Assembly: GCA_945900965.1 (NCBI GenBank)
Contig: CAMDKM010000015.1
Span: forward strand, 1-64,000
From: Bordetella parapertussis
GTDB taxonomy: Bacteria; Pseudomonadota; Gammaproteobacteria; Burkholderiales; JACQAP01
Direction of reading: 5' to 3'
DNA length: 64,000 nt
Of the stretch, positions 1-64,000 are shown piece by piece (the first letter of the stretch is position 1; each line of letters begins with the position of its first letter). The notes under the pieces are model-generated. The model saw only the letters and a list, made by a program, of their open reading frames with translations. It was not told the origin of the DNA and did not search any database. The position numbers were made by a program, and so were the translations under genes.

Positions 1-762
1 GACCAGTTTCGCGCGCAATTGGACGATGCTGCCACCGTGGCGCAAACCATTGCGCCCGGTTCCGATTTCATCGAAGTGGACGGCGTGCGCAAACACGTCA
101 TGAGTTATCTCGGCGATTTTTTGTTCCCGCCCGAGCGTGCGCGCTCTCCGGTGAAGGCATTGTCTGGCGGTGAGAGAAATCGTCTGCTGCTTGCGCGCCT
201 GTTCAGCCAGACGGCCAACTTGCTGGTGCTGGATGAACCGACCAACGACCTCGATATCGAGACCCTGGAATTGCTGGAAGCCTTGATACAGGAATACGCC
301 GGGACGGTGCTGCTAGTGAGTCATGACCGGGCCTTTCTCGACAATGTCGTCACCGACACTATCAGCGCCGAAGGGGCAGGGCGCTGGGTGCGCAATGCGG
401 GCGGTTACACGGATTGGAAGCGCCTCAAGACCGAACGGGTGTCCAGGATGCCCGGCGCGCTGGAATTGCCGAAAAAAGGGACGGCCTCGACGGATTCGCA
501 TCCAGCCGCCACGCGAGAGAAGGCGATTCGCCCGAAAAAACTGAGCTTCAAGGAAAGCCGCGAACTGGAGGCCATCCCGGCGCGGATCGAAGTGCTGGAG
601 CGAGAACAGGCCACCCTCTCCGCGCGGCTTGCCGACCCCGAGCTCTACCGTCAACCGGGTGACCAGATCAAGGTCTTGCAGACCAGAATCGCGCAAATAG
701 ATAACGAGTTATCCGCCTGCCTGACACGATGGGCGGATCTGGAGAAAATCGGGGTCGCCTGA
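1..762 (+). CDS. uup: ABC-F ATPase Uup, C-terminal part (5' truncated by window edge)
   Basis: The reading frame is open from base 1, so the N-terminal half lies outside the window. Visible are the end of the inter-domain region, the second nucleotide-binding domain with signature LSGGERNRLLLARLF, Walker B LLVLDEPTNDLD and the H-loop LLVSHDRAF, then a charged C-terminal segment rich in Glu, Arg and Leu that fits the coiled-coil DNA-binding domain of Uup. ABC-F proteins lack membrane domains; Uup acts on branched DNA or ribosome-linked substrates and limits precise transposon excision. The RHVxxYLxDFLF spacing before the signature is typical of Uup rather than EttA or YheS. The Walker A of this domain lies upstream of the window. 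Confidence 0.9.
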   Translation, partial: DQFRAQLDDAATVAQTIAPGSDFIEVDGVRKHVMSYLGDFLFPPERARSPVKALSGGERNRLLLARLFSQTANLLVLDEPTNDLDIETLELLEALIQEYAGTVLLVSHDRAFLDNVVTDTISAEGAGRWVRNAGGYTDWKRLKTERVSRMPGALELPKKGTASTDSHPAATREKAIRPKKLSFKESRELEAIPARIEVLEREQATLSARLADPELYRQPGDQIKVLQTRIAQIDNELSACLTRWADLEKIGVA

Positions 763-947
763 CCACAGTCCGGTAATCCGGATCGATTCCGCGGCACCCC
801 TTGCGGCTCTTGCGGAGCCATAAAAGCCCTTTCGGAATCGTGGTTTATGCTGTAGCATCGGCATGCTTTGCCATAATGCTGGCCACATCGGGCCGGGATT
901 CCGCCCATCCGAAAACCTCACCCAAGGTGATGCAGGAGTAGAGATTA

Positions 948-2396
948 ATGCTGTTTACAGAACTGGGGCTCGACCCTGAATTATTGAGGGCGATTGCCGA
1001 CCAGGGTTATACCGAACCCACGCCGGTTCAAGCCAAGGCGATTCCGCCGATTTTGGCTGGCCAGGATGTGATGGCCGCCGCACAGACAGGAACAGGCAAA
1101 ACCGCAAGTTTCACGCTGCCCCTGTTGCAGCGCCTGAAAGAGCACGCCAACACCAGTGTTTCCCCCGCCCGCCACCCGGTTCGCGCCTTGATTCTCACGC
1201 CCACCCGGGAGTTGGCGGCCCAGGTGCAGGAAAGCGTCAAGACCTACGGCAAACACGTTGCGCTCCGATCGGCCGTTGTGTATGGCGGCGTGCATATCGA
1301 TCCGCAAATCAAGGAACTGCGCGCCGGGGTGGAAATTCTGGTGGCAACACCGGGACGCCTGCTTGACCACTTGCAGCAGAAAACCGTCAACCTTTCTCAG
1401 GTGCAGTTCTTGGTTCTGGACGAAGCTGACCGCATGCTGGACATGGGCTTTTTGCCGGACATCAAACGCATCATGGCGGTGCTCCCGGCGCAGCGCCAGA
1501 GCGTGATGTTTTCCGCGACCTACTCGGACGACATACGTGGGCTCGCCAGACAACTGCTGAAAAATCCGATCAACGTCGAAGTGGCGCGCCGCAATTCGGC
1601 CGTCGAGACGGTTACCCACCTGGTGTACAACGTGGAAGCCAGTGCCAAGCGCGATTTGCTCACGCATCTGATTCGCTCGCGCGACATGCGCCAAGTGCTG
1701 GTGTTCTGCAATACCAAGATCGGTGCGAATCGGCTGGCCTATACGCTGGCCAAGGACGGAGTAGCCGCCGCCGCCATCCATAGCGATCGGAGCCAGGTAG
1801 AGCGCATGCTGGCGCTGGCGGATTTTAAGGAAGGTGGCACACGGGTATTGGTGGCCACCGACGTCGCAGCTCGCGGCTTGGATATCGAACAACTGCCGTT
1901 CGTCATCAACTTCGACCTGCCCGGGTCGCCTGAAGATTATGTACATCGCATTGGCCGCACCGGGCGCGCGGGTCAGACCGGAGAAGCGATTGCGCTCGTA
2001 GCGGCGGATGAGCGCGAAAAATTGGCCGCGATCGAAAAACTCTTGAACATCAAGTTACCGGTTGCCGAGGCGGAAACCTTCAAGCGTTCGCCTGGGCCAC
2101 ATGGCGAATCGCGCGAGCGCGGCACTCGTGGCCACGGCGAATCCCGAGGCGCGGGACGTGCTGGCCGATCCGCACAGGCGAGTCCCGCCGAGCGACCCAG
2201 TAGCGCGCGCAGAGCCCCTCCTATGACGAGGCCTGCAGCCACTTCGGACCCCTTGTTTTCGATGCCTTACGAACCTGTGGCCAACTCGAGTATGGCCGCG
2301 CCGGCTGCCAGCGCGGTGCCAACCCCATCCCATAAAGCAAGGAAACAGGTTGCCGCGCTGTTCCTGCCGCCGACAAAAGAAAAGCAGGGGGCTTAA
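948..2396 (+). CDS. rhlE: DEAD-box ATP-dependent RNA helicase RhlE
   Basis: This 482-residue RNA helicase unwinds structured RNA in ribosome assembly or RNA decay. The Q motif ([14 protein letters not shown]), motif [24 protein letters not shown], motif [16 protein letters not shown] and [10 protein letters not shown] are all present in order. The tail from about residue 385 is low-complexity, rich in Arg, Gly, Ser and Ala, as expected for an RNA-binding extension in the RhlE branch. ATG is preceded by a good AGGAG site about 13 bases upstream. The next gene starts 6 bases after the stop, so the two may be co-transcribed. RhlB, SrmB and DbpA are less likely because the core lacks their specific extensions. 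Confidence 0.93.
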
Positions 2397-2402
2397 CAGA
2401 AT

Positions 2403-3272
2403 TTGAGCGCGACGCGCCAGCCAGAGGGGCAGCCAGCCGTCGCAATGAGCGAACAGTTGCGCAGCCTGCTCGCTGGATCGGGACAGGACATCGACCTTGC
2501 ACAGGCGGCGCTGCTGGTGGCAAGCCATGCCTACCCGGATATCGATATTGCCGGATATCGCCGACGCATCGACGAAATGGCGACCCAATTGGCGAATCTG
2601 GTGGACTCGAATTCCCGAATTCCCGAGCGGATCGACAGGCTCAACCGGTATTTTTTCGGCGAGCTAGGCTTTGCGCCCAATACCAGCGATTACTACAACC
2701 CGCGCAACAGTCTGCTGAATGAAGTTGTGGACAGGCGCACGGGTATTCCGATCACCTTATCTCTGCTGTATATGGAAATCGGCCGGGGTGCGGGGCTATC
2801 GATGCGGGGTATTAATTTTCCCGGGCATTTTCTGGTCAGGTGCGAGGCCTCGCCCGGCCCGATCATTTTGGATCCCTATTCGCTTGGTGTGTCGCTCGAC
2901 GAAAAAACCTTGCACCATCGGCTGGGAGAAATTCAAGATGGCGGAGGTTTGCAGGCCCGGCTGTCGGAGTTGCTGGCAGGCGCGGACAAGAAGGATATCC
3001 TGATACGCATGCTGCGAAACCTCAAGGCAATCTACCTGCGGGATGAAAAATTCGCGCTTGCGCTGCCTGTTGTCGATTGGATCATTGCGGCCAGGCCAGG
3101 CGAAGCAACGGAAATTCGCGACCGGGGCTTTATCTATCAGGAATTGGAGTGCTTTCGCGCGGCGGTCAAGGATTTTGAAAGCTACCTCGCTCTGGCACCC
3201 GGAGGTGCCGATGCTTCCGATATTCGCGCCCGGTTAACCGAGCTGCGTCCGATGGCCGCGCGCTTGAACTAG
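2403..3272 (+). CDS. SirB1-like transglutaminase-fold/TPR protein
   Basis: A 289-residue soluble protein of the SirB1/YchA family. The segment GIPITLSLLYMEIG followed by GINFPGHFLVR is the hallmark of its transglutaminase-like N-terminal domain; the C-terminal 90 residues (YLRDEKFALALPVVDWII, then FIYQELECFRAAVKDFESYL) form TPR-like helices. The biochemical role of this family is not established. The start is uncertain: TTG at 2403 follows a GCAGGGGG stretch, while ATG at 2445 gives a protein 14 residues shorter. It follows rhlE by 6 bases, and the next gene begins 7 bases after its stop, suggesting a three-gene transcript. Confidence 0.85.
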   Translation: MSATRQPEGQPAVAMSEQLRSLLAGSGQDIDLAQAALLVASHAYPDIDIAGYRRRIDEMATQLANLVDSNSRIPERIDRLNRYFFGELGFAPNTSDYYNPRNSLLNEVVDRRTGIPITLSLLYMEIGRGAGLSMRGINFPGHFLVRCEASPGPIILDPYSLGVSLDEKTLHHRLGEIQDGGGLQARLSELLAGADKKDILIRMLRNLKAIYLRDEKFALALPVVDWIIAARPGEATEIRDRGFIYQELECFRAAVKDFESYLALAPGGADASDIRARLTELRPMAARLN

Positions 3273-3279
3273 CGCCGCG

Positions 3280-4239
3280 GTGCCCGACCTGCGTCCCGCC
3301 GCGATCGCTCCCACCTCGCGGCAGAATCGATTTCGCTGGAGGTTGGTGGCCGGGTTGTGCCAGCCTTCTCCGTACCTGTTGCTTTCTCTGGCGGCCCTGT
3401 TCTGGGCCGGGAATTGGGTGATAGGCCGGGCAATGCGCCTCGAAATCCCTCCGGTTGCCATGGGATTCTGGCGCTGGGCCCTGGCGTTGGCAATTTTGTT
3501 GCCGTTTACCTTTGCCGAACTTCGCGCCAATCTGAATCTGCTACGCGAAAACTGGATGAGGCTTGCCCTTCTGGGAAGTTTTGGCGCGACCGCGTTCAAC
3601 ACCATGATATACGTGGGCCTTCAGCACACGGCGGCGACCAACGGCGTGCTGTTCAATTCCGTATCGCCGGTCTTGATTATTCTGTTTTCCTGGCTTGTGT
3701 TGCGCGAGCGCATCAGCCTTCGCCAGGCAATGGGTGTTGCCGCCTCCCTTGCGGGAATCGCAATCATGGTTGCGCGCGGTGAAGTGCAGACACTTGCCGG
3801 GCTGCAATTCAATCAGGGCGATCTTTGGCTGTTCTCTGCCATGAATCTCTGGGCCCTGTACACGGTGATTCTGCGCCGTCACCCGCTTGCCTTGTCGTCG
3901 AGTGGATTTCTGGCGGCCATCCTGTTGTGCGGATTGCCCTGGTTGCTGCCTTTTTATCTTTGGGAAATCTGGTCAAGAGGCGGGTTCGAATTAGGTCTCG
4001 CGTCTGTGGGGACGCTCGCTTATTACGGCACGCTGCCCTCGGTGGTGGCCTATCTGTTCTGGAATCGCGGTGTGGCCCAGGTTGGCGCGAACAAGGCGGG
4101 ATTGTTTGCCCATCTCATTCCGGTGTTTGGGGCTGTGCTCTCGATCCTGTTCCTGGGAGAAAGCCTGCATGGCTACCATTTGGCAGGTGCCGTCATGATC
4201 TTCCTGGGAATTTATCTGACCACGGCCAGAACGGCATAA
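3280..4239 (+). CDS. EamA/RhaT (DMT) family transporter
   Basis: A 319-residue inner-membrane protein with about ten hydrophobic helices in two EamA repeats. The first helix region reads FWAGNWVIGRAM and each half ends with the glycine-rich segment typical of drug/metabolite transporters (for example FLGIYLTT near the C-terminus). Such proteins export amino acids or metabolites; the substrate cannot be read from sequence. The start is GTG, 7 bases after the preceding gene. Residues 1-25 are not hydrophobic and include an Arg-rich stretch, so the true start could be slightly downstream. A small reverse-strand gene may overlap its 3' end. Confidence 0.88.
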   Translation: MPDLRPAAIAPTSRQNRFRWRLVAGLCQPSPYLLLSLAALFWAGNWVIGRAMRLEIPPVAMGFWRWALALAILLPFTFAELRANLNLLRENWMRLALLGSFGATAFNTMIYVGLQHTAATNGVLFNSVSPVLIILFSWLVLRERISLRQAMGVAASLAGIAIMVARGEVQTLAGLQFNQGDLWLFSAMNLWALYTVILRRHPLALSSSGFLAAILLCGLPWLLPFYLWEIWSRGGFELGLASVGTLAYYGTLPSVVAYLFWNRGVAQVGANKAGLFAHLIPVFGAVLSILFLGESLHGYHLAGAVMIFLGIYLTTARTA

Positions 4240-4384
4240 GCGCGGCGCCCAGCCAGGCGAACACGAAATTCAGAACTAGGAGCCCGCCGTACCAGTGATC
4301 GCCGTTTTGGGCAAAAAGCGGGGAACCGCCAATCAGCGAAAAGTCCAGAACACTTGCTGCAACAAGGTTTTCGGAGCGTTTCAT
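4193..4384 (-). CDS. Possible small membrane protein (tentative)
   Basis: A 63-residue frame starting MKRSENLVAAS, with a strong GGAGG site 5-6 bases upstream of its ATG. The central part (LLVLNFVFAWLGAALMPFW) would form one transmembrane helix. The 3' end overlaps the convergent transporter gene by 47 bases, and I know no family for it. The ribosome site and hydrophobic helix argue for a real gene; the overlap argues against. A second in-frame ATG lies four codons upstream, with its own AGGAG. Confidence 0.4.
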   Translation of the reverse strand: MKRSENLVAASVLDFSLIGGSPLFAQNGDHWYGGLLVLNFVFAWLGAALMPFWPWSDKFPGRS

Positions 4385-4463
4385 GATTGCCTCCATCGGC
4401 TAAACTCCTGAGTCATTCTGGACCTAATCACTCATTCACTCATTCCCGAATTCCCTCTTTACG

Positions 4464-4515
4464 CCTTCACTCATTTATGGTCGAAGACCGGTATCCCCTT
4501 GGGGGACACCCTTCA
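4464..4515. repeat. 52-bp dispersed repeat, copy 1
   Basis: These 52 bases reappear in inverse orientation at 23717-23768 with one mismatch. The copy lies in a 315-base gap between the transporter and rlmK. Around it are short tandem motifs: CACTCATT-type repeats at about 4430-4445 and GTTCACC repeats at about 4524-4538, the latter also found at 39891-39916. No gene is visible in this gap apart from the tentative reverse-strand frame. Confidence 0.85.
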
Positions 4516-4554
4516 CTCTTAACTGTTCACCGTTCACCGATCACTATCTAGAAG

Positions 4555-5514
4555 ATGGACATCGCCATACAAGCCGAGATGTTTGCCAACCGCATCGCGA
4601 AAAACCATCGACACCTGCGCAAATGGGCGAATCGCGAAGGCATAGATTGTTTTCGAGTCTACGATCGCGACATTCCGGAGCTGCCGTTTGCGCTCGACGT
4701 TTATCTCGATCGCGCGCTCTTGCATGAATACAGTCGTCCCGTCGATGGTGCGCGGGAGCAGGGCGAATGGATAACGGCCATGACGAGGGCGGCAGCCACG
4801 GCATTGGAGATGGACCCGGACCGGCTTACATTGAAAGAGCGCCATGGCCAGCGCCCCACCGAGCAATATCGCCGGACGGCAGAGCAGTCGGCGGAATTTG
4901 CCGTGTGCGAAGGGGGGTGCCGTTTTCTGGTGAATCTCGGCGAATATCTCGATACCGGTCTTTTTCTCGACCATCGGCCTACACGATTCCTGGTCAGGGA
5001 AGCCGCACAGGGGAAACGTTTTCTGAATCTCTTCAGTTACACCGGAAGTTTTACGGTATACGCCGCGGCAGGCGGGGCGACTTCATCGGTCAGCGTCGAT
5101 TTGTCGAAAACCTATCTGGACTGGGCGAAACGCAATTTCTCCCTCAACAAGCTGAATCTGTCGAATCATCGCCTGTTGCATGCTGATGTGAAGGTTTTTC
5201 TCGCCGAGGAAAAAAGTCGTGGCAATCGGTACGGTATTATTGTCCTGGACCCGCCCAGTTTCTCCAATTCCAAGCGTCTGGACGATGTGCTCGATATTCA
5301 GCGTGACCATGTACGTTTGATTCACGATACGACGGCACTGCTGGAGCCGGGCGGCGAATTGTTTTTCTCGACCAACTTGCGCAGCTTTCGGATTGATGCG
5401 ACGGCGCTGAGTGGACTGCATCTGGTCGATATCAGCGAGCAGACCATTCCACCGGATTTCCGCAACCGCAGGATTCACCGCTGCTGGCGCATTTCACTGA
5501 CGACACCCAACTAG
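4555..5514 (+). CDS. rlmK: 23S rRNA (guanine-N7)-methyltransferase, RlmK-type, stand-alone
   Basis: A 319-residue SAM-dependent methyltransferase matching the C-terminal half of E. coli RlmKL, which makes m7G2069 in 23S rRNA. The N-terminal NRIAKNHRHLRKWANREGI segment, the RGYxDTGLFLDHR-like segment (LGEYLDTGLFLDHRPTR), motif I NLFSYTGSFTVYAAAGGA and motif IV DPPSFSNSKR followed by DIQRDH are diagnostic. The RlmL half (m2G2445) is not encoded next to it, so here the two activities are separate genes. Confusion with RlmI is possible, but the N-terminus lacks a PUA domain. ATG is preceded by only a weak AGAAG. Confidence 0.85.
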   Translation: MDIAIQAEMFANRIAKNHRHLRKWANREGIDCFRVYDRDIPELPFALDVYLDRALLHEYSRPVDGAREQGEWITAMTRAAATALEMDPDRLTLKERHGQRPTEQYRRTAEQSAEFAVCEGGCRFLVNLGEYLDTGLFLDHRPTRFLVREAAQGKRFLNLFSYTGSFTVYAAAGGATSSVSVDLSKTYLDWAKRNFSLNKLNLSNHRLLHADVKVFLAEEKSRGNRYGIIVLDPPSFSNSKRLDDVLDIQRDHVRLIHDTTALLEPGGELFFSTNLRSFRIDATALSGLHLVDISEQTIPPDFRNRRIHRCWRISLTTPN

Positions 5515-5530
5515 AGCCGCTGGCGGAGCA

Positions 5531-6304
5531 TTACTTCGTGGGTGCGCCGGAGGGAGGTTCGTCGCCGAAGTCTTCTTCTTCCAGCTCCAGCAGTGTTTTC
5601 GGCCGAGTGGCGCCGGGTTCGTTACTGATCGGCGGTTCGCCATCGTGTACCTGATATTCGCGGCGCTGTATCACCGCGTCGCGAATGAAGCTGTATTTAT
5701 CCATGCCGGATTGTTCGAGAAACTCTCCCGCGCCTAGCAGCTTGGCCCGTGCATCGATAAAGCGCACCGCAGTGAGGGAATTTTTCTCCCGCGGCTCGTC
5801 CACGACATAAGTTGTCGGGTACAGGTAATAATCCACTGGCAAGGCGACGCCATCCCGGACGGAACTTGGGCCCAATATCGGCAGCACCAGATAGGGCCCG
5901 CTTCCCACGCCCCAGTAACCCAGCGTCTGACCAAAGTCTTCGTTGCGATTTTCGATTTTTAGTTCCGTCGCCACGTCCAGCAAGCCGCCCAGGCCAAATA
6001 CCAGATTGGTGGTAAAGCGCATGATATCGACCGGGACTTTCGATCCCTTCAACTGCGCGGCGTCGTTGAGTGCGGTGACCAGCACACCGAGATTACTGAA
6101 AAAATTGCCAATCCCGGTCTGCACCATATCCGGCAGCACCTTGTCGTAGGCCTTGGCGACTGGCTTGGCCACAATCTTGTCGAAACCTTCGTTGAAGGAA
6201 TGGACCTTGCGATTGAATTTTTCGTAAGGGTCCTTGGGATTCGGGCCGGCCGCGCATCCTGACATCAGGCAGGCAGCGGCAAGAAGGAAAGGAAGGCGTG
6301 TCAT
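5531..6304 (-). CDS. mlaA: MlaA/VacJ family outer-membrane lipoprotein
   Basis: A lipoprotein of about 257 residues. MTRLPFLLAAACLMSGC is a lipoprotein signal with lipobox LMSGC, and this fixes the start at 6304, 17 codons inside the longest frame. The body shows the family hallmarks: DPYEKFNRKVHSFNEGFDK, then VRFxTNLVFGLGGLLDVAT-like and LGxWGVGxGPYLVLPILGPSSVRD segments. MlaA removes mislocalised phospholipid from the outer leaflet of the outer membrane, working with porins and the MlaFEDB transporter. The other mla genes are not nearby. The last 40 residues are acidic and Pro/Thr-rich, a variable tail. Confidence 0.93.
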   Translation of the reverse strand: MTRLPFLLAAACLMSGCAAGPNPKDPYEKFNRKVHSFNEGFDKIVAKPVAKAYDKVLPDMVQTGIGNFFSNLGVLVTALNDAAQLKGSKVPVDIMRFTTNLVFGLGGLLDVATELKIENRNEDFGQTLGYWGVGSGPYLVLPILGPSSVRDGVALPVDYYLYPTTYVVDEPREKNSLTAVRFIDARAKLLGAGEFLEQSGMDKYSFIRDAVIQRREYQVHDGEPPISNEPGATRPKTLLELEEEDFGDEPPSGAPTK

Positions 6305-6463
6305 GTCATCGCATATCGAATCGCGGCCGATTATATCCTGATGCCGCAGGGGCATGAAATGGTCGGCAGGTTTGCAAATCCCGGAATATTGCTTCAGGAT
6401 CGAGGCTTGACGTGGCGGACTCCATCTGCCTTGGCGTGATAATAACGGGAGGAAAACAAAATC

Positions 6464-7243
6464 ATGGAACTTGGCATCAAAGGAAAATCGGCTTTGGTCT
6501 GCGCGGGCAGCAAAGGATTAGGCAAGGGCTGCGCCGTTGCGCTGGCGCGTGAAGGCGTGAATATCACAATCGTTGCGCGCGGCAAGGAGGCGCTGGAGGC
6601 TACGGCGGCAGAAATTCGCCAAGCCACCGGCGTGCAAGTGGTCACGGTGGCAGCCGATATCACCACCGAAAGTGGTCGAAAGGAAGCGCTGGCCGCCTGT
6701 CCCGCGCCGGACATCCTGGTCAACAATGCCGGCGGCCCGCCGCCGGGGGATTTTCGCCAGTTCACCCGCGACGATTGGATCAAGGCCGTGGACGCCAACA
6801 TGCTTACGCCAATCGAACTGATCAAAGCCACCCTGGATGGCATGATGGCGCGAAAATTCGGACGCATCGTCAACATCACATCGAGTGCCGTCAAGGCGCC
6901 GATCGCGGAACTCGGGCTCTCCAATGGCGCACGCACCGGCCTGACGGGTTTCATTGCAGGCTTGGCCCGAAAGACGGCCGCGCAGAATGTGACGATGAAC
7001 AACATCCTTCCGGGTAGATTCTGGACCGACCGGCTCAAAGGCAATGTCGAGTTCAATGCCAAGACTCAGAGCAAGACGGTTGATGAGGTCAAGATCGCTC
7101 TGGAAAAAGCGATTCCAGCCGGCCGCTTCGGCAACGCCGAGGAATTCGGCCAGCTCTGTGCCTATATTTGCAGCGCACAGGCGAGCTACATCACCGCACA
7201 GAATTTTCTGATCGACGGGGGGGCGTACCCCGGGACGTTTTAA
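6464..7243 (+). CDS. SDR family oxidoreductase lacking the usual Tyr/Lys pair
   Basis: A 259-residue Rossmann protein with a strong GGGAGG site before the ATG. The cofactor motif is GSKGLGKG (residues 15-22) and the NNAGG motif is at 88-92. The catalytic Ser lies in ITSS (S140), but where Tyr and Lys of YxxxK should be (13 and 17 residues on) the protein has Ser153 and Arg157 (SNGAR). A known SDR subgroup carries LSNxxR here, so this is a subfamily feature rather than an error. Substrate is unknown. No operon partner is obvious; the next gene is 48 bases away. Confidence 0.85.
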   Translation: MELGIKGKSALVCAGSKGLGKGCAVALAREGVNITIVARGKEALEATAAEIRQATGVQVVTVAADITTESGRKEALAACPAPDILVNNAGGPPPGDFRQFTRDDWIKAVDANMLTPIELIKATLDGMMARKFGRIVNITSSAVKAPIAELGLSNGARTGLTGFIAGLARKTAAQNVTMNNILPGRFWTDRLKGNVEFNAKTQSKTVDEVKIALEKAIPAGRFGNAEEFGQLCAYICSAQASYITAQNFLIDGGAYPGTF

Positions 7244-7291
7244 GGAAATAGTACCGATATCTCCAGAGGCCACGCCCGTGGATCCGGCTTC

Positions 7292-7822
7292 ATGAAACCT
7301 TCTCTCGTCCCGGCGGCACGCATCGAGCGCGCCATTCTGGTGTTGCGCGGCCAGAAGGTTTTGCTCGACGCGGACCTGGCGGGGCTCTATGAGGTGGAGA
7401 CGCGGGCTCTGGTACAGGCGGTCAAGCGCAACCTGGACCGCTTTCCGGCGGATTTCATGTTTCAGTTGGGCGCCGAGGAGGTGGAACTTTTGAGATCACA
7501 ATCTGTGATCTCAAAGAATCCAGGGCGCGGCGGCCGACGGTATGCACCCTACGCTTTCACCGAGCAGGGGGTGGCGATGTTGTCGAGCGTGCTCAACAGT
7601 CCGCGCGCCATCGCGGTGAACATCGAGATCATGCGTGCCTTTGTGCGGCTGCGCGAATTGATCGCCTCGAACAAGGAGCTTGCTGCCAAGCTCGATCAAC
7701 TGGAAAGAAAGCTCTCGACCCACGATCAGGCGATTACGGAGATCATGCACGCGATCCGCGAGTTGATGCGCCCACCGGAGCCAGCGAAGAAGCGTCCCAT
7801 CGGGTTCATCACGCCGAAATAG
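7292..7822 (+). CDS. ORF6N domain-containing protein
   Basis: A 176-residue protein whose N-terminal 100 residues fit the ORF6N domain, first known from phage antirepressor-like proteins: [32 protein letters not shown], with the conserved [13 protein letters not shown] and [15 protein letters not shown] segments. The C-terminal part (about 115-155) is a predicted coiled coil. ORF6N proteins are common as single genes in bacterial chromosomes and presumably bind DNA, but their host function is unknown. No phage genes surround it. Confidence 0.85.
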
Positions 7823-7963
7823 GTGTGAGCGTCAATAAGGACAACGCCTGACGCAACGGAAAGGCGTACGCAGGAAATTCTTTAGCGGCTGTAAGGCAAA
7901 AGTTTGACCCTGGGCCTGGGTCTATAATTTGCCGATAACGTCACAGACTCGGAGGAAATAGCG

Positions 7964-9445
7964 ATGAATGCACCGCGCGAAGCAGGGTTTAATCTTCAGC
8001 TAAAGGATGCGAAGCTCTTTCGCCAGCACGCCTATATCAACGGCGCCTGGCTGGATGCAGATTCGAAATTGACTGTTAATGTCAGCAATCCTGCCAATGG
8101 TGCGGTGATTGGCAGCATTCCCAAGATGGGAGCAAATGAAACCCGGCGGGCGATTGAAGCGGCGTCTGCGGCGCTGCCGGCTTGGCGGGCGAAGACAGCG
8201 AAGGAGCGCTCCGCGGTGTTGCGCAAGTGGTTCGAGTTGATGATGGCGAACCAGGATGATCTCGGGTTGCTCATGACCACGGAGCAGGGCAAGCCGCTTC
8301 CGGAAGCGAAGGGAGAGATTGCCTATGCGGCCTCCTTTATCGAATGGTTTGCCGAGGAAGCCAAACGCGTTTACGGCGAGGTGATACCCAGTCCGTGGTC
8401 GGACAAACGTTTGGTATGTATCAAACAACCGATCGGTGTGTGCGGTCTGATCACGCCCTGGAATTTTCCGGCGGCGATGATTACGCGCAAGGCGGGGCCG
8501 GCGCTGGCGGCGGGCTGCACGGTGGTCATCAAGCCGGCTACCCAGACGCCATTTTCGGCTTTGGCATTGGCCGAACTCGCGGAACGTGCTGGAGTGCCGA
8601 AGGGGGTGCTGAATGTCGTGACGGGGTCGGCGAAGGAAATCGGCGGCGAACTGACCTCGAATACGACGGTGCGAAAAATCAGCTTTACCGGTTCCACCGA
8701 AGTGGGGGCGGTGCTGATGAAGCAAAGCGCCGAGACCATCAAGAAGGTTTCCCTGGAGCTGGGTGGTAATGCGCCGTTTCTGGTATTCGACGATGCTGAC
8801 CTGGATGCCGCCGTCGAAGGGGCCATGATTTCCAAGTACCGCAACAATGGGCAGACATGCGTGTGTGCCAATCGCATTCTGGTGCAGGACGGGGTCTACG
8901 ACAGTTTCGCGGCCAAGCTCACCGCCAAGGTGGCTGGGCTCAAAGTGGGGCCGGGAACGGAAGCGGGCGTCAATGTCGGGCCGCTGATCGACGACAAGGC
9001 GGTGGCGAAAGTCGAGGAGCATATTCAGGATGCTTTGGCCAAAGGCGCAAAAGTGGTGGTGGGTGGCAAGAGACATTCCTTGGGTGGGTTGTTTTTCGAG
9101 CCGACTGTTCTGACCGGCGTGAATACGACCATGAAAGTGACTCGCGAGGAAACATTTGGCCCGGTGGCGCCGCTGTTCCGCTTCAAGACGGAAGCCGAAG
9201 GTATTGCCATGGCCAACGACACTGAATTCGGACTTGCGGCCTACTTTTACGCTCGCGATGTGGGGCGCATTTGGCGGGTGGGCGAGGGGATCGAATCGGG
9301 CATGGTAGGGGTCAATACCGGACTGATCTCCAATGAGGTGGCGCCCTTCGGTGGGGTGAAGCAAAGTGGCATTGGACGCGAAGGGTCGAAGTACGGGATC
9401 GAGGAATATCTCGAAGTGAAATATTTATGCATGGGCGGGATGTAG
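7964..9445 (+). CDS. gabD: NAD(P)-dependent succinate-semialdehyde dehydrogenase
   Basis: A 493-residue aldehyde dehydrogenase. The catalytic Cys lies in NNGQTCVCANR and the general-base Glu in SLELGGNAPFLVF; the cofactor motif is FTGSTEVG. Typical GabD segments are TPWNFPAAMITRK, EQGKPLPEAKGEI and the C-terminal GGVKQSGIGREGSKYGIEEYLEVKYLC. It oxidises succinate semialdehyde to succinate at the end of the GABA shunt. A GGAGGAAATA site precedes the ATG. No gabT is adjacent. The gene end (from about 9421) is partly duplicated 165 bases downstream. Related semialdehyde dehydrogenases cannot be fully excluded. Confidence 0.9.
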   Translation: MNAPREAGFNLQLKDAKLFRQHAYINGAWLDADSKLTVNVSNPANGAVIGSIPKMGANETRRAIEAASAALPAWRAKTAKERSAVLRKWFELMMANQDDLGLLMTTEQGKPLPEAKGEIAYAASFIEWFAEEAKRVYGEVIPSPWSDKRLVCIKQPIGVCGLITPWNFPAAMITRKAGPALAAGCTVVIKPATQTPFSALALAELAERAGVPKGVLNVVTGSAKEIGGELTSNTTVRKISFTGSTEVGAVLMKQSAETIKKVSLELGGNAPFLVFDDADLDAAVEGAMISKYRNNGQTCVCANRILVQDGVYDSFAAKLTAKVAGLKVGPGTEAGVNVGPLIDDKAVAKVEEHIQDALAKGAKVVVGGKRHSLGGLFFEPTVLTGVNTTMKVTREETFGPVAPLFRFKTEAEGIAMANDTEFGLAAYFYARDVGRIWRVGEGIESGMVGVNTGLISNEVAPFGGVKQSGIGREGSKYGIEEYLEVKYLCMGGM

Positions 9446-9891
9446 CTGGGTTACGGCCTTGAAAGAAAGGCTCGACGCAAAGGCGCAAAGACGCAAAGAG
9501 AGACGAGAAAGAAATAGAGGAAAAGATCGAATATGTTGCGTTGAGTAATGGGGCGGGGCCCTGGTTATCCGCGTGAGTTTTCATATATTTGTGCATGAGT
9601 GGGATGTAGCCGGATTACGGCTTTAAACAAGAGCTAGACGCAAAGAAAGGCGAGAAAGAACGCGAAGGAAAGCAAGGAAAGCGGATCGAAAATGATTTGA
9701 TGGATGTTGGTTCGAACGGAGAATTATTATTCTTTGAACCCCCTGGATTCCCGTTTCCGCAGGAATGACGATTCGGGATGATTTTCGTGTTTCCTTGAAG
9801 GTTTTCTCTGCGTTTCTTTGCGCCCTTTGCGTCGAGATTTTCTTTTAGCTCTATGTGTTTTCGTCGTTGACACGCCGCGGAGGGGATACAC
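9446..9891. repeat. Repeat-filled intergenic block with duplicated gabD end
   Basis: This 446-base gap holds no gene. Bases 9421-9535, which include the last gabD codons and stop, are repeated imperfectly at about 9586-9700. CGCAAAG-type units (9474-9500 and 9639-9650) face inverted copies (CTTTGCGCCCTTTGCGTCG at 9818-9836), giving an inverted-repeat structure of about 370 bases. The block ends with a GGAGGGG ribosome site for the next gene. Confidence 0.75.
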
Positions 9892-11559
9892 GTGACGCCA
9901 TTCAATCAACCGGCCCCGCAACTCGATAATCAATATCGCTCCGATCGCGTGCTGCGCTCTTACCTAAAGCGGGTGCTGCCTGCGGATATGGCGCATGTGG
10001 TCGAGAAGGAATATTTGGTGATGGGGGATCTGGCGGGAGGAGAACTGTATCGTTTCCAACTTGCCGACCGTTTGAACGAACCCCGCCACACGCCCTGGGA
10101 TGCCTGGGGTAATCGCATCGATCTGATCGAAGTCACGCCCTTGTGGAAACGAGCCGAAGAGATTGCGGCTCGCTGCGGACTGGTTGCAACCGCCTACGAG
10201 AAAAAACATGGCCGATTTTCGCGGGTTCATCAATTTGCGTTGGTGTATCTGTTTACGCCGTCTACCGATGTTTATAGTTGCCCGCTGGCGATGACCGATG
10301 GGGCGGCGAAAGCAATTGTCGCCGCGGATAATCGCGAGTTGATCGGGCGTGCAGTGCCGCACTTGTCTTCCCGTGACCCGGCGCAGTTCTGGACCAGTGG
10401 GCAGTGGATGACGGAAAGCACTGGAGGCTCGGACGTCGGGCTTTCGGAAACGATCGCGCGCAGCGATGGTGGGCAGTGGCGATTGTATGGGCGCAAGTGG
10501 TTCACTTCCGCCGTCACCTCACAGATGGCGCTTACGCTGGCAAGGCCGGAAGGTAATCCCGCTGGAGGCAAGGGGCTCGCGTTTTTCTACCTGGAAACGC
10601 GCAATGCCGAGGGAAACCTCAATAACATCCTGGTCCATCGGCTGAAAGACAAACTGGGTACACGCAAAGTGCCCACGGCCGAACTGACGCTGGACGGAAC
10701 CCCGGCTACCCTTGTGGCGGGCGAGTCGGATGGCGTGCGCAATATTGGCCCGATGCTCAATGTGACACGGACCTGGAACAGTATCAGCGCGGTGAGTTAC
10801 ATGCGCCGAGGACTTGCGCTGGCGCGAGATTATGCGAGCAAGAGAGTCGCGTTTGGTGCGGCGCTAGCCGACAAGCCATTACATGCCGATACCCTGGCCG
10901 GTTTGCAGGCGGAATATGAGGCGGGCTTTCATCTGGCATTTTTTGTGGTCGAGTTGCTCGGCCGCGAAGAGTCCGAGGCGATGGACGCTGCTGGACGAGA
11001 ATTCCTGCGCCTGATGACGCCCATTGCCAAACTGGTCACCGGACGCCAGAGCGTTGCGGTGCTGTCGGAGATCGTGGAAAGTTTTGGCGGGGCCGGTTAT
11101 GTGGAAGACACGGGCATTCCGATGCTGCTGCGTGACGCCCAGGTGTTCTCGATCTGGGAAGGCACGACCAATGTGCTGGCGCTGGATGCGCTGAGAGTCT
11201 TGAAAAGCGGTGACGCGGCCGGTTCCTTGCAGATTGAAATCGAAACGCTGGCTTCAATCGTGCGCGACACGCGATTGCTTGCGGCGGTAAAGATTGCACA
11301 AGCGGCTTTGCAGCGGGCGCAGGCGTGGCTCTCGAGCGCTGTTGGGGAAAATAGCGAGGCCGGTGCGCGCCGTCTGGCGATGACTCTTGGGCGCTTGTTC
11401 GCACTGGTGTTGTTGTGCCGCCATGCGCAGTGGTCGCTGGATCACGAGCGCGACGAACGCGCGCTTCATGCGGCCACTAGGTTTGCCCGTAACGGTGTCG
11501 ATTTGATTACCTCGGACGATGTGGCGGGATCGTACCTGTTGGCCAACGATCGTTCTTGA
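9892..11559 (+). CDS. AidB-like acyl-CoA dehydrogenase
   Basis: A 555-residue flavoprotein of the acyl-CoA dehydrogenase superfamily, longer than ordinary short-chain members (about 380) and similar in length and layout to E. coli AidB. Recognisable are the FAD/substrate segment WMTESTGGSDVG, the YGRKWFTSA segment, ACAD core TWNSISAVSYMRRGLALARDYA followed by RVAFG, and the C-terminal SFGGAGYVEDTGIPMLLRDAQV ending IWEGTTNV. AidB itself is linked to alkylation resistance and binds DNA; most relatives are catabolic, and the substrate here is unknown. The start is GTG with a GGAGGGG site about 6 bases upstream. Confidence 0.88.
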   Translation: MTPFNQPAPQLDNQYRSDRVLRSYLKRVLPADMAHVVEKEYLVMGDLAGGELYRFQLADRLNEPRHTPWDAWGNRIDLIEVTPLWKRAEEIAARCGLVATAYEKKHGRFSRVHQFALVYLFTPSTDVYSCPLAMTDGAAKAIVAADNRELIGRAVPHLSSRDPAQFWTSGQWMTESTGGSDVGLSETIARSDGGQWRLYGRKWFTSAVTSQMALTLARPEGNPAGGKGLAFFYLETRNAEGNLNNILVHRLKDKLGTRKVPTAELTLDGTPATLVAGESDGVRNIGPMLNVTRTWNSISAVSYMRRGLALARDYASKRVAFGAALADKPLHADTLAGLQAEYEAGFHLAFFVVELLGREESEAMDAAGREFLRLMTPIAKLVTGRQSVAVLSEIVESFGGAGYVEDTGIPMLLRDAQVFSIWEGTTNVLALDALRVLKSGDAAGSLQIEIETLASIVRDTRLLAAVKIAQAALQRAQAWLSSAVGENSEAGARRLAMTLGRLFALVLLCRHAQWSLDHERDERALHAATRFARNGVDLITSDDVAGSYLLANDRS

Positions 11560-11567
11560 TGATTTAC

Positions 11568-11732
11568 CTCAAAAGAAGTAGTCGAGTCACGGAGAACACG
11601 GAGATCACGGGGTAGAACAATGAGATGGTTTTCTTTGTACACTCACCTTCTGGGTGAGAGGCCAGAGCAATATAAGTGCTTGGATTTTCTCCGTGTGCGC
11701 CGTGTCCTCCGTGATTCAATCGCCGTTTCCAG
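11568..11732. repeat. CACGGAG-type inverted-repeat element
   Basis: CACGGAG units at about 11588-11610 face inverted CTCCGTG units at about 11684-11720, with a central hairpin (CTCACCTTCTGGGTGAG, about 11643-11659). The ends read CCTCAAAA and TTTCCAGG, resembling the CCTA/TAGG ends of the elements at 34268 and 39056. It therefore looks like a decayed member of that family. It lies between two convergent genes; I see no gene here. Confidence 0.65.
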
Positions 11733-11758
11733 GTTTGCCCTGTCGCTGCTATGTCAAT

Positions 11759-12397
11759 CTAGCGTTTCGGCAATTTTTCCAGTGCTGCGCGAAATTCTTG
11801 CCCCGACGAAGCGACTTGTGTGACCGAATTGCCCGGCTTGTACAAAGCCGACCCCAGCCCAAACCCGTCGGCTCCTGCCTGCCAGTAGTCAGTCATGTTT
11901 TGCGATGTGATGCCGCCCACCGGCAAGATGGGCATCTCCCGGGGCAACACTGCTCTCAGTGCACGCAGGACATTGGGCGGATTTGCTTCCGCAGGAAACA
12001 GCTTGAGCGCATCGGAGCCCGCTTCAATCATTTTGAAAGCCTCGGTAGGCGTGGCGAAACCAGGTACGACAAACAGGCCGAGGGCCTTTGCTGATTTGAC
12101 TACCCGTTCATCGGCGTGAGGCAATACCACCAATCGCCCTCCAGCATCGGCGATGCTGGAAACTTTTCTCGCGTCGATTACTGTGCCGGCGCCGATGAGA
12201 ATGTCGCTGCCGAAACGCTTGGAGAGTCTGGCGATACTGTCGAAGGGATCGGGAGAGTTGAGCGGCACTTCGATGATGCGAAAGTCCGCTTCGACCAAGG
12301 CTTCACCGATGGCCACTGCCTCATCCGGACGAACGCCTCGCAGGATGGAGACCAGGGGACAGAGTCTCAGCCAGTCATTAAAAGTCAGGTTATTCAT
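11759..12397 (-). CDS. dgoA: 2-dehydro-3-deoxy-6-phosphogalactonate aldolase
   Basis: A 212-residue class I aldolase of the KDPG/KDPGal family. It cleaves 2-dehydro-3-deoxy-6-phosphogalactonate to pyruvate and glyceraldehyde 3-phosphate. The Schiff-base lysine is in ALKLFPAE and the catalytic Glu in IIEVPLNSP; LIGAGTV is also conserved. The substitution pattern EVPLNSP (not EVTLRTP) favours DgoA over the KDPG aldolase Eda. It overlaps the upstream kinase gene by 4 bases (ATGA), so translation is coupled. Confidence 0.93.
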   Translation of the reverse strand: MNNLTFNDWLRLCPLVSILRGVRPDEAVAIGEALVEADFRIIEVPLNSPDPFDSIARLSKRFGSDILIGAGTVIDARKVSSIADAGGRLVVLPHADERVVKSAKALGLFVVPGFATPTEAFKMIEAGSDALKLFPAEANPPNVLRALRAVLPREMPILPVGGITSQNMTDYWQAGADGFGLGSALYKPGNSVTQVASSGQEFRAALEKLPKR

Positions 12398-13272
12398 GCG
12401 CGGCGATGTTTCGCCAGTTTGAACAGTGCGATGGCCGCCGCATCGGAACTGAGCGTGGAACAGGGAATGTCCAACACCTTGAAGGCCCGTGCATAAGTGG
12501 CGGCAAGCTGGGTCGAGCCTAGGAGTTTCACTGTTCGAGCGGAGCGACGGGCGGCGCGAATTTCATGGCCGATCAAGATGCCGGAAAGGTAAGACGGCGA
12601 ACTGCGCTCGGAGATCTCGCCGAACAGTCCGCGGGCTCGCACGCCGAATAAATGATTCAGCAAGCCGTTGGCGTCTCCGGAGCGTCGTATGCCGTCCTCG
12701 AATGCGACGGTATCCGAAGCCTCGTCCGTCATCATGCGGCCCAGGATGCTGTGTGTCTTAAGCATTGCAAAGGCTTCACCCGTCATGTGGGTGGTGAAAC
12801 GAAGAATACGTCCGTTCTCAACTTCCACCCATTTGCTGTGCGTGCCGGGAAGGCAAACCGTGTCCGGGCCGTTGCCAAGAGAGTCCAGCGCGCCCAGCAC
12901 CTGGGTTTCCTCGCCACGCATCACATCGGGTATGCCGGATTCGCCGCGACAGGCGAGCCCCGGCACAATCCAGGCGCTATGCCTGTTCCAGCGCACTTCT
13001 CGCATGCCGGCGGCAATTTCCTCGAAGCCGGCGGGGCACTGGGCATAAGGCACTTCCAGCCAGCCTTGCCGGCTGCCGATCATGCCGCTCATAACAATGG
13101 GGGATTCACCGGCAGTGATCCAGTCACCGGCCAGTGCTTCCAGTGCTTCGGCAAATCGGCCGTTTTCCACTGCGAGTATGCCCTGGGCCGCGCTGCGCGA
13201 ATCGAGGATGGCGCCGGTGGCATCCATGAGGTAGCAACGCAGGGACGACGTTCCCCAGTCAATGGCGATCAT
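12394..13272 (-). CDS. dgoK: 2-dehydro-3-deoxygalactonokinase
   Basis: A 292-residue sugar-acid kinase. The N-terminal phosphate loop IAIDWGTSSLRCYLMD, MSGMIGSRQGW, RGEETQVLGAL and CLPGTHSKWVEV are hallmarks of DgoK. It phosphorylates 2-dehydro-3-deoxygalactonate, supplying the substrate of the aldolase encoded immediately downstream. Together they form the lower DeLey-Doudoroff pathway for galactonate. The galactonate dehydratase DgoD, transporter DgoT and regulator DgoR are not in this window, so the pathway must be completed elsewhere or fed by another sugar acid. Confidence 0.93.
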   Translation of the reverse strand: MIAIDWGTSSLRCYLMDATGAILDSRSAAQGILAVENGRFAEALEALAGDWITAGESPIVMSGMIGSRQGWLEVPYAQCPAGFEEIAAGMREVRWNRHSAWIVPGLACRGESGIPDVMRGEETQVLGALDSLGNGPDTVCLPGTHSKWVEVENGRILRFTTHMTGEAFAMLKTHSILGRMMTDEASDTVAFEDGIRRSGDANGLLNHLFGVRARGLFGEISERSSPSYLSGILIGHEIRAARRSARTVKLLGSTQLAATYARAFKVLDIPCSTLSSDAAAIALFKLAKHRRA

Positions 13273-13348
13273 GGAATTAAGGGGCGAGGGGCGGGGAAGT
13301 TCAAGTGCAATGATGTCCCCGATCCTGGCGGGTAGGCTCGGCCGCCGT

Positions 13349-14200
13349 TCATTGCACTGAACCGCTCATCAGAAATTCTTTCACAACTTCGATCTGATCC
13401 TGCGCCATGAGCATCGGCGCGTGGCCGATGCCGGGAAACTCGACGAATCTGGCGCGGGGACCGCGGCGGGTCATTTCGTCCGCGGTTTGCTTCAGCAGCA
13501 GGTCCGACTCCTGGCCTCTGAGCAATAGGGCAGGGCAGCGAACCTGATCCCAATAGGGCCATAACACCACGTCAGTTTGTATGGCTTGGAATGGCAAGCC
13601 AAGCGCTGGATCGTAGATCGGTCCCCAGCGACCGTCCACATGTTGCCGGGCATTGGTTTGCGCCAGATGGCGCCATTGCGCATCGGTGAGCGGGCCAAAG
13701 GTCTGCGACACCACGCGAATGTATTGTTCGAACTCCTCGAAGCTGTTGTAGCGAGGATCTTTGCCGACGTAGGTAGAGATTCGTTCGAGCGATGCCTTCG
13801 GGATGAATGGACCCACATCGTTGATGACCAGCCTACCGATCGGCGAGCAGGACTGCGCGGCCAGCAGCATGCCGATCAGTCCTCCCATCGACGTGCCTAC
13901 CCAGTTTATGTGCGAGGCACCGCTGCGCGCAATCAGCGCGGCCATGTCCGAGCAATACAATGGGTAGCCGTAGTCCTGCTTGTCGGTGAGCCAGGCGCTG
14001 CGGCCGCGGCCAACCACATCCGGGCACAACACGCGGTAATTTGCCGACAGGGCTCGCGCCAAATCATCGAAGTCACGGCCATTGCGGGTCAATCCATGCA
14101 CGCAAATTACGACCCGGTCATTGGCCGGATCGCCCCACTCGTAATAGTGCAGGCGATGAAAGCCATGGGGTCCGAGACAGTTAAGCGATTGTTCGCGCAT
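13349..14200 (-). CDS. Alpha/beta hydrolase
   Basis: A 283-residue alpha/beta-hydrolase-fold enzyme. The oxyanion segment VICVHGLTRNGRDFD, the nucleophile elbow GTSMGG (serine nucleophile), the acid region around LLLRGQESDLL and the C-terminal histidine in GIGHAP are in the expected order. It has no signal peptide and should be cytosolic. The family includes esterases and C-C bond hydrolases; the substrate cannot be named. The 76 bases between this gene and dgoK contain a G-rich GGGGCGAGGGGCG stretch. Confidence 0.85.
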   Translation of the reverse strand: MREQSLNCLGPHGFHRLHYYEWGDPANDRVVICVHGLTRNGRDFDDLARALSANYRVLCPDVVGRGRSAWLTDKQDYGYPLYCSDMAALIARSGASHINWVGTSMGGLIGMLLAAQSCSPIGRLVINDVGPFIPKASLERISTYVGKDPRYNSFEEFEQYIRVVSQTFGPLTDAQWRHLAQTNARQHVDGRWGPIYDPALGLPFQAIQTDVVLWPYWDQVRCPALLLRGQESDLLLKQTADEMTRRGPRARFVEFPGIGHAPMLMAQDQIEVVKEFLMSGSVQ

Positions 14201-14331
14201 CGGGAGAGCAGAGTAGGTGGCGGCGGAAAGATCGTATCAGATGCCGGAGTGTGACTCCGGCCCTAACGATCCTGGCGCATGGCGCCACCCCGACACATGA
14301 AAGAATTTGCTTTCACGTTGTACCTCGTAGG

Positions 14332-14399
14332 ATGGGTTGAGCGCAGCGATACCCATCAACGGAAACTCTGCAGCATGGGTATCGCTGCGCTCAACCCAT
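14332..14399. repeat. Perfect 25-bp inverted repeat (hairpin)
   Basis: Arms at 14332-14356 and 14375-14399 are exact reverse complements (ATGGGTTGAGCGCAGCGATA and on), with an 18-base loop; the flanks GTAG/CTAC extend the pairing. Similar GTAGGATGGGTTGAGCGCAG repeats are widespread intergenic repeats in proteobacteria. It sits in the 232-base gap between the hydrolase and cytochrome genes, where it could also end transcription or protect mRNA ends. Confidence 0.9.
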
Positions 14400-14432
14400 G
14401 CTACCCAGCGCGTCAGGCTTGCGCTCGTCTTG

Positions 14433-15008
14433 TCAGTTCAGCGAAGCGATATACGCCGCCACGGCTTCCAGTTGTTCGTCCGGAATCGTGCGCAGCACCG
14501 CGGTCATGTTGCCGGCGTCGTTGGTGCGGCGCTTGTTCTTGAAGTCCAGCAGTTGCTTCAGGGCGTAGTCGTAATGCTGCCCGGCGGCGCGCGGGATTTC
14601 ATTCTGGCCGGAGAATCCGCCAAGGTGGCACATGGTGCAAAGCGCCGCATCGGCGACTTCTTTGCCCTGGGCTGCTTTGGAGGGGTCTCCCCTGGCATTC
14701 TGATTGGTGGGTTTTTGGGACGAAAAATAGGCGGCCAGATCGAACATGTCTTTTTTCGAGAGATTGGCCGCCATCGGCGACATGATCGGATCCTTGCGCC
14801 GGCCGCTGTTAAAGTCCTTCAGTTGCAGGTAAAGATAGCGCGCCGTTTGTCCGGCAAGGATGGGATTCTGCGGGATGGTCGAGTTGCCCGCCGCGCCATG
14901 GCAGGCGGCACAAATCTGGGCTTTTTCCTTGCCCGCCGCGGCGTCTTGCCCTAATGCGTTGGCTTGGAGAAAAGTGACAAATACAAGTGACAGAAAGATT
15001 GTTTTCAT
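14433..15008 (-). CDS. Periplasmic dihaem cytochrome c (c4-like)
   Basis: A 191-residue exported protein with a signal peptide (MKTIFLSLVFVTFLQANALGQ) and two haem-binding motifs, CAACH near residue 33 and CTMCH near residue 123. Each half has a downstream Met-containing segment (MSPMAANLS; GNMTAVLR) that could supply the axial ligand. The two-domain layout matches cytochrome c4. The gene lies downstream of the PQQ dehydrogenase gene on the same strand, so it is a plausible electron acceptor for that enzyme. A terminator and a repeat separate them, so it probably has its own promoter. Confidence 0.9.
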   Translation of the reverse strand: MKTIFLSLVFVTFLQANALGQDAAAGKEKAQICAACHGAAGNSTIPQNPILAGQTARYLYLQLKDFNSGRRKDPIMSPMAANLSKKDMFDLAAYFSSQKPTNQNARGDPSKAAQGKEVADAALCTMCHLGGFSGQNEIPRAAGQHYDYALKQLLDFKNKRRTNDAGNMTAVLRTIPDEQLEAVAAYIASLN

Positions 15009-15053
15009 CTGAGTTGCTATCTGGTCGTCGAAATGTAATTTCTTTGCCTCTTT

Positions 15054-15184
15054 TTCCCCCTCTCCCCCGCCCTCTCCCGCGAGGGGAGAGGGAGTTTACG
15101 TGCTTCCGGTCGCACCACCGAGCGACCGCCTTTAGCATTTTTTCTCCCTCTCCCCTGGCGGGAGAGGGCGGGGGAGAGGGGGAA
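15054..15184. repeat. CCCTCTCCC-type inverted repeat
   Basis: Two 41-base arms (15054-15094 and 15144-15184) are reverse complements with a single mismatch and are separated by 49 bases. Each arm itself contains a CCTCTCCC/GGGAGAGG palindrome. The same family appears at about 29524-29650 (inside a gene), 34996-35088 and 56970-57072. Translated, it gives the PSPARGEG-type peptide often mis-annotated in proteobacterial genomes. Confidence 0.9.
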
Positions 15185-15203
15185 GGGGACGAGCAGGCCA
15201 ATT

Positions 15204-15227
15204 AAAAGGGCCACCCGAAGGTGGCCC
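15204..15227 (-). terminator. Rho-independent terminator after the PQQ dehydrogenase gene
   Basis: On the reverse strand the sequence forms an 8-bp stem GGGCCACC/GGTGGCCC with a TTCG tetraloop, followed directly by TTTT. It lies 37 bases beyond the stop of the PQQ dehydrogenase gene. Confidence 0.92.
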
Positions 15228-15263
15228 CTCTTGAGGCTTTAAACGTACCCGACCTTCGTCGGT

Positions 15264-16991
15264 TTACGGCAGGGCAAACACAAAAATGCTGTTGCCGCGC
15301 TTGAAGTCGAGCTGGTTATTGCCGCCAGCCGCAACTGCGATGTATTGCTTGCCGCCAATCTCGTACGACACTGCTGGCGCGTTTACGCCGGCGCCGCACT
15401 GGAATGACCACAATTTCTTGCCGGACTTGGCATCGTAAGCGTTGAAATTGCCGTTGCCTTCACCCGTGAACACCAGATTGCCGGCAGTAGCCAAAACACC
15501 ACCCATCAGCGGCTGATCGGTATCGGCTTTCCACGCGATCTTGCCGGTGTCAAGGTTAACTGCCGCCAGACGACCCCATTGTTTCTCAGCGGGAATCGTC
15601 TTGAATGCGCCACCGAGCCACAGCTTGTCGCCACCGGGGTATTCCGCTTCTTCCACATGGTATGTCATGGGTTGATGCAGGTTGGCTGCGTAGGACATGC
15701 GCAGTTCGGGGTTAACGGCCATCGGGCTCCACTCCACGCCGCCGTTCGCGCCGGGCAACATGCGTGCGCCATCCTTGGTCGGCAGCACCCACATGTTTTC
15801 CTGGGGAATCATGGCGTCGGAGAAGCGCAGCAGTTCGCCGGTGGCACGGTCATGAATGTAAACATGGCCCGTCTTGCCGCCATGGATCGCGACTTTTCGA
15901 TTCTTGCCGGCTTTGTCCTTGGCTTCGGTCAGGATGACGGGGCTGACGGCATCCAGATCCCATACGTCATGAGCGATGTACTGGGAATGCCATTTGTAAG
16001 CTCCGGTATCCAGATTTACGGCAACCATGGAGTTGGTGTAGAGGTTGTCGCCGGGACGGATGGCGCCGTACAAGTCCGGCGAAGGATTGCCCGCCACGAA
16101 AAATACCGTGCGGGATTCCAGATCCACTGCCGGGGTCATCCACACACCGCCACCGAGGGTTTGATAAAAGTCGCCGCCGCGTTCCTGCAGCATTTTCTTT
16201 TCCGCGGCGATGTCGCGCAGCATATTGCGGCCGGTGGCATCGTGAGTGGCCCATACGCCCTCATGGCCCTTCTCGGGGATCGAGTACGCCGTCCACAACA
16301 GATTGCCGTTCTTGGCATCGAATGCCTTCAGGAAGCCACGGACGCCGTATTCGCCGCCGTTGGTACCGATCAGGACTTTGCCGTCCACGACTGTCGGCGC
16401 CATGGTTTCGGAGTAGCCTTTTTCCGGATCGGCGATCTGGGTTTCCCAAACCAGCTTGCCCGTCTTCGCGTCCAATGCCACCAGCTTGGCGTCCAGCGTG
16501 CCCATGTACAACATGCCGCCGAATGCCGCCACGCCACGGTTGTTCGGGCCGCAGCAATACACGGTAATCGGCCCCATGTTGTGCTTGTAGTGCCAGTATT
16601 CTTCGCCGGTAACGGCGTCGATGGCATGCACGTGATTGAAAGATGTGGTCAGGAACATCACGCCATCCACAACCAGTGGCGCGGTCTGCAGGGATTCGAT
16701 CAGTCTGGTCTGAAATACGAATGCGGGACGAAGTTTGGATACGTTTCCGCTGTTGATCTGGTTGCCCGTGTAGTAGCGAGTCTGTTCATAGCCGCCGTTG
16801 ACATGCAGCCAGTTGGCTTTTTCGCCATGGGCTTTGTTAAGGCGTTGTTGCGTGACCGGGGTGAGCTTGGACGACATCGGCCTTGCCGACTTTGTGCTTC
16901 CACCTTCAATTTCTTGCGCCTGTGCCGCGTGAAAGCTGCCGGCTATGAATATCGCGGCCGCGAGCAGCTTCATCTGGGTTGGTAGTTTCAT
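15264..16991 (-). CDS. PQQ-dependent alcohol dehydrogenase
   Basis: A 575-residue periplasmic quinoprotein with an eight-bladed propeller and a signal peptide ending near AQAQ (26). Adjacent cysteines C146-C147 ([10 protein letters not shown]) form the vicinal disulfide over PQQ. Metal ligands by motif are E214 (NGGEYGVRG), N302 (AGNPSP) and the catalytic Asp D345. An Asp also occupies position +2 (WDLD, D347), as in lanthanide-using XoxF-type enzymes; glucose dehydrogenases can show the same pattern, so this is only suggestive. There is no fused haem domain, consistent with the separate cytochrome c gene downstream. A GGGAG site precedes the ATG. The substrate is likely an alcohol, not specified. 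Confidence 0.88.
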
Positions 16992-17144
16992 AGGGATCTC
17001 CCGTTGTTATATTAATGAGTCATCGCGCCTGCCAGGGCGGAAATTGCGCCAAAGCATTTGCGGACGGGCAGACTATAGTGAACAATCCCAGCCCGCGAAA
17101 GAACTTCCTTCTGCACTCTATTTCCTATTTCAAATTACTGATCC

Positions 17145-17798
17145 ATGAATCAATTCTCGAAAATGCTCGCCCTGGCGCTGCTGGTCTCCACGCCTTGTTT
17201 CGGGCAGCCCAGCGAGGCCGAACAAGGCTTGAATGCGCAGCTTCTGGTGGGGGCGAAAAACGACGACCTTCCCACGGTCAGACGGGCACTGGAAAAAGGG
17301 GCGGCGCCCAATTCCCGCAACCGCGCTGGGGATACCGCCTTGGTGACCTTCGCCCGCAAGGGCAATGAGGAAATGGCGGCCTTGTTGCTGGAAAAGGGGG
17401 CGGAGGTCGATCTTCGCAACCTCGACAAAGTCACGCCCTTGATGGCGGCGGCGTATCACGGACATACCGGGGTTGTCCGGCTTCTGCTATTCCGGGGAGC
17501 TAATCCGGATGCCGAGGATCAGCTCGGCAAGACGCCGATGGTTTACGCCGCCGGACAGGGATTCACCGAGGTCGTGGAGGCACTATTGGATGCGGGGGTG
17601 GATATCGACAAAACCTACCGCAACGACCTGACGGCATTGATGTGGGCGGCCGGCTACGGCAAGGCGCAGACGGTCAAGCAGTTGCTGGTTCGGGGCGCGG
17701 ATCGATCCCGCAAAGACAATCGTGGCAAGACCGCCCTCGATATGGCACGCGAAGCCCGCCATGAGGCGGTGGTGGCGTTGCTGGCCGAGGCGCCTTGA
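17145..17798 (+). CDS. Exported ankyrin-repeat protein
   Basis: A 217-residue protein with an N-terminal signal peptide (KMLALALLVSTPCFGQ) and about five ankyrin repeats from residue 35 to the end, visible as periodic TALxxxAxxGxxEVVxxLLxxGAD motifs (TPLMAAAYHGHTGVVRLLL, TPMVYAAGQGFTEVVEALL, TALMWAAGYGKAQTVKQLL). Ankyrin repeats bind other proteins; the periplasmic partner is unknown. It is divergent from the PQQ dehydrogenase gene across a 153-base gap that should hold both promoters. Confidence 0.88.
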   Translation: MNQFSKMLALALLVSTPCFGQPSEAEQGLNAQLLVGAKNDDLPTVRRALEKGAAPNSRNRAGDTALVTFARKGNEEMAALLLEKGAEVDLRNLDKVTPLMAAAYHGHTGVVRLLLFRGANPDAEDQLGKTPMVYAAGQGFTEVVEALLDAGVDIDKTYRNDLTALMWAAGYGKAQTVKQLLVRGADRSRKDNRGKTALDMAREARHEAVVALLAEAP

Positions 17799-17928
17799 AG
17801 TAGGGCAGAAATCGGCGTGTGTGGGGAAAATCCCTTGAAAACGTGTAGGTAATTGACGTCAGTACACCTGCCGGTCCCTGGCGAAATCCGCTAGAATCCA
17901 CGCCCTTTTGAAGGCGCATTGTTAGCAA

Positions 17929-19179
17929 ATGGCTTTGATTGTCCAGAAATACGGCGGTACTTCGGTCGGCTCGGCCGAACGCATCAAGAACGTTGCGCGG
18001 CGGGTGGCCAAATGGCGCGCGGCCGGTCACGACCTGGTGGTGGTGGTTTCGGCGATGTCGGGCGAGACCAACCGCCTGATCGCACTTGCCAGGGAAATCC
18101 AGTCGCAGCCCGATCCGCGTGAACTTGACGTGGTAGCGGCCACCGGCGAGCAAGTCACTATTGGCTTGTTATCCATGGCGCTTAAGGAAATCGGGCTTAA
18201 AGCCCGCTCCTACACGGGCGCCCAGGTGAAAGTCCTGACCGATAACGCGTTTACCAAGGCCCGCATTCTGAGCATCGATGAAGCGAGTATCCGGCGCGAT
18301 CTGGCGGCGGGACATGTCGTGGTGGTGGCCGGATTCCAGGGCGTGGATGCCGAGGGTAACGTGACAACTTTGGGCCGCGGCGGCTCGGATACGTCGGGCG
18401 TGGCGCTTGCCGCAGCTTTGCATGCCTACGAGTGTCAGATTTATACCGATGTCGATGGGGTCTATACCACCGACCCCCGAATCGTACCCGAGGCCCAACG
18501 CCTGAAAAAAATCACCTTCGAGGAAATGCTGGAGATGGCCAGCCTCGGTTCGAAGGTCTTGCAGATTCGCTCGGTCGAGTTTGCCGGGAAATATGCCGTG
18601 CGGCTGCGGGTGTTATCCAGCCTGACCCCGCCGGAACTGTCCATCGAGGAAGAATCGCAGTCGGGAACACTGATTACTCTTGAGGAAAACGCGTACATGG
18701 AACAGGCGCTGGTATCAGGCATTGCCTTCAACCGGGATGAAGCGAAAGTGACGGTTCTGGGTGTACCCGACAAGCCGGGTGTCGCCTACCAGATTCTGGA
18801 GCCGATTGCCCAGGCCAATATCGAAGTCGATGTCATCGTTCAGAACATCGGCAAAGACGGCACGACGGACTTTTCCTTCACGGTGCACCGAAATGACCTG
18901 AAGAAAACCATGGACGTCTTGAAAACCGTCTGCGCCCGCATCGGCGCCCGTGAAGTCATCGGCGATGAAAAAATCTGCAAGGTCGGAGTGGTCGGGGTAG
19001 GCATGCGATCGCATGTCGGGGTCGCCGCCAAGATGTTCCGGGCTCTGGCCGACGAGGGGATCAACATCCAGATGATTTCCACTTCGGAAATCAAGATTAC
19101 CGTGGTGATCGACGAAAAATACATGGAACTGGCGGTGCGGGTGCTGCACAAGGCGTTTGGCTTGGAAGGGCCACAATAA
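17929..19179 (+). CDS. lysC: Aspartate kinase
   Basis: A 416-residue aspartokinase for the first step of Lys, Met, Thr and diaminopimelate synthesis. The catalytic domain shows KYGGTSVGS at the N-terminus, VVVSAMSGETN, the GRGGSDTSGVALA segment and TDVDGVYTTDPRIV. Two C-terminal ACT domains follow (from about residue 265; VGVVGVGMRSHVGVAAKMF marks the second), the usual site of feedback inhibition by Lys and Thr. Length and layout match beta- and gammaproteobacterial monofunctional enzymes. The ATG has no clear Shine-Dalgarno; a TAGAAT -10-like box lies at 17892-17897. Confidence 0.96.
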   Translation: MALIVQKYGGTSVGSAERIKNVARRVAKWRAAGHDLVVVVSAMSGETNRLIALAREIQSQPDPRELDVVAATGEQVTIGLLSMALKEIGLKARSYTGAQVKVLTDNAFTKARILSIDEASIRRDLAAGHVVVVAGFQGVDAEGNVTTLGRGGSDTSGVALAAALHAYECQIYTDVDGVYTTDPRIVPEAQRLKKITFEEMLEMASLGSKVLQIRSVEFAGKYAVRLRVLSSLTPPELSIEEESQSGTLITLEENAYMEQALVSGIAFNRDEAKVTVLGVPDKPGVAYQILEPIAQANIEVDVIVQNIGKDGTTDFSFTVHRNDLKKTMDVLKTVCARIGAREVIGDEKICKVGVVGVGMRSHVGVAAKMFRALADEGINIQMISTSEIKITVVIDEKYMELAVRVLHKAFGLEGPQ

Positions 19180-19259
19180 GACAGGGGCGAGGGACGAGGG
19201 GCGAGGGGGAAAACAGGGGTGAGGGACGAGGGACGAGGGAAGAGCCAGTGCCTCTAGTT

Positions 19260-19561
19260 CGCCAATGCGCTTTGGCGCGTCGGCGTCCCAAGCAATCAGT
19301 GATTGCTTGGTCGAACCAGAGGGTTCTCAATACTCGCCACTGCGCCAAATAAAAAGGACCCACAAGGAGTCCTTAGGTTGGCGGGAGGGATTGTGCCGGT
19401 CTCGCCTTAGGGCGATTCAGTCATCCCGCCGCGTATACGCTGCGGGACCGCCAACGCGCTTTGGCGCGTCGGCGTCCCAAGCAATCAGTGATTGCTTGGT
19501 CGAACCAGAGGGTTCTCAATACTCGCCACTGCGCCAAATAAAAAGGACCCACAAGGAGTCC
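19260..19561. repeat. Direct repeat of 113 bp beside tRNA-Ser
   Basis: Bases 19260-19372 and 19449-19561 are identical apart from one base. Each copy contains a perfect 11-bp-arm palindrome (CCAAGCAATCA/TGATTGCTTGG) and ends with a reverse-strand terminator-like hairpin followed by TTTTTA. The intervening 76 bases start with GGCGGGAGGGATT, resembling the 3' end of the neighbouring tRNA-Ser. The locus therefore looks like a duplication of the tRNA downstream region. The G-rich run at 19185-19250 (GAGGGACGAGGG repeats) precedes it. Confidence 0.85.
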
Positions 19562-19569
19562 GTTTTACT

Positions 19570-19663
19570 TGGCGGAGAGGGAGGGATTCGAACCCTCGAT
19601 ACAGGTTTAAGCCCGTATAACGCCTTAGCAGGGCGCCACCTTCGGCCACTCGGTCACCTCTCC
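19570..19663 (-). tRNA. tRNA-Ser (anticodon GCT)
   Basis: Read on the reverse strand, the acceptor GGAGAGG pairs with CCTCTCC, followed by discriminator G and encoded CCA. The anticodon arm has loop CTGCTAA, giving GCT. The long variable arm (about 18 bases) and the GGTTCGAATCC T-loop are typical of serine tRNA. The length is 94 nucleotides including CCA. The sequence just downstream on that strand carries the terminator of the repeat unit at 19449-19561. Confidence 0.96.
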
Positions 19664-19775
19664 GCATTGATCTGTCTTAGCTCGTAATACCAACTCCTTA
19701 AATATGCCTGCATCGCTGGTGGCCGCAGGTGGCGCGCAGCGCCAGCCATTTATCCTTATGCGCCAAGGCGCATAT

Positions 19776-19823
19776 GGCCACTCGGTCACCTCTCCGCATT
19801 GATCTTCGCTAGCGATACCAACC
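19776..19823 (-). repeat. Fragment of tRNA-Ser 5' end plus upstream flank
   Basis: Bases 19776-19805 repeat the first 20 nucleotides of tRNA-Ser and its 5' flank (19644-19673), and weaker similarity continues to about 19823. The rest of the tRNA is missing. This is a second sign of duplication at the tRNA-Ser locus. Confidence 0.8.
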
Positions 19824-19981
19824 TGCCAGTAAACCTCTGGCGGCAGACGCGCTTAGCGTACCCGGCCACCTTAGCTATTTAAGGCTGCGAGAGAATAGCA
19901 CCGGCACCGGCTTCTGTCAGCCCGGAATTTCGCCGCGATGGTCCGGCCCGAGGGTGTTTGATATAATCCGCGCCTCAAAAC

Positions 19982-20058
19982 GCGCCCGTAGCTCAGTTGG
20001 ATAGAGTACTTGGCTACGAACCAAGGGGTCGTGGGTTCAAATCCTGCCGGGCGCGCCA
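19982..20058 (+). tRNA. tRNA-Arg (anticodon ACG)
   Basis: The acceptor GCGCCCG pairs with CGGGCGC, followed by discriminator G and an encoded CCA. The D arm is GCTCAGTTGGATAGAGT, the anticodon loop CTACGAA gives ACG (read as inosine-CG) and the T arm holds GGTTCAAATCC. The length is 77 nucleotides. Confidence 0.97.
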
Positions 20059-20069
20059 GTTTTCCAGAA

Positions 20070-20098
20070 GGGGTCTGCATCATTGCAGGCCCCTTTTT
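20070..20098 (+). terminator. Terminator after tRNA-Arg
   Basis: The stem GGGGTCTGCA/TGCAGGCCCC (one T-G position) with a TCAT loop is followed by TTTTT at 20094-20098. It starts 12 bases after the tRNA. Confidence 0.9.
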
Positions 20099-20343
20099 GT
20101 TTTGCATGACGGAATTATCCCTATCGATCATCGGTCCCCGACTCTGGGGGGGCGGACATCCCAGTCCGGAAAAGTCATCCGGGTCACGAAAAAATCACTT
20201 GCCCGGCAGCCGAAAAGAGTAGAGTTTTCCCCGTGGCCGACGTAGTGCGGCCCATCTGCCACTGTCCGGATAAAAGTCCGGGATGTTTGTCGGGGCATAG
20301 GCGGACATAACAAGTCTCAAAAATCTTATGGAGGATCTCGCGC

Positions 20344-20790
20344 ATGAAAGTTACGATCAATCGACAGGATAAGAATTACGAGGGCGATCCGCAGATGCCG
20401 CTGATGTGGTATCTGCGCGACGAACTAGGCCTGACCGGAACCAAATACGGATGCGGATCAGGACTGTGTGGCGCCTGTACCGTGCATATCGGGGGCAAGG
20501 CCGTGCGCTCCTGCGTGACACCAATGGCCGACGTATCGGGCTCTGTCACCACCATCGAAGGCCTTTCGGCCGACGGAAATCACCCGGTCCAGAAAGCCTG
20601 GCGCGCGGAAAACGTGCCGCAGTGTGGTTATTGCCAGCCTGGCCAGATCATGCAGGCGGCGGCGCTGGTTGCGGAAAAAAGCAACCCGTCGGATCAGGAA
20701 ATCCTGGAAGCCATGTCGGGCAACATCTGCCGTTGCGGGTGCTACCAGAGAATTTTTGCGGCCGTGAAATCGGCGGCGAAGGGAGCCTGA
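20344..20790 (+). CDS. 2Fe-2S subunit of an isoquinoline-oxidoreductase-like Mo enzyme
   Basis: A 148-residue small subunit with two [2Fe-2S] clusters: the plant-ferredoxin-type set in [16 protein letters not shown] with a further Cys at RSCVT, and the second in CGYCQPGQ and NICRCGCY. It passes electrons from the molybdenum site of the large subunit encoded 1 base downstream. A GGAGG site precedes the ATG. There is no FAD subunit gene, which is characteristic of the IorAB type, where a periplasmic cytochrome or azurin-like acceptor is used. Quinoline- or aldehyde-type relatives are alternatives. Confidence 0.92.
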
Positions 20791-20791
20791 T

Positions 20792-23095
20792 ATGGACAAA
20801 AAATATATGGATCAACCTATTCTCGAAAATGTCAGCCGCCGCAACCTGCTCAAAGGTGTGGTCGGCACCGGTGGCCTGGTTCTGGCTGCCCAGTTTGTAC
20901 CCCGCATGGCCGAAGCGGCCTGGAAAACCGGCGCGGACGGCATGCCTGGCGGCGCGGTCTGGGATCCGCATGTGTTTGTGTCCATCGATCCAAGCGGTAT
21001 TGTGACCATCGTCACACATCGCTCGGAAATGGGCACCGGATCGCGCACCAGCCTGCCAATGGTGGTGGCCGACGAAATGGAAGCCGACTGGTCCAAGGTC
21101 AGGATCGTGCAGGCGCCTGGCGACGAGCAGAAATATGGCAACCAGGATACCGATGGCTCACGCAGCATCCGGCATTTTGTGCAGCCCATGCGTACCTGCG
21201 GCGCTGCTGCCAGGGAAATGCTGGAACGCGCTGCCGCGCTCAAGTGGGGGGTGTCCGATGCGGATTGCCGCGCCATGAACCACAAGGTGGTGCATGTGCC
21301 CACGGGACGTGCATTGGGTTTCGGAGAACTTGCTGTGGCCGCCGCGGCATTGCCAACGCCCAAAGCGAAAAACATTACGCTCAAGGATCCTTCGCAGTTC
21401 CGATACATCGGTAAAGGCAATATCCAAATTACCGACCTGTTCAACATCACCACCGGCAAGGCCAATTATGGCCAGGATGCAACGCTGCCCGGCATGAAGT
21501 TCGCCGTGGTCGCCCGGCCGCCGGTCGTCTTGGGCAAGGCGATTTCCTATGATGCCGCTGCCGCGATGAAAGTGCCTGGTGTAGTCAAAGTGATTGCCAT
21601 TCCCCAAACCCCCGCGCCCTTCAAGTTTGGGCCCCTGGGTGGCGTGGCGGTGGTGGCGAACAATACGTGGGCGGCGCTGAAAGGCCGCGAAGCGTTGAAT
21701 GTGAAATGGGACGACGGTCCGAACCAGGACTACGATTCCGTAGCGTTCAAGGCAGGCATGGCGGAGCAGGCCCGCAAACCCGGCAAGATCGAGCGCAATG
21801 AAGGCGATGTGGATGCCGCCCTCGAAAGTGCCGCCAAGGTCATCGAGCGGGAGTACTACATTCCGCACGGTGCGCATACGCCGATGGAACCGCCCGCCGC
21901 TCTGGCGCGCGTGGCCGGAGGCAAAGCGGAAGTCTGGGCCTGTGTGCAAAGCCCCGGCGGAACCCGTGGTGATGTGGCGAAGACCCTTGGGCTGGACGAG
22001 AAGGATGTCACGGTTAATGTGACCCTGCTCGGCGGCGGTTTCGGCCGCAAGTCGAAATGCGACTTTGCCTTGGAAGCAGCCATTCTGTCCAAGGAAATGG
22101 GTGGCACTCCAGTCAAGGTGGTGTGGACCCGCGAGGACGACATCAAGCATGGCTTCTACCACTCCGTGTCGTACCAGCATGTCACCGCGGGCTTGGACAA
22201 AAACAACAAGGTCGTTGCCTGGCGCCATCGCAGTGTCTCGCCCTCGCTCATGTCCAACTTCATGCCGGATCCGAAGCGCGAAAGCTCTCTGGAATTGGGC
22301 CTGGGCCTGATCGATACCCCGTTCAATGTGCCGAATCTGCGGCTGGAAACTGGCGAGGCGGTCTCACATGCCCGGATCGGCTGGTTCCGTTCGGTCAACA
22401 ACATTCCGCACGCGTTTGCCATGCAATCCATGGTGGCGGAATTGGCCCATGAACTGGGTCGCGATCCGAAGGATTTCCTGCTGGAGATGATTGGACCGCC
22501 CCGCATCGTCGATCCGCGAAAGACCGTGGCCGCCGAGCTATGGAATTACGGCGACCCATGGGACACCTATCCGGTCGATACGGCACGTACTCGCCGTGTG
22601 GTCGAGTTGGCGGCGGCCAAGGCCGGTTGGGGACGCAAGTTACCCAAGGGCAGTGGCTTGGGAATTGCGGTGCAACGCAGCTTCCTGTCCTACGTCGCAA
22701 CGGTGGTTGAAGTTGCGGTGGACGACAAGGGCAATGTATCGGTTCCGAGGGTCGATACCGCGATTGACTGCGGATTTGTGGTCAATCCGGAGCGTGTCCG
22801 TTCGCAAATCGAAGGTGCCGCGGTGATGGGATTGAGCATCGCCAAATTCACCGAAATCACCTTCAAGGACGGCCGTGTGCAGCAGAATAACTTCCACGAT
22901 TACCCTGTGCTGAGAATAGGCGAGGGTGCGATGGATGTGCGCACGCATATTGTGCCCGCGACATTCGACAATCCGTCGAGCGGTGTCGGAGAACCCGGCG
23001 TTCCGCCGTTTGCTCCGGCATTCTTCAACGCCGTGTTTGCCGCCACCGGCAAACGCATCCGCAACCTGCCGTTGGGTCAGCAACTCACCGCCTGA
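20792..23095 (+). CDS. Molybdopterin-binding subunit, isoquinoline-oxidoreductase-like, Tat-exported
   Basis: A 767-residue large subunit of the xanthine-oxidase family. The N-terminus carries a Tat signal (SRRNLL at 15-20, then a hydrophobic stretch to about 43), so the complex should be moved folded to the periplasm. Mo-cofactor segments include LLGGGFGRKSK and the C-terminal GVGEPGVPPFAPAFFNAVF, where the Glu is the catalytic base of the family. It hydroxylates an N-heterocycle or oxidises an aldehyde; the substrate is not deducible. It is translated with the 2Fe-2S subunit and ends at a strong terminator. Confidence 0.92.
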   Translation: MDKKYMDQPILENVSRRNLLKGVVGTGGLVLAAQFVPRMAEAAWKTGADGMPGGAVWDPHVFVSIDPSGIVTIVTHRSEMGTGSRTSLPMVVADEMEADWSKVRIVQAPGDEQKYGNQDTDGSRSIRHFVQPMRTCGAAAREMLERAAALKWGVSDADCRAMNHKVVHVPTGRALGFGELAVAAAALPTPKAKNITLKDPSQFRYIGKGNIQITDLFNITTGKANYGQDATLPGMKFAVVARPPVVLGKAISYDAAAAMKVPGVVKVIAIPQTPAPFKFGPLGGVAVVANNTWAALKGREALNVKWDDGPNQDYDSVAFKAGMAEQARKPGKIERNEGDVDAALESAAKVIEREYYIPHGAHTPMEPPAALARVAGGKAEVWACVQSPGGTRGDVAKTLGLDEKDVTVNVTLLGGGFGRKSKCDFALEAAILSKEMGGTPVKVVWTREDDIKHGFYHSVSYQHVTAGLDKNNKVVAWRHRSVSPSLMSNFMPDPKRESSLELGLGLIDTPFNVPNLRLETGEAVSHARIGWFRSVNNIPHAFAMQSMVAELAHELGRDPKDFLLEMIGPPRIVDPRKTVAAELWNYGDPWDTYPVDTARTRRVVELAAAKAGWGRKLPKGSGLGIAVQRSFLSYVATVVEVAVDDKGNVSVPRVDTAIDCGFVVNPERVRSQIEGAAVMGLSIAKFTEITFKDGRVQQNNFHDYPVLRIGEGAMDVRTHIVPATFDNPSSGVGEPGVPPFAPAFFNAVFAATGKRIRNLPLGQQLTA

Positions 23096-23119
23096 TCTGC
23101 GGTTCTTAGAAAGTTCGAA

Positions 23120-23149
23120 GGGCCTGTGGCGACACAGGCCCTTTTTTTT
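23120..23149 (+). terminator. Terminator of the IorAB-like operon
   Basis: A perfect 9-bp stem GGGCCTGTG/CACAGGCCC with a GCGA loop is followed by eight T. Its T-run touches the stop codon of the convergent gene at 23148. Confidence 0.95.
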
Positions 23150-23516
23150 AGATTCTCGCCTTGAGCGCGGTGTCCGTGACTTGCAGGCACTCGCTGATAA
23201 AAAACGCCTCGTGTTCCTCGGCCTCTACGGGTTCGTCGAAAACCTTGAATACCTGATCGCTCAGGAATTTTTCGTCGAATTCGTCCTGCACGAACCAGCG
23301 TAGTGCCGGCGGATAGGCGCGAATCACGATCAGGTCTTCGATCATCTTGTCGACAAAAAACTGGCGTGTTATGCCGGCATCCCGGGCCAGCGCGGCGTTG
23401 CGGATAAACTCGCCCCCTTCCGAACATTCGCCAGGGGCAATGGCATGGGCGGCGGAAGTGGCGCCGCACAGGGAGATCAGGATCAACATACCGGTAGTGC
23501 GGAGTCCTCGAGTCAT
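23148..23516 (-). CDS. Exported protein of unknown function
   Basis: A 122-residue protein with a signal peptide (MTRGLRTTGMLILISLCGATSAAHA). The mature part is small and acidic, with two Cys (near the start and in ISECLQV) that could form a disulfide. I do not recognise a family. The ATG at 23516 is chosen because GGAGG lies 6 bases upstream; a GTG two codons earlier is also possible. It is convergent with the Mo enzyme operon. Confidence 0.7.
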   Translation of the reverse strand: MTRGLRTTGMLILISLCGATSAAHAIAPGECSEGGEFIRNAALARDAGITRQFFVDKMIEDLIVIRAYPPALRWFVQDEFDEKFLSDQVFKVFDEPVEAEEHEAFFISECLQVTDTALKARI

Positions 23517-23716
23517 GTGCACCCTCCATCAAATCGGGTTTGGCCGAAGTGGCCATGAGCGGCTGGCCCTGAATCGTCAGCTCGCTTCCGCACACCACAT
23601 GCTTATAGTGTGCCAACCCATATCGAAGCGCCTGGTACTTCGATGCTGCGTCGCAACGGTGGCTGCGATCATCGGCAATTCTCCGAAGCCGGGTAAACTG
23701 GTACCAACGATAACAA

Positions 23717-23768
23717 TGAAGGGTGTCCCACAAGGGGATACCGGTCTTCGACCATAAATGAGTGAAGG
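23717..23768. repeat. 52-bp dispersed repeat, copy 2 (inverted)
   Basis: This is the reverse complement of 4464-4515 with one mismatch. It lies in the 306-base gap between the two exported proteins at 23148 and 23829. Apart from this repeat I see no gene in that gap. Confidence 0.85.
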
Positions 23769-23828
23769 GTGAATGATGGGTCGGACACCTCGCGCCTAGT
23801 GCTTGGCACCTTATAAAAGCGGATGCAC

Positions 23829-24089
23829 ATGAAGATCATTTTCATTCTGGTGGCGTGCCTCGGAGCCTCGGCATGTTTTGCCGCGGAGACTGCCGAGATT
23901 GTCAAAAAAAGCGGTGATGCGGCGATCCAAGTTCGCGAGGGCGATGTCAATCAATGGATCGAGTACTACCAAAATCAGAACAAGTCGGCGACTCAAAAAC
24001 GACCGAGTGATTCGACCGCCGGGCAGAAGCCTGAAAAGGGCGCTCCCGCTGCAAACCCAACCATCGCGCCGAACGAACGCAATCAGTAG
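23829..24089 (+). CDS. Small exported protein, unknown
   Basis: An 86-residue frame starting MKIIFILVACLGASACFAA, a clear signal peptide, possibly with a lipobox-like GASAC. The mature part is hydrophilic, rich in Gln, Lys, Pro and Asn, without recognisable motifs. An ATG two codons upstream is the alternative start. No good ribosome site is visible. The coding case rests on the signal peptide alone. Confidence 0.55.
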   Translation: MKIIFILVACLGASACFAAETAEIVKKSGDAAIQVREGDVNQWIEYYQNQNKSATQKRPSDSTAGQKPEKGAPAANPTIAPNERNQ

Positions 24090-24110
24090 CAATTCGGGCC
24101 GAGACTTGGC

Positions 24111-24488
24111 TTAAACGGTTTCGTCCGGTTTGAAGTCGAGTTCGACGCGCGCGCCACTGGGGTCATAGCAGAACAGTTGCCAGGTGCCGGAGTCGGCCTG
24201 TTTGCGCAATTCGTACTCGATGCCTTTTTCTTTCAGCCTGGCGGTGGTCGCCTTCAGATTCGAGGCCGAAAATGCCATGTGATCGAGAACCCCGGCTGCT
24301 TCCTTGGGCATCGGACGTCCTGCAATGATGTGCAACACGGCATTGTTGCCGCAATAGAGCCAAGCTCCCGGAAATCCAAGCGGCGGGCGATACCCTTCTT
24401 TAAGCCCGAGGATGCCGATGTAAAAATCCCGGGTCGCCGCCAGGTCGTGGGTCAGGACAGTGAAATGATTCATGCCTTCGATTGCCAT
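24111..24488 (-). CDS. VOC (glyoxalase-fold) family protein
   Basis: A 125-residue single VOC module. MNHFTVLTHDLAATRDFYIGILGLKEGYRP is the first beta-alpha-beta-beta-beta unit and VLDHMAFSASNL through FCYDPSGARVELDF the second. His and Glu residues at the canonical positions (NHF, DHM, VELDF) could bind a divalent metal. The family covers glyoxalases, dioxygenases and resistance proteins, so function is not assigned. GGGAGG precedes the ATG by 5 bases. The end lies 21 bases from the convergent small protein. Confidence 0.85.
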   Translation of the reverse strand: MAIEGMNHFTVLTHDLAATRDFYIGILGLKEGYRPPLGFPGAWLYCGNNAVLHIIAGRPMPKEAAGVLDHMAFSASNLKATTARLKEKGIEYELRKQADSGTWQLFCYDPSGARVELDFKPDETV

Positions 24489-24599
24489 ACAGCCTCCCGT
24501 GCGCGCGGCGTTGTTGTGGAATATCCGATGACCATTTTACTCAATCGGACTGCCGGACGATGGGAGTGAGGATTCAGCGCTGCGTCCGCGCTGTTCATG

Positions 24600-25754
24600 T
24601 CATTTCAATCGACCCAATGCACCCATCATTCGTTCGAGTGCCAGATCCAGAACAGACCGTGGACATGCAAAATTTACTCGTATGAAGCCCGGTGCGTCGA
24701 ACAGTGCGCCATCGTAAACACCGACGCCGGCTCGTTCGAGAATCGTCGTGACATCGGGAATTGCCAATGCGCGCGCATCAATCCACGAAAGATAAGTGGC
24801 TTCGGCGTGGGTAATTTTCAATGACGAGATCGCCCCGACCGCCTGCTCGACACGGTCGCGGTTGCCTCGTAGGTAATCCAGCAATGCAAGTTGCCATGAC
24901 TTGCCATCCCGGTAGGCAGCCAGTGTGGCGATATAGCCCATCAACCCGATATGATGAACGATGCCCGCCATCACTTTTTTCAGGCGATCGCGCAGGGCAG
25001 GATTGGCGGCGATGGCATAGGCGCAGCCGAGGGATGGAAGGTTGAAGGTTTTGCTGGCCGACATCAGCGTCACCGTGCGCTGCGCGATGTCATGGTCCAT
25101 AGAGGCAATCGGGACATGCCGTTTGTCCCGGTCCAGGATCAATCCGGCGTGGATCTCGTCGGAAACCAGCACCAGATCATGGCGCCGGCAGACTTCGGCG
25201 ATGGCCGTTAATTCCCGGCGGTCGAATACCCTTCCGACCGGGTTGTGGGGGTTGCACAATAGGAGCAAGCGCGAGCGGGGCGTAATGGAGCGTTCCAGCG
25301 CCTCCATGTCCCAAGTCCAACGACTGCCCTCATGCAGCATCGGCACGCGAACCACGTTGCGCGCACCGTTGACGGGGGCCGAAAGAAAAGGCGGATAAAT
25401 CGGGGTGGCGGTAATCACGTCGTCACCCGGTTCACCGAACGCACGTGCGACGACATTTAGACCCACTACCAGACCTGGAAGCCACACGATCCAGTCGGGA
25501 TCGATCTGCCAGCCATACTCGCGTTCGAGATTGGCGACAGTTTCGCGCACCAATTCCTGCGGAGGCTGCGTGTAGCCGAAGATGCCATGATCCACGCGGC
25601 GATGGAGCGCCTCGACAATGGCCGGCGCGCAGGCGAAATCCATGTCCGCCACCCACATCGGGATCACGTCGGGTTTGCTGTACTTTTCCCATTTCATCGA
25701 CGTTGTGTCGCGGCGATCGATCGGGGTATCGAAGTCGAAGTGGCGTTCAGTCAT
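24600..25754 (-). CDS. PatB/MalY-type PLP-dependent C-S lyase
   Basis: A 384-residue fold-type I aminotransferase-like enzyme. The N-terminal FDFDTPIDRRDTTSMKWEKY and IPMWVADMDF are diagnostic for the PatB/MalY branch. The PLP lysine lies in SASKTFNLPSL, the ring-stacking region in NPHNPVGRVF and the Asp in LVSDEIHAGLIL. It most likely cleaves cystathionine or cysteine conjugates (beta-lyase). No regulator or sulfur gene is adjacent, so the physiological substrate is open. Confidence 0.9.
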   Translation of the reverse strand: MTERHFDFDTPIDRRDTTSMKWEKYSKPDVIPMWVADMDFACAPAIVEALHRRVDHGIFGYTQPPQELVRETVANLEREYGWQIDPDWIVWLPGLVVGLNVVARAFGEPGDDVITATPIYPPFLSAPVNGARNVVRVPMLHEGSRWTWDMEALERSITPRSRLLLLCNPHNPVGRVFDRRELTAIAEVCRRHDLVLVSDEIHAGLILDRDKRHVPIASMDHDIAQRTVTLMSASKTFNLPSLGCAYAIAANPALRDRLKKVMAGIVHHIGLMGYIATLAAYRDGKSWQLALLDYLRGNRDRVEQAVGAISSLKITHAEATYLSWIDARALAIPDVTTILERAGVGVYDGALFDAPGFIRVNFACPRSVLDLALERMMGALGRLK

Positions 25755-25763
25755 GAATCAAGG

Positions 25764-25856
25764 CGAAAACGCGTAAACACGAAGGATCACGAATACCCTC
25801 GCGACAGCGTGGAGTACCCTTTTTGGGAAAACACGAAGGTACACGAAGGAAAGGCA
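25764..25856. repeat. CACGAAGG-type repeat
   Basis: The motif GAAAACGCGTAAACACGAAG at 25765-25784 and a second block of CACGAAGG units at 25832-25853 flank a short spacer. A related sequence (AAAACGCG, AACACGAAGG, CACGAAGG) lies at about 55284-55345. It fills much of the 190-base gap before the Crp/Fnr gene. Confidence 0.65.
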
Positions 25857-25944
25857 AATGCAAGATCGCGGCGCATTCGACTTGCGTCCATCTCGCGCGG
25901 AGTGCAGGATAAGGTTCAGGTCGGACACAAACGGGCTATTCAAG

Positions 25945-26571
25945 ATGAACGCGACAAATGGAAGGCCGATTCATATTGACGCGCTTGCCGCCTTGGGGAC
26001 TGTGCGGGCCTTTCCCCAAAATACCATTCTGGTCCATGAGGGAGATACCAGCGACCCGTTGTATGTAGTGCTGTCTGGAAAACTGAAGGTCTTTCTCGCG
26101 AACGAGGAAGGCAACGAAATTATTGTCGATATTCTCGGCCCGGATCAATATTTCGGGGAGATGGCACTCGAAGGTGAGCCGCGCTCGGCGTCGGTCATGA
26201 CAATGGAGCCGTCCAAGGTGTCGATCATCGAGCGTGCACGATTCAGGGAATTTTTTGCCACGAACCCCGCGGCGGCTTATCAACTTTATCTGGCCCTTGT
26301 TCGTCGGGCCCGAAATCTGACCCGGACTGTGGGCGGGCTTGCGCTTCTCGATGTCTATGGGCGCGTGGCCCGGTTGCTGCTGGATAATGCTTCCGAGGAA
26401 CTCGGTTGCCTGGTCGTGGCGGAGCGTATGACGCAGCAGGAGATTGCCAAACGGATCGGGGCTTCGCGGGAGACGGTGTCGAGGATTCTTACCGACCTTC
26501 GCGAAGGTAACTATATTGCCGTCAAGGACAATCGGATCACGATCCTGCAGCACCTGCCGAAGCGCTGGTAG
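25945..26571 (+). CDS. Crp/Fnr family transcriptional regulator
   Basis: A protein of about 208 residues. The cyclic-nucleotide-binding-type beta barrel spans about 10-125 (ILVHEGDTSDPLYVVLSGKLKVFL, DQYFGEMALEGEPRSASV) and a C-terminal winged helix follows (QQEIAKRIGASRETVSRILTDLREGNYI). The N-terminus lacks the Cys cluster of Fnr, so an iron-sulfur sensor is unlikely; the barrel keeps the GEMAL and PRSASV segments of ligand-binding members. The start ATG at 25945 fits the family; a longer frame reaches upstream into repeat sequence. It faces the toxin-antitoxin module. Confidence 0.9.
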   Translation: MNATNGRPIHIDALAALGTVRAFPQNTILVHEGDTSDPLYVVLSGKLKVFLANEEGNEIIVDILGPDQYFGEMALEGEPRSASVMTMEPSKVSIIERARFREFFATNPAAAYQLYLALVRRARNLTRTVGGLALLDVYGRVARLLLDNASEELGCLVVAERMTQQEIAKRIGASRETVSRILTDLREGNYIAVKDNRITILQHLPKRW

Positions 26572-26628
26572 CCTTTTACTTCAGGCCTCCAAGTAGTGTC
26601 ACGGCCTCCTGCAGGTCGCGCGCGAGTA
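26572..26628 (-). pseudogene. Orphan copy of the cyclase/TPR gene 3' end
   Basis: On the reverse strand this encodes RDLQEAVTLLGGLK and a stop, nearly the same as the last residues of the 1161-residue protein (HDLQEAAALLGDLK). At DNA level about 85% of 52 bases match 27300-27351. It sits immediately after the ParE stop, so two copies of the gene end flank the toxin-antitoxin pair. It is too short to be a gene itself. Confidence 0.75.
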
Positions 26629-26937
26629 CTACGGGCGTGCCAGTAATTCCTCACGGGTTCGTGGCTCTTGGTGTTGATGCAAACAAGCGAGCACATCAAC
26701 TACTTCTGGTCGGATCCGGTAGTGCAACGAATAGGGAAACCGGCGAAATAGTCCTCGTCGGAGATCTGGTGGCTCAACAACCCGAAAGACATATGGATTC
26801 TCGGCGATCGACGCGTCGAGTGTCTCTAACTCCGTGACAAATCGAATACCCAATCCTTTTTGCTGCTCTTCCAGCCAGAGAAACGCATTCTCGATTTCAG
26901 CCTCAGCCTCGGCCCGGTACAGCAGGACGTACGGCAT
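26629..26937 (-). CDS. RelE/ParE-family toxin
   Basis: A 102-residue basic protein with the ParE fold pattern: ...YRAEAEAEIENAFLWLEEQQKGLGIRFVTELE, then IAENPYVFRVVEPPDLRRGLFRRFPYSLHYRI with a C-terminal beta strand. ParE-type toxins poison gyrase and RelE-type toxins cut mRNA; sequence alone leaves this open. The gene follows its antitoxin with no gap (26937/26938), the usual order of antitoxin first. Confidence 0.88.
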   Translation of the reverse strand: MPYVLLYRAEAEAEIENAFLWLEEQQKGLGIRFVTELETLDASIAENPYVFRVVEPPDLRRGLFRRFPYSLHYRIRPEVVDVLACLHQHQEPRTREELLARP

Positions 26938-27159
26938 TCACGTATGCACACCGAGTTTTGTCTTGATATCCCCGAGCGTGACGCCTCTCTCCTGGGGATG
27001 ATCGTGGTAGTAAGCAATGCGTCGGCGCAGTTCAACGCGCTGCGCCTCTGATATTGGTAAGTTTGACTCACCGATACTGGCCCAAATATCCCCTGCAAGT
27101 GCGATGCGCTCTTCCAAGCTTAGCCTTCGGGCCTCGTCCAATAGTTGTCTTGCTGACAT
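26938..27159 (-). CDS. Addiction-module antitoxin (Unstab_antitox, TIGR02574 type)
   Basis: A 73-residue antitoxin. The N-terminal LLDEARRLSLEERIALAGDIWASI and the central LRRRIAYYHDHPQERGVTLGDIK are characteristic of this small helical family, which pairs with RelE/ParE toxins. A GAGGTG site lies 6 bases before the ATG. It likely represses its own operon and neutralises the toxin. The pair is bounded on both sides by copies of the cyclase gene end. Confidence 0.88.
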   Translation of the reverse strand: MSARQLLDEARRLSLEERIALAGDIWASIGESNLPISEAQRVELRRRIAYYHDHPQERGVTLGDIKTKLGVHT

Positions 27160-27303
27160 CGTTGCACCTCAGTTGAGTACTTGATAAATTCGGTCGTTCT
27201 TTCGGTTCAGCCACGTGCATTAGTTTAATACACCCCTTGGCGACATGCGGAGAAAGATTCCCGAACCGCACTGTGGCACGTTCAAGTCGCTCGCACCTGC
27301 CTT

Positions 27304-30300
27304 TTACTTCAAGTCTCCAAGCAGTGCCGCAGCCTCCTGCAGGTCGTGCGTATCGCGACCTTCGGTGAACCAGTCATAGATCGGCTGTAAGAGCGAAATC
27401 GCTTCCTCAATTCGGCTTTCGCCTTTCAAAAGCGCAGCGTAATCGATCGCAGCGCGTAGTTCCCAGGATTTCGCTTGTTGACCGCGCGCTACTTCAAGCG
27501 CTTTTTGGAATATTTTTTCCGCTTCGGCAGACTGTCCGGCGCGCCGCAATGTGCAGGCCTTTATTCTGAGTATGTTGCTGAGACCATATCGCTCCTGCCA
27601 ATTTGGCCGTTCGATTTGGTTCAAGGCATCGTCCAATAGCGTCAAGGCGGAGTCAATGTTTCCGCATTGCAGTGCACTCTCGGCGTGCTGGGCTTTGAAA
27701 GATGGGGCGACGATTAGCATACCAGCGTCGTGCCACTGAGAGAGGGCGCCTGCGAACTGGGCACACGCATCGAGTGGCTGATCAGCGTGGAGGAAGCACA
27801 ACGCCCGAACGATGGGACAGTAGACGTTCAGGAAGAAGATCAGCCGCTGATCCTGCGCGATCTGTTCGCAAAGCTGCACGGAAAATTCCATGGTAGCTGT
27901 GTCTTCGAGGTAGTTAAACGCTTCATGTGCGGTGAACACGCGAACCCAGCACATATCGAAAGCGTGTTTGCGCGAGTCTGCATTGACAATTGCAGCATGG
28001 GCGGTAGTTCTGGCGCGATCCGGAAATCCCGATATCCACTCGGCACCTGATTTGTAGGCAAGGGCAATGGTTTTCGGGTCATGACTGATCAGTTCGGCCA
28101 GATGCCCGTCGCGTTCAGCGTTGTAGCGGGCAAGAATAACGTCTGCATGATGTATCGACTGCCGAAAATTTCCCATAAAGTAATGCGAGTTGCACGCACT
28201 CCAATGCCCGGCGAGCCGCATGTCTTCGTTGTCTCGCTCATCCGCGGTTGCGATCATCCGCTCGGCCCAGGCAAGCGAAGCCCCGATTTCGCCAATGCAC
28301 AATCGGTAAACCCATAATCCCCAAAGAATTCGGAGCGTATAGTCGCCATCCACGCTGCTTTGATCCAAGCGTAGGGCGGAATCGAGATTGGCGAGGACCT
28401 GCGGGTGTGTATAGCCTTGCAATGCCACCCAGGCCATTCCCAAAAGCGTACGCAATTGGAGCTCATGCGTGTCTCGCTCCACGGAATCCGGCAAACTCTG
28501 GGCAAGGCTCAACCCTCTCTCGAAATAGCCAATAGCTTCCTGAAGTGCGACACGCTTCTGCGCCAATTCTCCGGCCTTTATCCAGTAGGGAATGGCGGTA
28601 GTGGTCATTCCCGCCTCGGTGAAGTGATGGGCGATCACTTCGGGCTCGGTGCCCGTCTTGGAAGGGAAGCGCTCGTGAATCGCCTTCGCGATCTGCGCGT
28701 GCAATTCCTGTCGCTTGGTTTTTAAAAGCGAGTCGTAGGCTGCGTCCCGTACCAGCGCGTGTTTGAAGACGTAAACCGCCTCGGGTGGGGTGCCGCGCCG
28801 GAACACAAGTTCAGAGGCCGTGAGCTTCTCCAGCGCGTCGACCAGTTGTGCTTCGCTCATCGGAGAGACCGCGGACACCAGTTCCTGGCTGAACTCGCGC
28901 CCCAGACAGGCGCCGATCTGGGCGATCTCCTTGACCGGGATCAGCCTGTCCAGCCGTGCCATGAGTGAGTCACGCAGGGTATTGGGAATGGTCAGCTTGC
29001 TGGCCGAGCCGGAGTAGTCGTAGCGATCCCCCAGGTCAATGATCAGGTTCGATTCCAGTACAGTCTTGGTCAATTCCTCCAGGAACAGCGGAACCCCGTC
29101 CGTCTTGTCAACGATCTGCGTGACGAGATCGGCGGGCAGGGGTTTTCCCCCGGCGACGCGTATCACAATGCTCGCACCCTGGGTGCGGCTCAGACGCGAG
29201 AGCGCGAGTGTGGTGACATGAAATCTTTCAGGCCACGGTGGCGAGAACTCCGGCCGGTAGGTAATCAGCACCAGCAGTGGCAATGTCGCGGTCCGATCGA
29301 TCAATGCACCCAGTACCTCGATGGTGGTCGGATCGGCCCAGTGCACGTCCTCGAACAGCATAGCCGTAGGATTGGCGAGGGCAACAGTCGCCACCAAGTC
29401 CACCAACAAGCGGACTGTTTCATCCTTCTGTTTGGGCGGACTCATATCGAGCGGCCCATAACGTTGGTCACAGGGGATCGACAAGGCGCGCGCGAGCAGG
29501 CCGCAATCGGTGCGGGTGCGGGGTCTACCCCCTCTCCCTAGCCCTCTGCTTCGCTTCAAGTGTTCCCTTGTCCCGCCAGGGGAGAGGGAACTTGCTCTCC
29601 CCTCGACGGGGAGAGAAACGGGCGTCGCATCCCCCGCTTGCGGGGGAGGGGAAAGAAGATAGTGTTCGATCTTGTCGAGTTTTTGTTCCAGGGAATCATC
29701 GCGCTGAAAATTCAGTGCGCGCTCCAGATGGTTGGCGATGGGGTAAAAGGCGCTGTTGACGTAATAAGGAGAGCACTGGTACTGCATCGTCGTCTCGATC
29801 TGCGTGCCCAGCCGATCGCGGAAGGAACGCAACATGCGCGATTTTCCGATGCCTGGCTCCCCTTGCAGCAGTACCACCTGGCCTTCGCCTTTGCGCGAGA
29901 CTTCCCAGCGTTCCTCCAGCAGCCTGGTCTCCTGTTCGCGCCCCACCATGGACGTAAGTCCTCCGCGTGTGGCGGCGTCGAAGCGACTCGGGATATCGCT
30001 CGGGCCAACCACCCTCCAGGCGCGAGTGGGCTCGGGAATGCCCTTGAGCACATGTTTTCCGCGATATTCGTATTCGAAGCTGCCAGCGGCGATCAACCAT
30101 GCGCGTTCGCTGATGATGACTTCGCCTGGCTGCGCCAGCGTCTGAAGCCGGGCCGCCAGATTGGGTGTCTCGCCCACGGCACTTTTTTCGGACGCAAGGA
30201 TATGCGAGACGACCACCAAGCCGGAGGCGATACCTATTCTCACCCTGAGGCGCTTCGCGTCTTCCCCGTCTAGTGCTGCCAAGGACTCGATCACGAACAG

Positions 30301-30789
30301 TGCCGCGCGAATGGCACGCTCGGCATCGTTTTCGTGCGCGAGAGGGTAACCAAAGTAGGCCAGGATGCCGTCGCCCTGGATCTGCGCGAGAAATCCCTCG
30401 TAGCGCTGAACCGCCTGAATGCAGGTGCCGTGGTAACGCGACAGGATGGACCGGTATTCCTCCGGATCGTAGGCGCTGGAAAGCGCTGTTGATTCCACCA
30501 GATCGCAGAACAGGATCGTCACCTGACGTCTTTCTCCCTGCGCCGTCAGGGACTCGATGGTCGAAGGGGCGCCGGCGCTCACATCCGGAGTCAAGCGGTT
30601 TGGGACGGAGGAGGTTGGCCCGCGCAGGGAAATCAAGAGGCGTTTTTGGTGCCCGAGCGAAACCCCCAGACGCTCGAAATCCTGCGCGCTGAGTTCGGCC
30701 AGAATGCCAGGTTCGACGTCGTGGGCTTCGAATATTTCGGCGTACTGCGGGAGCCCAATTGTTTCGAGCCATTGTCTTATGGTTTGCAT
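27304..30789 (-). CDS. SAM-domain / class III cyclase / AAA ATPase / TPR protein
   Basis: An 1161-residue multidomain signalling protein. Residues 1-57 form a SAM domain (WLETIGLPQYAEIFEAHDV). A class III adenylate/guanylate cyclase domain follows at about 86-262, with metal Asp96 (FCDLVEST) and Asp140 (IQGDGILAYFGYP). A large STAND-type ATPase begins at about 280, with Walker A GEPGIGKS at 310-317 and a Walker B-like MLFEDVHWADPT. The C-terminal 450 residues are TPR-like helices. Proteins of this layout usually join the ATPase directly; here about 50 residues (379-428) are low-complexity and derive from a CCCTCTCCC repeat inserted in frame. The input signal is unknown. Confidence 0.88.
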   Translation of the reverse strand: MQTIRQWLETIGLPQYAEIFEAHDVEPGILAELSAQDFERLGVSLGHQKRLLISLRGPTSSVPNRLTPDVSAGAPSTIESLTAQGERRQVTILFCDLVESTALSSAYDPEEYRSILSRYHGTCIQAVQRYEGFLAQIQGDGILAYFGYPLAHENDAERAIRAALFVIESLAALDGEDAKRLRVRIGIASGLVVVSHILASEKSAVGETPNLAARLQTLAQPGEVIISERAWLIAAGSFEYEYRGKHVLKGIPEPTRAWRVVGPSDIPSRFDAATRGGLTSMVGREQETRLLEERWEVSRKGEGQVVLLQGEPGIGKSRMLRSFRDRLGTQIETTMQYQCSPYYVNSAFYPIANHLERALNFQRDDSLEQKLDKIEHYLLSPPPQAGDATPVSLPVEGRASSLSPGGTREHLKRSRGLGRGGRPRTRTDCGLLARALSIPCDQRYGPLDMSPPKQKDETVRLLVDLVATVALANPTAMLFEDVHWADPTTIEVLGALIDRTATLPLLVLITYRPEFSPPWPERFHVTTLALSRLSRTQGASIVIRVAGGKPLPADLVTQIVDKTDGVPLFLEELTKTVLESNLIIDLGDRYDYSGSASKLTIPNTLRDSLMARLDRLIPVKEIAQIGACLGREFSQELVSAVSPMSEAQLVDALEKLTASELVFRRGTPPEAVYVFKHALVRDAAYDSLLKTKRQELHAQIAKAIHERFPSKTGTEPEVIAHHFTEAGMTTTAIPYWIKAGELAQKRVALQEAIGYFERGLSLAQSLPDSVERDTHELQLRTLLGMAWVALQGYTHPQVLANLDSALRLDQSSVDGDYTLRILWGLWVYRLCIGEIGASLAWAERMIATADERDNEDMRLAGHWSACNSHYFMGNFRQSIHHADVILARYNAERDGHLAELISHDPKTIALAYKSGAEWISGFPDRARTTAHAAIVNADSRKHAFDMCWVRVFTAHEAFNYLEDTATMEFSVQLCEQIAQDQRLIFFLNVYCPIVRALCFLHADQPLDACAQFAGALSQWHDAGMLIVAPSFKAQHAESALQCGNIDSALTLLDDALNQIERPNWQERYGLSNILRIKACTLRRAGQSAEAEKIFQKALEVARGQQAKSWELRAAIDYAALLKGESRIEEAISLLQPIYDWFTEGRDTHDLQEAAALLGDLK
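29506..29655. repeat. CCCTCTCCC-family repeat inside the cyclase/ATPase gene
   Basis: About 150 bases of CTCTCCCCT/AGGGGAGAG palindromes, like those at 15054-15184, lie within the coding sequence and keep the frame. They encode an Arg-, Gly- and Pro-rich stretch (SPPPQAGDATP, GLGRGGRPRTRT) between a conserved IEHYL and CGLLARALSIP, segments that are close together in relatives. Confidence 0.85.
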
Positions 30790-30818
30790 GGCTCTCCCCC
30801 CTCAATGATTCGCTCAGG

Positions 30819-31847
30819 CTAGGCTATTTTTACCACCAGCCTGCCCCGATTGGAACCATCGAAAATCCGTGTCAAGGCCATGGGGGCATTCTGCAATCCC
30901 CCAAGGACGTTGGGCTGACAGTGTATTTTTCCTTCATTGTGCCAGCTTACCAGCGCGTCCGTGGCCTCGGCGGAGCGGTCCATGTAGTCGAGGAAAACAA
31001 ATCCCTCAACGCGGGCGCGTTTCAGCATGAGATTGAGAAAGTTGTTCGGCCCGGCAGGGAAGGTCAATGAACCGCCGGAGTCATTGTAGAGAGATAGCAT
31101 GCCGCAGATCACCACGCGGGCACCGGCGTTAAGAATATTCAAGACATCTTCGAGAATCGTGCCGCCGACATTATCGAAATAAACATCGACGCCGTGCGGA
31201 CAGTGCTGCCGCAATCGCTTGAACACCGGCTCGGACTTGTAGTTGATTGCCGCGTCAAATCCAAGTTCCTTCGTGAGCCACTGGCATTTTTCGCTGCTAC
31301 TGGCAATTCCGACGACATGGGCGCCACGGATCTTGCCGATCTGACCGACCAGCGATCCGACCGCCCCGGCGGCACTGGAAACCACCAATGTTTCGCCCGG
31401 TTTGAGCCGACCGACTTCGATCAGCCCGAAATACGCGGCGATGCCGGTATGCCCGAGCAGCCCGAGATGCACGGCTGGCGGTATATCCGTGTTGGCAGGC
31501 AGGCGCATCAGGAAATCCGCTTTGCCATCCGTGATCGAATAATCCTGCCAGCCCAACATGCCTGTCACCAGGCTGCCTTCGGGAAAACCGGTGTTGTTTG
31601 ATTCCTCGACAATGCCGACTGTGAAACCACGCACTACAGAGCCCAGGTGCTGGGCGGGCAGATAGGTGTCCTCCTGCCACATCCAGGCCCTGTTGGTCGG
31701 CTCCAGAGAAAGATATTGGTTCCTGACCAGCACACGGCCGGGACCGGGCGCCGAGACCAGTTCCTCGTGCCACTCGAAATCCATCTCCCTGGCCAGACCG
31801 ACCGGGCGGCGCGCCAGCCGCCATTGTCGGTTACGAAGCGAGTTCAT
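30819..31847 (-). CDS. Zinc-independent MDR NADP-dependent oxidoreductase
   Basis: A 342-residue medium-chain reductase like prostaglandin/leukotriene or curcumin reductase. The N-terminal RPVGLAREMDFEWHEE and YLSLEPTNRAWM are typical of the LTB4DH branch. The cofactor motif is VVSSAAGAVGSLVGQIGK and VDVYFDNVGG is also conserved. There is no structural zinc Cys cluster. It should reduce alpha,beta-double bonds of enones. The start at 31847 is chosen because upstream codons overlap the neighbouring gene and have no family resemblance. Confidence 0.9.
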   Translation of the reverse strand: MNSLRNRQWRLARRPVGLAREMDFEWHEELVSAPGPGRVLVRNQYLSLEPTNRAWMWQEDTYLPAQHLGSVVRGFTVGIVEESNNTGFPEGSLVTGMLGWQDYSITDGKADFLMRLPANTDIPPAVHLGLLGHTGIAAYFGLIEVGRLKPGETLVVSSAAGAVGSLVGQIGKIRGAHVVGIASSSEKCQWLTKELGFDAAINYKSEPVFKRLRQHCPHGVDVYFDNVGGTILEDVLNILNAGARVVICGMLSLYNDSGGSLTFPAGPNNFLNLMLKRARVEGFVFLDYMDRSAEATDALVSWHNEGKIHCQPNVLGGLQNAPMALTRIFDGSNRGRLVVKIA

Positions 31848-31926
31848 TGTTTTGCTAACAACGGGTGGACAGGAATCAGGGTTGCCGTCTGCTTTTCTGA
31901 TCAGCCGTGTCTGCGGTCTCGATGAA

Positions 31927-32424
31927 CTACTTGAGCTGTAGCGTTCCTCGCCACTGTACATAAGACAGGTTTGGATCGGCGGTTGTTACGGGTTCGAAAC
32001 TACCTCCGCCTGACGCCTTGGCATATTTGCCGGTTCCGGGGCCGACCTCGTAGTTGCCTGCGCCGAACGAAAGAGATCTGAAGCTGAACAAGTCGCCATC
32101 CTTGTCCACTCCGCCACACAGCGTAATGCAGGCGCCATCCTTGCCGTTTGCAGGGATCCTGCAAATCCATCGGCAGTCCATGGATTGCCCGGTGACGGGG
32201 TAGGTCGGATCTTCGGTCAATACGACCTGCCTCGATCCTCCGGTCAAATAGGTGCTGCCATCGGCGAGTTTGTGGCTTTCGGTGGGCAGAAGCGAGCCGA
32301 TGTTTCGTCCGGAGTTGATTTTCCACGATTGGGCGAATGCGGATGACACCGACGTGGCCCCAAACGCCAACGCCAGGCAGAACAATATTGCGCTCTTGGT
32401 GTTCCAAATTAACGAGATTTGCAT
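31927..32424 (-). CDS. Exported protein of unknown function
   Basis: A 165-residue protein with a signal peptide ending near SAFAQS (about 31) and an AGGAG site 7 bases before ATG. The mature part has four Cys clustered in MDCRWICRIP and ACITLCGG, probably two disulfides, and a beta-rich, Gly-rich remainder. I do not recognise the family. It is oriented like the MDR gene downstream, 79 bases apart, but the two have no obvious functional link. Confidence 0.75.
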   Translation of the reverse strand: MQISLIWNTKSAILFCLALAFGATSVSSAFAQSWKINSGRNIGSLLPTESHKLADGSTYLTGGSRQVVLTEDPTYPVTGQSMDCRWICRIPANGKDGACITLCGGVDKDGDLFSFRSLSFGAGNYEVGPGTGKYAKASGGGSFEPVTTADPNLSYVQWRGTLQLK

Positions 32425-32470
32425 GAGTTTCTCCTCGGTTGAATATGCCAGGTCGTTTTGTCGTAACGGT

Positions 32471-32777
32471 CAGCCCGCCGCCACGACCCTTTTTGCCGGC
32501 GGGCTGAGCGACCTCTTGATGCTGCCAGCGCTTCCTTTGACAAACTCGATATTCGAGACGCCGATGGATGCGGCTTTTCGGCGGCGGAATTTGCGTTGTT
32601 TGCCTGATACGCAAGAGATGGACGAAGCATCGCACCCGCAGCCAGGACGGAGGGAGGACCCGGAGCACGGAATTGGTGTGACACGCGTCACACGGCAGGG
32701 GGCGTAGGGCGCAATCGCTATTGCGCCGAATGTGAACCGTCGTCGCGCAAGGGCGCAATGCGCTTATTGCGCCTTAC
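32471..32777. repeat. Gene-free gap with three palindromes
   Basis: The 356-base gap (32425-32780) has no credible gene. It contains an inverted repeat CAGCCCGCCG/CGGCGGGCTG (32471-32480 and 32497-32506). It also has two GGCGCAAT/ATTGCGCC hairpins (32708-32727 and 32752-32773) whose outer ends pair as GTAGGGCGCAAT/ATTGCGCCTTAC, a repeat type seen in other proteobacteria. The last hairpin abuts the LysR stop. Confidence 0.75.
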
Positions 32778-32780
32778 CGG

Positions 32781-33731
32781 TCAGCGGACTTTGGTGCGTA
32801 CTTTCTTGATACCGATGTGTTCCGCCGCGGCTTCGGCTCTCAGCCAGACGACAAAGTCCTTTACATCTTCGTTGCGCGAAGACGCGGCCGACTGAATGAC
32901 GTAATACGCGCGCGCGGCGACCGATCTGGCGCTGAACGGTGCCACCAGCTTGCGGCCGCGAAGCTGCGGCTTCAGCAGGGGGCTGCGACCGAGTGCCACG
33001 CCTTGCCCGTTCATGGCCGCGACGACCACTTGATCGTAATGACTGAAATGCAAGACGCCGGACGGTTTCAGATCGGAAAGTCCCAGTGCCTGCAACCATT
33101 GCGTCCAGCCGAGCCAGGGAGCGATATGGCGGGCGTCCTCATAATGAAGCAGAACGAAGTGTTTCAAATCGGAAGGCGTCTTGAGCGGATGGGGATGGTT
33201 TTTCAGCAGCGCGGGACTGCATACTGGGAACACCTCTTCGTGGAACAGCTTGACCACGCCGTCTCCCGCTATCGGCCCGCCATAACGGATCGCCAGTTCG
33301 ATCTTGCTTCGTTCCAGGTCCACCACGTCGGAGGTCGCCGATATACGCACATCGACTTCGGGGCGGTGCTTCGTATAACCCACCAATCTCGGGATGAGCC
33401 AGAGTGAAGCAAACGCTGGCGTCGTCGTTACGGTAAAGGTGCGCGCGGCCTGGGGGGTGCGGATGAGTGTGGTCGTGTCTTCCAAACGCCGCAGCACATC
33501 GGCGACGGTTCGATAAAGGGCCTCTCCGGCTTCCGTGAGCGTCAATGCGCGAGTGCGACGCTGGAAAAGCGGCGCGCCCAAACGTTCTTCCAATGTCTTG
33601 ATCTGGCGGCTTATCGCGGATTGGGTCAGGAACAATTCCTCGGCTGCCTTGGTAAAGCTCAAGTTGCGCGCGGCTGCTTCAAACCCTTCGATCAGTCCCA
33701 GCGGCGGCAGGTTAAAGGGTTTGTTATTCAT
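32781..33731 (-). CDS. GcvA-like LysR family regulator
   Basis: A 316-residue LysR protein. The N-terminal HTH reads LIEGFEAAARNLSFTKAAEELFLTQSAISRQIKTLEERLG. The following RTRALTLTEAGEALYRTV linker and the substrate domain (LAIRYGGPIAGDGVVKLFHEEVFPVCSP) match the GcvA-like branch rather than CysB or CbbR types. It is divergent from the DUF2917 gene across 118 bases. This pair is common in Betaproteobacteria, so the DUF2917 gene is the likely target. The effector is unknown. Confidence 0.92.
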   Translation of the reverse strand: MNNKPFNLPPLGLIEGFEAAARNLSFTKAAEELFLTQSAISRQIKTLEERLGAPLFQRRTRALTLTEAGEALYRTVADVLRRLEDTTTLIRTPQAARTFTVTTTPAFASLWLIPRLVGYTKHRPEVDVRISATSDVVDLERSKIELAIRYGGPIAGDGVVKLFHEEVFPVCSPALLKNHPHPLKTPSDLKHFVLLHYEDARHIAPWLGWTQWLQALGLSDLKPSGVLHFSHYDQVVVAAMNGQGVALGRSPLLKPQLRGRKLVAPFSARSVAARAYYVIQSAASSRNEDVKDFVVWLRAEAAAEHIGIKKVRTKVR

Positions 33732-33849
33732 TCCTTGAACTCATGCATGGCATTCCTAAAAACCGTTTGAACGATGCGATCCACTTATAGAGAATGCATC
33801 CCACGCCGCACCTTCATGCGTGCGCGGCAGGAATGCAAAGGAGCATAAC

Positions 33850-34266
33850 ATGTACGTCGATCTGGCCCAAGCGGGCGTAGCGATTCCAAAACATCGGTCC
33901 GTGCCGATTCGTTCCGGACCTGGAACTCAAATGCTTGTGTTGACGGGATGCGTCTGGGTTACCCAGGAAGGTGATGGAAAGGACTACATCCTCGCCTCGG
34001 GTGATGCCATGGCAGTACGCAAAACAGGGCTCACGCTGGTCATGGCGCTCGAGGACAGTACGGTTTCGCTGGCGGTGCCCGAAAAATCCGGTGCGCAACC
34101 GGCAGAGCGGCACTATCCGAAGGGCGAGACAGTGGATTCATTGACGAACAGAGCGAAGCAACTACGTGCCGAATATATTGGGCATCTGGCGGGGCGCTTC
34201 AGGGGAAAATTGCGTCGGGCTGTATCAGGGTGGAGCGAATGGATACGTCATCCAGGCTCCATTTGA
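33850..34266 (+). CDS. DUF2917 domain-containing protein
   Basis: A 138-residue cytosolic protein. The first 85 residues (VPIRSGPGTQMLVLTGCVWVTQEGDGKDYILASGDAMAV) have the short cupin-like beta pattern of DUF2917; the basic tail (about 90-138) is variable. A strong AAAGGAG site fixes the ATG at 33850. It is divergent from, and presumably controlled by, the LysR gene. Its role is not known. The stop lies one base before a transposon-like repeat element, so the 3' end may have been shaped by that insertion. Confidence 0.82.
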   Translation: MYVDLAQAGVAIPKHRSVPIRSGPGTQMLVLTGCVWVTQEGDGKDYILASGDAMAVRKTGLTLVMALEDSTVSLAVPEKSGAQPAERHYPKGETVDSLTNRAKQLRAEYIGHLAGRFRGKLRRAVSGWSEWIRHPGSI

Positions 34267-34267
34267 A

Positions 34268-34433
34268 CCTAAAAACCGCAATTCAGCCACAGAGATCACC
34301 GAGAACACAGAGGGAATCAAGGAATTGGATCAGCAGGCCCCACTCACCAAACGGGTGAGCGTGATAAACAACTAACTTTCTTGATTTTCCTCTGTGAACT
34401 CTGTGTCCTCTGTGGCAAATAGCCTTTTCTAGG
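34268..34433 (-). mobile_element. MITE-like element, copy 1 (166 bp, 5-bp target duplication)
   Basis: The ends are CCTAAAAACC and TTTTCTAGG. TTGAA occurs directly on both sides (34263-34267 and 34434-34438), a 5-bp target duplication. The arms are tandem 9-base units of the CACAGAG type (three on one side), inverted relative to each other, around a central hairpin (CTCACC/GGGTGAG). Its reverse complement matches the element at 39056-39213 along its length, best in the outer 55 bases. It is too short to encode a transposase. Confidence 0.85.
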
Positions 34434-34457
34434 TTGAATCCTGTGCGGGAGGTGCCC

Positions 34458-34940
34458 ATGTCAGATAGCCCGGAGCGAGTGGCAATTCATACAGCCGATG
34501 TCCCGGCGCGCAGCAAACCGTCGAACTATCCGGAGCCCTTCGCATCGCGCATGAGGGGCCGGGGAAAACTTCCACTGGGAGATTTCTTCGGTCTGATCCA
34601 ATTTGGCGTCAACCTCACGCGACTGGCGCCGGGTGCCGTATCATCTCTGCGGCATGCGCATACGAAGCAGGATGAATTCATCTATATCATGCAGGGGAGT
34701 CCGACGCTTCATACGGATAAAGGACGGGAAAAGATGCTTCCCGGAATGTGCGCGGGCTTCAAGGCGGGCACAGGCAACGCACACCGATTGATCAACGAGA
34801 CGCTCGATGAAGTCGTGTACCTTGAAATTGGCGATAGAACTTCGGGGGATGAAGCCAGTTACCCCGATGACGATCTAGTGGCGATGCTCGTGGAAGGAAA
34901 GTGGATTTTCGTGCATAAAGACGGCTCGCCGTATGCATGA
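34458..34940 (+). CDS. Cupin domain protein
   Basis: A 160-residue cupin. Motif 1 is in LRHAHTKQDEFIYIMQGSPTLHTD (His, His, Glu metal ligands) and motif 2 in GNAHRLINETLDEVVYLEIG (His). ATG at 34458 follows GGGAGG by 5 bases. The first 40 residues have no clear domain. Similar proteins are sugar- or small-molecule-binding cupins without assigned activity. The gene starts 24 bases after the MITE-like element, so its promoter may lie in or be displaced by that element. Confidence 0.85.
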   Translation: MSDSPERVAIHTADVPARSKPSNYPEPFASRMRGRGKLPLGDFFGLIQFGVNLTRLAPGAVSSLRHAHTKQDEFIYIMQGSPTLHTDKGREKMLPGMCAGFKAGTGNAHRLINETLDEVVYLEIGDRTSGDEASYPDDDLVAMLVEGKWIFVHKDGSPYA

Positions 34941-34995
34941 ACTCATTGCCCCGACGCGAGAGACAACCGGGATTAAGACCAAGGGCATTTCTAAA

Positions 34996-35088
34996 AGTCC
35001 CCTCTCCCCCGGGAGGGCTAGGGTGAGGGAACTCGTTGATTGTCTTTCCCTCATCCCAAACCTTCTCCCAGAGGGAGAAGGAGTATTT
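34996..35088. repeat. CCCTCTCCC-family repeat
   Basis: CCCTCTCCCCCGGGAGGG and AGGGTGAGGGA face an inverted TCCCTCATCCC and TTCTCCCAGAGGGAGAAGG. It is related to 15054-15184 and lies between the cupin and MFS genes. Confidence 0.75.
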
Positions 35089-35154
35089 TGAATTCTTGGA
35101 GGCGCCCACAAGTGATTGTCGAACACAGAGAAGCAGGACAGATGATGCGAATAC

Positions 35155-36318
35155 ATGACTGCAAGCGGTGAGTTGCGCAACCCGGTGTGGCTTGCTGTCG
35201 GTGGGCTCATTGCGCTCGCGGCGGCTTTGGGGGTCGGAAGATTTGTCTATACCCCCATATTGCCTCTGATGATCGAGGATCTGGGGATGAGCAAAACGAT
35301 GGCCGGCGCCCTGGCGTCCGCCAACTTCGCCGGGTATCTGGCCGGAGCCCTTGTCGCGGCCACGTCGGTGCTTCCGGGTTCGCGGCGTCGATGGTTGCTG
35401 ACGGCGCTCATGGTCAGCGCAGTCACTACCGGCGCGATGGGCGTCCTGAATTCGACAGCGACATTTTTCGTGCTGCGTTTTCTGGGTGGATTTGCCAGTG
35501 CATTGGTTATGGTATTCGCCTCTGCGCTGGTGCTTGACCGCCTGAGCATCGCTGGACGCTCCCAACTTTCTGCAGTTCACTTTGCCGGCGTGGGTGCCGG
35601 AATTGCCGCTTCGGCCATTCTCGTGTCGGGAGTACTTGCGGCGGGTGGAAATTGGCGTTCGCTCTGGATGGCAAGCGGTATGCTTTGCCTCCTGGGGCTG
35701 GCAATTGTTTATGTCCTGATTCCGGATCGCAAGGAATCGTCCGGCTCCCCAGCATCAGGGCTGGCCGATAGGAAATCTGGACTTCGCAACCTGGTCATCG
35801 CCTACGGATTTTTTGGTTTTGGCTATGTGATTACCGCAACCTTCCTGGTGCTCATCGTCCGCGCATCGGAGCCATTGCGCAGCTCGGAGCCTGTCATCTG
35901 GTTTTTGGTTGGACTTTCGGCGGCACCTTCGGTCGCGCTCTGGGGATGGCTCGCTGGAAAGTTGGGCAATGCAAAGGCTTTTGCGCTGGCTTGCGTGCTG
36001 CTAGCCGCGGGCGTGGCGGCGAGCGTCCTCTGGTCAGCGGTCCCCGGAATCGTGGCCTGCGCTGTTCTGCTGGGCGGCACGTTCGTAGGTATCACCGCGC
36101 TTGGCCTGATCGAGGCGCGCCGCCTTTCTCAGGGCGACCCTCGACGCACGCTGGCTGTCATGACGGCTTCATTCGGTCTGGGCCAGATACTCGGCCCAAC
36201 AGTCGCCGGTTATATGCACGACCTTACCGGCAGTTTCCTGATGCCTTCGCTCGGGGCTGCGGGCGCTCTAATGTTGGCCGCAACGCTGACGTTCAAACTG
36301 TCCTGCGAATCGCATTAA
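35155..36318 (+). CDS. YbfB/YjiJ family MFS transporter
   Basis: A 387-residue major facilitator with 12 predicted helices. The N-terminal GRFVYTPILPLMIEDLGMSKTMAGALASANFAGYLAGAL is typical of the YbfB/YjiJ family, shorter than most sugar MFS carriers. The motif-A-like loop after helix 2 (PGSRRRWLL) is present. The substrate is unknown; relatives are thought to be exporters. The 271 bases after the stop show no gene. Confidence 0.88.
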   Translation: MTASGELRNPVWLAVGGLIALAAALGVGRFVYTPILPLMIEDLGMSKTMAGALASANFAGYLAGALVAATSVLPGSRRRWLLTALMVSAVTTGAMGVLNSTATFFVLRFLGGFASALVMVFASALVLDRLSIAGRSQLSAVHFAGVGAGIAASAILVSGVLAAGGNWRSLWMASGMLCLLGLAIVYVLIPDRKESSGSPASGLADRKSGLRNLVIAYGFFGFGYVITATFLVLIVRASEPLRSSEPVIWFLVGLSAAPSVALWGWLAGKLGNAKAFALACVLLAAGVAASVLWSAVPGIVACAVLLGGTFVGITALGLIEARRLSQGDPRRTLAVMTASFGLGQILGPTVAGYMHDLTGSFLMPSLGAAGALMLAATLTFKLSCESH

Positions 36319-36589
36319 TCGTTTCCGAATAAAAGGGCGTCCAGTGTTTGAACAGCGGCCCGTCCTCGCCATAAACGGGATCGCATTCGGGTAGGGGAGC
36401 GATTTCGATCTGTCATGCAGCCTTCAGAGTATTCGACAAGATCATTCGAGGACAAGCTTCGCGGGATGATACCTAGTTCGAGGCGACTTTAACTTGTTTG
36501 TTTAAGTATTGTTTTTTCGAGCCAAATGCCCATTATTGTGACGTTTGCTTGAGGGCACTCGATTCTCGACACTTGGTAAGAAAATAGCC

Positions 36590-37405
36590 ATGCAATGGTC
36601 GATCCGGAACAAGCTTATCTTCGGCGGCGGTACGATCATGGGTATTGTGGCGATTTCCAGGTATTTCGCCAGCGAGCAAATGCGCGTGGTCGCGGCAATT
36701 CTGAAACACAGCAGCACGATCGAGGCACCGCTCACGGAAGCGGGGCAAGAGATGCAGATCAACCTCCTCGAAACCGGCTACGCAGTGCTGGCCTACCTCG
36801 ATGACAATGACCCCGCACACCTTGCGCGCATCGGTGACAGCAGCGAAAGTTTCTCCCGCTATCTGGTGCAATACGAAACCCTGGCGCTTGCGCCGCGTTT
36901 GAAGGACATCGGGCGCAAGGCGAAGGAGGGATTCGAGCAGTTTCGCACCCTCGGCGAACAGTTGGTCCGGACCAGCGACGAAAAATCGCGCAAGATGACC
37001 GAGGCGCTGACGATGTTCCAGGTTATGAACGCTCTGATCGCGAAAAAAATCCTCCACGTAACGGGCACGCATTCTCCGCCATCAGGTGACAAGCGTGACG
37101 CCGCGATCATGATGCAGATCAGCCTCCACGATTTCGAGCGGGACTTGGCGCGTCTAGACGACGCGGTTAACGCCGGATGGGAAGCACGGGCCAGTCAGTC
37201 CGCGCTGAGCTTCGGCGAGCATGGCAAACGCTATCTGCGCAACGCACTTTCCCCCCCAGGAAAGAAAAGCGATGGACGAGGTCGAGCGCGACTTCGCCGT
37301 GCTGCAGAAAAATATCGAAGAAATATTCGATTTGTCCCGTTCGCGGCGGCTTGCCGTCGCGGAATTCATCCAGATTCTCCGGACGATGGACAAGCTGTTG
37401 GATGA
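36590..37405 (+). CDS. Diguanylate cyclase, N-terminal sensor part (frameshifted)
   Basis: Starting MQWSIRNKLIFGGG with a transmembrane helix, this frame encodes a helical periplasmic sensor rich in LLETGYAVLAYL-type segments, similar to four-helix-bundle ligand domains of chemoreceptors. After RNALSPPG (near 37257) the frame leaves the family pattern and ends at 37405. The continuing protein is in the next frame (gene below). The change falls at a run of seven C (37251-37257); with six C the two frames join as RNALSPQERKAMDEVE. A TTG at 36545 gives a longer alternative start. Confidence 0.75.
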   Translation: MQWSIRNKLIFGGGTIMGIVAISRYFASEQMRVVAAILKHSSTIEAPLTEAGQEMQINLLETGYAVLAYLDDNDPAHLARIGDSSESFSRYLVQYETLALAPRLKDIGRKAKEGFEQFRTLGEQLVRTSDEKSRKMTEALTMFQVMNALIAKKILHVTGTHSPPSGDKRDAAIMMQISLHDFERDLARLDDAVNAGWEARASQSALSFGEHGKRYLRNALSPPGKKSDGRGRARLRRAAEKYRRNIRFVPFAAACRRGIHPDSPDDGQAVG

Positions 37406-38810
37406 CGAACTCCAGCTCGCTGCCCGAGCCGAGATGGAGGCGGATCAAAAGCGCTCGTTCGCGACCATGGATTGGCTTAATACAATGCTGATCGGGATAA
37501 TGTTGAGCGGGAGCGTGCTGGGTACGGCGGTCGGAATCGCGGTGTACCGTGGCGTCACAAGACCCGTCAAGCGTTTGGCCGCCATGACGCAGGCGTTGGC
37601 GCAAGGTAAAGTCATCGTGCCGGGACAACTGGAATCCAAGGACGAATTCTCGGAGCTGATACGGTCTTTTGGAGACATGGCGTTGGCGCGCACGCACGCG
37701 GAGGGACAAATCCGCTCGCTGAACGCCGAACTGGAACAGCGCGTCGAGCTGCGCACCTTGGAGCTTGATCGGACCAACCGCACCCTGGAGAAGCAGAATT
37801 TCGCCGCCGACCAAATGACCAAACTGACGAACTTGCTGCAAACCGCGGACGACATGACGGAAGGCGGCGAGATTCTCGGGAGTTTATTGCCACCCTTGCT
37901 CGCCCTGCACGGCGGGGCCATTTATCTGAACTCGAATTCGCTCGATCGCCTGGATTGTCTGACCCAGTGGGGTAAGGCCCCCCAAGTGCTGACAATTTAT
38001 CCGATAGATTGCTGGGGCATCCGCCGTGGCGGACCCTACGGGGCTAGCGAGGGAGCGCAGGTCGTCGTTTGTTCCCACGTTTCCGCCGAAACGCGGCAGC
38101 AACCCTATCTTTGCGTGCCTCTGACAGCGCAAAGCACTTCCATAGGACTATTGCACGTGAGTTTCGCCGCCGATACGCAGCCCGAGACAAGCCCGGAAAA
38201 TGTGCGGGAGAAGGTGTTTCGAGTCACCGATCAGCTTGCTCTGGCTTTGGGGAATCTCAAGTTGCGCCAGACGCTGCGCGAGCAATCGATTCGCGACCCT
38301 CTCACCGGCCTGCACAACCGCCGATTCTTCGAAGAATCGCTGAACCGCGAAATCGCGCGCTCGGCGCGTGACGAGGAACCGCTCGCCGTTGTCATTGTCG
38401 AGGTCGACAAATTCAAAGCCTACAACGACCAATATGGGCACGATGGCGGAGACGCGGTGTTGCGCGCGTTGGCCCGCCTGATGAAGAATTCGGCGCGAGC
38501 GGGCGATATCGTTTCACGCTACGGCGGCGAGGAGTTCGCCATCCTGCTCCACGCCACGGCGCTGCCAGGCGCTATCGTATGGAGCGAGAAGCTCAGGGTA
38601 AACACGCGGCAGATGGAGATCAAACACGCCGGTCATATACTGCCGCCGGTGAGCATTTCCCTCGGTGTTGCGCTGCATCCGGAATATGGGATGAGTGCCG
38701 CTGAGCTGATACAAGCCGCCGACGTCGCACTCTACGAGGCCAAACACAGGGGCAGAGACCGGATCGCGATTGCGGGCGATCAGCTTCCAGCGCCCATACT
38801 GGGAGCGTAA
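37221..38810 (+). CDS. Diguanylate cyclase, TM-HAMP-GAF-GGDEF part (frameshifted)
   Basis: This is the second part of the same protein. It contains the end of the sensor, a transmembrane helix (MLIGIMLSGSVLGTAVGIAVY), a HAMP segment (RGVTRPVKRLAAMTQALAQGK), a coiled coil (AELEQRVELRTLELDRTNRTLEKQN), a GAF-like region and a GGDEF domain with active-site RYGGEEF. The signature is intact, so the catalytic domain could make cyclic di-GMP. No obvious RxxD inhibitory site precedes it. The last residues (DQLPAPILGA) come from sequence of an inserted reverse-strand gene remnant. The coordinates give the longest frame; an internal ATG at 37272 is also possible. Confidence 0.8.
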   Translation: MANAICATHFPPQERKAMDEVERDFAVLQKNIEEIFDLSRSRRLAVAEFIQILRTMDKLLDDELQLAARAEMEADQKRSFATMDWLNTMLIGIMLSGSVLGTAVGIAVYRGVTRPVKRLAAMTQALAQGKVIVPGQLESKDEFSELIRSFGDMALARTHAEGQIRSLNAELEQRVELRTLELDRTNRTLEKQNFAADQMTKLTNLLQTADDMTEGGEILGSLLPPLLALHGGAIYLNSNSLDRLDCLTQWGKAPQVLTIYPIDCWGIRRGGPYGASEGAQVVVCSHVSAETRQQPYLCVPLTAQSTSIGLLHVSFAADTQPETSPENVREKVFRVTDQLALALGNLKLRQTLREQSIRDPLTGLHNRRFFEESLNREIARSARDEEPLAVVIVEVDKFKAYNDQYGHDGGDAVLRALARLMKNSARAGDIVSRYGGEEFAILLHATALPGAIVWSEKLRVNTRQMEIKHAGHILPPVSISLGVALHPEYGMSAAELIQAADVALYEAKHRGRDRIAIAGDQLPAPILGA

Positions 38811-38985
38811 GTCCCAACCGATCCAACCATCCCGTAGCCCGCATTTCAGGGCCGCCGCCGATAGGCTCAGTAGCGCCACCCATTGGCCGCGCCATCTGCT
38901 CTTGATAGAGCACTTCCTCCGTGCACTCGATTGGCCGTACCTGGATCTCCGCGAGTGCTTTGCTTGTGAATTGCGCCGATTCCAT
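38770..38985 (-). pseudogene. Remnant of a DUF4338 (DruA-like) gene
   Basis: The reverse strand encodes MESAQFTSKALAEIQVRPIE and LYQEQMA, then after a frame change QWVALLSLSAAALKCG, RDGWIGWDLRSQYGRWKLIA. Both pieces are characteristic of DUF4338/DruA-type proteins, often carried by mobile elements. About 20 residues between them are missing and the C-terminal two thirds are gone. The remnant overlaps the 3' end of the diguanylate cyclase gene. Confidence 0.7.
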
Positions 38986-39055
38986 CCGGTCCTGACGCCC
39001 GGAATCTTTGGTGCTGTCCAGAACCTCGGCTTAAAGCTCTGATTTCGACAATTAT

Positions 39056-39213
39056 CCTAGAAAAAGCTATTTGCCACAGAGGACACAGAGTTCACGGAGC
39101 AAAATCAAGAGTGTATGTAGTTTTTCATGTTCACCCATTTGGTGGGTGCGGCATGCAGACTCGAGTCCTCGAATCTCTCTGTGTTCTCTGTGGCTGAATT
39201 GCCGTTTTTAGGA
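39056..39213 (+). mobile_element. MITE-like element, copy 2 (158 bp, 5-bp target duplication)
   Basis: The ends are CCTAGAAAAAGC and GCCGTTTTTAGG. ATTAT lies directly on both sides (39051-39055 and 39214-39218). The outer 55 bases match copy 1 (34268-34433, inverted) at all but about three positions, and the centre has the same hairpin (CACCCATTTGGTGGGTG). One arm has two 9-base CTCTGTGNN units where copy 1 has three. Confidence 0.85.
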
Positions 39214-39344
39214 TTATTCAAAATAGCGCAAATTCGCCCTGAGCCCGAGCCAGTGGCTGGCATTACCCAATCTGGTGAAGGAGGGAGTAGCATGGTTCGG
39301 CTGCGGCGTGAAAGCCATCCGCAGGTTTTCCCAGGAGACCCATC

Positions 39345-39473
39345 ATGACTCTATGCCCAATCGCGTTAGCGGTAACTTGCCGGAAGTGCGCCATATTCAA
39401 CGCCTGTCCCGCCAAGGGGATTATCGGCGACTACAAAAAAGACGTGCCGCCCATGGACTCGAAGAAAAAATAA
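39345..39473 (+). CDS. 42-residue Cys-rich small protein
   Basis: ATG follows an AGGAG site by 7 bases and opens a 42-codon frame ending TAA. Cys are at 4, 12, 15 and 21 (MTLCPIAL, TCRKC, NACPAKG), followed by a conserved-looking GIIGDYKK and a Lys-rich tail. The C-x7-C-x2-C-x5-C spacing suggests a small metal or iron-sulfur site. I recall similar tiny betaproteobacterial hypothetical proteins starting xxxCPIA and containing GDYK, but have no name. Too short to be called by most gene finders. Confidence 0.65.
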   Translation: MTLCPIALAVTCRKCAIFNACPAKGIIGDYKKDVPPMDSKKK

Positions 39474-39946
39474 TAGATTAGAAGCGGGCGATTGCCGGTT
39501 TGCCGCGGACGCAAATATTCCTTGACTGCAGCAGACGAAAGGTGCTTACTTGTGGCGCTTCCGCACGCCGGATCGAGATAGATTCTCAATCCAAAGCTTG
39601 ACGATCTGGTTGTTGCCCAAGACTGCCGCTGTTGCGAGCGCCATGTGGTTCTGGTGCACCTGATGCGGCACGGGTGGCGACCAACATACACCCGACGTTT
39701 GAGGGTTATTTCGGTTAGGGCGCTGAAGCAAGACGCAGAGGGCGTGACGTGAGTCGCGCCTTTTGCATTTTAGGCTACAGAAGACAGAGGACAGAGCGTC
39801 TTACCTTCGCCCCTTGTCCCCCGTCCCTCGCCTGAATCGTACCGGGCGGTGGGTGCGGAACGCCCCGGCATAGCGACGCTCCTCCCGATTACCGTTCACC
39901 GTTCACCGTTCACCGATTGCCGTTTACCCCTCACGCCTCACCTCTA
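39474..39946. repeat. Gene-poor gap with GTTCACC tandem repeats
   Basis: I find no convincing gene in these 473 bases. Bases 39891-39916 carry CCGTTCA repeated in tandem, as at 4524-4538, followed by CTCACGCCTCACC. The region ends at the stop of the EF-G gene. Confidence 0.6.
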
Positions 39947-42076
39947 CTACTTCGCTTCCTTTTCCATCAATTTCTCGACCAGGCCGGTGGGCACGTCGGC
40001 GTAGTGGTCGAATTCCATGGTGAAGGTGCCGCGGCCGCTGGTGGCGGAGCGCAGGAAGTTGATGTAGCCGAACATTTCCGCCAGCGGGACGAAGCCCTGG
40101 ACGAAAGCCTGCGCGCCCTTGTGACCCTGGTCGGTCACCTGACCACGGCGACGGTTCACATCACCGATGACGTCGCCCAGATAATCGCTCTCGGTGACAA
40201 CCTCGATACGCATGATCGGCTCGAGCAGTTTGGGTTTGCTGGCTTTATGCGATTCGCGGAAGCAGCTTCGTCCGGCAATTTCAAAGGCCAGCGCCGAGCT
40301 GTCCACGTCGTGGTACTTGCCGTCGATCAGCCGTGCCTTGAAGTCCAGCACTTCATAGCCGGCCACCTGGCCGCGCTTGGATTCGGTGCGAATGGCATGT
40401 TCGACCGCCGGGATAAATTCGCGCGGGATACGGCCGCCGACGATTTCGTCGGAGAATTCCACGCCAGTGCCGGGTGGCAGCGGCTCGAACACCATTTTCA
40501 CTTCAGCATACTGGCCCGATCCGCCGGACTGTTTCTTGTGGGTGTAGATGTGCTCGACAGCGGTGCCAAAGGCTTCGCGGAAGCTCACGCGCGGCTTGCC
40601 CATGTTGGCTTCGACGCCGAGTTCGGTGCGCATGCGGTCGATGGTCACTTCCAGGTGCAGTTCGCCCATGCCGCGCAGCACGGTCTGGCCGGTATCCTGG
40701 TCCACCGACAGGCGCAATGAAGGATCTGCCTTGGCCATCTTGTACAGCGCGGTGGAGAGTTTTTCCACATCGCCGCGTGTTTTCGGCTCGACGGCGACGC
40801 TGATGACGGGATCGGGGAAGCGCATGCGTTCGAGCAGGGCGGGATGCGCGGGGCTGCACAGCGAATCCCCGGTCTCGGTATCCTTCATCGACACAAAGGC
40901 GCAGATGTCGCCGGCGCGGGCTTCGTCGATATCCTTGGTGACATTGGCCTGCACTTCCACGATGCGACCGATGCGCTCTTTCTTGTCGCGGGTAACGTTG
41001 AGCAGGGTGTCGCCCTTCTTGATCACACCGGAATAAACACGCGCGAAAGTGAGCGTGCCGAACTGGTCGTTGATGACCTTGAAGGCCAGGGCGCGCGCCG
41101 GGGCGTCGTCCTTGACTTCCTGGCTGCCGATGACCTTGCCGTCCGCGTCCACCATGGATATGCCGCCGTTCTCACCGGGGTAGGGCAGGTAATCGACCAC
41201 GGCATCGAGCAATTGCTGCACACCCTTGTTCTTGAACGAGGAACCACACAATACCGGCACCAACTGGCCAGTGACGGCACCCTTGCGGATGCAGGACTTG
41301 AGCATGGCCGTATCGTATTCGCCGGTTTCGACCAGCTTCATGAAGGCGTCGTCGTCCAGCGCCAGGGCTGACTCCAGCATGTCCTTGCGCAGCGCCGGAA
41401 TTCGGTCGATCCAGTCATTGTCCGCGTTACTGGGGAATTTGAAGCGGGTCTTGAGCTGGTCGAGCGGCACTTCTTCCCAGACGCTGTCCTTGTCGTCCGA
41501 ACTCCAGATGTAGGCGACATTGGCCACCAGATCGGCCATGCCGGTGAACAGGTCGTGACTGCCGATAGGAATATGCAAAAGCAGGGCATTGGCGCCCAGA
41601 CGTTCCTTGATGCCTTTTACGCAGTGGGCGAAATTGGCGCCCATGCGGTCCATTTTGTTGATGTAACAAATGCGCGGCACGTTGTACTGATTGGCCAGCC
41701 GCCAGTTGGTCTCGGTCTGCGGCTCCACGCCGGCCACGCCATCGAATACCACCACCGCGCCATCGAGTACGCGCAGGCTGCGGTTGACCTCGATGGTGAA
41801 GTCCACGTGGCCCGGGGTGTCGATCACGTTGATGTGATAGCCCTTCCATTCGGTGGACACGGCCGCGGACTGAATGGTGATGCCGCGCTTGCGCTCCTGC
41901 TCCAGGTAGTCGGTCGTAGTGCTTGCCTTGCCATCCTTGGTGTCGTGCACCTCGATGATCTGGTGCTTGCGGCCGGTGTAATAGAGCACGCGCTCCGTGG
42001 TTGTTGTCTTGCCCGCGTCAATGTGGGCGATGATGCCGATGTTCCGATAAACCTTGATATCTTCTTGCCGAGCCAT
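39947..42076 (-). CDS. fusA: Elongation factor G, divergent paralogue
   Basis: A 709-residue translational GTPase. G1 is HIDAGKTT, G3 DTPGHVDF and G4 NKMD, and domains II-V are complete. Switch I and its surroundings read DGKASTTTDYLEQERKRG instead of the usual GAATMDWMEQEQERG. The first 150 residues look more like EF-G of the spdEFG/mitochondrial type than the canonical str-operon EF-G of Betaproteobacteria. The gene stands alone, away from rpsL, rpsG and tuf. It may be a second EF-G specialised in translocation, recycling or stress. An AAAGG site precedes the ATG. Confidence 0.88.
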   Translation of the reverse strand: MARQEDIKVYRNIGIIAHIDAGKTTTTERVLYYTGRKHQIIEVHDTKDGKASTTTDYLEQERKRGITIQSAAVSTEWKGYHINVIDTPGHVDFTIEVNRSLRVLDGAVVVFDGVAGVEPQTETNWRLANQYNVPRICYINKMDRMGANFAHCVKGIKERLGANALLLHIPIGSHDLFTGMADLVANVAYIWSSDDKDSVWEEVPLDQLKTRFKFPSNADNDWIDRIPALRKDMLESALALDDDAFMKLVETGEYDTAMLKSCIRKGAVTGQLVPVLCGSSFKNKGVQQLLDAVVDYLPYPGENGGISMVDADGKVIGSQEVKDDAPARALAFKVINDQFGTLTFARVYSGVIKKGDTLLNVTRDKKERIGRIVEVQANVTKDIDEARAGDICAFVSMKDTETGDSLCSPAHPALLERMRFPDPVISVAVEPKTRGDVEKLSTALYKMAKADPSLRLSVDQDTGQTVLRGMGELHLEVTIDRMRTELGVEANMGKPRVSFREAFGTAVEHIYTHKKQSGGSGQYAEVKMVFEPLPPGTGVEFSDEIVGGRIPREFIPAVEHAIRTESKRGQVAGYEVLDFKARLIDGKYHDVDSSALAFEIAGRSCFRESHKASKPKLLEPIMRIEVVTESDYLGDVIGDVNRRRGQVTDQGHKGAQAFVQGFVPLAEMFGYINFLRSATSGRGTFTMEFDHYADVPTGLVEKLMEKEAK

Positions 42077-42272
42077 AAATTTTGCCTTTCAGGTATGCCA
42101 TGGACCCCCCCGGGCGAGCCACCCGAGGGCAAAAGGCGAGCACATTACACGAAGGCGCGCCGGACGGCGAGGGGGGGAGCCCGTTTCGGGCTAAATTTTG
42201 CGGTTGAAACAGGGTTTTCCCCCAGGGGTGCCGAGGGTAAAAGCAAATCCTGATCCAATGCTGTTCGGTTAG

Positions 42273-42330
42273 CCGTTCGGGCTGAGCTTGTCGAAGCCCA
42301 TTCGCCCTTCGACAGGCCCAGGACGAACGG
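42273..42330. repeat. TTCGGGCTGAGCTTGTCGAAG-type inverted repeat
   Basis: Arms 42273-42296 and 42307-42330 are imperfect reverse complements (about 21 of 24). This is the widespread proteobacterial GAGCTTGTCGAAG/CTTCGACA repeat. It lies upstream of the EF-G gene in a 324-base gap with no gene. Confidence 0.85.
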
Positions 42331-42400
42331 GATTAAGCGTACAGGTTTGAGTCCCGAGCCCAAGCCTGGCGAAGCGATTCTCCGGTCGCGACTTGGGAGT

Positions 42401-44215
42401 TCAAGCCGTTCCCAGCCAGCGCCTGCGCACAAGCGCACCGTCCTTGTTGTTATTAACACTGAGCGACCAGGTATCCGGTCTTGCCGCCAGGAGGGTCATG
42501 TTCAGTTGATACAATTCATCGCGGCGAAAAATGTGCAGAGTGACCGTCTCGCCGGGGCGGTGCCGGGCGAGGCGGCTCTCGAAATTCTTTCCCGTGACCT
42601 TGAGCCCGTCGAGGGCGGCAATGACGTCCCCGGCTGCCAAACCTGCTCTCTGAGCGGCTCCCCCGTCCAGTACATGGGTGATTTTTATCTCCCCGCCTTC
42701 GCCTGAGGTGCGAATTCCGGTCTCCACGCGCCGCGCCAGCGCCTGCGGGGATTTCGTGCCGCGTTTGCCGCCGCGGTCGGCTGCGGATTCGGCAGGACGG
42801 ATCCCGGAATCCAGGCCGGCCAGTGCCAGCAGCGGTTTGAGGGGCAATTCGGTGGTCGAGCGCAACGCCTGGTCAAAGAAGCGCTTGAGGTTGAGACCGG
42901 AGACTTCCGCCGCCAGGTTTTCCACGCCGTCCTCGGCCACGCCGATATCCTTGAGGCCGTGGCGCTTCCAAAGGGCGCGCATGACGTTGTCCAACGACTT
43001 GCGGCCACGGGTCCGGGTGCGGATCAGCAAATCGAGGCAAAGCGCGACCAGGCTGCCCTTGACGTAATAACTGACCATCGAGTTCGGGGCGTTCTCATCC
43101 TGGCGGTAATACTTTATCCAGGCATCGAAGGAAGATTCGGTCACGGTCTGCTTGTTGCGCCCGGTGTCGCGTTGCACCTGGGTGATGGCCTTGCCAAGCG
43201 ATTCGAGGTAAGCCTCGCGCGATATCAGCCCCGAGCGCACCAGGAACAGGTCGTCGTAATAGGACGTGATGCCTTCGAAGGCCCAGAGCAGGGTGGTGTA
43301 GTTCTCGCGGTCCAGATTGTAGGGGCTGAAGGCGGCCGGCTTGAAGCGCTTGACGTTCCAGGTGTGGAAGTATTCGTGTGAGCACAGGCCGAGGAAAGTG
43401 CGGTAACTTTCCGGCGTCCCGGCCACGCCGGTCTGCGGCAGGTCGTCACGCGAGCAGAGCAGCGCGGTGGAGTCCCGATGCTCCAGCCCGCCGTAGCCCT
43501 CGCCAATAACCGTCACTAGGAATACATAACGTTGCATCGGTGCCGGTTCGCCGAAAAAACGGATCTGCGTTTCGCACAGGGTTTTCAGGTCGCGGGCAAG
43601 GCGTGCCATGTCGGCGCGATGCCGGCCGGTGATGGCGATATCGTGTGGAACGCCGCAGGCTCGAAAGGTGGCAAGGGTGAAGCTGCCCGTTTCCACCGGA
43701 TGGTCGATCAGCTCGTCGTAGTTGGCCGCCTGGTAGGTGCCAAATCCGTAGGGCTTGGCGGCTTTGCGCCGCATGGCGGTGGCCACGCGCCACTTGCGGT
43801 AGCCTGCGCCCTTCGGTGGCAGAATTTCGACTTCGCATGGGGCGTCCTCCCGGCCTTCCACTTTCAGAAACACCGACGGTCCGTTGAAGAAAGCGTGGGT
43901 TGTGTCGAGGTGCGCGCCGCGCACGGACAAGTCCCAAGCGTAGACCTCGATGGTGACACTCACCGGCCCATGGGTGGGTTCAACTTGCCAGGTGTTCTTG
44001 TCCAGTTTCGCGATGGATAACATCCTGCGTCCGCTCTGCGCCTGGATGCGGACCACGTTCCTGGCAAATTCCCGGATCAGATAACTGCCCGGAATCCAGG
44101 TCGGCAGGGAGAACTTCTGTCCTGCGGGATCCGGGTTGCTGACAGTGCAGCGCACTTCGAATAGATGTGCCTCGGGGTGGGAAGGAAAGATGCGATAGTG
44201 AATGGCGGCGGTCAT
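42401..44215 (-). CDS. M61 glycyl-aminopeptidase-like metalloprotease with PDZ domain
   Basis: A protein of about 604 residues. The N-terminal beta domain has FSLPTWIPGSYLIREFARNV, the family hallmark. The zinc site is HEYFHTWNVKR with the downstream Glu in WAFEGITSYYDD, and a PDZ domain is near the C-terminus (DGGAAQRAGLAAGDVIAALDG). M61 enzymes cleave N-terminal Gly or Ala. No signal peptide is visible with the ATG at 44215 (MTAAIHYRIFP); a TTG 20 codons upstream is the alternative start. The PDZ domain may guide substrate binding. Confidence 0.92.
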   Translation of the reverse strand: MTAAIHYRIFPSHPEAHLFEVRCTVSNPDPAGQKFSLPTWIPGSYLIREFARNVVRIQAQSGRRMLSIAKLDKNTWQVEPTHGPVSVTIEVYAWDLSVRGAHLDTTHAFFNGPSVFLKVEGREDAPCEVEILPPKGAGYRKWRVATAMRRKAAKPYGFGTYQAANYDELIDHPVETGSFTLATFRACGVPHDIAITGRHRADMARLARDLKTLCETQIRFFGEPAPMQRYVFLVTVIGEGYGGLEHRDSTALLCSRDDLPQTGVAGTPESYRTFLGLCSHEYFHTWNVKRFKPAAFSPYNLDRENYTTLLWAFEGITSYYDDLFLVRSGLISREAYLESLGKAITQVQRDTGRNKQTVTESSFDAWIKYYRQDENAPNSMVSYYVKGSLVALCLDLLIRTRTRGRKSLDNVMRALWKRHGLKDIGVAEDGVENLAAEVSGLNLKRFFDQALRSTTELPLKPLLALAGLDSGIRPAESAADRGGKRGTKSPQALARRVETGIRTSGEGGEIKITHVLDGGAAQRAGLAAGDVIAALDGLKVTGKNFESRLARHRPGETVTLHIFRRDELYQLNMTLLAARPDTWSLSVNNNKDGALVRRRWLGTA

Positions 44216-44406
44216 TGGTTCGGTTGGATTGGTGAGAGCAGACCGCTTTATGGCGGGGAAGCGGCGACTCGTCAAGGCCGGCTTCGTGTGCTGGCCGGGC
44301 GATCGTGAATTGAATTTACCGGATGCAACCCCTGTTGCATAATCGGAGCAAGAGCAGTTCCCCGGTTACCCATCCCGAATGCAACATGGTTTTTGAGAGT
44401 CAGCAG

Positions 44407-45036
44407 ATGAAACTCATCATCGCCCGCCCCAGTCCCTATGCACGCAAGGCGCGCATCGCGCTTCTTGAGAAAGGCCTTGCGTTCGAGACCGTCGTTGAGA
44501 ACCCCTGGCTGCCCGATACCAAGATGCCCGGCTTCAATCCTCTGGGCAAAGTCCCGGCGCTGGTGCTCGACGACGGGCGCGTGATTCACGATTCAAAAGT
44601 GATCGTCGAGTATCTGGAAACTTTGAATGCGCCACCTGCGCTGATTCCGGATTCCCCGCAATTGCGCATCGAACACAAACAGATCGAAGCCATTGCCGAC
44701 GGCGTGTGCGATGCCGTGGTGCTGGTCCGGCTCGAAGGCGCGCGCCCGAAAGACAAGCAAAGCGCGGACTGGGTTGCGCGTCAGCACAAGAAGATCGTCG
44801 CAGGCACTGCGGAACTGTCCCGCCTGCTCGGGGAGCGCGAATGGTTTACCGCACATGGCTTCGGGCTGGCCGATGTCGCCGCCGGCTGCATGCTGGGTTA
44901 TCTGGATTTTCGCTACCCCGAGTTTGACTGGCGCCAGACCGCGCCCAACCTTGGGCGCCTGCATGCCAGGCTTTCGGCGCGTCCCTCGTTTGTGCAGTCT
45001 GTTCCGCAGCCGCAGGAGTTGCCGGTGACGCGCTGA
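44407..45036 (+). CDS. Glutathione S-transferase family protein
   Basis: A 209-residue GST. The thioredoxin-like N-terminal domain reads MKLIIARPSPYARKARIALLEKG, with Ser at the active position as in YibF-like GSTs, and FNPLGKVPALVLDDGRVIHDSKVIVEYLE binds glutathione. The C-terminal helical domain is complete. It lies 12 bases upstream of an FMN-binding protein gene and may be co-transcribed. The substrate is not predictable. The start at 44407 fits the family; upstream in-frame codons do not. Confidence 0.9.
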   Translation: MKLIIARPSPYARKARIALLEKGLAFETVVENPWLPDTKMPGFNPLGKVPALVLDDGRVIHDSKVIVEYLETLNAPPALIPDSPQLRIEHKQIEAIADGVCDAVVLVRLEGARPKDKQSADWVARQHKKIVAGTAELSRLLGEREWFTAHGFGLADVAAGCMLGYLDFRYPEFDWRQTAPNLGRLHARLSARPSFVQSVPQPQELPVTR

Positions 45037-45048
45037 GTTGAACGCAGC

Positions 45049-45585
45049 ATGAATCCCGATCTGCGCTGGCTGGTGCCGGCGGCGATCTACGCGGTGGCAC
45101 AGCCGTGCATCGCCGCGAAGTACATGAGCGTGGAAGAGGCCATGAAGCTGAGCTTTCCGGTCGCGGAAGCGTTCGTTGAAAAAGTGGTGCAGTTGTCGCC
45201 CGCGCAAATGCAAGCGATCGACCAAGCCTCGGGTGTGCGCGGGCGCAGCGCGAAACAGCAAGTCTGGGTGGTTATGGTCAAGGGCAGCGTGGCGGGGTGG
45301 TTCCTGATCGATCAGGTGATCGGCAAACACGAGTTGATCACTTACACGCTGGGCATCAATGCTGATGGTAGCGTGCGGCAGGTGCAAATCATCGAGTACC
45401 TGGAAACCTATGGTTCCCAGGTGCGCTACCCGGCGTGGCGTGACCAGTTCGTCGGCAAAACCGTCGAAAGTCCTCTGGAACTGGAGCTTGATATCGGCAA
45501 CATCACCGGCGCGACCCTGTCGTCGAGACATCTCACCGAGGGCATCAAGCGGCTGCTGTTTCTCCACCAGGCCGTGCTGCGCTGA
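45049..45585 (+). CDS. Exported FMN-binding domain protein
   Basis: A 178-residue protein with a signal peptide (to about AIAAK 24) and an FMN-binding domain (PF04205 type). The segment NITGATLSS (151-159) resembles the flavinylation motif (S/T-G-A-T-x-S/T) in which Thr156 would carry covalent FMN added by ApbE. Such domains act in periplasmic electron transfer, as in NosR, RnfG and related modules. Unlike those, it is encoded only with a GST, without ApbE or redox partners nearby. Confidence 0.85.
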   Translation: MNPDLRWLVPAAIYAVAQPCIAAKYMSVEEAMKLSFPVAEAFVEKVVQLSPAQMQAIDQASGVRGRSAKQQVWVVMVKGSVAGWFLIDQVIGKHELITYTLGINADGSVRQVQIIEYLETYGSQVRYPAWRDQFVGKTVESPLELELDIGNITGATLSSRHLTEGIKRLLFLHQAVLR

Positions 45586-45609
45586 GCGGCGATTATTTGC
45601 TCCTTGTTC

Positions 45610-45780
45610 TCCGCGGCTCAGCGCGAAAACCTCAATCGCAATCGACTCACGCGGAGGCGCAGAGATGCAGAGGCGAACGAATAAGGTCCATAGCCTCTCT
45701 GCTTCTCGGCGTTTTCGTGTGAAAAATCCCACTTCAGATCCACTCACGCGGAGGGGATATTCGGAGAGGGTCAAAGAAGG
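45610..45780. repeat. CGCGGAG/GCAGAG-type repeat
   Basis: CACGCGGAGGCGCAGAGATG at 45649-45668 faces inverted CCTCTCTGCTTCTCGGCG at 45692-45709, and a second CACGCGGAGG lies at 45743. A similar CTCCGCTTCTCCGCGTCTCC is found at 46402-46421 at the far end of the pseudogene. It has the same architecture as the CACAGAG repeats with different units. Confidence 0.6.
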
Positions 45781-45826
45781 CCTTTATTTTTTTATGTACT
45801 CGGCGTTTCCGAGCCAAAATGGCATT

Positions 45827-46542
45827 ATGAAACCGCTAGATGACATAACTGGCGCGATCGTTGACTCAGCCAAGAAGATTAACATGGAGCTAGTGTGGTG
45901 CTTCGTACTTGGTGGCTCTTATGATTGAGTGCTGTCACGGCTGTCTGCGCGACAAAAGCGGCGAAATTGGTGCCAGACAAGGCGCAAACCGCAGCCAGGT
46001 TGAACACCTGGCGAGGATTTGTAACGCCGCATGGCTCCGATTCTCGCCGTCTTTTGTGCCGTCAAGTACGAAGCACTACACTAGGCTCGGGATTGCTCGA
46101 ATCTGTGTATGAGGCCGTGCTGGCCGGGGCACTGGAGCGCAGTGGCCTGCAGGTGGATCGGCAAAAGTCTATCCGCTTTGAATACGACGGGATGAATTTC
46201 GAATAGGGATTCCGTAGCGACTTGCTGGTGGGCGGGCGCGTCATCGTGGAACTGAAATCCGTGGAGAAGCTCGCGCTCGTTCACAGCAAACAACTGCTTA
46301 CCTATCTTAGATTGATGAAATTACCGGTCGGCCTGCTGGTCAACTTCGGCGCGCCCACGCTCAAAGAAGGTCTTCACCGTGTCGTCAACAACCTCGATTC
46401 CTCCGCTTCTCCGCGTCTCCACGTGAACCGTCCCCCACGACATGAACGCGTCCCTGCAATCGTCCCCGTAGAGCGACCTCGTGATTTGGCGGGGCATGGT
46501 GGATCGCAAATACGATTTCTGAGTCGGGGTAATCTCGGCTAA
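45827..46542 (+). pseudogene. GxxExxY family protein (PDDEXK_3), disrupted
   Basis: The pieces are recognisable. MKPLDDITGAIVDSAKKINMEL is the start. It is interrupted by a 187-bp element, then LGSGLLESVYEAVLAGALERSG carries the family's G-x-x-E-S-x-Y motif. An in-frame TAG follows at 46204-46206, where relatives have Glu (NFE-stop-GFRSDLLV). Homology continues through VIVELKSVEKLALVHSKQLLTYL and ends near VVNNL (about 46400). Removing the element and one CTAG restores MELGSGLLESVYE exactly. Two independent lesions show that it is dead. Confidence 0.88.
45894..46080. mobile_element. 187-bp MITE with CTAG target duplication
   Basis: Terminal inverted repeats TGT[G/A]GTGCTTCGTACTTG match at 17 of 18 positions. 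CTAG flanks both ends (45890-45893 and 46081-46084) and the pre-insertion gene sequence has a single CTAG, so the duplication is 4 bp. No transposase is encoded. A 4-bp YTAR-like target fits IS5-group elements, an inference from known family habits. Confidence 0.9.
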
Positions 46543-46683
46543 GCATTCCGGCCTCGGGGAGGGTAGAATTTCCCTTGCTCGATTTCAGGGCGACTGCCTT
46601 TTAAGATGGCTGCGGCGGCGCCAGGACAAAAAAGAACAATGCCTTCAAGAAATTGAGCCCATAACGAGGAGAACCTGGAACCC

Positions 46684-47541
46684 ATGGACTACCATTCCCC
46701 CACCACTGCCAAAGACGCGGCAGGGTTGCTGGCCAACGAAGGCGCGCACGTGCTGGCAGGAGGCACGGATTTGTTGGTGAAATTACGCGCGGGATTTGTC
46801 GCACCCCGCATGCTGGTGGACTTGAAAGCCGTGCCGCGCCTGCGCGGCATCGAAAGCGATGCGCGGGGCTGGCGTATCGGCGCGGCAACTCCTTGCGCCG
46901 AGATTGGCGAGCATGCTGCATTTGCGGCGGCCTGGCCGGGCGTGGTGGAGGCTCTGCAACTCATTGGCTCGACCCAGATTCAGGGCCGCGCCACGCTGGG
47001 TGGCAATCTTTGCAACGCTTCCCCTGCCGCCGACAGCGTGCCCGCACTCATTGCCGCCGGTGCGATATGCGAAGTGGTCTCTACTCAAGGCGTTCGCGAA
47101 GTGCCGGTAGAAGCCATCGTCACCGGGCCGGGACGCACCTCTCTGGCGCGTGGCGAATTTGTCCTGGGATTCCGCTTGCCCCAGAAATTGCCGAAGGCGG
47201 GTGATGCGTACCTTCGCTTCATTCCCCGTACGGAAATGGATATTGCCGTAGTGGGCGCCGGTGTGTCGCTGGCGCTGGATGCTAATGGCGTGTGTACCCA
47301 TGCGCGAGTAGGGCTGGGTGCCGTGGCCCCGACACCGCTGCTGGTTGCCGAGGGGGCCAAGGCTTTAATCGGGACTCGTGTGGATGCTGCGGCTCTGAAG
47401 GCATTGACTGCTGCTGCGAGTGCCGCATGCAAACCTATCGACGACAAGCGCGGCACGGTTGCCTATCGCATCAAGGTGGCGGGAGTGCTGGCGCGGCGTG
47501 CTGCGACCATCGCACTTGAACGCGCCACCAATAAAAAATAA
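46684..47541 (+). CDS. FAD-binding subunit of a molybdenum hydroxylase (CoxM-like)
   Basis: A 285-residue medium subunit of the xanthine-dehydrogenase family. The FAD motifs are VLAGGTDLLVKLRAG (about residues 22-36) and TLGGNLCNASPAADSVPAL (about 103-121). It carries electrons from the 2Fe-2S subunit to NAD, quinone or another acceptor. It lacks the extra 4Fe-4S loop of 4-hydroxybenzoyl-CoA reductase. It is the first gene of a medium-small-large operon, 15 bases before the next gene. Confidence 0.92.
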   Translation: MDYHSPTTAKDAAGLLANEGAHVLAGGTDLLVKLRAGFVAPRMLVDLKAVPRLRGIESDARGWRIGAATPCAEIGEHAAFAAAWPGVVEALQLIGSTQIQGRATLGGNLCNASPAADSVPALIAAGAICEVVSTQGVREVPVEAIVTGPGRTSLARGEFVLGFRLPQKLPKAGDAYLRFIPRTEMDIAVVGAGVSLALDANGVCTHARVGLGAVAPTPLLVAEGAKALIGTRVDAAALKALTAAASAACKPIDDKRGTVAYRIKVAGVLARRAATIALERATNKK

Positions 47542-47556
47542 AGGTAGGAGAACAAC

Positions 47557-48033
47557 ATGGCAAAACAACATGTGACAACAACCGTGAATGGGGACTCCGT
47601 CGAGTTCCTGTGCACGACGGAGCAGACGCTTTTGGACGTGCTACGCGACCAGTTGTTCCTGACCGGCAGTAAGGAAGGCTGTGCCTCCGGGGATTGCGGG
47701 GCATGCAGCGTGATGCTGGATGGCCGGCTGGTGTGCGCCTGCCTGGTGCTGGGCGTGGAGTCCCAAGGTCGCAAGGTGGAAACCATCGAGGGCATGGCAA
47801 AAGGCGAAACGCTGCATCCCCTGCAACAGAAATTTCTGGAACACGCCGCCTTACAGTGCGGCATCTGCACGCCGGGGTTTCTGGTGGCGGCCAAAGCGCT
47901 GCTGGAAAAGAAGGCCAATCCCACCGAGACCGAAGTGCGATATTGGCTGGCGGGCAATTTATGCCGATGCACCGGTTACGACAAGATTGTGCGTGCGGTC
48001 ATGGATGCCGCCGCAGTGATGCGAGCGGCCTGA
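47557..48033 (+). CDS. 2Fe-2S subunit of a molybdenum hydroxylase (CoxS-like)
   Basis: A 158-residue small subunit. Cluster motifs are CASGDCGACSVMLDG with a later Cys in VCACLV, and CGICTPGF with NLCRCTGYDKI. An AGGAG site precedes the ATG. After its stop comes a 224-base gap with a CACAGAG-type repeat before the large-subunit gene, unusual inside an operon whose products form a fixed complex. Confidence 0.93.
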   Translation: MAKQHVTTTVNGDSVEFLCTTEQTLLDVLRDQLFLTGSKEGCASGDCGACSVMLDGRLVCACLVLGVESQGRKVETIEGMAKGETLHPLQQKFLEHAALQCGICTPGFLVAAKALLEKKANPTETEVRYWLAGNLCRCTGYDKIVRAVMDAAAVMRAA

Positions 48034-48052
48034 CGGCAGCGTAAGGCAATGT

Positions 48053-48218
48053 AGCCACAGAGGGCACAGAGAACACAGGGAGATTCATAAATAATGCATG
48101 ATCGACAGTCCGAACCTTACTGGAGTAGGAGCAATTTGATCCACACATTATTCTGTCTCGACTTTTCTCTGTGACCTCTGTGTCCTCTGTGACCTCTGTG
48201 TCCTCTGTGGCATAAGTT
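48053..48218. repeat. CACAGAG-type inverted repeat inside the Mo-hydroxylase operon
   Basis: GCCACAGAGGGCACAGAGAA at 48053-48072 faces five tandem 9-base CTCTGTGNN units at about 48169-48213, ending TGTGGC. The outer part (GCCACAGAGGACACAGAG on the reverse strand) equals that of the element at 39056. No clear target duplication was seen. Confidence 0.8.
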
Positions 48219-48257
48219 TTTTCGAACTAAAGCGATATTGACGAAGGGAGTGATGCG

Positions 48258-50537
48258 ATGAACGACATGACAGCCCCGGAACTGGTCCAGCAAAAACTGA
48301 AAATCGTCGGCACCCGGCCATTGCGCCCGGACGGTGTTGATAAGGTGACCGGACGCGCCAAATTCGGCGCCGATCTGCATGTGGCCAACATGCTGATCGG
48401 CAAGGTGCTGCGCAGCCCCCATGCACATGCGCGCATCAAGTCGATCGATGTGTCGAAAGCCAAAGCTCTGAAAGGCGTGAAGGCGGTGATTACTTCCGCA
48501 GACCTGTGCGATCTGCCCTCGGAATTCATTCCGGCAGGCGAGATGATGGTGAATTTCAAGGATATGACCCGCAACGTCATGGCGCGCGAGAAGGTGTTGT
48601 ACGAAGGTCATGCGCTGGCGGCGGTGGCAGCGGTGAACGACGCGATCGCCGCGCAGGCGCTTGCGCTGATCGAGGTCAAGTATGAAGTGCTGCCGCATGT
48701 GATGGATGTCGCCAGGGCCATGGAGCCCGACGCGCCGCTGCTGCATGACGATATGTACACGATCGGCGTAGAGCCCAAGCCGGCCAAGCCTTCCAATATC
48801 GCCAAGCGCGTGGAATTCGGTTTCGGCGATCTGGCAGCGGGTTTTGCCAAGGCCGACGTCGTCGTCGAGCGAGAATTCTCGACAAAGCCAGTGCATCAGG
48901 GCTACATCGAACCGCATGCCTGTCTGGCGAACGTCTCGGAAGACGGGCAGGCGGAATTGTGGTGTACCACCCAAGGTCAATTCATCGTGCGTGCCTTCTG
49001 CGCGAAACTGCTGGGCATGGATGTGTCGAAGCTGCGGGTGACCGCCTCGGAAATCGGCGGCGGTTTTGGCGGGAAAACCGTGGTGTATCTGGAGCCGCTG
49101 GCGCTGGCGTTGTCGCGCAAGGCTTGTCAGCCGGTGAAAATGACCATGTCGCGCACCGACGTGTTCCGCGCGAGCGGACCGACCTCCGGTGCCAAGATCT
49201 GGGTCAAGGTAGGCGCTACCAGGGATGGCCGTATTACCGCGGCCGATGCGTTGCTAAAGTATCAGGCTGGTGCTTTTCAGGGTTCGCCGGTGCAGCCCGG
49301 CGCCATGTGCGCCTTTGCGCCCTACGATCTTGAAAACGTGCGCATCATTGGTTTTGATGTGGTGGTGAATCGTCCCAAGGTGGCGGCTTACCGCGCGCCG
49401 GGCGGGCCGATTTCGGAATACGCCGTCGAGAGCGTGATCGATGAAATCGCCATGAAGATCGGCATGGACCCGATCGAGTTTCGATTGAAAAACGCCGCGA
49501 AGGAAGGCACGCGCGCCCCTTACGGTCCAAAACTCGGCCCGATCGGACTGGTGCAAACGCTGGAAGCCGCGCGCGCCCATGCACATTACAGCGTGCCGCT
49601 CAAAGCCAATCAAGGCCGCGGTGTGGCGTCGGGCTTCTGGTTCAACATCGGCGGCGAAACCTGCGCCTCGATGAATCTGGGCGAAGACGGCAGCGTGGCC
49701 ATCGTGGTGGGCACGCCCGACATTGGCGGTTCGCGCGCATCGCTGTCCATGATGGCTGCCGAAGAACTGGGTATTCCACTGAAGCAGGTGAGCGCCGTGA
49801 ATGGTGACACGAGTTCCCTCGGGTTCAACTTTCTGACGGGAGGCAGTCGGGTGACCTTCTCCAGCGGCATCGCGGTGGTGGAAGCAGCGCGCGATGTCAT
49901 CAAGCAACTGCGAGGGCGTGCCGCAAAAATCTGGGAAGTTCCAGTCGAGGAAGTGGATTGGTTCGAGGGCCATGCGCGACACGCTGGCAAAGGCAAGTCG
50001 CTCAGTCTTACCGAACTGGCCAAAACGGCTGGGAAAACCGGTGGTCCGATCAGCGGCAATGCCGCACTGAATGTCACCGGCGCGGGGCCCAGTCTGGCGA
50101 CCCATCTAGTGGATGTCGAGGTGGATCCCGAAACCGGCAAGGTGACGATTCTGCGCTACACCGCCATCCAGGATGCCGGCAAGGCCGTGCACCCCAGTTA
50201 TGTAGAAGGCCAGATGCAAGGTGGCGCGGTGCAAGGCATCGGTTGGGCGCTGAACGAGGAGTACATCTATGACGACAAAGGCCGCATGGAAAATGCCGGC
50301 TTTCTGGATTATCGGATTCCCGTGTGTTCGGACGTGCCGATGATCGACACGGTGATCGTGGAAGTTCCCAATCCGCGCCATCCCTATGGCGTGCGCGGTG
50401 TGGGCGAAACGCCCATCGTGCCACCCATGGGTGCCATTGCAAACGCGGTATCGCATGCAACCGGTGTGCGCTTCACCGAGTTGCCGATGTCGCCCCCGCG
50501 TGTGTTGGCGGCGATCGACGGCCAAAAGGGAGCGTAA
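48258..50537 (+). CDS. Molybdopterin-binding large subunit (CoxL-like)
   Basis: A 759-residue catalytic subunit. The Mo-site loops are EIGGGFGGKTVVYLEPLALAL and KVAAYRAPGGPISEYAVES, and the C-terminal GVRGVGETPIVPPMGAIANAV carries the catalytic Glu. The active-site loop AYRAPG differs from the AYXCSFR of form I CO dehydrogenase, so this is a hydroxylase of another substrate (aromatic, purine or aldehyde). There is no Tat signal, so the complex is cytosolic, unlike the IorAB-like enzyme at 20.3 kb. A GGGAG site precedes the ATG. Confidence 0.93.
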   Translation: MNDMTAPELVQQKLKIVGTRPLRPDGVDKVTGRAKFGADLHVANMLIGKVLRSPHAHARIKSIDVSKAKALKGVKAVITSADLCDLPSEFIPAGEMMVNFKDMTRNVMAREKVLYEGHALAAVAAVNDAIAAQALALIEVKYEVLPHVMDVARAMEPDAPLLHDDMYTIGVEPKPAKPSNIAKRVEFGFGDLAAGFAKADVVVEREFSTKPVHQGYIEPHACLANVSEDGQAELWCTTQGQFIVRAFCAKLLGMDVSKLRVTASEIGGGFGGKTVVYLEPLALALSRKACQPVKMTMSRTDVFRASGPTSGAKIWVKVGATRDGRITAADALLKYQAGAFQGSPVQPGAMCAFAPYDLENVRIIGFDVVVNRPKVAAYRAPGGPISEYAVESVIDEIAMKIGMDPIEFRLKNAAKEGTRAPYGPKLGPIGLVQTLEAARAHAHYSVPLKANQGRGVASGFWFNIGGETCASMNLGEDGSVAIVVGTPDIGGSRASLSMMAAEELGIPLKQVSAVNGDTSSLGFNFLTGGSRVTFSSGIAVVEAARDVIKQLRGRAAKIWEVPVEEVDWFEGHARHAGKGKSLSLTELAKTAGKTGGPISGNAALNVTGAGPSLATHLVDVEVDPETGKVTILRYTAIQDAGKAVHPSYVEGQMQGGAVQGIGWALNEEYIYDDKGRMENAGFLDYRIPVCSDVPMIDTVIVEVPNPRHPYGVRGVGETPIVPPMGAIANAVSHATGVRFTELPMSPPRVLAAIDGQKGA

Positions 50538-50554
50538 AGAAGGGGGCGTCGGAT

Positions 50555-50803
50555 TTGGCGCGCCTGATCCTTGGCGGCACGTTGCAGAAGCTCGCGGGCT
50601 GCGAGGCAGAGTTGGAAATCGATGCGCGCGACGTCAAGCAGTTGCTCCGCATGTTGAGCGAGCGTTATCCGGCGCTCGCGCCGCACCTGGAGAGCGACGC
50701 CTACGCCATCGCCATCGATGGCGAGATATTCCAGGATGTCTGGTTCGCCCCCATTCGAGAGGACAGCGAAGTCCATTTGATCCCGGCAATTCGAGGTGGA
50801 TAG
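50555..50803 (+). CDS. MoaD/ThiS-like ubiquitin-fold protein
   Basis: An 82-residue beta-grasp protein ending AIRGG, the C-terminal GG that is adenylated and thiocarboxylated in MoaD and ThiS. The pattern LILGGTLQKLAG, LLRMLSERYPAL, YAIAIDGEIFQDVWFAPI, DSEVHLIPAIRGG fits the family. The start is inferred at TTG 50555, after AGGGGG, 15 bases past the large-subunit stop. Its position suggests that it supplies sulfur for the molybdenum cofactor of this enzyme or assists its maturation. Confidence 0.8.
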   Translation: MARLILGGTLQKLAGCEAELEIDARDVKQLLRMLSERYPALAPHLESDAYAIAIDGEIFQDVWFAPIREDSEVHLIPAIRGG

Positions 50804-50867
50804 CCAGGTAATCGATTGCGTGATGGTTTTGTAAGGGCCAGCACGCCGATTAGCTTAAATCATGGAG

Positions 50868-50998
50868 ACGAATCACGGAGAACACGGAGTGAGTCCAAGG
50901 ACTTAATTCTGCCCGGGGCTCGTGCCTGATTGGTGAATGAACATCGAACAATTACGCGTTTTTTCTCCGTGATCCCCGTGTTCTCCGTGATTCAATTG
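50868..50998. repeat. CACGGAG-type inverted repeat
   Basis: GAATCACGGAGAACACGGAG at 50871-50890 faces CTCCGTG...CCCCGTGTTCTCCGTGATTC at about 50966-50993. Same architecture as the repeats at 11568, 34268, 39056 and 48053, lying in a 246-base gap without a gene. Confidence 0.8.
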
Positions 50999-51049
50999 TT
51001 TTTGTGGACCAGGTGACTTAATTGAGAAAAATAACAAAGGAGCATGCCA

Positions 51050-51574
51050 ATGCAGGCACACAAATTCATTTGCCGACTGTGTGTGAGTCTGTTTGCCGTT
51101 CTGGGGTGTGCTGAACTGCACGCAATGATGGAGGCAGACAAGTTCATTGGCGCCTGGCGCCTGGTTTCGGCGGAGTTCCGTTCCGAGGATGGATCGCCGG
51201 CAGAATCTCCCTATGGCTCAGATCCGCAAGGGCTGCTCATTTATGAAGCTCAGGGCACCATGTCCGCGCAATTGGCGCAAAGTGGGCGTAAGCCTTTTGC
51301 CATTGCCGATCGGATGGCTGGCACACCAGAAGAAATCAAGGCTGCTTTCGAGACCTATCAGGCGTATTACGGTCGCTTCAAGATCGACGAACGCGAACAC
51401 ATCGTCACGCACACCGTCATTCAATCGCTGTTGCCCAACTGGGTCGGGACGGAGCAGCGTCGACACTACCAATTCAAAGATGGCAGATTGATCCTGCGAA
51501 CGCCGCCACTGTTGATAGGTGGGAAGCGCGTGACAGGCGAACTTATTTGGGAAAAAATCCGCCTGGGCAAGTAA
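51050..51574 (+). CDS. Lipocalin-like domain protein, exported
   Basis: A 174-residue protein with a signal peptide to about residue 25 and a single lipocalin-like barrel (Lipocalin_5 type): FIGAWRLVSAEFRSEDGS, PQGLLIYEAQGTMSAQL, YYGRFKIDEREHIVTHTV, RRHYQFKDGRLILRTPP and the closing GELIWEKI. These proteins bind small hydrophobic ligands; none is known here. AAAGGAG lies 8 bases before the chosen ATG; another ATG two codons upstream is too close to that site. Confidence 0.85.
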   Translation: MQAHKFICRLCVSLFAVLGCAELHAMMEADKFIGAWRLVSAEFRSEDGSPAESPYGSDPQGLLIYEAQGTMSAQLAQSGRKPFAIADRMAGTPEEIKAAFETYQAYYGRFKIDEREHIVTHTVIQSLLPNWVGTEQRRHYQFKDGRLILRTPPLLIGGKRVTGELIWEKIRLGK

Positions 51575-51582
51575 TGACCGAG

Positions 51583-52149
51583 TTATCGGTCAAAGTGCGC
51601 GTAAACGATTGGCAGGGCTACGGCGAGCAAAGACAGCCCAAACCCCACTATCCACTCGACCTGAAACAGCATCAGCAGCGGTAATACGAGAAAAACGATT
51701 GCCAGAATCCAGGGCACGCGAGGAAACGGCCCCATGTCGACATTGAGTTTCTGGTTGAGCCAGATGGCGATGGCGCCAGGCACATGCTTGGACCGGCCGC
51801 CCAGCGCATGCATCAAGGCCCGGTTTTCCAGCCAATAGAACAGAATGCACAGTTGAACCAAAAAACTCCCGATCAGAATTACCGGCGCCAGAATAAGCGC
51901 AAGAATTGCGAGAAGTGTGTGGACTTCGCTGATATAAACATAAGTCCCTGCGGAAAGCGTGATGCTAAACAGCAGAAGAATTAGCACTGACGGTAGGACG
52001 AGTTGTCTACAGTCAACTACATAGCGCCGTAGCCCATCTCCCTCCTGGAGTCTCAGGAAAAGATCCAACGCATCTTCCAGTGATTTGAGCGGCAGCAGCC
52101 GAACAATCCAGTGCTTACGACGGTACCGTAAAGTTGAGCTAAACATCAT
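51583..52149 (-). CDS. Membrane protein of unknown function
   Basis: A protein of about 188 residues with four strongly hydrophobic segments (VLPSVLILLLFSITLSAGTY; LLAILALILAPVILIGSFLV; WILAIVFLVLPLLML; WIVGFGLSLLAVALPIV). The first 45 residues are basic and cytoplasmic. I recognise no family. Start alternatives are two adjacent ATGs at 52149 and 52146 and one at 52176. It is convergent with the lipocalin-like gene, 8 bases apart. Confidence 0.7.
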   Translation of the reverse strand: MMFSSTLRYRRKHWIVRLLPLKSLEDALDLFLRLQEGDGLRRYVVDCRQLVLPSVLILLLFSITLSAGTYVYISEVHTLLAILALILAPVILIGSFLVQLCILFYWLENRALMHALGGRSKHVPGAIAIWLNQKLNVDMGPFPRVPWILAIVFLVLPLLMLFQVEWIVGFGLSLLAVALPIVYAHFDR

Positions 52150-52329
52150 GCCACCCTGTAGCCATGGGAAGTTCAAGGATACAAAATTCCGGGCAATGCC
52201 GCTGCTCGGATTTCGACGCCTGGCGGCGACGATCGCAATTTAGACACCGGTCAAGAATTTAAGGTTTGGCACGCCGCGTGCCCAATGGCGGGTACCAAGC
52301 CTGATCTGGTTCCAGTCCAGGGGGCATTG

Positions 52330-53127
52330 TTATCGATAGTGCGCAACCTTCATCGTATAGTCCACCCGGGCGTCCAGAGGTTTGAGTTTGCCATCGATCT
52401 CCTGCTTCGGCGGTACCCGTCCCACGTATCTCGTGACGTTACGGCTGGAGGAATCGAATTCCACCGTGAGTGGGTCTAGTGCGAGTCGGACGAGGAAGTT
52501 ACTGGGGGTGACCGAAAAGGAGGTGTGTCCGTCGGCTACTTCGGACAAGCGAATATCGAATCCGTAGGTTTTCTTCTCAGCCAACGCAATAAAGCGAACC
52601 GGAATGGCTCGGCCCTTCAGCAACTCATCCCAATGCTTCAGAATGAATCCGTGCAGTGAGGGCCCGCTGACGACCGGTCGGTTGACTTTTTCGGAAGCGG
52701 TGGTGACTTTGCCGCTCTCGTTCAGCACATATTCCAGGCGCTGACCGTCGATGACCACCACGCTGCCGCTGTAGCCTGCCTGTTTGTTGGTGGCTTCGAA
52801 TCCCAGCAAGTCGTAATTGTTGGTGAACTGGGCGGACTCGACGAGGATGACATCTCCGATCGGAGTGCGCGTGATGTGCGAGGAAGTCAGGCCCTCGGGG
52901 ATTTCGCCGACCCGCCTTTGGTAGGAATACAACTGCGATGCGGGCGAGCCGCCCAGAGCATGGACGGAGCCTTCGTAAATCAACCGTCCGGCGGTTTCGG
53001 GTGCCGTGCGCAACGCTTCGAGACGCGCGGCGCCAGGTTGATCAAGCGGCTTTGTTGCAGGGGAACCGCAGGCGCTGAGCATCGACAGCAGGGCAGCGCT
53101 AAAGCAGCTAATGGTGGCATGACGCAT
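52330..53127 (-). CDS. Putative lipoprotein, unknown function
   Basis: A 265-residue protein starting MRHATISCFSAALLSMLSAC, a lipoprotein signal with lipobox LSAC, and AAGGAG 8 bases upstream. The mature part is about 245 residues, beta-rich, with no motif I can name. The cysteine is followed by Gly-Ser, which favours outer-membrane sorting. It is divergent from a LysR gene across about 200 bases. Confidence 0.75.
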   Translation of the reverse strand: MRHATISCFSAALLSMLSACGSPATKPLDQPGAARLEALRTAPETAGRLIYEGSVHALGGSPASQLYSYQRRVGEIPEGLTSSHITRTPIGDVILVESAQFTNNYDLLGFEATNKQAGYSGSVVVIDGQRLEYVLNESGKVTTASEKVNRPVVSGPSLHGFILKHWDELLKGRAIPVRFIALAEKKTYGFDIRLSEVADGHTSFSVTPSNFLVRLALDPLTVEFDSSSRNVTRYVGRVPPKQEIDGKLKPLDARVDYTMKVAHYR

Positions 53128-53328
53128 GGTAGAACTCCTTGAGTGTAAAGTTGAGTTTGGCCGGAAGGCGGGATCCAGGGATTCGCGCTTCTCCGGTGTC
53201 GGCAAGTCGTACCGGCCACTGCGTGTTCGCCGATGTCTCACCGATGGGTCGCACTGTAGGCATCAAAGTGCACGAGAAAAAGCCGATGAGTGTCAATGCA
53301 TCATTGCTGCCAATGACATAATCCGTTC

Positions 53329-54270
53329 ATGGACCAGTTGCGATCCTTGCGTGTGTTTGTGAAGGCTATCGACGAGGGCAGCTTTGCGGCTGCCGCGCGG
53401 GCCCTGGATCTCGCCCCGGCGGTGGTCACGCGCACCGTGGCGGAGCTTGAGGCCCATCTGGGCGCGCGGCTGGTGAATCGAACCACCCGGCCGCTGGCGC
53501 TGACCGAGATCGGCGAGGCCTATCTGGCACGCGCCCGCCGCATACTCTTGGAAATGGAGGAGGCGGATGCCATGGCGGGGAGTTCGTCCACCGAACCCGC
53601 CGGCCAATTGCACGTACTTGCGCCCCCGGCCTTCGCCATGTATCAATTGGCCAGGCATCTGCCGGGCTTTCGTGCCAAATATCCACAGGTCGGCATTGAG
53701 TTGACGGTTTCCGGACCGGTCGACACCATCGACGAAGATTTCGACGTGTGCATTCTGTCCATCGGACAGCAAGGCATGCAGGGTGATTTCATTGCGCGGC
53801 GCCTGGCTTGTTCGAAATTCATTGCCTGCGCAACACCGGAATATCTTGCGCGGCGCGGTTCTCCGCGCAAGCCAAGCGATCTGATCCAGCACGACGGGAT
53901 TTGGCCAAACGTCAGATTCGTGCGCCAGGATCTCACTTTGTATCGGGACGGGGCCAGCGATAAGTCGGAAGGCGGCACGGTATCGATTCCAACGCCGAAA
54001 TCGGCACTCTCGACGAATCACATTGCCACCATTTATGCTGCGGCGCTGGCTGGACTCGGCATCGCGGGGCTGCCATCATTTGTGGTGGATGATGCGTTGC
54101 GCAGCGGCGCGCTTCAAAGGGTACTGCCGCAGTGGCACGGCATTACCCTGATTTTGTACGCGGCCATGCCTTCCCGCAAGCATGTGCCGGCGCGTACCCG
54201 GGCCTTTGTCGATTATCTGCTACAGACGTTCGGTGGCGGGGAAATAGATCCGTGGCTCGCGTCAAAATAA
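53329..54270 (+). CDS. LysR family transcriptional regulator
   Basis: A 313-residue LysR protein. The HTH reads LRVFVKAIDEGSFAAAARALDLAPAVVTRTVAELEAHLG, and the VNRTTRPLALTEIGEAYLARAR linker follows. The effector domain is of the CrgA/AaeR-like type (QLHVLAPPAFAMYQLARHLPGFRAKYPQVGIEL). Its stop lies 37 bases before the SMP-30 gene in the same direction, which may be its target along with the divergent lipoprotein. Confidence 0.92.
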   Translation: MDQLRSLRVFVKAIDEGSFAAAARALDLAPAVVTRTVAELEAHLGARLVNRTTRPLALTEIGEAYLARARRILLEMEEADAMAGSSSTEPAGQLHVLAPPAFAMYQLARHLPGFRAKYPQVGIELTVSGPVDTIDEDFDVCILSIGQQGMQGDFIARRLACSKFIACATPEYLARRGSPRKPSDLIQHDGIWPNVRFVRQDLTLYRDGASDKSEGGTVSIPTPKSALSTNHIATIYAAALAGLGIAGLPSFVVDDALRSGALQRVLPQWHGITLILYAAMPSRKHVPARTRAFVDYLLQTFGGGEIDPWLASK

Positions 54271-54307
54271 ACTGTCCTGCGGTTCCGCAACTTGACGAGG
54301 TCCCATA

Positions 54308-55222
54308 GTGTTTGCCCCACCAAAAGAAATAGAAACTCAAGTATTCGCCCGCCTTCCCGAGGAACTGAAGTCCGCAGACCGGAACAACGCTTGGGTCGCC
54401 GGCCAGCCGGTCGGTGCACCGGTGGGCTCGCTGCTGGAAGGTCCTTCCTTCGACAGGGAGGGCAATCTGTGGTGCGTCGATATCCAGAACGGCCGCATTT
54501 CCAAGATTACCCGCGACGGCGTATTCCATCTCATTGCCGAATACGATGGCTGGCCCAACGGGTTGAAGTTTCACAAGGACGGACGAGGGTTCATTGCCGA
54601 CTACAAACACGGCATCATGATTCTCGATCCGGTCAATGGAAAGGTGACGCCGTGGGTGACTCGTACCCAGGTCGAACCGTTCAAGGGCGTCAACGATTTG
54701 TTTTTCGCCGCCAACGGCGATTTGTATTTCACCGACCAGGGACTCACCGGATTGCATGACCCGACCGGGCGCTTGTTTAGAGTGACACCTCAGGGCAAGC
54801 TCACCTGCCTTCTGGACAACATTCCCAGTCCCAATGGCGTGGTGATGAATCATGACGAATCGCAGGCCTACGTTGCAGTCACGCGCGGCAATTGTGTGTG
54901 GCGGGTGCCGTTTCTGCGCGATGGCAGTATTGCGAAAGTGGGTCTGTATATTCAGCTCTCGGGCGGGGGCGGACCGGATGGCATGGCGCTGGACGAGAAG
55001 GGCGGATTAGTCGTCGCGCATGTCGGGATGGGGGCGGTGTGGGTATTCAATGAACTGGGCGAACCGGTGCGCCGGATCAAATCCTGCGCGGGGCATTTCA
55101 TTACCAACATGGCCTTCGGTTGGCCGGATCGCGATACGCTCTACATTACCGAATCGTCTACCGGCAGCATTCTTACCGCGCACATGGATGTCGGCGGCAA
55201 GATTATGTATTCGCACACCTGA
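54308..55222 (+). CDS. SMP-30/gluconolactonase family protein
   Basis: A 304-residue six-bladed propeller hydrolase. The metal Glu is in SLLEGPSFDREGNLWCVD, Asn/Asp in FKGVNDLFFAANGDLYFTD and Asp in GGPDGMALDEKGGL, as in SMP-30-type lactonases. It hydrolyses sugar lactones or similar esters. There is no signal peptide. The start is GTG after GAGG. A functional tie to the dgoKA genes 41 kb away (lactone, sugar acid, KDPGal) is possible but speculative. Confidence 0.9.
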   Translation: MFAPPKEIETQVFARLPEELKSADRNNAWVAGQPVGAPVGSLLEGPSFDREGNLWCVDIQNGRISKITRDGVFHLIAEYDGWPNGLKFHKDGRGFIADYKHGIMILDPVNGKVTPWVTRTQVEPFKGVNDLFFAANGDLYFTDQGLTGLHDPTGRLFRVTPQGKLTCLLDNIPSPNGVVMNHDESQAYVAVTRGNCVWRVPFLRDGSIAKVGLYIQLSGGGGPDGMALDEKGGLVVAHVGMGAVWVFNELGEPVRRIKSCAGHFITNMAFGWPDRDTLYITESSTGSILTAHMDVGGKIMYSHT

Positions 55223-55283
55223 ATCGAACGCGCACTCGACAGCTAACGGCCGAGAAAATTTATCCAGAAATTTTCATTAGAGA

Positions 55284-55345
55284 ATGAAAACGCGCTTAAC
55301 ACGAAGGTGCACGAAGCTTTCCTCGAAGGCCACGAAGGAAAGTAA
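55284..55345. repeat. CACGAAGG-type repeat, second copy
   Basis: AAAACGCGCTTAACACGAAG followed by CACGAAG and, after a TTTCCTCGAAGG, CACGAAGGAAAG. It resembles 25764-25856. Confidence 0.65.
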
Positions 55346-55359
55346 GTACAAATGTATCC

Positions 55360-56056
55360 TGCACTCTGGGTTGGGCGGGGTATTGCGTACAGTCGTCTTT
55401 GCGAATGTCTGTGGCCGGATAGCGAGGGCGACTTGGGAATTGGCAATCTGTTGGTCACCGTGCACCGTCTGCGCGTGCTGCTGCAATCCAAGGCTGCCAT
55501 TGTGTCCGATTATGGAAGGCTCTAGCTGAACGAGGCTGTCTGCAGGGTAGACGCCTTGAGTTTTGAACGTACCGCCAACGCCGGATTGGAGTGTCGCGAT
55601 GAAGACGCCACCAGAAATGTTTCGGAGCTGCAGTTGCGCCTAGCCTCTAATCTCTATGTCGGTGATTTTCTGGCGCGGGAGTCGGAAACCTCCTGGATGC
55701 TGGCAACTCGATTGCGGCTGAAGTTCAAGTTCGAGCGATTGGTCGCGGTCCTTGTCGGCCGCCTTGAACGCGAGCGCCGAATCGGCGACGCGATCGAAAT
55801 CTGTGGTCAGGCGCTGGAGCGGGACCCGTTAAATGAGCCATTGTATCGTCACTTGATGTGCTGCCACCTAAAACGGGGAGATCTCGCGGAAGCCACGCGC
55901 ATTTTCAATAGATGTGGCGAAGCATTGGCGAGGGGGCTTGCATTGACTCCCTCGAGGGAGACCGAGCGACTCTACTTCGAAGGTGTACGCAATCGTGCCG
56001 CCGAAGGTGAAACGGCACGAATCCTGACTCTGCCTTGCAGGCAGGCACGGCCGTAG
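55360..56056 (+). pseudogene. BTAD-type transcriptional regulator fragment
   Basis: One frame encodes the end of a SARP-like winged helix (LCECLWPDSEGDLGIGN, LLVTVHRLRVLLQ), then a TAG stop where relatives continue (YGRL-stop-LNEAV, near 55525). A bacterial transcriptional activator domain follows (LRLASNLYVGDFLARESETSW, RRIGDAIEICGQALERDPLNEPLYRHLMCC). The ATPase/TPR body and N-terminus of a full regulator are absent. From TTG at 55556 the BTAD part could still be translated, but nothing suggests it is used. Confidence 0.75.
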
Positions 56057-56146
56057 AGCACTGCATGTCGTAACGCCGAAAGGTCACAACAAGTCTGGAT
56101 CTGTCTGTGGGAAGAATGCAGTCGGCCCCTGCATACAATCGGGCAC

Positions 56147-56175
56147 AAAAAAACGGGCGCCGTAGGGCGCCCGTT
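56147..56175 (-). terminator. Terminator of the small exported protein gene
   Basis: On the reverse strand the stem AAACGGGCGCC/GGCGCCCGTTT with a short CTA loop is followed by a T run. It lies 52 bases past the stop at 56227. Confidence 0.92.
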
Positions 56176-56226
56176 TGTGTAACTCGGATCGAGGGAGGAC
56201 CGATCCGAGTTTCCGGGGCGAAGAGA

Positions 56227-56532
56227 TTACGCGCGTCCGCTGTTGTGCATGGAAGCGCCGGGGTTGAGCGTCGCATCGATTTCATACAACCACGTCTTCG
56301 AGGCGGAACGGGTCGTTTCGACCTTGGCAATCGGCGCACCGCTGCGATGCTGATAGGCGCCCGGATTGAGCGCTACGCCGGTGCCGCTATTGCTTTGCAC
56401 GGCGATGGTGCCGCCACGCACCAGGTGGGCGGGATTGCCGGTGCGCTGATCACCAAAATCCATCGAGAAAGCCGCGCCGCTCAGGGTGATCAGGGCGAAA
56501 CCGATAACTGTTTTTTGCATAAGCTTGTTCAT
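56227..56532 (-). CDS. Small exported protein, unknown
   Basis: A 101-residue protein with a signal peptide (MNKLMQKTVIGFALITLSGAAFS), an AAAGGAG site before ATG and its own terminator, so probably a single-gene transcript. The mature part contains two similar segments (VALNPGAYQHRSGAP and ATLNPGASMHNSGRA), suggesting an internal repeat of an LNPGAxxHxSG motif. No family is known to me. Confidence 0.8.
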   Translation of the reverse strand: MNKLMQKTVIGFALITLSGAAFSMDFGDQRTGNPAHLVRGGTIAVQSNSGTGVALNPGAYQHRSGAPIAKVETTRSASKTWLYEIDATLNPGASMHNSGRA

Positions 56533-57206
56533 GACATCTCCTTTGGTTAAGTAAAAAGAATTAAGTTAACAATTCGGCAGATTCTTCAATCGATGCATCG
56601 CATTTCACGAAGCGCCTGCCAGAACATTTTTCCGAACCCTCGTTACCGCTGTTCAATCTAACTTGCATGTTGCGTGGGTTCTTGAAGCAGTAGACAGGAC
56701 GGGAAGGGGATTCCTGACAAGGAATGGAAAAAATTATCGAATAAATAGTACTGCGTGAGAAAGTGGCGACAATTATGTGAGAAGTCACACACTAAATGGT
56801 TCATTGCCTGGATGACTTGCGAAGTGTCGGCGAGCGGCGACGGGGCGTTCATTATTTCGTGAGTGATGTCGGCTGAAGCGCTACGAAAAAAAGGTGCAGG
56901 GTTTTCTCGAAATGCATCGAGATTCGGTTCTCCGTCATTGTTTGTTTTGTAATTCATTACAAATGCTTTCCCTAATCCCCACCTTTCTCCCGGAGGGAGA
57001 AGGGCTTTTCCTCCCTCTTCGCCAGCACAAGTGCACACCTGAAGAGGAACAGAAGGGACGAGGGTGAGGGAAACGACGGAATATTTCGTAATAGTTGCGT
57101 GAAAACTTCGAGATAGCTGCGCCGGGGAGATGCCTTGCAAATTCGGGATTCAAATGCCGAGTGCGGGATCTTCCTTAATGTTTGGCGAACGCGCAGTGTG
57201 TCGCGG
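56533..57206. other. Gene-free 674-base gap
   Basis: No credible gene is seen. Bases 56970-57072 carry a relative of the CCCTCTCCC repeats (TTTCTCCCGGAGGGAGAAGG, CCTCCCTCTTC, GACGAGGGTGAGGG). The stretch 56700-56800 is AT-rich and may hold the promoter of the small exported protein. Confidence 0.6.
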
Positions 57207-57971
57207 TCATGTGACACGGAAGCCCGTGATGATTCCCGCCGCGGCCCAGCGCAGCAAGACCGGACTGGGGTCGAAGTCCGCGGCTATGCCCAAAGTCTGC
57301 TCGATTGCGGCGCTAAAGGTTTCACGAGCATGCAGCGCTTTGGCCAGCGTGAATTCGGCGGTGGAGAGTTTTGCAATCTCCACGTCAAAAACGCGGCGAT
57401 AGACGATCAACGAGTCCGCTCCCTCCGCAAGGGCGATGACTTCTGCGGGTGCATCGGAGCGGCGATTGACTTCCCAGATTTGCAATACGGGGTAGTCCGA
57501 ATGAAGCAGATGGAAGGCAGGCTGAAACTCGAAACGAAGCCGGGGATAGTCGGCTGGTGCGACCTGCCCCAGCAACTGGATGTTAAATGGGTGTGCGTCG
57601 GCGGCATGAAAGGCGGTGTGCCAGTGCCATTCCAGCCGTGCGACATCCGGGAGATAGGCCAGCGCGCGCGCCGGCGCATAGTCAAAAAGAAAATTCGAAA
57701 ATGCGTCGCCGTAAGGGTGCAGGTCGCCGCTGTGACTGGGTATCTGTCGCGCGAAGTGGGTAGCGGCTTGATCAAAAAAGGATTCTCCGGTAAGGCGCAG
57801 GACCACCGGGAACACCGAGCGCAGGGCGTTGCGCAGGTTGGCGAGAACACTATTGGGATAGATATCGAAGCGTGCCGCGGGCGCAACGATCCAGTCGCGA
57901 ACGCCGGTGTCGTTCTCGAAAACGCCGCGAGCAAAGGCGTTCTGAAGTTCAGGCAGCGAGGGTGTGCGCAT
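57207..57971 (-). CDS. bufC: Bufferin maturation partner BufC (DUF2063)
   Basis: A 254-residue protein. The N-terminal DUF2063 domain is clear: LPELQNAFARGVFEN, ARFDIYPNSVLANLRNALRSVFPVVLRLTGESFF, then FLFDYAPARALAYLPDVARLEWHWHTAFHA. In bufferin and related MNIO pathways this protein carries a precursor-recognition domain and works with the DUF692 enzyme. Its start overlaps the end of bufB by 23 bases, showing translational coupling. It is the last gene of the operon. Confidence 0.92.
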   Translation of the reverse strand: MRTPSLPELQNAFARGVFENDTGVRDWIVAPAARFDIYPNSVLANLRNALRSVFPVVLRLTGESFFDQAATHFARQIPSHSGDLHPYGDAFSNFLFDYAPARALAYLPDVARLEWHWHTAFHAADAHPFNIQLLGQVAPADYPRLRFEFQPAFHLLHSDYPVLQIWEVNRRSDAPAEVIALAEGADSLIVYRRVFDVEIAKLSTAEFTLAKALHARETFSAAIEQTLGIAADFDPSPVLLRWAAAGIITGFRVT

Positions 57972-58800
57972 CTTGCTGCATCAAATCCGCTTGGCGCGCT
58001 TCGCCAACCAGCGTTGCAAGCGAAGGAATGTCGGTATCCCACTCGATCAAGGTCGGGCGTCGGCCTATGAGCTTCAGCGTCTGGGTATACAACGCCCACA
58101 CCGGCTCCTGCACGAGTCGGCCATGGGTATCGATCAGGCATTCTCCAGTCTCGTCGAAACCTGCCAGGTGGATCTCTTCCACTGACTCCGGCTCGACAGC
58201 GGCCAGGCTATCGATGGGATCGAAACCGTGATTCACTGCGTTGACGTAAATATTGTTGACGTCGAGCAGCAAACCGCAGCCGGTGCGCCGGCATAAGGCG
58301 GCTAGGAACTCGAATTCCGGAATCGTCGAATGCGCAAAGCGCACATAGGCTGCGATATTCTCAATGAGGATGCGGCGACCGAGCCGGGTCTGTACGCGCT
58401 CGATACGTTCCGCAACATGCGCCAGCGCTTCCTCGGTATAAGGAAGTGGCAGCAATTCATTCAAATAGCGTCCGCCGATGGAACTCCAGCACAGATGTTC
58501 GGACACCAGAAAGGGCTGGTAGCGTCGTATCAGTCGGTCCAGAGCAGTCAGATGGGTGAGGTTTAATTCGTCGGCAGAGCCGAGCGACAAACCCACGCCG
58601 TGCAGGCTCAGCGGGTAGTGGTGGCGGGCCTGTTCAAGGAAATAATGCGGCTGGCCGCCCTCACCGAAAAAATTCTCGCTATGAACCTCGAGAAATCCGA
58701 GGGCCGGACGTTCATCGAGCAGCGAACGATAGTGCGGAGGACGCCATCCGATCCCGGCGGCGACAGTCTTTGCTTCGGCCGCCGCCGGTGTTGGAATCAC
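57949..58800 (-). CDS. bufB: Bufferin-modifying MNIO enzyme BufB (DUF692)
   Basis: A 283-residue TIM-barrel multinuclear non-haem iron oxidase. Conserved ligand segments are GFLEVHSENFF, LSLHGVGLSLG, LIENIAAYV, LLLDVNNIYVNAVNHGFDP, EIHLAGF, DTHG and LIEWDTDIPSL. In described bufferins it converts precursor cysteines to thiooxazole-type rings using iron and oxygen. The start is GTG, 25 bases after the precursor gene, and it overlaps bufC. Its place between a DUF2282 precursor and DUF2063 gene makes the assignment firm. Confidence 0.94.
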   Translation of the reverse strand: MIPTPAAAEAKTVAAGIGWRPPHYRSLLDERPALGFLEVHSENFFGEGGQPHYFLEQARHHYPLSLHGVGLSLGSADELNLTHLTALDRLIRRYQPFLVSEHLCWSSIGGRYLNELLPLPYTEEALAHVAERIERVQTRLGRRILIENIAAYVRFAHSTIPEFEFLAALCRRTGCGLLLDVNNIYVNAVNHGFDPIDSLAAVEPESVEEIHLAGFDETGECLIDTHGRLVQEPVWALYTQTLKLIGRRPTLIEWDTDIPSLATLVGEARQADLMQQDAHTLAA

Positions 58801-58825
58801 GTCTAACTAGGGAACTGTAGGAAGG

Positions 58826-59086
58826 TTACTTCTTTCCGACGACGGTTCCGCCGACGATCTTCGCGCAAGTGCCGGCGGGGACGTAAATCCACTCTTCCTT
58901 GTCACCATCCTGCGCTGCCTGGCCGGAGCAGGAGTGCTTCGAGGTGCCGCAATCGTTCTGGCCAGCTTTGACGACGCCAGCACATTTTTCCTTGGTCTCC
59001 TTGGCTGCTTGGGCGGAACCGCTGGCAAGACCGAGTGCAAGCAGGCTGGCGATGGCGGTGTTGACGATCACATTGCTATTGTTCAT
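58826..59086 (-). CDS. bufA1: Bufferin precursor peptide BufA1 (DUF2282)
   Basis: An 86-residue precursor. The signal peptide [20 protein letters not shown] ends at AQA (27), so the product is exported. The mature peptide has four Cys (35, 46, 53, 74) in [18 protein letters not shown] and GTCAKI, the DUF2282 pattern. In known bufferins the inner Cys (46 and 53 here) are modified and the outer pair forms a disulfide. AGGAG lies 7 bases before ATG. The peptide would sequester copper in the periplasm. About 190 bases separate it from the anti-sigma gene, room for a dedicated promoter. Confidence 0.92.
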
Positions 59087-59274
59087 GAACTCTCCTGTTG
59101 ATGTATAACGCTGAAATATTCGTAATGCACGAAAACTCCGGGAATATCTGCAATCCCCGGTTGTAGAACAAGTTAAACCTGATGCAACTTGCAACTGCCA
59201 CGATAAATCCGGCCGTGCGCCCCCAAATGACTGCAGGCTTCGGGATTCGACGGGTAAGAAATAGCCGCGCTGTT

Positions 59275-59976
59275 TCAACTGTCCCAACGAATTCGGGACC
59301 GCAGCAGCGATTCGACCTTGATCGAACGCTCCGGGGAATCGGTCAGGATGCCCATGCTACCCTGCCGAAGTGGCACCACCGTGACCGAAAAACCTTCGCG
59401 GACCATCGATTGCGAAGTCGAGGCCTGCATGCTGGGCAGCAGGATCACGGTGGCGGTGCCATGTTCGGTTTGCACGACAATGTGCATCGCCTGCACGCCC
59501 AGAATCGGACACAATTTCATATGGGTCACTTCGCCTAGCGACCCATCGAGTACCCCGCCATACTCCGAAAATGCGGCTGCAAACTTGGCCGGTTCAATGG
59601 AATGGCGCGCGTTCAATTCATCGGGATGGGATGCCACATGCGCCGCAAAAGCGTTCGCTACCTCATTGCGATCCGGCATCAAATAGAAGGTAAACGACGC
59701 CAAAACCGCCACCGCAATTGTTGCGGCCATCGCAAGATAAGGCCGTTGAAAACTACTCGGTTTGCCGGTTTTATCGACACCCAGGAGAATTTGCTCGGCA
59801 AATCCGTCAGGAACCACAACTGCCGCCACATCATGCAGTTTGCGCTCGAACGCGTCGATCGTTTTCGCGAAAACCGCGCAGGGAGGACACAAGTTTTCGT
59901 GCTTGATCTGTTCGGCAGTCGCCGATTGCGGTTCGGCGAGTTTTAGTCGTCGGAAGTTCGAGCAGTCCATGGTCAT
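59275..59976 (-). CDS. DUF3379-like zinc-type anti-sigma factor
   Basis: A 233-residue single-pass membrane protein. The N-terminal cytoplasmic part has the zinc anti-sigma motif H-x3-C-x2-C (H26, C30, C33: HENLCPPC). A transmembrane helix follows at about 80-101 ([20 protein letters not shown]) and a periplasmic domain of about 130 residues after it. It follows the sigma gene by 8 bases, so the two are co-expressed. It should hold the sigma factor until a signal, plausibly metal or thiol stress, releases it. Confidence 0.88.
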
Positions 59977-59984
59977 TAGCCTTG

Positions 59985-60470
59985 TTATGCAGCGCCGCTG
60001 CTGGGCGCGGCAAGTTTTTGAAGGGACTGTCGTGCGCGAGTCAGCCGCGTCATCACGTTTTCTTCTGAAAGATTAAGCATGGCCGCGATTTCCTTGCCGC
60101 TGAATCCGCCCAGCACCTGGAGGAGCAGAGGTTCGCGGAAATTCTCGGGCAGGGCGCGCAGCATGTTTTCCAGTTCAACTCTTTCCAGTTCGCTGCCATC
60201 GCTGGCCACCCCAATATCTTCCAACTCGGTATCGACCAGTTCAAGACGCTTACGCTGGTATACGCGGATATGTTCGTTGCGAAGGATGGAAAACAGCCAT
60301 GATTTTGTCGCCTTGCCCTCCCGCAAGGATTCCCGACCCTTCCAGGCGGCGATAAAAGTTTCCTGCACCAAGTCCTGAGCCTGCCAGCGATTGCGGCAAA
60401 GCCAGTGGGCGAATCGAAACAAATCCGATGAATACGCGCGCACCATCGCTTCATATTCCGTCTCGCTCAT
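59985..60470 (-). CDS. ECF-type RNA polymerase sigma factor
   Basis: An ECF sigma factor of about 161 residues. Region 2 reads DLFRFAHWLCRNRWQAQDLVQETFIAAWKG and region 4 LPENFREPLLLQVLGGFSGKEIAAMLNLSEENVMTRLTRARQSL. The start at 60470 gives the normal ECF length, but an ATG at 60596 has a better GAGGA site and would add 42 residues. A perfect TATAAT (reverse strand, 60608-60613) lies just upstream. It sits directly before its anti-sigma factor and the buf operon and is the obvious candidate regulator. Confidence 0.92.
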   Translation of the reverse strand: MSETEYEAMVRAYSSDLFRFAHWLCRNRWQAQDLVQETFIAAWKGRESLREGKATKSWLFSILRNEHIRVYQRKRLELVDTELEDIGVASDGSELERVELENMLRALPENFREPLLLQVLGGFSGKEIAAMLNLSEENVMTRLTRARQSLQKLAAPSSGAA

Positions 60471-60996
60471 GGCGCCGATCGCCGAGGACGACGTCCGAGC
60501 CACGTGACCATGCGAGCCTGTTGCCGCTTTTGGGGCGATTGGGCGCGAGGCGCGGGGAGAGCACCAACCGGACAAAGCAGGGCAAGCAAGGGACATGACA
60601 TTCCTCATTATACGAATACGGCCTGGTTGCGGACATCGGCAATGCCCAGGAAATCTGGGCTCGCAATATTTTTTACCGCTTGCCTGGGAGGAGACAGGGT
60701 CCGGGGTGGATTCCTTACAAGGGCAAGCGTCGATTCCATAAAGATTTTTCCATATTTAGGGCATGAGGGGCCCGTAAGGCTCCCGGCGTATCTGGGACTG
60801 CAGTTGGCGGGCTCGGTCCGGGAACTGACGGACTGATAAAAATATTATAAATTTCATAATGATGCGGCATAAATCCGGGTGAGGCTGCATACGACGCGAC
60901 GGGCAGGCACACGATTCCCTTAGAATCGCGCCTTGCCCGAAATCTTCGGTTTGAAACGCACATCCCCGATGCCGCGCTGACGCAGGGACCAAAAAG
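60471..60996. other. Intergenic region upstream of the sigma factor
   Basis: About 390-520 bases between divergent genes, depending on the sigma start. No further gene is seen. Reverse-strand TATAAT at 60608-60613 is a candidate -10 box for the sigma gene; no matching -35 at normal distance is evident. AT-rich bases 60837-60862 could serve the forward SDR gene. Confidence 0.5.
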
Positions 60997-61800
60997 ATGA
61001 ACTTTGAAATGACGTCCGACCCCACAGCCAGGAATGTGGCGATTGTCACCGGAGGTGCGCGTGGGATTGGTCTTGCGGTGGCCAAATGGTTTCTCGCCGA
61101 AGGCTACCGGGTGGCGTTACTCGATATCGATCACGAGACCTTGACCGAGACCGCAAGCCAGCTCAATGATCCTGCTCGCGTGCTGGCGATCCGCTGCGAT
61201 GTCTCCCATCCCCGCCAGGTAAACGATGCGGTGACGCAGGTGGCGGATGCCTACGGGCGCATCGATGCACTGGTCAATAATGCTGGCGTCGCGGTGTTCA
61301 AGCCCATATTGGAGACCACGTTCGAAGAATGGCGGCATGTGCTGGCCACGAATCTCGACGGGGTGTTTCTCTGTACACAAGCTTGCGCGCCGGTGATGCT
61401 TCGCAACGGCGGGGGCGCGATCGTCAATATTGCGTCAATATCGGGCCTGCGAGCCAGCACACTGCGAGTGGCCTACGGCACGAGCAAGGCCGCCATCATT
61501 GCACTGACCAAACAGCAGGCGGTTGAGCTGGGTGACGTCGGCATTCGGGTGAACGCAATTGCTCCCGGGCCTGTCGATACGGCCATGGCGAAACTGGTCC
61601 ACAGCGTGGCGATTCGTGCCGACTATCACGATGTGATTCCGCTCAACCGCTACGGTACGCCGGAAGAAATGGCGCAGGTGGTGGGATTTTTATGCAGCCC
61701 CGCGGCAAGTTATGTGAATGGCCAGGTGCTCGGCGTGGATGGCGGCTTCGATGCCACCGGTGTAGGGCTTCCCACGCTTCGCAAGAGGCGCGCCGAATGA
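60997..61800 (+). CDS. SDR family oxidoreductase (FabG-like)
   Basis: A 267-residue classical short-chain dehydrogenase. It has TGGARGIGLAVA (cofactor), CDVSH, NNAGVAVF, catalytic Ser in NIASISG, YGTSKAA (Tyr and Lys) and the closing NGQVLGVDGGF. Unlike the SDR at 6.4 kb its catalytic set is intact. The substrate is unknown. The following yciH gene starts 49 bases later in the same direction. Confidence 0.9.
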   Translation: MNFEMTSDPTARNVAIVTGGARGIGLAVAKWFLAEGYRVALLDIDHETLTETASQLNDPARVLAIRCDVSHPRQVNDAVTQVADAYGRIDALVNNAGVAVFKPILETTFEEWRHVLATNLDGVFLCTQACAPVMLRNGGGAIVNIASISGLRASTLRVAYGTSKAAIIALTKQQAVELGDVGIRVNAIAPGPVDTAMAKLVHSVAIRADYHDVIPLNRYGTPEEMAQVVGFLCSPAASYVNGQVLGVDGGFDATGVGLPTLRKRRAE

Positions 61801-61849
61801 GACTGCCCGACTCGCGGCTGGCATCTTTCGCTGAGGCGTTGTCGTAGAA

Positions 61850-62194
61850 ATGGCGGACAGCGGGTTGGTCTATTCCACCGGAGTTGGCAGGATATGCCCG
61901 GGATGCCGACGCCCGAACGCCGACTGTGTCTGCAAACAAAAGCGTCCCGCGCCACCGGGCTATGGCGTGGTGCGAGTGTTTCGGGAAAGCCGAAACGGGA
62001 AAAGTGTGACGGTCATCAAGGGTCTTGCGTTACCGCCCGCGGAGCTTGCGCAACTTGGCAAGCAGCTCAAGGTGAGTTGCGGGTCGGGCGGGACTGTAAA
62101 AGAGGGCGTGATAGAAGTGCAGGGTGATCACTGCGACCGGGTGATGGAAACCTTGAAATTGCACGGATGGAAAGCCAAGCGTTCCGGCGGGTGA
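61850..62194 (+). CDS. yciH: SUI1-type translation factor YciH
   Basis: A 114-residue protein of the eIF1/SUI1 family. The N-terminal zinc-ribbon-like CPGCRRPNADCVCKQ precedes the SUI1 core (VRVFRESRNGKSVTVIKGL, LKVSCGSGGTVKEGVIEVQGDHCDRVMETLKLHGW). In E. coli YciH affects start-site fidelity and stress translation but is not essential. Its length matches the family. Confidence 0.93.
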   Translation: MADSGLVYSTGVGRICPGCRRPNADCVCKQKRPAPPGYGVVRVFRESRNGKSVTVIKGLALPPAELAQLGKQLKVSCGSGGTVKEGVIEVQGDHCDRVMETLKLHGWKAKRSGG

Positions 62195-62231
62195 GCGCTG
62201 AATCGGCCGCTTGAATTCAGGGAGGTTAAAT

Positions 62232-62513
62232 ATGGCGGAAGTCGGAACCAAATTGGTATTCGAGAACGAGCGCATTCGGGTGTGGGAATTTAGCTTGCAA
62301 CCGGGTGAAACCATCGAGGCCCACAAACATGACCACGATTATTTTTTCTACCCGATCGAAGGCGGCACGCTGGAGGTTACCCGCGCAAGCGGCGTGACCC
62401 GGGCCACGCTCAAGGCGGGCGAAGTGTATTACCGCAAGGGCGGCGATACACACGCGGCAAAAAACGTCGATGATCACCGTTACCACGAAGTGCTGGTGGA
62501 ACTGAAAGCGTAA
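62232..62513 (+). CDS. Small cupin protein
   Basis: A 93-residue single cupin. Metal-binding segments are EAHKHDHDYFFYPIEGGTLEV and the later DTHAAKNVDDHRYHEVLVEL. GGGAGG before the ATG at 62232 decides the start. No substrate can be assigned; it could be an isomerase-like or sensor protein. It follows yciH by 37 bases. Confidence 0.85.
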   Translation: MAEVGTKLVFENERIRVWEFSLQPGETIEAHKHDHDYFFYPIEGGTLEVTRASGVTRATLKAGEVYYRKGGDTHAAKNVDDHRYHEVLVELKA

Positions 62514-62541
62514 TTCGCGCGGGCGCCTTTCGGAAAAGCCG

Positions 62542-62925
62542 TCAGGGGGTAGCGTGGGGCGGACTCGAATTTGCCGGTGTACGGAACAGGCGAATTTCCT
62601 GGATCAGCGGAATAATCGCGCCGACAAAGGGCAGTAGTGGATTTTCACGACAGAACTTGTCGACACGCGCGGCCAATGCCGCAGGCTTGGGTATAGCCCC
62701 CAATGGCACCTGATTGCCCGAATTGCCGTAGTTATAACCCGACACAAAACCCCGGAACCAGGCGTTATAAAGTGCCCGTCGTTCTTCATCTTGTGCCGAT
62801 CGCGCCCAGGCCGCGCACGAGGAGTCCCCGAAGCTGAAAACGTTCACGTCAGGCGGTTCCTGGCTCGAAGCCGTAGTCGAAATCGCGATCGATAGTGCCA
62901 GAAACCAAGAATTTACCCGTTTCAT
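62542..62925 (-). CDS. Exported Rap1a-like small protein
   Basis: A 127-residue protein with a signal peptide (MKRVNSWFLALSIAISTTASS) and AGGAAG upstream of the ATG at 62925. The mature part (SSCAAWARS, LYNAWFRGFVSGYNYG, VDKFCRENPLLPFVGAI) has two Cys and the G-F-x-S/D-G helix seen in Rap1a/Tai-type and related small secreted helical proteins. Without a T6SS effector nearby, an immunity role is doubtful. It is divergent from the DUF1353 gene. Confidence 0.72.
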   Translation of the reverse strand: MKRVNSWFLALSIAISTTASSQEPPDVNVFSFGDSSCAAWARSAQDEERRALYNAWFRGFVSGYNYGNSGNQVPLGAIPKPAALAARVDKFCRENPLLPFVGAIIPLIQEIRLFRTPANSSPPHATP

Positions 62926-63119
62926 TTCACGTATCTTCCTTGCTGCTTTACCAGACTCACAGGCGAGGCGCCAACCCAGCACCCGATCAGCATAGAACAA
63001 ACGGGGCAGCAATAAAATCGCTCGATGCGAACTTGAGTTCCGGTCGCCGCATCGGCAGGTCGTGTATTCTTCCGTTCCGGCCAATTGGGCAAGCGACAAA
63101 GTCCGGGATAGGAAGATCA

Positions 63120-63785
63120 ATGAAGGGTGGGTGGTTCGGCATTGGGCTGGTGCTCATGTTTACCAGTACTTCGGGGGCGGAGCGCGGCAATTTTGTAGGC
63201 GGCCTCGTGGTCGAACGGGTGGAAGATCCATTTGTTGCCGCGATCCGCGTACTTCAAGATTTTAGCTATCGCGATGCTGGGGGAAAGCTCTGGCCAGTAT
63301 CCCGCGGGCAGATTTTGGATGGCAAGGGATTGCCAACCCTGTTCCGCGACATAGGCGGCCCGCCGTATGAGGGTGAGGTGCGCAAGTCGGTGGTGGTCTA
63401 CGAATCCGCCACTCAGAGAAGGGCTGAAGACTGGCAACGGGCACAGCGGATGTTTTTTGAAGCCAGCCTGAGCGAAGGGATGGCTGCGGCGGAGGCCAAA
63501 GTTTTGTATCTGTTGCTGGCGATTCAAGGTACCCGATGGGAAGTCCCGGGATCGGGTTGCTTTGGGGTCTGTCACATGACCTCTGTGCCACTGGAATGGC
63601 GGCCCGTCATCAACGAGGCGCGGACCACGGATTTGGTGCATTGGGTGCGCGCCTCCAATCCCACAATCGAGGAAATCGACCTGGGCGGACAAAGCGCGAT
63701 CCGTGCACCGGGACCGCATGTTTTCACGCAACCGGCTTGCAATGAGTTCTCCGGTTCAACCCGGATACGCAAGAGCTGCGACTGA
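63120..63785 (+). CDS. Exported DUF1353 protein
   Basis: A 221-residue protein with a short signal peptide (MKGGWFGIGLVLMFTSTSGA). DUF1353 features follow: VLQDFSYRDAGGKLWPVSRG, ILDGKGLPTLFRDIGGP, SVVVYESATQRRAEDWQRAQRMFFEA. DUF1353 is often a phage-linked domain of unknown role; here it is chromosomal and exported. Relatives have a His near VIHDYYC where this protein has VVYESAT, so a putative catalytic residue may be lost. AGGAAG precedes the ATG. Confidence 0.78.
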   Translation: MKGGWFGIGLVLMFTSTSGAERGNFVGGLVVERVEDPFVAAIRVLQDFSYRDAGGKLWPVSRGQILDGKGLPTLFRDIGGPPYEGEVRKSVVVYESATQRRAEDWQRAQRMFFEASLSEGMAAAEAKVLYLLLAIQGTRWEVPGSGCFGVCHMTSVPLEWRPVINEARTTDLVHWVRASNPTIEEIDLGGQSAIRAPGPHVFTQPACNEFSGSTRIRKSCD

Positions 63786-63822
63786 AAATTTTCGCAAGCA
63801 AAAAAGGAAAGCAGAGTGAAGA

Positions 63823-64000
63823 GTGAATAGACTGACGTTCGACGTGGCAAAAACTTATCTCGACCATGCCATTGCCAAAGCCAGACTGGATTTCAATCGG
63901 CCGATTTGTGTGGCGATCTGCGATCCCAGTGGATTTTTACTGGCTTTCGCACGTATGGAAGGCGCGCCGCTGCGCAGCATCCAGATTTCCCAATCGAAGG
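63823..64000 (+). CDS. GlcG/HbpS-family haem-binding-type protein, 3' truncated by window edge
   Basis: The frame from GTG at 63823 stays open to the window end (59 codons). It reads TFDVAKTYLDHAIAKA, then PICVAICDPSGFLLAFARMEGAPLRSI and ends in ISQSK, the typical beginning of the GlcG/HbpS (formerly DUF336) family. Members bind haem or assist cobalamin/diol metabolism. AAGGAAA lies 12 bases upstream. The remainder is outside the window. Confidence 0.75.
   Translation, partial: MNRLTFDVAKTYLDHAIAKARLDFNRPICVAICDPSGFLLAFARMEGAPLRSIQISQSK

Follow-up and report, generated by a model that had tools for sequence, protein, structure and literature searches.

Five genes lying in a row on the minus strand, between positions 57207 and 60470 of the window (the whole stretch of 64,000 nucleotides analysed), encode a sigma factor, a DUF3379 membrane protein and the bufferin proteins BufA, BufB and BufC. 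They are given below in the direction of reading, together with a putative promoter and the parts of the DUF3379 protein.

60693..60719, minus strand: putative sigma-operon promoter TGTAAGG-N17-GTC, the single exact site in the 3.88-Mb assembly
59985..60470, minus strand: ECF sigma factor, 161 aa when counted from the Met preceding SETEYEAMVRAYSS, within a frame that is open from 60608
59275..59976, minus strand: DUF3379 membrane protein, presumed anti-sigma factor, 233 aa (PF11859, 110.1 bits, cut-off 33.2)
59878..59964, minus strand: zinc-type motif C5-x20-H26-x3-C30-x2-C33, predicted cytoplasmic, read in the sequence
59683..59754, minus strand: predicted transmembrane helix, residues 75-98 (helix in the model and hydrophobic sequence; topology inferred)
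59278..59670, minus strand: predicted periplasmic domain, residues 103-233, with H113, C156 and H165 (conservation and a weak RseB fold match)
58826..59086, minus strand: bufA, Buf1 (DUF2282) precursor, 86 aa (PF10048, 82.8 bits, cut-off 22.4)
57949..58800, minus strand: bufB, MNIO bufferin maturase (NCBIfam MNIO_BufB 380.3, cut-off 310; Pfam MNIO 359.1)
57207..57971, minus strand: bufC, DUF2063 partner (PF09836, 76.2 bits, cut-off 27.2)

The family scores exceed the cut-offs for all five products, that of bufC by way of DUF2063 (against NCBIfam HvfC it reaches 46.4, under the cut-off of 142), and thus bear out both the gene set and the complete Buf1 operon of DUF2282 precursor, MNIO_BufB maturase and DUF2063 partner described in an earlier note on this DNA. 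The gene order given there also stands, as does an overlap of bufB with bufC (23 bases), but the other junctions are gaps of 8 bases (sigma/anti-sigma), 188 bases (anti-sigma/bufA) and 25 bases (bufA/bufB). In the sigma product regions 2 and 4 of an ECF sigma factor are both matched above cut-off (Pfam Sigma70_r2, 57.5 bits; Sigma70_r4_2, 50.8 bits), as is the NCBIfam superfamily TIGR02937 (81.3 against 42.9), and the protein shares 61-63% identity with the sigma factors of three related loci (L057, L058, L059).

The bufA product, the sole DUF2282 protein of its assembly, has a start that by eye resembles a signal peptide and four cysteines (35, 46, 53, 74), the number conserved in Buf1 precursors (PMC12452194, available text); Cys46 and Cys53, singled out in the earlier note, are therefore the central pair. 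Against BufA2 (NCBIfam NF050166) the precursor scores 28.7, below the cut-off of 60. A solved relative of the bufB product is 3bww. Its motif reads IHLAGF, and a reading of BufB as damaged was dropped, as F is about as frequent as H at that position (43 F, 42 H, 18 Y, 1 G, 1 C and 24 without the motif, counts that are approximate owing to a loose row filter). In a quick BufB tree of 127 rows, with SH-aLRT support only, the four rows nearest the window BufB all come from DUF3379 loci, and the DUF3379 label does not form a single clade (6 changes against a shuffled mean of 8.8).

The partner of the sigma factor is a DUF3379 protein and not NrsF, as had been proposed: PF06532 finds no match in it up to E 1, nor anywhere in the assembly. 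Its H-x3-C-x2-C motif is HENLCPPC (H26, C30, C33), with C5 as the fourth ligand, so that all four ligands of the ZAS pattern C/H-X23-26-H-X3-C-X2-C (PMC7907618, available text) are present, but with X20 in place of X23-26. When an AlphaFold2 model of the protein (mean pLDDT 90.1, pTM 0.64) is compared with known folds, chains of RseB and MucB rank with the best matches, which are weak. In Foldseek, model residues 131-233 align with RseB residues 218-315 at E 0.0042 and prob 1.00, a weak match given that none falls below E 0.001, and VIA returns Z 6.7-6.8 over 90-93 residues (rmsd 3.5-3.7) for the same comparison, where according to the tool a Z below 8, as in all matches of this model, may reflect merely a common arrangement. 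By sequence, no solved chain matches the protein in a search up to E 1.

Any read-through from the anti-sigma gene into bufA must cross the 188 bases, in which a terminator-like hairpin lies at 59138-59160. A terminator or attenuator in this stretch was considered and dropped, as hairpins of this kind are not enriched over shuffled sequences (6, with a mean of 5.5 in shuffles), which also fold as well as the stretch itself (z -0.37).

The pairing was then viewed across 132 DUF2282 clusters in 130 loci among the matches listed, 9 of the clusters being without a nearby bufB. The matches G536:C86, G442:C111, G648:C17, G482:C1 and G592:C1 lie outside this census, and contig ends truncate some loci. 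Among the matches listed, 44 DUF2282 clusters of the order bear a sigma gene, and beside it 23 have a short H-x3-C-x2-C partner (assigned by motif and position, not by family score), 13 have NrsF and 5 have DUF3379. A zinc-type anti-sigma factor next to a bufferin operon, which the earlier note had thought unusual, is thus common among the matches listed; the DUF3379 type is rare there, in keeping with the same note. A DUF3379 match occurs in 13 of 399 genomes of the order, and in 5 of these 13 it stands beside DUF2282, which argues that the pairing is not chance. Of the 33 other genomes with DUF3379 in a draw from the phylum, 15 have DUF2282 and none has it near DUF3379, the nearest on the same contig being about 85 kb away.

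In all, nine DUF3379-bufferin loci were found (the window, L057, L058, L059, L060, L065, L200, L227 and L230), spanning several families and both beta- and gammaproteobacterial records. L065, of the BufA2 type, is included even though 1.8 kb, containing ORFs on the opposite strand, separate DUF3379 from the start of its BufA2 gene; L220 (Thiomicrorhabdus) is uncounted, as its MNIO gene, about 4 kb from the sigma gene with other genes intervening, is of the HvfB type (NCBIfam 421.1 against 360).

It can be gathered from the upstream regions that a motif, GTAAGG-N17-GTC, is shared among the DUF3379-bufferin loci, TGTAAGG-N17-GTC being its stricter form, and relatives have it with the same spacing ahead of sigma, bufA or both. 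The pattern was first spotted by eye in, and derived from, these loci and was then scored with the tested locus left out: a score of at least 9 was reached by 5 of 8 bufA regions in ZAS-positive DUF3379 loci and by 0 of 141 control bufA regions; for the sigma regions it was 12 of 29, compared with 0 of 91 in controls lacking DUF3379. The ZAS-negative group, which includes loci with DUF3379 cut short (L067, L225), gave 2 of 59. Outside the 5 of 8, an exact site lies 119 bases ahead of the BufA2 gene of L065. In L059, a divergent locus, exact sites stand on each side. Altogether bufA has its own motif copy in 6 of the nine loci; none was found before bufA of the window (-10.4), L060 (-6.9) or, at N17 spacing, L230 (-5.1), in which two sites with N16 spacing were read by eye. 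Good sites were likewise missing for the sigma genes of L198, L208, L226, L060 (5.5), L064 (4.4) and L074 (4.5) and for the second sigma gene of L227. Exact GTAAGG-N17-GTC also stands away from sigma and bufA genes in L075, L124, L198 (other strand) and L212, and the motif occurs outside DUF3379-bufferin loci in other genomes searched. The longer form GTAAGG-N17-GTCTA is absent from the window's assembly, and its two matches in G409 both lie away from the bufferin locus there. The promoter motif of Caulobacter SigF, GTAACC-N16-CGAA, differs from the one found here.

In the window's assembly, the reversed pattern of the strict form has 7 sites as a control, and the strict form itself is confined to this operon, so that the regulon looks local. 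The shared motif thus lends sequence-based backing to control of the bufferin operon by the sigma factor, as had been suggested. That the genes are mere neighbours without a regulatory link, with bufABC read from an unrelated promoter of its own, would agree with the 188-base gap and with a window bufA that is without a motif copy, but it is very improbable in view of the same pairing at nine loci of several families, in beta- and gammaproteobacterial records, and of the motif copies ahead of bufA in relatives.

If the pair does govern the operon, the signal could enter on either side of the membrane. The earlier note placed it at the thiol-rich cytoplasmic motif, where a thiol-reactive metal or oxidation would free the sigma factor as in soluble anti-sigma factors of the RsrA type. 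All four ligands are there, the motif is found in 10 of 10 bufferin-adjacent DUF3379 proteins while none of the 58 motif-negative ones counts as bufferin-adjacent (30 DUF3379 loci were judged on a 1.5 kb flank, with DUF2282 positions in those genomes located separately), and short ZAS proteins adjoin 23 other DUF2282 clusters among the matches listed. On the other hand, H-x3-C-x2-C is present in 22 of 80 DUF3379 proteins and missing from 58 (2 of which have the variant H-x3-C-x3-C), whereas C156 and H165 of the predicted periplasmic domain are present in 80 of 80; the conserved outer domain would also serve no purpose. In RsiW-type membrane anti-sigma factors, moreover, the zinc site is structural. 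The claim of a metal switch at this motif is thereby weakened, though its ligands are in place, and we regard it as unlikely; more likely, the zinc motif is part of a sigma-binding fold.

H113, the second histidine of the outer domain, is present in 77 of 80 DUF3379 proteins, and conservation of all three residues was also examined in a set of 45 sequences. Phe replaces H113 in L065, itself a bufferin locus, and its absence there and from two other loci lowers the support for the explanation preferred below. In a tree of the 22 ZAS-positive and 10 of the 58 ZAS-negative proteins (L067 and L225 being excluded as too short), the ZAS-positive ones all lie on one side of a branch with support 100/100. 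For 12 of these 22, no bufferin operon lies within the surrounding DNA examined, and C156 and H165 are equally invariant where no bufferin lies nearby and hence not bufferin-specific.

The pair could answer a general envelope or redox signal, with the bufferin operon as one among several possible passengers and copper not the inducer, a reading that we consider possible though rather doubtful. It would accord with bufferin-free ZAS-positive pairs near DUF3179 (L198, L203), DUF302 and DsrE2 (L199) or a cytochrome c with Cys-rich repeats (L063). Among 8 ZAS-negative loci inspected, 3 adjoin genes which we take to be fadL-like and 3 genes presumably putP-like, again in its favour. It sits poorly with the strict site at this operon only, and with the copper binding of published bufferins (PMC12452194, available text).

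Overall, we favour, at slightly better than even chances, a self-contained periplasmic metal-stress module in which DUF3379 senses in the periplasm and the sigma factor drives its own operon and bufABC. Judging from the motif and the gene pair, the DUF3379 protein, a presumed single-pass anti-sigma factor, would use its cytoplasmic zinc-type domain to hold the ECF sigma factor, and the periplasmic domain, with its invariant Cys and His and near-invariant second His, would probably sense an excess of copper or of some other thiol-loving metal. The trigger would release the sigma factor, which could then transcribe its own operon from TGTAAGG-N17-GTC and read on into bufABC, as the site and the gene order suggest. 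By analogy with published bufferins, BufB and BufC would modify the two central cysteines, in Buf1 by conversion to thiooxazole, and the peptide, exported to the periplasm by Sec, would bind copper and thereby remove the signal.

Control of a membrane anti-sigma factor from the periplasm is known from RseA-RseB and MucA-MucB, and model residues 131-233 weakly resemble RseB 218-315. RseB is a separate protein, whereas in DUF3379 the outer domain, with the invariant Cys and His, forms one chain with the anti-sigma factor. Caulobacter SigF-NrsF likewise joins an ECF sigma factor and a membrane anti-sigma factor to a regulon with DUF2282, DUF692 and DUF2063 genes, and two NrsF cysteines, probably periplasm-facing, matter for the response (PMC3511200, available text). 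NrsF has six putative membrane spans; DUF3379, with one predicted, differs also in its zinc-type motif and its folded outer domain. The short ZAS anti-sigma factors, Haemophilus HrsE among them, share with DUF3379 an H-x3-C-x2-C protein adjoining an ECF sigma gene; HrsE, tied to msrAB and hypochlorite stress, is by contrast a cytoplasmic protein of 67 aa without an outer domain, its class having X23-26 where X20 stands here (PMC7907618). The terms DUF692, hvf and copper do not occur in the available text of that paper, which in that portion therefore offers no precedent for bufferin control. A full-text search of 5.39 million papers, with most subscription papers and supplements outside its scope and absence hence unproven, found none naming DUF3379.

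As a tentative extension, which falls short of an even chance, the ZAS-positive DUF3379 proteins might be metal sensors of a new class that span the membrane in one piece. In these a zinc-type anti-sigma domain would be joined across the membrane to an RseB-like periplasmic domain, which would bind Cu(I) or another thiol-loving metal by the invariant Cys and His, in most cases together with a second His. Such sensors would govern Cys-rich peptides that are exported but otherwise unrelated, of several kinds: Buf1, BufA2 and perhaps the NPCAAK-repeat proteins of L063. A 2025 survey places sigma and NrsF genes in Buf1 and not Buf2 clusters (PMC12452194, available text); L065 contrasts with this, having an ECF pair in the neighbourhood of its BufA2-type operon and the motif ahead of each. 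The locus gives a testable role to DUF3379, a Pfam family of unknown function, and brings one more class of anti-sigma factor into the likely control of bufferins, with a promoter motif usable for predicting regulons. The DUF3379 pair may thus point to a further route by which bacteria switch bufferins on.

Two features of the locus have these positions.

57207-60470, minus strand: five genes encoding an ECF sigma factor, a DUF3379 membrane protein (the presumed anti-sigma), a DUF2282 precursor (BufA), an MNIO enzyme (BufB) and a DUF2063 protein (BufC)
60693-60719, minus strand: strict form of the putative promoter motif, TGTAAGG-N17-GTC, its sole occurrence in the window's assembly

All five genes exceeded the curated Pfam cut-offs and the MNIO enzyme passed the NCBIfam BufB cut-off (380.3 vs 310), confirming the complete bufferin operon claimed by the earlier note; it is real and well-formed. 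The precursor carries four Cys; for published Buf1 (DUF2282-type) bufferins, a 2025 MNIO-cluster survey shows modification of the central Cys and a disulphide between the first and the last (PMC12452194). In the window's assembly, which spans 3.88 Mb in 103 contigs at 96.82% completeness, neither a second DUF2282 nor a match to NrsF, the anti-sigma of Caulobacter SigF with six putative membrane spans, was found.

NrsF is the anti-sigma named for Buf1 clusters in that survey (PMC12452194), and the earlier note had considered a DUF3379-like partner in its place unusual. The comparison of sigma/anti-sigma neighbours it proposed was run on 132 DUF2282 clusters of Burkholderiales, a sigma gene being sought within 4.5 kb. 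None was present in 88 clusters, while the remainder paired sigma with a short H-x3-C-x2-C protein (23), NrsF (13), DUF3379 (5), or another partner or none found (3). Of the three named classes, zinc-type partners are thus the most frequent and DUF3379 the least, so the supposed rarity holds for DUF3379 and does not extend to zinc-type partners generally. We did not find the DUF3379 class in print, and a literature search, outside which most subscription papers and supplements lay, returned no mention of the term. In two bufferin clusters (L098, 2135-3270; L103, 2150-3288) the sigma gene lies downstream of bufC and is followed by an ORF that has a single hydrophobic span and lacks H-x3-C-x2-C, possibly a fourth anti-sigma type; the L098 protein had no Pfam match at E 0.01.

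Among 399 genomes of the order, DUF2282 occurred in 123 and DUF3379 in 13 (12 over cut-off), the two adjoining in five of the 13: the window, G450, G750, G409 and G415, the last with divergent operons. A sigma-alignment scan of named genomes, from which 80 loci were kept, added three DUF3379-bufferin loci: a Rhodocyclaceae MAG with bufABC preceding sigma (L200), a Chromatiales MAG with one bufABC flanked by two sigma/DUF3379 pairs (L227, 2811-7178) and a divergent gammaproteobacterial MAG (L230). In a 398-genome draw from the phylum, 33 other genomes carried DUF3379, and none of the 15 with both families had DUF2282 near it. In genome G746 (L065, 5706-11210), a second sigma gene, a sigma/DUF3379 pair and 1.8 kb with opposite-strand ORFs precede a BufA2-type operon (BufA2 82 bits vs cut-off 60; BufB 395.6 vs 310), the promoter motif standing before both the pair and the operon; the survey places sigma and NrsF genes in Buf1 clusters and reports them absent from Buf2 clusters (PMC12452194).

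C156 and H165 were conserved in 80/80 DUF3379 proteins and H113 in 77/80 (missing in L065, L066 and L203); a smaller alignment, A1, covered 45 sequences. H-x3-C-x2-C was present in 22 of the 80, with a C-x3-C variant in two more. These 22 ZAS-positive proteins form one side of a branch (support 100/100) and include all ten bufferin-adjacent ones, the other 12 having no adjacent bufferin operon in the flanking DNA examined. The predicted model of the window protein (mean pLDDT 90.1, pTM 0.64) begins with a helical section, followed by a helix at residues 75-98 that is taken to cross the membrane. From residue 103 onward it is alpha/beta, with C156 on one strand (149-158) and H165 on the next (161-170). 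Its best PDB matches were RseB chains and TM1622, at scores reachable by unrelated folds.

GTAAGG-N17-GTC precedes the first sigma gene at the window's locus and at L057, L059, L065, L066, L197 and L203; it precedes bufA at L058, L059, L065 and L200. With a matrix leaving out the tested locus, scores of at least 9 were reached in 5/8 bufA and 12/29 sigma regions of ZAS-positive loci, in 2/59 ZAS-negative loci, and in no control (bufA: 0/13 NrsF loci, 0/128 with neither partner; sigma: 0/13 and 0/78). Among four relatives, the strict site was absent from G415 and occurred once in G450, away from its bufferin locus, twice in G750, once at bufA, and four times in G746, twice at L065. No copy precedes the window's own bufA, which would therefore require read-through.

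Other genes accompany sigma/DUF3379 pairs. A second ECF sigma gene adjoins the pair in L060, L063, L065 and L066, hinting at a cascade. In L063 (8199-11177) two genes come after the sigma/DUF3379/second-sigma run: one for a cytochrome c protein whose haem domain is flanked on both sides by NPCAAK-type Cys repeats, and one for a separate exported-looking peptide of these repeats, without Pfam match. This may be another Cys-rich metal-binding product controlled by the same regulator. Some ZAS-positive pairs lack bufferins and have DUF3179 genes (L198, 7198-8334; L203, 3680-4831) or DUF302 and DsrE2 genes (L199, 7297-8305) nearby.

A quick tree built from 127 BufB proteins placed four rows nearest to the window's BufB, all of them from DUF3379 loci (L057, L200, L059, L058); over the whole tree the DUF3379 label required 6 changes vs 8.8 in shuffles. 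The own-genus relatives G455 and G496 possess bufABC and gave no DUF3379 match. Together, the tree neighbours and these relatives suggest, without proving, that the bufferin/DUF3379 module was inherited or moved as one unit. Our reading is that the signal would be sensed by the outer, predicted periplasmic domain of DUF3379, while the zinc motif would belong to its sigma-binding portion; given what bufferins do, we infer that copper may be the signal.
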